Positions 1 through 20,401 of a stretch of 20,401 bases of DNA are shown here, in pieces. The notes beneath the pieces were generated by a model. It was given only the letters and a program-made list of their open reading frames with translations. It had not been told where the DNA came from and searched no databases. Source of the stretch: a virus. Both the position numbers and the translations under genes were made by a program. Numbering within the stretch: position 1 is the stretch's first letter; every line of letters starts with the position of its first letter. The DNA is taken from positions 1-20,401 of IMG/VR virus record IMGVR_UViG_3300006924_000275. One strand, written 5' to 3'.

Positions 1-1619
1 CATTCATCTTCTTTAAGTGAAACAGTTGCTGATACATTTTGTGTATTATTACCCGTACGGTGTCCCGGTTTTACCCATTCTAAATGAACTTTCTTTATTC
101 TATCTAAAAGCTGAAATGGGGATTCTGTTCGCATAATTGCTCCAATTGGTGCCTTTTGTGGAATACTAATTACAGCCGTATCGTGTGGTCTAAAATATTC
201 ATCTTCAATTAGTTCTGGATGATTAATTGATAGATATGTATATATTGCTTCATTCTTTCCAACTCGTACGCGTCTAATATAATAATCATTGTGCCATGCA
301 TGAATTCCTGAGCTAGTTCCTAATGCTAATGAAGTTGTTCCTGCAGGCTTAACTGTGGTTGTTCTCGCACTCTCATTAATTCCTAAAATTTCTGCTACTC
401 TAGAATTTTCATTTTTAACTATATCTGCTGCTTTAGTCATATCATATCCTAATACAGTTCCAGATCCAATTCCGGTCATAGATACACCAATTAGTGCATC
501 CTTCTCAGTTGTTCTTTGCCAAATTGGTCTTAGATAATGAAATTCAGTATATCCTGCTTGTAATGTTCCAATAAATGCGGCTGCTCTGACTCGGTTTTCA
601 AAATCTTCTTGTGATTCGATATCTGAAGCATTTACTTCACATAAGTTACAGAATTGGAATGGCCTTAGTGCAATCTCACAACATGGATTAGTTCCCCAAT
701 CTTTGTCATTTGTTAAATATATACCCGGTTCGCCTGCTCCTGATAATTCTACTCGTTTCCATAGATCCATAAAGAAACCTTTTGTTAATTTATGTCTCAT
801 TAATGCTGCAGAGTTATTTGCTCTACCTCGTTGTGGATTCGTTTCCCACCAGTTGCCTGACTTACATGAAATCATTTCTTCATCGTCAGCACTAAATAAA
901 CTAATTAATGCAGCACGTCTAATACCGCCAGCTAAAACAGCGTCAGCTATATGGCATATAATATCGTGAACTTCAATTGGAGATAAGAAGTCACCGATTT
1001 GTTTTGAGTCTAATATACCTTGAACTTTAATCAGGCACTCTTTAAGAGGTTGTGATCCTGGTGCTTTACCTCCTGATGTAATTAGTCGAGCTCCTTTTGG
1101 TCTAATATCAGAGAAATCAAATTTTAATTTTGATGTGCCTTGGAAATAACTTTTTACAAGTGCCTTAACGGCATCAGCCCAGCCTTCAATTGAATCCGCA
1201 ATAAGAAATCTTCTTGTTCTGTCTAAATTTGGTTTTCTGATTTCAGGTAATTTTTCTACATGATGTTTTTGTACCGAATAACCAACTCCAGTACCGCCTA
1301 ACAATAAAAACATTGTTTCGCCGAATGCTCGATAATCATCTATAGGAAGATATGCACAGTTATAAATTCTATTTGGGGAGATTTCAATAGGTTTGCCGCC
1401 AAATTGCAATGACCTCATTGATGGTAGTACTTTTTTTGCATAAACATATTCATATGCTTCTGATATCTCGTTGCGTAGTTTAGGATATTTTTCTATATGC
1501 ATATCCTTATTACGTGTTACTAATTCATCCCATGTTTCACGGCGGTTCAAGGATGGGATATACTTAGCATACTTCATGTATACTGTAATATCACTTAAAA
1601 TTTTGTTTGAAATCTCCAT
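1..1619 (-). CDS. nrdJ: Adenosylcobalamin-dependent (class II) ribonucleoside-triphosphate reductase, C-terminus beyond window
   Basis: Reduces ribonucleotides to deoxyribonucleotides with a B12-derived radical, supplying dNTPs for phage replication. I translated about 539 codons; the frame is open at the left edge. Seen: YNCAY with C88, GGTGVGYSV at 108-116, DFSDIRP, GGIRRAA, PQRGRANNS, GEPGI, and the active-site block NPCCEIALRPFQFCNL with C313, E315 and C324. C88, C313 and C324 match by motif and the 11-residue spacing to C119, C408 and C419 of the Lactobacillus leichmannii enzyme. The C-terminal redox cysteine pair would lie outside the window. The residue after the thiyl cysteine is a second Cys instead of Gly. 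C88 to C313 is 225 residues against 289 in the Lactobacillus enzyme (from memory), so part of the regulatory insertion may be missing. The ATG at 1619 follows AAAGAGATTACAAA, a modest ribosome site. A terminator separates it from the helicase gene. The family call is firm. Confidence 0.93.
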   Translation of the reverse strand, partial: MEISNKILSDITVYMKYAKYIPSLNRRETWDELVTRNKDMHIEKYPKLRNEISEAYEYVYAKKVLPSMRSLQFGGKPIEISPNRIYNCAYLPIDDYRAFGETMFLLLGGTGVGYSVQKHHVEKLPEIRKPNLDRTRRFLIADSIEGWADAVKALVKSYFQGTSKLKFDFSDIRPKGARLITSGGKAPGSQPLKECLIKVQGILDSKQIGDFLSPIEVHDIICHIADAVLAGGIRRAALISLFSADDEEMISCKSGNWWETNPQRGRANNSAALMRHKLTKGFFMDLWKRVELSGAGEPGIYLTNDKDWGTNPCCEIALRPFQFCNLCEVNASDIESQEDFENRVRAAAFIGTLQAGYTEFHYLRPIWQRTTEKDALIGVSMTGIGSGTVLGYDMTKAADIVKNENSRVAEILGINESARTTTVKPAGTTSLALGTSSGIHAWHNDYYIRRVRVGKNEAIYTYLSINHPELIEDEYFRPHDTAVISIPQKAPIGAIMRTESPFQLLDRIKKVHLEWVKPGHRTGNNTQNVSATVSLKEDE

Positions 1620-1663
1620 TTTGTAATCTCTTTTTTCTTTAATTAAACGATTTATTTTTAGAC

Positions 1664-1698
1664 AAAAAAAGCCCGGGGTGTAACCCGGACGTGCTTTT
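1664..1698 (-). terminator. Rho-independent terminator after the helicase gene
   Basis: Read on the minus strand, AAAGC and CCGGG (with ACGT between) pair with CCCGG and GCTTT around a TTACAC loop, followed by seven T. It starts about 15 bases after the helicase stop and ends about 45 bases before the reductase start, so it should separate the two genes. Only prediction by eye. Confidence 0.85.
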
Positions 1699-1700
1699 AT

Positions 1701-1708
1701 ATAAATAT
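1701..1708 (-). promoter_or_regulatory. Copy of the ATATTTAT element beside the helicase stop
   Basis: The minus strand reads ATATTTATATAAAAG, matching the element found before five other starts. This copy differs: it lies 82 bases before the reductase start with the terminator stem in between. It may be fortuitous, or part of a promoter-attenuator arrangement. Confidence 0.3.
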
Positions 1709-1712
1709 GACA

Positions 1713-3068
1713 TCATCCCAATGTTCCGCCTAGATCTTTAAACTTTTGCGCAAGATTTTTTTTCACAATATTTTCTCCCGTTTTCATTACCTGAGTCGTT
1801 TGCTTTCCTTGTGCAGTTTGTGGCTCAAAGAATTGAAATTGTCCATTATTTGTATTTATTTTACATGGCAACGTTATTCCGTCAGGACCAAATCTATTTT
1901 TAATTACATGCCCTCTACCAGTACCTGACATTTTATCTTCTACTTTTCTAGAAAGAGACATTAAAAAGTCTGCTACCATTACTTTACCATATGATGACGC
2001 AATTTTGTCGGCTTCAATAACATCTTCTTCTAATGCAGATCGACCTGCTTGTGATGCTGTCCATACTGGTATGTTATATTCACCAGCCATACCTCGCATT
2101 TCTTCATATAATTCCTCTAATGCTTCATGTTTGTCTTTTTTGGTATTTACCTTTAAAAGATCTCCGTAATCTATAATAATTAGATCTGGATTATTTCCTA
2201 GCATTATAGTTTTTTCTATATGAGCTTTAATACCAATAACTCCTATAGATTTAGTTGGATAATGTTTTATGACCAATTCGCCTTTTAGTTTATCCATTTT
2301 ATCTTGAATATCTTCTTGATAATTTTTTAGATTTTGTGCGTTAATGCCTGTTACTACTGAGTCATATCGTTGTCCTACATAATTCTCATTGAGTTCTAAT
2401 GTATAGTGAATAACAGTTTTACCAGCTTTTACTGCATTTGCTCCTATATTAATAAGCAACCATGATTTACCAATACCAGCTGGTGCCATTACTACTCCTA
2501 ATTCTCCTGGGGCAAGACCGCCATCCATTAAATCGTCAATAACATCCCAACCAGTTGTCATGGTATCTCGGGCTGCTTCGTCATAACGTAAAGACACAGT
2601 ATCTTTATACTCTAATCCTATATCAGTATCTGCACCAGCTTTCATAGCACCGTCAATTTTGCTTTTAATTTCGTCATAATTACCCATTTTAAGTAATCCG
2701 ACACTATCCATTATTGCTCTTTTAATTTCTTGATTCTTACAAAACTTGAGTATTTCGTCTTTAACAAATGTTAAATCGTCTGACTCCATATATCTAAAAA
2801 CGTCTTTGAGTTGTTCTAATATGGCGGTCTTAAGCACATCATTTTCTATACCAGTAACTTTAACTTTTAATACGTCTTTTGTAGGGGGTGTTTTATATTC
2901 TCGAAAATGGTCTAATATAACTTCTAATAGCCAACTATTAGCATCTGACTCAAAATAGTCTGCTTGTATAATATCAGTAATTTGCTGTAAAAATACTCTA
3001 TCTGTAAACATTGCTGCTAAAACTTTTACTTGAAAGCTCCAACCGTATTCACTTAACTTATCTGTCAT
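1713..3068 (-). CDS. 41: DnaB/gp41-type replicative DNA helicase
   Basis: A 451-aa hexameric helicase expected to unwind DNA 5' to 3' on the lagging strand at the phage fork. The N-terminal about 150 residues are helical, as in T4 gp41 and DnaB. The RecA-like ATPase core follows: Walker A APAGIGKS at 195-202, Walker B with LIIIDYGDLL at 296-305 (D300), the WTASQ sensor at 336-340 and KNRFGP at 390-395, the arginine-finger region of this family. The last 35 residues are polar and likely disordered. It is the last gene of the block that starts with the polymerase, and a strong terminator follows its TGA. The ATG at 3068 has no clear Shine-Dalgarno; an AT-rich 34-base gap separates it from the exonuclease gene. 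T4 gp41 is 475 aa, so this is full length. A primase is not encoded here. Confidence 0.93.
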   Translation of the reverse strand: MTDKLSEYGWSFQVKVLAAMFTDRVFLQQITDIIQADYFESDANSWLLEVILDHFREYKTPPTKDVLKVKVTGIENDVLKTAILEQLKDVFRYMESDDLTFVKDEILKFCKNQEIKRAIMDSVGLLKMGNYDEIKSKIDGAMKAGADTDIGLEYKDTVSLRYDEAARDTMTTGWDVIDDLMDGGLAPGELGVVMAPAGIGKSWLLINIGANAVKAGKTVIHYTLELNENYVGQRYDSVVTGINAQNLKNYQEDIQDKMDKLKGELVIKHYPTKSIGVIGIKAHIEKTIMLGNNPDLIIIDYGDLLKVNTKKDKHEALEELYEEMRGMAGEYNIPVWTASQAGRSALEEDVIEADKIASSYGKVMVADFLMSLSRKVEDKMSGTGRGHVIKNRFGPDGITLPCKINTNNGQFQFFEPQTAQGKQTTQVMKTGENIVKKNLAQKFKDLGGTLG

Positions 3069-3102
3069 ATTAGATAATAATAAAAATTATAATAAAATCA
3101 AA

Positions 3103-4155
3103 TCATTTATGTGTTTGTTTTGCATATGCATCTAACGAAAGCCATGTTCGAGTCAACCAGTCTGGTAAATTCTTCATTACAGCCCACATTTTATCTTCAT
3201 AAAATAATCTTTGAAACTCAGCTCTATTTAAAGCAGATACTGGTTCTGACATTATTCCTCTAATTTTAGAAGATACATTTGCAGATATATCTAATAATTT
3301 TATATCCATGAGTTGCCAATTTTTAATTAACGTTTCACGATTGTCTAAAATCTTTTGATATTTTTTTGTTTCCGTTAAAAGTTGATTACTTTTTTCGAAT
3401 AACTCTTCTAACGTAACTTGTTTTTCATGTACGATTTCTGGGATAAGTTTTAAGATAGTCTTTGGACCTATACCAGTTACACCAGGAATATTATCTGATT
3501 TATCTCCCGTAAATGATCTATATAATACCATATTACTAGGATGTACACCAAACTCATCTATAACTGCTTGGGTGTCATACATTTTCTTTTTAATAGGAGA
3601 CCATACTTGTATCCGATCGTCTACTAATTGATAGAAATCTCTATCGGTAGAAACAATTGTAATTTTTTTACATGTTTCATTGTACATTTGTGCAATATAG
3701 GCAATAGTATCATCTGCTTCTATGCCGTCCATTGCTAAAAAGGTTACTGGTAAATTATCTAAATATGAAACTAATCTACTAAATTGCTTTCTCATTGACT
3801 CTTGTTCATCTTCTATACTTGTTTCGTGATGATCAAATCTTCGAAGTTTAGTTTTATTAGCTCGATTTGCTTTATAACCTTTATAAATTTTTCTTCTTTT
3901 AGCGTTGCCGCCGCGTCCATCAAATGCAATAACACATCTGCTTGGTTTAAAGTCTCTAACAGTTTTACCTATAGAATATAAGAATCCAGTAATACCACCA
4001 ATATGGTCACCATCTTCATTATATGCTGGAGTTGCACCAAAACTTCTAATAAAGGTATTGAGCCCGTCAAATACCATGATATGATCATTAGCATCCTTCG
4101 GGCTCGTTTCCTTTTCTTTCTGTAACTCTTTAAATAATCGTTGATACTTATTCAT
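3103..4155 (-). CDS. rnh: 5'-3' exonuclease, FEN-1 / T4 RNase H family
   Basis: Expected to remove RNA primers and 5' flaps during lagging-strand synthesis. The 350 residues fit a PIN-fold FEN nuclease. Metal ligands are visible in order: D30 (MVFDG), D79 (AFDG), IEADD at 145-149, STDRD at 169-173. A helix-three-turn-helix region follows with GDKSDNIPGV at 217-226 and GIGPKT at 228-233. The basic stretch around 86-106 fits the arch that threads single-stranded ends. Length is close to T4 RNase H (305 aa) plus a short extension. The ATG at 4155 shares one base with the recA-like stop (TAATG) and is preceded by GAAGAAGGA, so it is translationally coupled. The recombinase before it and helicase after it support the replication role. 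The alternative, a flap endonuclease for recombination, uses the same chemistry. Confidence 0.93.
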   Translation of the reverse strand: MNKYQRLFKELQKEKETSPKDANDHIMVFDGLNTFIRSFGATPAYNEDGDHIGGITGFLYSIGKTVRDFKPSRCVIAFDGRGGNAKRRKIYKGYKANRANKTKLRRFDHHETSIEDEQESMRKQFSRLVSYLDNLPVTFLAMDGIEADDTIAYIAQMYNETCKKITIVSTDRDFYQLVDDRIQVWSPIKKKMYDTQAVIDEFGVHPSNMVLYRSFTGDKSDNIPGVTGIGPKTILKLIPEIVHEKQVTLEELFEKSNQLLTETKKYQKILDNRETLIKNWQLMDIKLLDISANVSSKIRGIMSEPVSALNRAEFQRLFYEDKMWAVMKNLPDWLTRTWLSLDAYAKQTHK

Positions 4156-5324
4156 TATCCTTCTTCGTCAATTACTTCTTCATCGATAACAACATCATCG
4201 ATACCTCCGTCTATACCAGCTTGATATTTGAATATATAAGCGTCGCAGATTCTTTTGTATAACCTTTCTTTTGCTTCAGGGTTTTGCATTACCTTACTAA
4301 CAAAGTCTTTGCTTTGGAACTTCATTTCTCCAAAGACTTCTCCAGTTTCATGATCTACATCTTCCAATGTGTACCATGCTCCTGCTTGTTTAACCAATTT
4401 GAATTTTTTCATCAAATTTAACCAACCGCCAAAGTTGTCAATACCACTATCATAATAGATTTCATAATCAATCTTACGATGTGGTGGCCCCATACGGTTT
4501 TTGACTACCTGCACACTGGTTTTACTACCCACTACTTGCTCCGCACCATTAACTGTTGCTTTAATCTGACCGGTATTTTTTAATCTTAGTCTGACAGATG
4601 CATGAAAAGGAATTGCCTTACCACCTGCCGTTGTCCACTGATCTCCAAATGACACGCCCATTTTAACTCTTAGTTGATTAGTAAAGATCAAACAGATTCT
4701 CTCTCGAGCAATCCAATTTGTAACCTTACGCATTGCTTTAGACAATATGATCGATTTAGAAGTTGCATATCCATCTTTATCATATTCTGCTGCTAACTCA
4801 ATCTTTGTAGATGCACCCATTATGGAATCAACTACAATTGTTACCAATCTGTCTTTGTCTGATTTACGTACACCGTCAACGATAGTTTCAATCGTTTCAA
4901 AGATTTCCTCTACCGTTTCGAGTGGTACATATAACATGGTTTTCAAATCGGCGCCGATTGCAGTCAAGAATTCCGAACTAGTAGCTGACTCAGTATCAAT
5001 ATAAACTGCCAATCCTCCTTTTTTCTGCGTTTCTGCTAAGGTATGTGCTGCTAGCAATGATTTACCCGACGCTTCTAACCCTGTTATTTCGGTTATTCTA
5101 CCAACAGGAAATCCTCCGTTAGGTCGATTAGATATTGCTAAATCCAATGAATCACACCCAGACGATATCCACTCTTTCACATTACTAGGAGAATCATCAT
5201 CTCCATCTAAAAAGAATGCAGTCTTTAGTGTCTGTCCTTTGAATTGTTTATTTATACTATCAGCTAATGTGTTTGCTAATGCATCTTCCAGTTCGTTCTT
5301 GCTTTTGCCTTTTTTCTTTGCCAT
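4155..5324 (-). CDS. uvsX: RecA/UvsX-like strand-exchange recombinase
   Basis: A 389-aa ATP-dependent recombinase expected to form filaments on ssDNA for repair and recombination-dependent replication. Seen: Walker A GLEASGKS at 82-89, catalytic glutamate in DTES (E112), Walker B VTIVVDSI at 161-168 with D166, and TNQLRVKMG at 215-223 leading into TTAGGKAIPFHASVRLRL, the region with the DNA-binding loop and the conserved segment of RecA/UvsX proteins. The C-terminus ends in an acidic run (IDDVVIDEEVIDEEG), as in many RecA proteins that self-regulate through an acidic tail. The start ATG at 5324 follows AGGGG six bases upstream; that ribosome site overlaps the TAG stop of the ssDNA-binding gene, indicating coupling of coater and recombinase. 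In T4 the same pair (gp32, UvsX) act together. Whether it is closer to UvsX or RecA needs a tree. Confidence 0.92.
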   Translation of the reverse strand: MAKKKGKSKNELEDALANTLADSINKQFKGQTLKTAFFLDGDDDSPSNVKEWISSGCDSLDLAISNRPNGGFPVGRITEITGLEASGKSLLAAHTLAETQKKGGLAVYIDTESATSSEFLTAIGADLKTMLYVPLETVEEIFETIETIVDGVRKSDKDRLVTIVVDSIMGASTKIELAAEYDKDGYATSKSIILSKAMRKVTNWIARERICLIFTNQLRVKMGVSFGDQWTTAGGKAIPFHASVRLRLKNTGQIKATVNGAEQVVGSKTSVQVVKNRMGPPHRKIDYEIYYDSGIDNFGGWLNLMKKFKLVKQAGAWYTLEDVDHETGEVFGEMKFQSKDFVSKVMQNPEAKERLYKRICDAYIFKYQAGIDGGIDDVVIDEEVIDEEG

Positions 5325-5332
5325 TGAAGCCC

Positions 5333-6115
5333 CTACTTGTTAAATAAATCGTTAAATGCTGATGCTACATCTGTTTGCTTTTCTTCGGTCTTTGTTTCCG
5401 TAGTTGCATTATTAGTGCTAGATGTATCTGTTGTTGAGCTAGATGATGTGCTAACGTCTGAACTGTCATCGTCTGGATTCATCCAATCTTTAAGAGCTTG
5501 TTCTAACTCTTCATAAGTTGGTTCTGGGAAGATATCAGTGATAGTTGGCTGATTCATAATCTTTTCTGCAATTGCTTTGTCTTCAGTTGCAGCTGATGTA
5601 TTAGGTTTAACACGAATAGCAGTTTTAGGATATCCTCCACCTTCTGCTGGTGTAAACTCTACGTCGATGTCACGACCATTTAATAGATCGGTGATATCAC
5701 CATAATCTGGATCAGATACAATTGAAAGCAATTCAGTGTAAATTGTTTTGCCAAATCCCCAAAATTTAACTCCTTCAGATTCTTTACCTCTTACGATAAC
5801 CGGAACATATGTTCTCATTTTAGGTTCGATTTTACGACCCATTAGCCATTCATCTTTGTCACCAGTCTTTTTTAGTTTTTCTGCAAATTCAACTACTGGA
5901 TCTGCATTACCGAATGATACCGGTGATAGCATTGATCTTTTAGCAATGTCATAATGAAAATACAATTCTAAGAATGGATTATCTTTGCGATGAACATACG
6001 GCACGATTCTTACACGTGTCTTACCAGCTTCTGGTTTCCAAAGATTGTTTCGACGATCGTTGTTGTTGTTTAATTGATTAAGTTTTGCCTTGATGGCGTC
6101 TAAATTAAGTCCCAT
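5333..6115 (-). CDS. 32: gp32-like single-stranded DNA-binding protein
   Basis: Coats ssDNA at replication forks and recruits recombination proteins. The 260 residues follow the gp32 plan. The N-terminal segment has DRRNNLWKPEAGKTRVRIVPY at 20-40, where KTRVRIVPY is a strong gp32 signature. An OB-fold core follows with FLELYFHYD at 48-56, YVPVIVRG at 103-110 and KFWGFGKTIYTELL at 117-130. Then come a Ser/Thr-rich acidic linker at about 214-247 and a conserved terminal peptide VASAFNDLFNK. The protein contains no cysteine; where T4 gp32 carries its zinc-binding His/Cys set, this one reads RSMLSPVSFGNADP. It therefore cannot bind zinc in the T4 way. The ATG at 6115 follows AAAAAAAGGACTTAA, a good ribosome site. 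A 106-base AT-rich leader precedes it. Confidence 0.92.
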   Translation of the reverse strand: MGLNLDAIKAKLNQLNNNNDRRNNLWKPEAGKTRVRIVPYVHRKDNPFLELYFHYDIAKRSMLSPVSFGNADPVVEFAEKLKKTGDKDEWLMGRKIEPKMRTYVPVIVRGKESEGVKFWGFGKTIYTELLSIVSDPDYGDITDLLNGRDIDVEFTPAEGGGYPKTAIRVKPNTSAATEDKAIAEKIMNQPTITDIFPEPTYEELEQALKDWMNPDDDSSDVSTSSSSTTDTSSTNNATTETKTEEKQTDVASAFNDLFNK

Positions 6116-6221
6116 TTAAGTCCTTTTTTTGTTAAGTTATTAATTTATGTTATTTATTAATTATATATTAGATAATTAAATCGTTAAGTCCAAGTAATTG
6201 TTTAAATTTTTTATTATTTTT
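6116..6221 (-). promoter_or_regulatory. AT-rich leader of the gp32-like gene with ACTTAA repeats
   Basis: This is the longest gap in the window without a gene. On the minus strand it contains ACTTAA three times; two of these sit in an exact GGACTTAA repeat (6116-6123 and 6184-6191), the second overlapping the ribosome site. TTTAA and TTAAT runs fill the rest. T4 gp32 represses its own translation by binding an unstructured U/A-rich leader; a similar role is inferred here. I see no clear pseudoknot and no standard promoter. Confidence 0.4.
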
Positions 6222-7124
6222 TTATAAGCCTTGTTTGCTTAGATATTCTTGTATCCACTGATCATTTATTCCGTATTTATCAGCAATATCGTCGTCTTGT
6301 ATATCAATTGATATAACATCACCATCTGCATCTAACATAATTGTGATATCAATTTCATCGTTATTAATATTTATACTACAATCAAATTTTATATCAGACA
6401 CCATTCGTGTTATGTCAAATCTAGAACCACCGTCAATATTATTGTCTTCAATATATGCTTCAATATCTCCTAGAGTTTCTTCTACAAATTGAGAATCTAA
6501 TACGCCACTTTTTTGAATAGACATATTTGAATAGTTTAAATCAACTTCTGCATAGTTAACTATAATGTCTATATTTTGCGTTTGAGAATTTCTACCTATT
6601 ATTTGTAAAATTTTAGCTACATTGGGATTAGTATTAATAGAATTTACTATTTTATATGCTTTAAGTGGTTTTTGCTGTTTAATAGCTAGAAATGCTCTAT
6701 GATTACCATCCATAACTTCGCCGTTACTATCTATTGTAATAGGAGGCATTTTTGATAGGTCTACGTTTCTAGGATCTGAATCTGTGTCTCTAAAATATTT
6801 GTCTACTTTACCATCAATATAGTCTTGATATTTTTTTTCTCTATCTTTCATTACTTGAGGATCTAATTTAAGATCAGTATGATTGATAGATACAGGTTCT
6901 TCTAGTTTAAATTTATCTATATTAAAAATAAATCTTTTAAATTCAGCGTATGAATCATTTTTATAATTATAATCTAACAATTCTTTTTGTTTAGGAAACA
7001 TCTGAATCAATAAATCATGAATTTGTTTCGCCTTAACTGGATCACGCAAAACATTACCTATCTGATTAAAATCAGATTTTGTCATTTGGTTTTCAGTTAA
7101 AAGTAATGTTTTTAATCGTATCAT
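6222..7124 (-). CDS. ParB/Srx-superfamily domain protein, function unknown
   Basis: A 300-aa protein whose recognisable part is PPITIDSNGEVMDGNHRAFL at 127-146. This is the ParB/sulfiredoxin-type core: a strand, a turn, then DG-H-R (D139, G140, H142, R143). In ParB-type proteins this fold binds CTP or cuts nucleic acid; in phages the same core also occurs in nucleotide-handling and modification proteins. The N-terminal 110 residues are helical and charged. The C-terminal about 110 residues are very acidic (many D and E) with no family I recognise; the acid could mimic DNA or bind a basic partner. There is no helix-turn-helix that I can see, so a plasmid-partition role is unlikely. It lies between the 127-aa gene and the gp32-like gene. 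A copy of the ATATTTAT element lies 22 bases before its ATG. Confidence 0.6.
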   Translation of the reverse strand: MIRLKTLLLTENQMTKSDFNQIGNVLRDPVKAKQIHDLLIQMFPKQKELLDYNYKNDSYAEFKRFIFNIDKFKLEEPVSINHTDLKLDPQVMKDREKKYQDYIDGKVDKYFRDTDSDPRNVDLSKMPPITIDSNGEVMDGNHRAFLAIKQQKPLKAYKIVNSINTNPNVAKILQIIGRNSQTQNIDIIVNYAEVDLNYSNMSIQKSGVLDSQFVEETLGDIEAYIEDNNIDGGSRFDITRMVSDIKFDCSININNDEIDITIMLDADGDVISIDIQDDDIADKYGINDQWIQEYLSKQGL

Positions 7125-7145
7125 ATTATTAATATATTATATATA

Positions 7146-7153
7146 ATAAATAT
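7146..7153 (-). promoter_or_regulatory. ATATTTAT element before the ParB-domain gene
   Basis: The minus strand reads ATATTTATTATATATAAT, 22 bases before the ATG at 7124. It matches the element before the tube, chaperone and tape-measure genes. Candidate phage promoter; no -35 box is evident. Confidence 0.45.
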
Positions 7154-7157
7154 CAAA

Positions 7158-7541
7158 CTACCAAGAAACCTTCTTGAAAAATAATAAATCAACAACACGA
7201 TAATTGTCATCATCAGTTAGTATAAATGAATTACGATAGTTGGTCCAATCAACTTGAAATGTTTTATCTAACACCCCATTATTCACACGACGAATAATTG
7301 CATTAAGAGCATTAACTGTGTATAGCGTGTTAGTTTCTTTTTTTCGGTGAATACTAATAGTATTCTGTCCTCTTGTTTCTGATGAATCTGCGTTATATGT
7401 GCAATATAACTGAGATGGTAATTCAGCATTAGAAAACACAAATATTCTTTGTTCTGGTATAGTATAACTTTGTTGTATGTAGTCAGTTATAATATTTAAA
7501 TCTGATTGATGTGCAAATGTGCACAGTAGTTGCGTTCTCAC
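7158..7541 (-). CDS. Conserved phage protein of unknown function (127 aa)
   Basis: I do not recognise a biochemical function. The central block ISIHRKKETNTLYTVNALNA at 62-81 resembles a hypothetical protein that I recall from T4-like phages of marine bacteria, where it also lies among replication genes. This is memory, not a search. The N-terminus alternates hydrophobic strands and one helix; the C-terminus carries VDWTNYRNSFIL. No signal peptide, membrane segment or cysteine motif is present. It begins with GTG at 7541, chosen because AGGGATAATA precedes it and because it starts two bases after the stop of the upstream gene, indicating coupling. It ends 33 bases before the ParB-domain gene. 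The very conserved basic/aromatic block suggests nucleic-acid or replisome contact, which is only an inference. Confidence 0.7.
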   Translation of the reverse strand: MRTQLLCTFAHQSDLNIITDYIQQSYTIPEQRIFVFSNAELPSQLYCTYNADSSETRGQNTISIHRKKETNTLYTVNALNAIIRRVNNGVLDKTFQVDWTNYRNSFILTDDDNYRVVDLLFFKKVSW

Positions 7542-7543
7542 TA

Positions 7544-8785
7544 TTATCCCTGTCCTTGTATGTATTCATATCCTTGAGATGATGGTATATTTTTCTGCAC
7601 AAATCTATATCTACCCTGCGACACCACATCAATAGCAAAATCTTCAGCTAGACCAATATGTGGTTGTGGGTTTCTATAATTATACCAAATTAAACCTAAT
7701 ATACTATTAAAGAATGTGTTTTTAATAGTATTTAAATCAAATAAAAAGTTTTGTGGGTTTTTTATAAATTCATGTCGTTCTACACGCTTAAACCATATAA
7801 CAATATTTGAATTAACATCATCAACAGGATCACCAACAAAAACGTCAGCTGCAGTATCTTCGCCGGCTGATAACTCTATTTCTTCTACATCTTCATCAGA
7901 TATCCAATATGACTTTTGCTTTCCATCGGTATTAACCGTTAATCTTGTATCTTTTACTGTTGTATCTAAATTTGTTTTATAGAATACGTCATGTAATTCT
8001 TTGAATCCTTCATACCAGTTATGCATTGCTGATTTTTTCCATTCAAATGATGCTAATTTATCTGGGTCTATAACTGACTCAAATCTTGTTTCAAATATAC
8101 GAATTAGTTTTTTTAAATCTTCTGCGGATTCTGGATTTACTAGATGTTTTAATGATTGATATGGATCTCCAATTTGTGAAACTGGTACAACTATATCTTT
8201 ATAAAAATCTTTTATTTTGTTTGTTAATGCATATTTTGATGAAAGACCTGCTTTTGCAGGGTCAAAATTTCCAGACTTTAATTCTTTAACTTCCCATTCA
8301 CCTGCAGGCATAACAATATCATGTTGTGCGGTACCGCCTGGCATCGACTCTTTAACTCCTAATAGAATTGATATTTCACCATTACCCATTCCTCCGCGAG
8401 CACCGCCGACATTTACTAAAAAGAATTCTTTAAATGCTTTCCAACCCTCAGCTACGAATGAATCTATACTATGCTTTCTGAAATTATTATCAAATAATAC
8501 TCGATCATCATTATTTAAACTGTTATATACAGCCATGATTTGATCTACTACCGGTGCTGGTAATTTTAGTTTGTTAGTTAATACAGATTCAACGTCTAAA
8601 ATATTTGATTCATCTTCTTGTTCAGACAATCCTTTGGCTTTTCGGATAATTGCCATTCGCTCTGTTTCAGATAAATCAGTCATTTCAATTAATACACGAT
8701 CTAGTTCTTGATAATCTGATTCAGAGTCGGGATATCCTTTTGGTAATCGATATGTCCACTCTGTAATTAAAGAATTTATATTCAT
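7544..8785 (-). CDS. Putative PD-(D/E)xK-fold protein (413 aa)
   Basis: The function is not established. Two parts can be seen. The N-terminal 55 residues (NSLITEWTYRLPKGYPD, then a helix) form a conserved opening that I recall in other phage proteins. The middle part carries GNGEISILLGV (E137), then HDIVMPAGEWEVKEL with D156, E165 and K167: a D-x8-E-x-K arrangement next to an upstream glutamate. That is the layout of the PD-(D/E)xK nuclease fold. The rest (190-413) is mixed, with an acidic patch near 315-335 and aromatic C-terminus. It begins with ATG in an ATGA overlap with the polymerase stop, so it is translated with the polymerase. A nuclease for recombination, repair or host DNA breakdown is possible; a structural role with a dead fold is the alternative. 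Confidence 0.6.
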   Translation of the reverse strand: MNINSLITEWTYRLPKGYPDSESDYQELDRVLIEMTDLSETERMAIIRKAKGLSEQEDESNILDVESVLTNKLKLPAPVVDQIMAVYNSLNNDDRVLFDNNFRKHSIDSFVAEGWKAFKEFFLVNVGGARGGMGNGEISILLGVKESMPGGTAQHDIVMPAGEWEVKELKSGNFDPAKAGLSSKYALTNKIKDFYKDIVVPVSQIGDPYQSLKHLVNPESAEDLKKLIRIFETRFESVIDPDKLASFEWKKSAMHNWYEGFKELHDVFYKTNLDTTVKDTRLTVNTDGKQKSYWISDEDVEEIELSAGEDTAADVFVGDPVDDVNSNIVIWFKRVERHEFIKNPQNFLFDLNTIKNTFFNSILGLIWYNYRNPQPHIGLAEDFAIDVVSQGRYRFVQKNIPSSQGYEYIQGQG

Positions 8786-10104
8786 AACGTAATTGTTCTC
8801 ATTTTATCATAAATATCGCCAACTTTACATTTCACCGGAAAATTCCCTTGTTCTAACAAGTTTTTTAATTCTGGTAAAATACTCTTAGCTTCTGATAAAG
8901 GAACATCGAATAATACGGAGTCATATGTATATAATATTATACATGTTTTGTGATCTTGTAAATAGTCTTGAAGTTGTGATAATTTATTAACGGATACTTC
9001 TGTTTCAGTGGCTTGTAAATAATAATTAAACAATTTAAATGAAGTCATATTGGTAACTTGATCTTTGCATATACTGCGACCAATAATCGGCGTTTTTACG
9101 CATCCATTACGTTTCCACTTATCCCATAGGTTAAACACAAAATCATTTACTTGCTGAAAAAATGGAATACTTAAAAACTCTTTGTCAATACCTCCATATA
9201 AAAGACGAAATGTTATTGATTTGCTTTCATTTCTTTGTTCATCTGTTAATGCATCTGTGCCAAAATAGAATTGGCCGAGATAATCATGTATACTTGTTTC
9301 AGGTAAATTATATCCGATTAGTTTTGCAATTAATCTAACATGATAACTATCAAAATCCATTTCAATTAAAGCACCATTATCAAAACGACTACAAAATGCA
9401 GATCTAGTACCATCTTCTTTGTTCATAGCCGCATAATTGAATCCGCCGAATGCGTTACTTGGCCGGCCAGTGGTGGTATGATAATTATATTGCGAATATA
9501 CCATATTGTCACTAACCTGATCAGGAAATTTAAAATTACTATTAACTTGTAATCCATTACTTTCTATTTGAGCAAATGTTTTAGGATATAAATTGTTAAA
9601 TTTTAAATATGAATCAGTTAATTTTGCATTCATACACATTGGCCAAGAATAATGTCGTATCTTTTGACACATTGCCAAATGTTGCTGCATTGGAATCACT
9701 GCATTTACCTCTTTAAGAGATTTCAATCTTCTCCAATAAAATTCATGTGCTGCAGTTGGATAGTGATTCTCATCATATGCTTCATTATACGTGTACCACC
9801 ATAAACTCTTAACGTCCCATACGGCATTGTTTCCGCCCGATTGTAACCATCGCTTCTTGTCGTGGATAAATATATCAGTTAATGATAAGAACTGTTCTAC
9901 GTATTCGGGAAAGCCCCTTATTTGTTCAGTGTGATGAATTGGGATTATCCATTCACTCTCATCTTCACAATAAACGTAGATTGCATATATATCTTGAATA
10001 CATGTATGTGATGTTGAGTTTGCATAGATAGGAACTAGCAATGTCTTGCAATCTGCAATTATTTGCAAACACTTTGTTACATCAGATTCATAGTCCACTA
10101 TCAT
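8782..10104 (-). CDS. polA: Small divergent family A DNA polymerase
   Basis: Expected to be the phage replicative polymerase. Polymerase-domain landmarks run in order. A TTTGRPS segment (210-216) matches TxTGRLSS. Motif A is DFDSYHVR at 250-257 (catalytic D250). Motif B is R291-x3-K295-x3-F299-x3-Y303-G304, with exact spacing. LQATETEV at 363-370 precedes motif C, YDS at 394-396 (catalytic D395). Both metal-binding aspartates and the fingers Arg, Lys, Phe and Tyr are kept. Odd points: E. coli Glu710 is His255, HDE has become YDS, and the Gly after the motif B Phe is Arg. At 440 aa it is far shorter than Klenow (about 600). The first 150 residues look like a worn 3'-5' exonuclease fold without its acidic residues. 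The ATG at 10104 has no clear ribosome site and lies 24 bases after the last baseplate gene. Confidence 0.88.
   Translation of the reverse strand: MIVDYESDVTKCLQIIADCKTLLVPIYANSTSHTCIQDIYAIYVYCEDESEWIIPIHHTEQIRGFPEYVEQFLSLTDIFIHDKKRWLQSGGNNAVWDVKSLWWYTYNEAYDENHYPTAAHEFYWRRLKSLKEVNAVIPMQQHLAMCQKIRHYSWPMCMNAKLTDSYLKFNNLYPKTFAQIESNGLQVNSNFKFPDQVSDNMVYSQYNYHTTTGRPSNAFGGFNYAAMNKEDGTRSAFCSRFDNGALIEMDFDSYHVRLIAKLIGYNLPETSIHDYLGQFYFGTDALTDEQRNESKSITFRLLYGGIDKEFLSIPFFQQVNDFVFNLWDKWKRNGCVKTPIIGRSICKDQVTNMTSFKLFNYYLQATETEVSVNKLSQLQDYLQDHKTCIILYTYDSVLFDVPLSEAKSILPELKNLLEQGNFPVKCKVGDIYDKMRTITL
8809..8816 (-). promoter_or_regulatory. ATATTTAT element inside the polymerase 3' end
   Basis: The minus strand reads ATATTTATGATAAAAT, 23 bases before the ATG of the 413-aa gene and within the last codons of the polymerase. 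It matches the intergenic copies, but coding constraint could explain it here. Confidence 0.3.
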
Positions 10105-10128
10105 ATAACATATAATAGTAAAAATTTA

Positions 10129-10746
10129 TTAGGAATCCAATACGTTAATATCTTTTGGAGTTACATTGTCATTATCAACATAATACTGTAATAGATCCGT
10201 AAAATATAAAGATATACCAGGTACTGTGATTTCTGCTGTTTGCAATTCTTTGTAATTATTGCTCTGTACACCCGGAATTGTTATGTTGCCTTGTTGAGTA
10301 TCAGTGATATTTCCTGTAATATACCATTTAAGTTTAACAGCTGAGTACAATACCGGATCTATATCTTCGCTAGTATATGCATCATATGTGTCACTGTTAA
10401 CTTCATAAAATATGTTGTCATTAGATCGTTTAATTATAAATCTATCAATATACCCGTTATTAATATTTTCTTTGGTAATTACAACGTTATACGTGTTAAA
10501 TGATTTATAATTGATTTCTATATCAGAAATTTTATTGTACTCAATAACAGACTCTGGTTGTTCTTTGTATTTAATTAATTTTACTGATTTATTTTTGTTC
10601 CATGTTGGTTGTGAATATATTTCGCCTGTTGTGTATTTATGATATAATCCGACATAATCTACATTATCAGTAGTCATTAGCTCTTGACCAGTAGTATATA
10701 AATTATTAACTATTTCATTGGCGCTATAATATGACTTTATTCTCAT
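10129..10746 (-). CDS. Probable phage virion/baseplate-associated protein (205 aa)
   Basis: I cannot assign a family with certainty. The N-terminus has NNLYTTGQELMT (14-25) and YVGLYHKYTTGEIYSQPT (31-48). I recall this pattern of N-LYT-G-E then Y-G-YHxY-xG from uncharacterised proteins near structural genes in marine phages. The remainder is strand-rich and polar, with many Asn, Thr and Tyr, typical of virion proteins. No enzymatic motif, cysteine, signal peptide or membrane segment is seen. Its ATG overlaps the hub stop in an ATGA junction, so it belongs to the baseplate operon and is made in step with the hub. It is the last structural gene before the polymerase. A baseplate wedge or fibre-connector part is a reasonable guess. 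Confidence 0.65.
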   Translation of the reverse strand: MRIKSYYSANEIVNNLYTTGQELMTTDNVDYVGLYHKYTTGEIYSQPTWNKNKSVKLIKYKEQPESVIEYNKISDIEINYKSFNTYNVVITKENINNGYIDRFIIKRSNDNIFYEVNSDTYDAYTSEDIDPVLYSAVKLKWYITGNITDTQQGNITIPGVQSNNYKELQTAEITVPGISLYFTDLLQYYVDNDNVTPKDINVLDS

Positions 10747-12875
10747 TGTGTGAAATCTATTCTAGGTCTCATTATGCATTGTATTGACGTGTTCCATTCA
10801 CCGGTTGATGAGACACTATGATTTATTCCGATGATACAAAATACAGTGTTATTAGTATATCTTTTTGGTAATCCAGAAAATTCCAAAACATCCCCATATC
10901 TAAAACCATTTACGCCTTCTACTGTAAATGATGCATCAAACGGTATGACTGGTGCTTTTAAATTAACAGAATCTTCTAAAGCTGATTTAGGATATTGAAT
11001 GTATTTTTGCAAACTAGTATGTAATTTTGTTTGATTTTTACTTTCATCCATGTTTTTACCATATAATGCTATAGATCCAGATACTGGATCAGTTAATTCA
11101 AATAAATATTTTGCATTATTATCCTCGTATGACTGTTTAATTTTATTTAATGTTTCAACATTTGTTATATTTGAAACTGTGTCATTTCCGTTTGCATCAC
11201 GCTGTGTCTGTGTTGCACTATACATGTATGATAAGAATGGAGCTATTTCAGATTCTGATATATCAGCTGGATTCTGATTTAATACATATGCTAAATTAGA
11301 CGCATCACTCGGTAGTTTGCCATTGAAAGTAAAATCTTTAACAATAGTACCGGCTTCGTTATTTGCAAACATTGGCACATTAAATGCGTTGGGTACAGTA
11401 CTAAATGACTTAACATTGTTACTATCATAATATAATAGTGCATTTTGGTTATCTGGGTGAGTGACTAATTTTAAATCATAAGCTCCGCCTGATGCATAAT
11501 TTATTCTAGCAGATATTCGTTGTAAAAACTCAGCAACAGTGTATATTTTGTCTGTTGCCATTGCTGTTATTATTTGTTCAATAATTGTAGTTGATATGTA
11601 TATTAATGTGCAATATGATTCGGGCTTCGTGATATCCGCTTTGAAAAACTTAGGTTTTTTACTGTCTAACTCACCATACCATGTAAATGAACCATAATTA
11701 TCCTGGCCAGGGAAGAACACAGACAATGGATCCGCAGATACTAAATTTTCGTAATATTTACATGTATTTATTTCTCGATCAAAAACAATTTCAACATTTC
11801 CAACTACTGGAGCTGCTTTTGGCAGTATGAACTTATTAACAAAATTTATCAGTGCTTTCAATGTAATATATTTCATAGACTGCATATCTGATTTTGGAGC
11901 TCCCCAAATATAACTAACATCTTTTAATTTAGTATCAGTTTCATCGATATATATACCAGACGTCTTCGATCCTAATTCTATTCGCTTTTCTTCGATTACC
12001 TTTTCTATTTCTTCATGGAATGTAGTGACTGCAACTCCTTCAGCAGATCCACTCGTATTAGTTTTTTTACTAGTATCACTCATAGCCATCGAAAGATCAG
12101 TATATACTTGTGTGGTGCCTCTCATTGTTAAACTTGCAGCAACACTTGCATCTTGTTGATAATCCAATGTAAATGAAATAATAACACCGTCAAAAACAAA
12201 TGCATTCATTTTTTTATATTGTTGTTCCTGTTCTGGTGTTATATCCGGATATAACTCTTTGAGTTTTTCAGTTGATGGAATTGATCCTGGTGTTAAATAT
12301 GCAGTTTCACCAACAATAGCTGTATTAGGATGTTCTATATATATCTTTACATTTCTGCCTGGTCTTAAATAAACGGATTCGAAATAATCTAAATCTCTTC
12401 CAGGATTTGGTATTGTGACATTTGCGGTTGCAGTTTGCATAACACCCATCGAATCGTCACCTATAGAAACTTCTAATCCAGTTAAATATGGAGGTATTCG
12501 CTTTGATGTGTTGGTTCGTTGATCCGCTTTACCATCTGAACCAGTAATGCTATATATTCGATCGGTTATAAACCCACGTGGACCTGTTGGTAAATATTCG
12601 CCTTGCCTTACTCCAGCACCTCCTAATATTGCTTCAGTAATTGGTTCTTTTTTCGACGAAAATTGTTGTGGATTTCCATTTAGTGCTGCTCCTAGGGCTT
12701 CAATAGTATTAGTAGGGACATATGTAATATCATATGGAGTTATTGACACATTGGCAATTTTACTAACCATGTAGTTAATGTCTTTGGTTCGGCGATTGCC
12801 TTTACCTGCTGCTGCTCGAGCTAGTAATTCTAGTTGTAAATTAGCATCTACTTGTGAATAAAAAATATCACTCAT
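10743..12875 (-). CDS. Baseplate hub protein (gp27 / XkdQ / gpD-like)
   Basis: A 710-aa protein expected to form the hub under the tail tube, on which the central spike sits. An early domain has PYLTGLEVSIGDDSMGVMQT (128-147), then TANVTIPNP and VYLRPGRNVKIYIEH. This is the pattern of tail hub proteins: a described object, its coordinates, then a potential statement. A similar-sounding strand follows: FVFDGVIISFTLDY. The C-terminus, VNGFRYGDVLEFSGLPKRY then FCIIGINHSVSSTGEWNT, matches the last hub barrel (G-ygD-f-lP, gv-H-i--gW-T). The long centre is unassigned. No lysozyme domain is visible, so a separate spike is expected. The gene overlaps the LysM gene and the 205-aa gene by ATGA. Position after tape measure and LysM protein is where PBSX-type phages keep the hub. 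Name T4 gp27-like with caution. Confidence 0.82.
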   Translation of the reverse strand: MSDIFYSQVDANLQLELLARAAAGKGNRRTKDINYMVSKIANVSITPYDITYVPTNTIEALGAALNGNPQQFSSKKEPITEAILGGAGVRQGEYLPTGPRGFITDRIYSITGSDGKADQRTNTSKRIPPYLTGLEVSIGDDSMGVMQTATANVTIPNPGRDLDYFESVYLRPGRNVKIYIEHPNTAIVGETAYLTPGSIPSTEKLKELYPDITPEQEQQYKKMNAFVFDGVIISFTLDYQQDASVAASLTMRGTTQVYTDLSMAMSDTSKKTNTSGSAEGVAVTTFHEEIEKVIEEKRIELGSKTSGIYIDETDTKLKDVSYIWGAPKSDMQSMKYITLKALINFVNKFILPKAAPVVGNVEIVFDREINTCKYYENLVSADPLSVFFPGQDNYGSFTWYGELDSKKPKFFKADITKPESYCTLIYISTTIIEQIITAMATDKIYTVAEFLQRISARINYASGGAYDLKLVTHPDNQNALLYYDSNNVKSFSTVPNAFNVPMFANNEAGTIVKDFTFNGKLPSDASNLAYVLNQNPADISESEIAPFLSYMYSATQTQRDANGNDTVSNITNVETLNKIKQSYEDNNAKYLFELTDPVSGSIALYGKNMDESKNQTKLHTSLQKYIQYPKSALEDSVNLKAPVIPFDASFTVEGVNGFRYGDVLEFSGLPKRYTNNTVFCIIGINHSVSSTGEWNTSIQCIMRPRIDFTQ

Positions 12876-13171
12876 CTTGTTCTATTTGTTTGTATAACTT
12901 GATCTAAAAATTCTGTTTTTGCTGGTATTCTCATTTTGGTATTTGCTGGGACAACTAAAGTTCCTTTTCCTAATCCATTTGCTGCAGCAATTACCCACCA
13001 CAATGAAACATCACCATAAAATGTATTAGCCAATTTATCTAATCGATCTGCACTAGTAGTGATTATGAATGTGTCATTTGCAGTAGCTGGTATAGTTGGG
13101 AATATAGTAGTACTACGTCTACGCTTACCGTTTAGGTCTTTCATTATATTTGTGGTTGAATATCTACTCAT
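12872..13171 (-). CDS. LysM-like baseplate/tail protein (gpX / gp53 / XkdP C-terminal type)
   Basis: A 99-aa protein whose core DRLDKLANTFYGDVSLWWVI (42-61), then AAANGLG and VPANTKMRIP (74-83), is a LysM-like fold: it names a start (D-LD-LA--FYGD), a tryptophan pair, an Asn turn, and a final G/N-T--RIP strand. Such small proteins (P2 gpX, the LysM part of T4 gp53, Afp and PBSX counterparts) join the tube initiator and hub in contractile tails. Basic residues at 11-20 precede it. The ATG at 13171 follows AAGGGGC, and the stop overlaps the hub start by ATGA. Because it carries only the LysM unit, it appears to be a split version of larger LysM tail proteins, with the 501-aa neighbour as the other half. 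It is not a cell-wall hydrolase: no catalytic domain is present. Confidence 0.83.
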   Translation of the reverse strand: MSRYSTTNIMKDLNGKRRRSTTIFPTIPATANDTFIITTSADRLDKLANTFYGDVSLWWVIAAANGLGKGTLVVPANTKMRIPAKTEFLDQVIQTNRTR

Positions 13172-13173
13172 TA

Positions 13174-14679
13174 TTAGCCCCTTGCTGCATTTCTTTCTTC
13201 TCTTCTTGCGTCTTTTTCTAGTCGTTTAGCATCTGCCTCGGCTTGGCTTTTAGCTATTTTTGCTAATTCATCGACACTTAATTCTGCATTATTCCTAGTA
13301 TCACTTAACCAATTGTCATTTCCTGGTAGTGGTAGTCCCGAATCACCATCGAATCGTTTAGCCAATGAATAGAACTTGCCTCCTTTTTGCGGTAACCAAT
13401 CTGTGATAGGTGTTACTGTCATATTAACGTCTACCTTATGTGGTGTTTGCATCATCTGTGGATCTTGTTCTATGTTAGTTTCCCATGTTGTATCTGCACT
13501 ATGTAATGTGTAATTAACACTTTTTACTATCACTGCTTGTTGATTGAATAAGTCTCCTATAGTTATACGCATCCATGGGCCTACTAGTGCAATATTATCT
13601 GTGGTATATTCTGGTGCGGTATATCCGGCCAATGCATTTAATTTTCTCCAAATTGGTTTAACTTCATCTCTGTCTGTTGCATACACAGTAAAATCAATTG
13701 ATATGTCTCTGGTAAATCCGCCATACTGAAAATTTTGATCTCCCCTACCTATAAGTTGAAATCCATTCCATGACGCATTGAAGCTATCAGAAATCGAACC
13801 AATTACTGCACGGAAAACTATGATATCGTCTTCCTCGGTAGTGTTCCCGGCATGAAGCTTAGGTCCAGTAAAGAAAAACTTTATAAGATCTGCTGTTGTT
13901 CCGACTTTATCAAAAATCGCCGCATCTCCAAATATTTTAGGTTTAGGCAACCATCGATATGCATCTTTTAATTCTCGTTGACTAAAATCTATAACATTGA
14001 CTTTATCACCTCGGAATGGTGTTGCTTTAGATAATAGGTTTTTAGTAGGAATCCATGATCCTGGATCTTGTTTATAGTTACCTGGGCCAGATTCATCTGT
14101 CGACACATCGTTTACAATACCAGGAGACCATTGAGTAGCTACATGACTTTGTGCTGTAAAATCATTTCTCAAAGCATATGGATTATCATGATCTCCCCAA
14201 CCATACAATGTTTGCAAGTTAAATATAGAATATGGACCATACGGAGAAATAGATGTAGCAGAATATAATCCGGAGCGAATTGCATTTTTATTATTACCAG
14301 CATCTGAGCGATCGAATAGTGTTCTTTGCGATACCGCTAATCCGTCTACTCGTTTTGTTGATAATGCAATTGCAGTATCTACTCCCTCTTTAGGGAATTT
14401 TCTTGCTCTGAAGTCTGGATATTGTATTCCAACATTATTAGTTGACTTTAAAGCATTAACGGCAGATACAGCATAAGCAGATTTAGGAGAATAATTTTCT
14501 GAGCTATTAGTAAAACTTTGTCCAATTTGAGCTACTTGCGGTATTCCAGATAAACTACCAATTGCGCCTACGGCAAACCCTGTTGCTTTTTGAGCTAAAC
14601 TACCTAGAGTGATATTTGTGGTTTTAGCTTGTAGCGGAGTCCATTCTGCTGCATTTGGATATGTAGTATTAGTTGGCAT
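13174..14679 (-). CDS. Baseplate / tail-tube initiator-like protein (501 aa)
   Basis: Likely a ring protein between tail tube and hub. The recognisable core is residues 288-427: VFRAVIGSISDSFNASW, then LIGRGDQNFQYGGFTRDISI, TVYATDRDEVKPIWRKLNAL, a Y-APEY turn, and WMRITIGDLF followed by VNYTLHSADTTWE and TPHKVDVNMTVTPI. This strand pattern (GR-D--YxYxGF-R-I---F-V-A) resembles the tube-like domains of baseplate caps such as T4 gp48/gp54 and the N-terminal part of PBSX XkdP; the match is by pattern, not search. The first 60 residues are small and hydrophobic (FAVGAIGSLSGI), possibly membrane-active or packing. The last 40 residues are charged and likely coiled (EADAKRLEKDARREERNA). Its ATG shares one base with the tape-measure stop, and the LysM gene follows after two bases. 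Confidence 0.7.
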   Translation of the reverse strand: MPTNTTYPNAAEWTPLQAKTTNITLGSLAQKATGFAVGAIGSLSGIPQVAQIGQSFTNSSENYSPKSAYAVSAVNALKSTNNVGIQYPDFRARKFPKEGVDTAIALSTKRVDGLAVSQRTLFDRSDAGNNKNAIRSGLYSATSISPYGPYSIFNLQTLYGWGDHDNPYALRNDFTAQSHVATQWSPGIVNDVSTDESGPGNYKQDPGSWIPTKNLLSKATPFRGDKVNVIDFSQRELKDAYRWLPKPKIFGDAAIFDKVGTTADLIKFFFTGPKLHAGNTTEEDDIIVFRAVIGSISDSFNASWNGFQLIGRGDQNFQYGGFTRDISIDFTVYATDRDEVKPIWRKLNALAGYTAPEYTTDNIALVGPWMRITIGDLFNQQAVIVKSVNYTLHSADTTWETNIEQDPQMMQTPHKVDVNMTVTPITDWLPQKGGKFYSLAKRFDGDSGLPLPGNDNWLSDTRNNAELSVDELAKIAKSQAEADAKRLEKDARREERNAARG

Positions 14680-16595
14680 TATATTCGTTTCCTCCCGTTC
14701 ATTGATGTGTCACCCATTACGTTGCTTCCTCGAAGTGTAACAAGTATGCTTTGCAGAAGACTTTCCATTCTTGCATTTGATGTTACTGGTCCTCCTGCGG
14801 CATAACCAACTGGTCCGCCACTATTGATTTTGTCTAGCAATGATTTGTTTCTTCTGGTAGCTGCGGCATTAATAACATATTCACCGTCGGATAATCGGGC
14901 TGGTATCGAATCTGATGTTCCGGTGCCTGCGCCTGATATGTATCCACCAGTTGCTTTACCTGTTACTACTGGTTCAGCTGATGGATCTTTTATTATTGTA
15001 GTTAAATCCGTTATCTTCCCAGCAATCTTATCTATTCCTTTTCCTAATACTCCTGGTAATACCTCACCCAGTTGTTTTAATGGAACAAGTGATTCTTGCA
15101 ATCTATCACTAACAATACCTAGACTTCCAATGCCTTTTATAAAGTTCGGCTCTGTAAATGTTTCGGATGCTTTTCTTGCAAATTCCATCGATGCTTTAAC
15201 CGAATCGTTGAGGTCCTTTGTAAATACAGCTCCCGACGGGCCATCAGCAGTTCGTTTACCATCCCCAGCAATTATTCCGCCTTGTCCAATAAATGCTATA
15301 TCTTTTTTTATTGCGTCTAATGAGTCAGCGCTTCTTTCTGCAGGTGTTCTGGTGTCTGATGTTTTAAGTAACTCATCAATTTTTTTAAGTTTATCTTCAT
15401 CACCTTTAGCTTCTTCTTTAAGTTTTTGTATGGCACTTTGAGCATCATCAGCTGACATATTCATTATATCTTCAGCATTTAGATCGACCAATAGTTTTCT
15501 TTTCTGAATCATTTTGGCTAATGTTGCTTCGTCAGTTCCCATTAGCTGAGCAGCTTTCTGTCGTGCAAATAAATTCTTTTCAAGAGTATCACCTTCACTA
15601 GCAATGAATTGATTCATTAACTCTGCTTGTTTAGTAGCATCACCAGTTACAGTTGCCAGTCGATATTCGTTTGTTAAACTTTTACCTTGATTGTCTAATA
15701 ATCGCCGGCCGGTTAGTTGTTGGTATTCCATTTCTGCACCAATACTGGATTCTATGTTTAACAATGATTCTCCAGTACCATGTAAACTTTCCATGGATGT
15801 GCCTAACAATCTGGCTTTCATTGTGGCTACTTCTAATTTGTTTCCAACCCCACCATATTGCAATTGTAGATCTGATCCCATAGCAGCTATGTCTTGCATA
15901 ATTTGAGATTGTTGTTGCACTGCATCTATTCCGGTAAATTCTTCCAATGCTCTAGACATTTGTTCAATTTCACCTGCTGCTTCAGCTCCTGTTTTTCCGA
16001 TACCCGCAGCATATAATTCAAAGCTCTGTGCGCCTTCTTCTGATAATCCTATATTGTTTTGTAAAAATGTTTGTGTTTTAATTAGATTACTTAATGTAGT
16101 TTTTTGTACTTTATTAGACGTTATAAACCCACCAGTAATCTTTCCTAATCCTGCAGCATATTTAAATAGTTTAGCATCGCCAATTTCAACGTTAATAGCT
16201 CGTAACCGTTTAGAAAAATCAAATCCGCCGGCACTACTCAATTTAAATTCTTTTTGTAAGTCTTTTTGACTTTCTATTAAGAATGTGAGATTTTTTATTG
16301 ACTTTTCGGTTGCTTTTGCAAAATCATCAAAATAAGCAGTGGCTCTACCAACACCTGCTGACAATGCTGCAAATTCGCTGATGTTGGCTGAAACGAGCTT
16401 ACTCACATCTTCAATAGCCGGACCAACACCTTTTAATGACGCAGCGAAGGTATCGATTTCTTTAGCAATTTTAGCTACAGTACCGCCTTTATTTAAATCG
16501 CCAATAGATTTAGCAAATTTGTCAAATTCATTTGCCATACCGAGTCTAGGCTGCTTCTTTAATTCGTTAATAGACACGTGTTTTGAAGATCTCAT
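14679..16595 (-). CDS. Tail tape measure protein
   Basis: Sets tail length and fills the tube. The 638 residues are mostly helical and Ala/Leu/Lys-rich. The C-terminal part carries the hallmark ATGGYISGAGTGTSDSIPAR, then LSDGEYVINAAATRRN, and a second Gly-rich piece YAAGGPV. The G-GTGTSDSIPARLSDGEYV motif occurs at the end of many tape measures. A run at about 40-90 with regular heptads supports a coiled rod. By the usual rule of about 0.15 nm per residue the tail would be roughly 95 nm, similar to T4 (gp29, 590 aa). No peptidase or transglycosylase domain and no strong membrane segment is seen. The ATG at 16595 is preceded by AAAGAG and by the ATATTTAT element 17 bases upstream; an ATG 19 codons later (MANEFDKF) is a weaker alternative. 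It follows the chaperone frames, as in most long-tailed phages. Confidence 0.92.
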   Translation of the reverse strand: MRSSKHVSINELKKQPRLGMANEFDKFAKSIGDLNKGGTVAKIAKEIDTFAASLKGVGPAIEDVSKLVSANISEFAALSAGVGRATAYFDDFAKATEKSIKNLTFLIESQKDLQKEFKLSSAGGFDFSKRLRAINVEIGDAKLFKYAAGLGKITGGFITSNKVQKTTLSNLIKTQTFLQNNIGLSEEGAQSFELYAAGIGKTGAEAAGEIEQMSRALEEFTGIDAVQQQSQIMQDIAAMGSDLQLQYGGVGNKLEVATMKARLLGTSMESLHGTGESLLNIESSIGAEMEYQQLTGRRLLDNQGKSLTNEYRLATVTGDATKQAELMNQFIASEGDTLEKNLFARQKAAQLMGTDEATLAKMIQKRKLLVDLNAEDIMNMSADDAQSAIQKLKEEAKGDEDKLKKIDELLKTSDTRTPAERSADSLDAIKKDIAFIGQGGIIAGDGKRTADGPSGAVFTKDLNDSVKASMEFARKASETFTEPNFIKGIGSLGIVSDRLQESLVPLKQLGEVLPGVLGKGIDKIAGKITDLTTIIKDPSAEPVVTGKATGGYISGAGTGTSDSIPARLSDGEYVINAAATRRNKSLLDKINSGGPVGYAAGGPVTSNARMESLLQSILVTLRGSNVMGDTSMNGRKRI

Positions 16596-16611
16596 TAATT
16601 GACTCTTTATT

Positions 16612-16619
16612 ATAAATAT
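16612..16619 (-). promoter_or_regulatory. ATATTTAT element before the tape-measure gene
   Basis: The minus strand reads ATATTTATAATAAAG, identical over 15 bases with the copy before the chaperone gene, and lies 16 bases before the ATG. It contains a TATAAT hexamer. Candidate phage promoter with a very short leader. Confidence 0.5.
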
Positions 16620-16626
16620 TTACAAG

Positions 16627-16905
16627 TTAATTTTTGAACTTTGGTCTGTTGATCTTATTTTTTTGTCGATTGACTTGATCTTGTTGATCTGCTGCAGCAT
16701 CACTCCGTATCTTGTTGATTCTAGATACCCATAGTTTACGAATTCGCAAAGGCATCGTGTATATGTCTTCAAATGACCAACGACCTTCACCAGCCCATAA
16801 TAGGTCAAATAATTGATTATGAAATAATACTTGGTCTTTTGCTTTAAAACCAAAAAAGGTCGAGCTTAAATTGAAATGTGGCAGGATAAGTGGCTCCCGC
16901 ATCAT
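16627..16905 (-). CDS. Second frame of the tail assembly chaperone, probable frameshift extension
   Basis: A 92-codon open frame that overlaps the end of the gp26/XkdN-like gene by 62 bases and ends just before the tape measure. Residues 27-60 read LFHNQLFDLLWAGEGRWSFE then DIYTMPLRIRKLWV: a compact helical domain with W-F-DIY-MP-xxR, a pattern I recall behind gp26-like genes in other T4-like phages. The tail is polar and basic. Its own ATGs at 16905 and 16902 have only a weak ribosome site (AGAAGTAGTGG). In phages the gene between tube and tape measure is commonly read through by frameshift to make a longer chaperone. I therefore infer that the real product starts at 17626 and enters this frame at the T6 run (16852-16857), giving about 332-333 aa. 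Independent translation remains possible. Confidence 0.65.
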   Translation of the reverse strand: MMREPLILPHFNLSSTFFGFKAKDQVLFHNQLFDLLWAGEGRWSFEDIYTMPLRIRKLWVSRINKIRSDAAADQQDQVNRQKNKINRPKFKN

Positions 16906-17626
16906 CCACTACTTCTGTTTCATAATTAATACCGGGTGCTGATTCCACAATATATTTTCTAAGTTTTCTACTATCTATTGCTCGCAGTTCATATTTTAAA
17001 TACTCTTCTATAATATTAACGTCCGTATCTCCGTTTATTGCATGGATTGACATTTTGAGAAATGAAGAGTTAATTGATTCGTCTTCTACTTTATTAGCAT
17101 CTGCAGCTGATAAATATTTAAATTTAATAACATCGTTATTACTAGGAATAATATATTCAAAACAACCGTTACTATCTGCTGCTTTATCAAATGTTCGTGA
17201 TTTTAACTTTGATAGATCCAATATTGCACTTACCGGCTTATCTGTTTTAGGATCAGTGACTGATACTGGATATTCATTTCCATATCCTAATATTCTGGCA
17301 GATATAATTAACCATTCTTTGTCACCAATAACAAGCTCAGAAATATCAACTCCTGGTGTTACAATTAATGCTTCTAGCAGTTTATCAAACATAACACCTT
17401 CGCTTATATAACTACTATTAGATAGTATGTCTTCATCATATGCAGTCATGTGCCGCATTTCTATTTTTCCTGAATTTAACACTGATGTTTCTGCATATAC
17501 TTTGCCTTGAGATGGCAATGTAATTATGTTTGCAGGAAATTTGCTGTTTTGCTTTTGTTGCTCGTACTGCTTTTTTGCTAATTCAACAATTTGTTTGTTG
17601 TCTAATCGATCGGTAACTTTACTCAT
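16844..17626 (-). CDS. Tail assembly chaperone / gp26-like baseplate protein (short frame product)
   Basis: A 260-aa protein of the T4_baseplate (gp26) type by pattern. LPSQGKVYAETSVLNSGKIE at 37-56 is followed by MRHMTAYDEDIL, then GVMFDKLLEALI, ELVIGDKEWLIISARILGYG at 97-116 and NEYPVSV. The blocks L-S-G-I--R-MTA-DEDIL and GD---L-I--RI-GYG are the family core. In T4 gp26 is called a hub component; in PBSX-type phages the gene at this place (XkdN) is the tail assembly chaperone that coats the tape measure. Position between tube and tape measure and the overlapping second frame favour the chaperone role. The last residues are FQFKLDLFWF. The ATG at 17626 follows GAGGATATT and lies 23 bases after an ATATTTAT element. 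The N-terminal 30 residues are Lys/Gln-rich helix. Confidence 0.83.
   Translation of the reverse strand: MSKVTDRLDNKQIVELAKKQYEQQKQNSKFPANIITLPSQGKVYAETSVLNSGKIEMRHMTAYDEDILSNSSYISEGVMFDKLLEALIVTPGVDISELVIGDKEWLIISARILGYGNEYPVSVTDPKTDKPVSAILDLSKLKSRTFDKAADSNGCFEYIIPSNNDVIKFKYLSAADANKVEDESINSSFLKMSIHAINGDTDVNIIEEYLKYELRAIDSRKLRKYIVESAPGINYETEVVDDAGATYPATFQFKLDLFWF
16850..16860 (-). promoter_or_regulatory. Candidate programmed frameshift site (T6 run)
   Basis: The minus strand reads GACCTTTTTTGGTTTTAAA, in frame 0 as GAC CTT TTT TGG TTT TAA. Phe-tRNA on TTT can re-pair perfectly after a +1 or a -2 slip within the six T. Either move enters the second frame (continuing GGT TTT AAA). The frame-0 stop lies two codons further on. 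A -1 slip would not reach that frame. Confidence 0.5.
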
Positions 17627-17649
17627 AATATCCTCATTATAACTTTATT

Positions 17650-17657
17650 ATAAATAT
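17650..17657 (-). promoter_or_regulatory. ATATTTAT element before the chaperone gene
   Basis: The minus strand reads ATATTTATAATAAAG, 23 bases before the ATG at 17626 and directly after the tube terminator. That placement, terminator then element then ribosome site, is what a promoter for the next gene would show. Confidence 0.55.
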
Positions 17658-17667
17658 GGGTGAACAC

Positions 17668-17697
17668 AAAAAATGGGTAGAAATTAATCTACCCACT
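17668..17697 (-). terminator. Rho-independent terminator after the tail tube gene
   Basis: On the minus strand TGGGTAGA, loop TTAATT, TCTACCCA, then six T. The eight-base stem is perfect. It lies about 22 bases after the tube stop and separates the tube gene from the chaperone gene. Confidence 0.9.
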
Positions 17698-17718
17698 CTA
17701 TTAATATAATTTGTATTT

Positions 17719-18243
17719 TTAGAAATTTAAGAATGCCCAATCGTATCGAAGATCCATTGAAATTTTAACAACGTCTTCACTTGACCAATCTAATTCACCA
17801 AAGTTTGTACTAGTAATATATGTTCCTTTTAATATCCATTCCTCAACTTTTTCACCTGATGGAGAAAGTGATGTCAATGTTACTTCTTTTTTATACATTG
17901 ATGAATACCCATCTCTACCAGTTGCAGATTCATGATGCAAACGTACCCAATCCATAACAGACTGTGCTGCTGATGGTACAATTGGATCATATAGTGATAT
18001 TGAGATTCCATTCCATTTAGTTTTACCTTTTACGTAACGTTGAACGTTCATGTGATCTAATACAATTTCTCCATTGTCTAGACTAGGTTTAGCAGATGAA
18101 TGTATAAGATATGCAGGTATGCCTTCTATTTCCATGATAAATTGATGCGACTTCTTTGGTTCCCATGAGTATGCGTTTTGCCAATAATTATTGTCAATAC
18201 CATAATCTTGAAAGTTCGCGTTTAATTGATCTTCTAATGCCAT
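17719..18243 (-). CDS. 19: Tail tube protein (gp19-like)
   Basis: Forms the inner tube through which DNA passes. The 174-aa protein starts MALEDQLNANFQDYG and has PKKSHQFIMEIEGIPAYLIH (27-48 region), then LDHMNVQRYVKGKTKWNGISI, and ends LKGTYITSTNFGELDWSSED then VVKISMDLRYDWAFL. These are the strand patterns of the T4 gp19 family: F-m-i-GIPayli, the RYVKGKTKW segment, and the G-f---f--ldws-ed-v-i---lryD- end. Length fits (T4 gp19 is 163 aa). I chose ATG at 18243 because ACAAGGAATACA precedes it; the same frame extends 19 codons further upstream, but that part is hydrophobic, runs into the terminator hairpin and would have no ribosome site. Terminators on both sides make it a one-gene unit, apt for a protein needed in many copies. 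Confidence 0.93.
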   Translation of the reverse strand: MALEDQLNANFQDYGIDNNYWQNAYSWEPKKSHQFIMEIEGIPAYLIHSSAKPSLDNGEIVLDHMNVQRYVKGKTKWNGISISLYDPIVPSAAQSVMDWVRLHHESATGRDGYSSMYKKEVTLTSLSPSGEKVEEWILKGTYITSTNFGELDWSSEDVVKISMDLRYDWAFLNF

Positions 18244-18265
18244 ATTGTATTCCTTGTATTTTAAT

Positions 18266-18273
18266 ATAAATAT
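18266..18273 (-). promoter_or_regulatory. ATATTTAT element before the tail tube gene
   Basis: The minus strand reads ATATTTATATTAAAATA, 22 bases before the ATG at 18243 and just after the sheath terminator. Same layout as the chaperone gene copy. Candidate promoter without visible -35 box. Confidence 0.55.
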
Positions 18274-18283
18274 AACGAACAGT

Positions 18284-18314
18284 AAAAAAGGCAGAACCAA
18301 AATCCTGCCTTTTG
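18284..18314 (-). terminator. Rho-independent terminator after the tail sheath gene
   Basis: On the minus strand AAAAGGCAG, a ten-base loop, CTGCCTTTT and further T. The nine-base stem is perfect. It follows the sheath stop by about 15 bases. A-runs on the other side mean it could also work from the opposite strand, but no gene points that way. Confidence 0.92.
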
Positions 18315-18329
18315 TGTTATTTTTTAATC

Positions 18330-20401
18330 CTATTCAGGAAATGATGCACCCGTAGGTTGAATATTAAAGTCTAAGACAATAAATTCTGCCGTTCTAGTTG
18401 GTTGTAAAAATATTTGACCATACATTATATTTCTATCTATTACGTCTGGTGTGTTATTTGTTTCATCCATTACTACACGGAATGCTGACAAACCTTGTTG
18501 TGCTCTTACTTGTTCTAAATAAGGATTCACAATGCTCAAGAATCTGTTTCGTGTTGCTGAAGTGTTTTGTTCGAATACTAAGTATTTAGTTGACGACGCA
18601 ATAAACTTCTTAACTTCGATAAGCAAACGACGCACATTGACACGGTCTAATGCACTCGGACGAGCTTGCAATGTCTTTTGCCCCCAAACACAAATTCCTT
18701 CATTAGGGAAGTTTGCTATAGGATTAACACGATTCTCATACAACTCATCTCTATCTGATTGACTTAGATTCTTATATGTACCAATTGCTGTTGTCAAACC
18801 ACCTCTAGTTAAACCAGCTGGTGCATACCATGGTGCAGTTACAACATCATTAAATGCTAATACACCTGGCATCACTACTGATGGCGGAACGAAAATTGGT
18901 TTATTTTTTCCTGGATCTACAACTCTTACCCATGGGAAATATGTTGCTGCATAATTGCTATCAATATTTGTTACTTGTTGAACTACAGTATCAATATTAT
19001 CTGTTAATGCATTACTATCCATTATATAGAATGTGTCTTGTCTTTGTTCTACCAAGTTTCTAGCAGCACTAGTTACTAATGGGTGAAGGCTATCAATAAC
19101 ACCTGGTGTTATCAACATGTTCATATCATAATAATCTGCATTACTTAGCAATGTGAATGCTTTATTATATGCCTTAGTTCCAGTTGTGGCTGTACCACTA
19201 CAATCAAATCCAAATGTGTTTGTAGATTTAATATTTGTTCCTGATAGTTTAGGTAAATTAGGACGAGCTCCATCAAACCCACCTTGCATTGGCACCATAA
19301 ACTTTCTAGTGTTAATAGAAACGTTGCTAGTAAATGTATTAGCATTCAATGCTGTTGTCAATGATCCACTATATGCAGTTGCTGCTGTTGGGAAATTTGC
19401 TTCCGCATCTTGGCTTACATCACCTAGATAAAAGTCTACATTACTACCAGTAGTCGAATTAGAAGTTGGAATTGGAGATAAATAATTCAAGTTATTCAAA
19501 TTATCAAAATCAAATCCGAAATAATTTCTGCTATTAAATGTGGTTTGAACTTGTGATGTTAATGTTTCTGTTGCTGGTAAATTAAGTGATGCACTATACA
19601 TCGGAATTGGCGATGTTAATGCCACAAACCCAAATGGTATCAATGTTTCACTGTTTGTTTTTTCTGCTACACCTGGATCAACTTCCACTCTAATAAATTT
19701 AGATAAATTAGGATAATCACCATTAACAACAATATCACCAGCATCAGTTACTGTGCTGTATCGGTCTCCAATTACTCTAGAAATATATCTAGGAGAGTCT
19801 GGATCTAAATTTAGATTTGTAAATGATTCAACAATATCCGGTGTTCTGTCTGTGTCTTGTGATGAATATGGAGTATTAGCAATATTGGTAGTGTTTACAC
19901 GTCTTACCTCTACTGTAAATGTTCCGTATCCATTTGGATCTGAAACTTCGCTAGCAAGTCTAATATCACGAATACCAATTTTCACTTCAGAACTAACTGA
20001 GGTACCATGTGATAGTGTGTGAAATTTAAATAGATTCTTTGCCGTTGTTCCAATTTTCTGAGAAGTAATAAACGGTGTTGCTGCTGTTTTATAATCTTCT
20101 AAAAATGCATAGTTACTACCAGTTACTTGTTCCAATGAAATAGTGACATCAGCCATATTATTAAACAAGCTAGATGCATTTTTATTTTCATATTGTACAT
20201 ATACTGGATAATCAACTGATTTTGGATTTCTACCAAATATTTTTGTTATATAATTATTTGCAGTGGAGTCAATTGATGCCGAAATAAAGTCTGTTGATAA
20301 ATATGCAGAATATCCAGGTATAGATGAATCAGTAGCAAATGAACCTGAAACTTTAATTTTTAATGATCCAGAAGCTAAATCTTCTAATGCTGTTTTTTCA
20401 A
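18330..20401 (-). CDS. 18: Tail sheath protein (gp18-like), N-terminus beyond window
   Basis: The contractile outer tube of the tail. About 690 codons are visible and the frame is open at the right edge; T4 gp18 has 659 aa, so most of the protein is here. The upstream part translates to GSLKIKVSGSF, then NNYITKIFGRNPKSVDYPVY, a sheath N-terminal pattern. The C-terminal part is diagnostic: YENRVNPIANFPNEGICVWG, then QKTLQARPSALDRVNVRRLL, IEVKKFIASSTKYLVFEQN, ATRNRFLSIVNPYLEQVRAQQGL and MYGQIFLQPTRTAEFIVLDF. This is the conserved sheath C-terminal domain that forms the handshake mesh with the tube. The central insert (about 200-400) is Asn/Thr-rich and variable, as in the surface domains of gp18. 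A TTG at 20168 could be read as a start, but coding continues well upstream. A terminator follows the stop. Confidence 0.95.
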   Translation of the reverse strand, partial: EKTALEDLASGSLKIKVSGSFATDSSIPGYSAYLSTDFISASIDSTANNYITKIFGRNPKSVDYPVYVQYENKNASSLFNNMADVTISLEQVTGSNYAFLEDYKTAATPFITSQKIGTTAKNLFKFHTLSHGTSVSSEVKIGIRDIRLASEVSDPNGYGTFTVEVRRVNTTNIANTPYSSQDTDRTPDIVESFTNLNLDPDSPRYISRVIGDRYSTVTDAGDIVVNGDYPNLSKFIRVEVDPGVAEKTNSETLIPFGFVALTSPIPMYSASLNLPATETLTSQVQTTFNSRNYFGFDFDNLNNLNYLSPIPTSNSTTGSNVDFYLGDVSQDAEANFPTAATAYSGSLTTALNANTFTSNVSINTRKFMVPMQGGFDGARPNLPKLSGTNIKSTNTFGFDCSGTATTGTKAYNKAFTLLSNADYYDMNMLITPGVIDSLHPLVTSAARNLVEQRQDTFYIMDSNALTDNIDTVVQQVTNIDSNYAATYFPWVRVVDPGKNKPIFVPPSVVMPGVLAFNDVVTAPWYAPAGLTRGGLTTAIGTYKNLSQSDRDELYENRVNPIANFPNEGICVWGQKTLQARPSALDRVNVRRLLIEVKKFIASSTKYLVFEQNTSATRNRFLSIVNPYLEQVRAQQGLSAFRVVMDETNNTPDVIDRNIMYGQIFLQPTRTAEFIVLDFNIQPTGASFPE

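What the first reader, a model, noticed from the sequence alone, without database searches (positions are those of the whole stretch)
16844..16905. Probable programmed +1 or -2 frameshift in the tail chaperone gene
The gp26/XkdN-like gene (frame 0) and the small downstream frame overlap by 62 bases. A T6 run lies two codons before the frame-0 stop. The second frame is offset so that only +1 or -2 slippage enters it. Phe-tRNA can re-pair perfectly for either. Tail chaperone frameshifts between tube and tape measure are established in lambda, P2 and Mu-type phages, mostly -1. A +1 or -2 version within a gp26-like protein would link the T4 hub protein to the chaperone family. The fused product would be about 332-333 aa.
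Basis: partly seen in the sequence, partly recalled or inferred. Interest (0 to 1): 0.7.

Follow-up and report, generated by a model that had tools for sequence, protein, structure and literature searches.

The report
Frameshifted T4-gp26-type tail assembly chaperone
A marine phage tail gene carries a conserved slippery spot where some ribosomes jump reading frame, so that one gene makes a short and a long assembly chaperone; the two-product trick is known, but here a relative of phage T4's gp26 uses the uncommon +1 (or -2) direction.

Summary
On the minus strand a gp26-like gene (17626-16844) and a +1-frame ORF overlap by 62 bases, with CTT_TTT_TGG (16858-16850) just before the frame-0 stop. 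It is not chance: a profile of the second ORF finds it in the +1 frame in 155 loci, spanning 97 lineages below 85% nucleotide identity. The last codon before the shift is TTT, TTC or CTT, followed by TGG in 92/97. In 21/97 the +1 frame has no start codon before the conserved domain; in 16/97 it is closed within 9 nt upstream, so only a frameshift reaches it. The extension is under purifying selection. The locus lies between tail tube and tape measure: a G/GT-type tail assembly chaperone built on the T4 gp26 fold. The extension corresponds to the small cyanophage gp51, which sits in the -1 frame behind T_TTT_TTC in 80/80 cyanophage-type loci. T4 gp51 is gp26 plus that extension, a two-gene form. 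The T4 part, and -1 poly-T sites in T4-like phages, are already published (Vladimirov et al. 2022, known here only through citing papers). What may be new is the +1 branch and its site. +1 fits better than -2; no protein evidence exists.

The parts
16844..17626 (-). ORF1, gp26-like short chaperone (TAC-N), 260 aa
   Evidence: PF12322 E 4.9e-10 above the curated cut-off; phrog_150 8e-11; model pLDDT 90.5 matches T4-like hub assembly proteins
16850..16858 (-). Frameshift site CTT_TTT_TGG
   Evidence: site tally over 97 lineages; unique in frame in the window
16627..16857 (-). +1-frame extension (T-domain, gp51-like), read after the shift; 76 aa from FFG to its stop
   Evidence: found in the +1 frame of 155 loci; dN/dS 0-0.25 in frame; hhalign to cyanophage gp51 extension E 2.8e-6, probability 88%; helical model pLDDT 87.8
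16844..16908 (-). Stretch within which the shift must occur in this sequence (after the upstream +1-frame stop, up to the frame-0 stop)
   Evidence: reading-frame map; relatives with nearer stops narrow it to about five codons round the site
17719..18246 (-). Tail tube protein (gp19-like), upstream neighbour
   Evidence: phrog_4542 6.5e-24
18330..20399 (-). Tail sheath protein
   Evidence: PF04984 1.5e-14, PF17482 3.5e-10
14679..16595 (-). Tape measure protein, downstream neighbour
   Evidence: phrog_25241 4.8e-16 and other tape measure profiles

Best explanation
The locus is one tail assembly chaperone gene read in two ways. Most ribosomes make the 260-aa gp26-like short form and stop at TAA 16846-16844. 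A minority pause with tRNA-Phe on the second codon of CTT_TTT_TGG, slip into the +1 frame (most likely +1, TTT to TTT on ...TTT TGG; -2 is possible) and continue to 16627, giving a 332-aa long form with a C-terminal helical extension. By analogy with lambda G/GT the short form would coat the tape measure protein and the scarcer long form would recruit tube protein. Shown here by sequence: conserved overlap, frame, site and protein. Inferred: that the shift happens, its direction, its efficiency and the protein's role.
For: Position between tube and tape measure genes. ORF2 profile found in the +1 frame in 155 loci. 97 lineages below 85% identity: sites TTTTTTTGG 48, CTTTTTTGG 32, TTTTTCTGG 6, TTTCTTTGG 3, TTTTTTTAC 3, ATTTTTCGG 2, and one each TTCTTTTGG, GCTTTTTGG, CTTCTTTGG. 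At the two Phe codons of the +1 frame the wobble base is T in 93/97 and 95/97, against 77-81% TTT elsewhere in these genes. 21/97 have no ATG/GTG/TTG in the +1 frame up to codon 12 of the domain, 16/97 have a +1-frame stop within 9 nt upstream. dN/dS 0-0.25 in ORF2's frame, mostly near or above 1 in the others. The frame-0 residues after TGG and the stop position are not conserved. The wider gp26 family has a -1 site at the homologous place.
Against: No protein or ribosome data. No downstream structure stands out (z about 0) and no upstream stimulator was identified. Two ATGs open the +1 frame in the window itself, and some lineages have an ATG with a weak Shine-Dalgarno-like run, so start-site use cannot be excluded in each phage singly. 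One clade (GAT TTT TTC TGG, 6 lineages) fits +1 at that codon poorly. ORF1 matches no solved structure, so homology to lambda-type chaperones is not shown.
Confidence: 0.88

Rival explanations
1. The same dual-product gene, but the ribosome slips back by two bases (-2), as reported for phage Mu, giving a 333-aa product.
For: In CTT_TTT_TGG tRNA-Phe re-pairs perfectly either way. The GAT TTT TTC TGG clade (6 of 97 lineages) allows TTC to TTT by -2, while +1 at that codon would need TTC to TCT. -2 is known for Mu (PMC5009743).
Against: -2 pairs badly at TTC_TTT_TGG (L157), GCT_TTT_TGG (L165), TTC_TTT_CGT (Streptococcus phage GXN1) and AAC_TTT_CTA (L086), where +1 pairs well. +1 one codon earlier also covers the TTT_TTC clade. 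TTT_CGN variants match a known +1 motif (PMC7230728).
Confidence: 0.2
2. ORF2 is a separate small gene with its own start inside ORF1 (ATG 16905 or a near-cognate codon after the GGAG box), made by coupling or reinitiation; no frameshift.
For: ATG codons at 16905 and 16902 open the window's +1 frame; a conserved GGAG lies about 40 nt upstream of the site; 28/97 lineages have a start codon with at least 4 nt of Shine-Dalgarno match. Small separate gp51 genes are annotated in cyanophages and KVP40.
Against: No start position is conserved; 21/97 lineages have none and 53/97 have no ATG. In several the +1 frame opens only 3 nt before the site. This would not explain conservation of TTT_TGG at wobble positions. 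The GGAG is also explained by the frame-0 protein motif.
Confidence: 0.07
3. Transcriptional slippage on the T run inserts or deletes a base, rather than ribosomal slippage.
For: Runs of 6-7 T in most lineages.
Against: The frame relation survives in lineages whose longest T run is 3 to 5 (CTTCTTTGG, TTTCTTTGG, TTCTTTTGG, ATTTTTCGG, GCTTTTTGG). From general knowledge, efficient slippage usually needs longer runs.
Confidence: 0.03
4. A chance overlap or a recent frameshift mutation that split one gene.
For: Two adjacent ORFs of one family can arise that way.
Against: Same offset in 97 lineages, identical sequence in independent metagenomes, purifying selection on ORF2, and a different but equally placed -1 site in relatives.
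Confidence: 0.01

Closest known systems
T4-like phage tail assembly chaperones gp26 / gp51 (Vladimirov, Gautam and Davidson 2022; read here only through PMC10885494 and PMC12846349)
   Same: ORF1 is a PF12322/gp26 relative; T4 gp51 is a gp26-like domain plus a C-terminal piece matching the cyanophage extension; poly-T -1 sites in other T4-like phages were also found here independently.
   Different: The window's branch uses the +1 (or -2) frame and a YTT_TGG site; T4 itself uses two genes and no frameshift. Whether the 2022 paper mentions +1 members could not be read.
Lambda G/GT and P2 E+E' tail assembly chaperones
   Different: Lambda and P2 use -1; no structural match of ORF1 to solved structures, so common descent is not shown.
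Phage Mu (-2) and haloviruses HSTV-2 / HF1 group (+1) tail chaperone frameshifts
   Same: Second frame reached by +1 or -2; HF1 viruses have a TTT-CGC motif close to the TTT_CGG and TTT_CGT variants seen here.
   Different: Not shown to be gp26 relatives; the site otherwise differs.
Bacterial RF2 +1 frameshift (CUU_UGA)
   Same: CUU to UUU slippage in the P site also serves the CTT_TGG variants here.
   Different: RF2 pauses on a stop codon with a Shine-Dalgarno stimulator just upstream; here the A-site codon is TGG and no such stimulator is seen.

Membership tests
G/GT-type tail assembly chaperone locus | Lies between tail tube and tape measure genes | tested here: met
   tube 18246-17719, ORF1/2, tape measure 16595-14679
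G/GT-type tail assembly chaperone locus | Second ORF overlaps the end of the first in another frame and has no conserved start | tested here: met
G/GT-type tail assembly chaperone locus | Conserved slippery site in the overlap | tested here: met
G/GT-type tail assembly chaperone locus | Short and long products made in a set ratio and absent from virions | not testable with these tools
   needs proteomics
G/GT-type tail assembly chaperone locus | Binds tape measure and tube proteins | not testable with these tools
   needs binding assays
G/GT-type tail assembly chaperone locus | Fold shared with solved lambda/HK97-type chaperones | tested here: inconclusive
   no PDB match by profile or fold for ORF1
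T4 gp26 family (PF12322) | Profile match above the curated cut-off | tested here: met
   39.9 bits against a cut-off of 24.5
gp51 / baseplate hub assembly catalyst (phrog_634) | Profile match of the extension | tested here: inconclusive
   window ORF2 alone: none; 3 of 55 relatives match, best 0.0016; ORF2 alignment against cyanophage gp51 alignment 88%, E 2.8e-6; against T4 gp51 directly no match
Canonical -1 X_XXY_YYZ frameshift | Downstream ORF in the -1 frame | tested here: not met
   offset is +1; met only in the cyanophage/KVP40/Rhizobium branch and a few others

The most novel reading that the evidence does not exclude
Within one chaperone family (gp26) the frameshift direction changed between -1 and +1 at the same residue pair (Phe-Phe) while the two-product output was kept, and at least twice the frameshift was dropped (T4 by gene duplication, Vibrio phage D532 by a separate gene). 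The +1 branch uses a YTT_TGG site of a kind not described for tail chaperones, without an obvious structural stimulator.
Probability: 0.6. Interest if true: 0.62.

Novelty: new variant of a known kind. Interest (0 to 1): 0.52.

Why it matters
The long form is missed or cut in most annotations of this group, so the real chaperone is not in the databases. A family that keeps two products while switching between -1 frameshift, +1 frameshift and two genes is a natural experiment on what matters in tail assembly: the presence and ratio of short and long form rather than the way they are made. The CTT_TTT_TGG site is compact and directly testable as a bacterial +1 signal.

Tried and rejected
Downstream RNA structure: z-scores scatter round zero in 17 loci. 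The GGAG box as a start signal for ORF2: the codon at -27 is ATG in some lineages but CTG, CAG, ACG or others elsewhere. Direct profile match of ORF2 to T4 gp51: none; the link goes through cyanophage gp51. Solved structures: none for ORF1, only chance-level for ORF2. Fold search of ORF2 in viral models gave one clear hit to an unnamed phage protein and only weak ones to tape measure chaperones. I first took the T4 gp26/gp51 result to be new; a citation found late shows it was published in 2022.

Full report
Observation. All main genes of the window run on the minus strand in the order sheath (20399-18330), tube (18246-17719), ORF1 (17626-16844), ORF2 (+1 frame, ending 16627), tape measure (16595-14679). 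ORF1 matches PF12322 (T4 gp26 family) at 4.9e-10, above the curated cut-off, and phrog_150 'baseplate hub'. The end of ORF1 reads GAC CTT TTT TGG TTT TAA; ORF2 reads ACC TTT TTT GGT TTT AAA. The overlap from ORF2's first ATG is 62 nt, as reported, and the +1 frame is open from 16908. The window is itself an isolated 20.4-kb virus record.

Comparative test in the window's own branch. Two scans of viral contigs gave loci from 100% down to about 31% protein identity. A profile of ORF2 found it in the +1 frame of ORF1 in 159 loci, of which 155 give a complete, well-registered domain. The exceptions were truncated contigs, one locus with an indel in ORF1 (L018), and named phages of the -1 branch. 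In 97 lineages below 85% nucleotide identity the nine bases are TTTTTTTGG 48, CTTTTTTGG 32, TTTTTCTGG 6, TTTCTTTGG 3, TTTTTTTAC 3, ATTTTTCGG 2, TTCTTTTGG 1, GCTTTTTGG 1, CTTCTTTGG 1. What frame 0 encodes after TGG is not conserved (WF*, WPNL*, WPDAGV* and so on), while the +1 frame continues a conserved domain FFG(L/F)...H..(I/L)F.L...G.G...W...Y.MP..(L/I)R.

Why a frameshift. In 21 of 97 lineages there is no ATG, GTG or TTG in the +1 frame up to codon 12 of the domain, and in 16 the frame is closed by a stop within 9 nt upstream of the site. Taken together, the nearest upstream +1-frame stops and the nearest frame-0 stops leave about five codons, which hold the T-rich site. Wobble positions at the site are T in 93/97 and 95/97, against 77-81% elsewhere in the same genes; relatedness of the sequences means this is indicative and not a probability. 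The single-coded part of ORF2 has dN/dS of 0 to 0.25 in frame.

Direction. For CTT_TTT_TGG both +1 and -2 allow perfect re-pairing of tRNA-Phe. TTC_TTT_TGG, GCT_TTT_TGG, TTC_TTT_CGT and AAC_TTT_CTA favour +1. TTT_TTC_TGG favours -2, or +1 one codon earlier. CTT_TGG fits both with one first-position mismatch, as in RF2. +1 explains all sites with one rule, so I give it about 4 to 1 over -2. TTT_CGN variants match a motif already linked to +1 shifts, including a proposed one in HF1 haloviruses (PMC7230728). Transcriptional slippage is unlikely, because variants with T runs of only 3-5 keep the frame relation.

The wider family. Cyanophages, KVP40 and Rhizobium phages encode a small 'gp51' right after gp26. 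In 80 of 80 cyanophage-type loci the gp26 end contains T_TTT_TTC in frame and gp51 lies in the -1 frame, open upstream of that heptamer. The same heptamer type is in KVP40, LG08, RHph_I1_9, Melnitz, S-CRM01, Aeromonas G2, Cronobacter S13, Atu_ph07 and RAS14. In Melnitz the -1 frame begins exactly at the heptamer with no start for 21 codons. The small gp51 resembles ORF2 (hhalign 88%) and the last 45 residues of T4 gp51 (E 1.2e-4). T4 gp51 residues 1-201 are a gp26 paralogue (PF12322 3.9e-52; blastp gp26 against gp51 2e-6), and phrog_150 places P-SSM2 gp51 exactly after the end of gp26. In a tree T4 gp26 and gp51 are sisters (94/93; gp51 is a long branch, so the place is unsure) inside the -1 branch. 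T4 gp26 still ends ..EFF.. but with GAG TTC TTT GAG, which is not a slippery heptamer. T4 thus makes the short and long forms from two genes.

What is known. A 2016 review calls the tail chaperone frameshift widely conserved except in T4 and lists -1, -2 and +1 uses (PMC5009743). Vladimirov et al. 2022 identified the T4-like chaperone genes; citing papers state that some T4-like phages carry one short and one fused long gene (PMC10885494) and that poly-T -1 signals are known in T4-like TAC genes (PMC12846349). The original is not held. So the T4 part here is independent confirmation. The +1 branch may be new; I found no paper describing it, but most subscription papers could not be searched.

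Structure. ORF1 models well (pLDDT 90.5) and matches T4-like hub assembly proteins among viral models but no solved structure. The extension models as helices (pLDDT 87.8). Homology with lambda-type chaperones is therefore not shown; the claim is that it works like them and is a member of the gp26 family.

Noticed in passing
L094 about 3169-3345; L257 about 2196-2370; L092 about 3280-3515: Cronobacter phage S13, Aeromonas phage vB_AdhaM_G2 and Agrobacterium phage Atu_ph07 have a gp51-like extension in the -1 frame behind TTTTTTC that is missing or wrongly started in their annotation.
   Followed up: partly
L255 2190-2393; L093 3169-3360: Annotated gp51-like genes of Melnitz and Rhizobium phage LG08 start at an internal ATG and lose the first residues of the domain.
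   Followed up: partly
L107, L109, L110, L112, L114, L115: One clade has GAT TTT TTC TGG at the site, which fits -2 slippage or +1 one codon earlier; it may have a different shift direction from the rest.
   Followed up: partly
window 16885-16905 (minus strand) and equivalents: A GGAG box about 40 nt upstream of the site recurs in most close relatives; explained by the frame-0 protein motif but not tested for a role in frameshifting.
   Followed up: partly
L018 about 2600-2745: Frame-0 indel near the 3' end of ORF1 with the site intact; assembly error or damaged gene.
   Followed up: no
L258 1483-2340: Vibrio phage D532 has no heptamer; its gp51-like frame starts with a stop-start overlap (TAATG), a possible third way to make the second product.
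   Followed up: no
window 12872-13171: Small protein with weak similarity both to T4 gp53 and to tail protein X (LysM) profiles.
   Followed up: no
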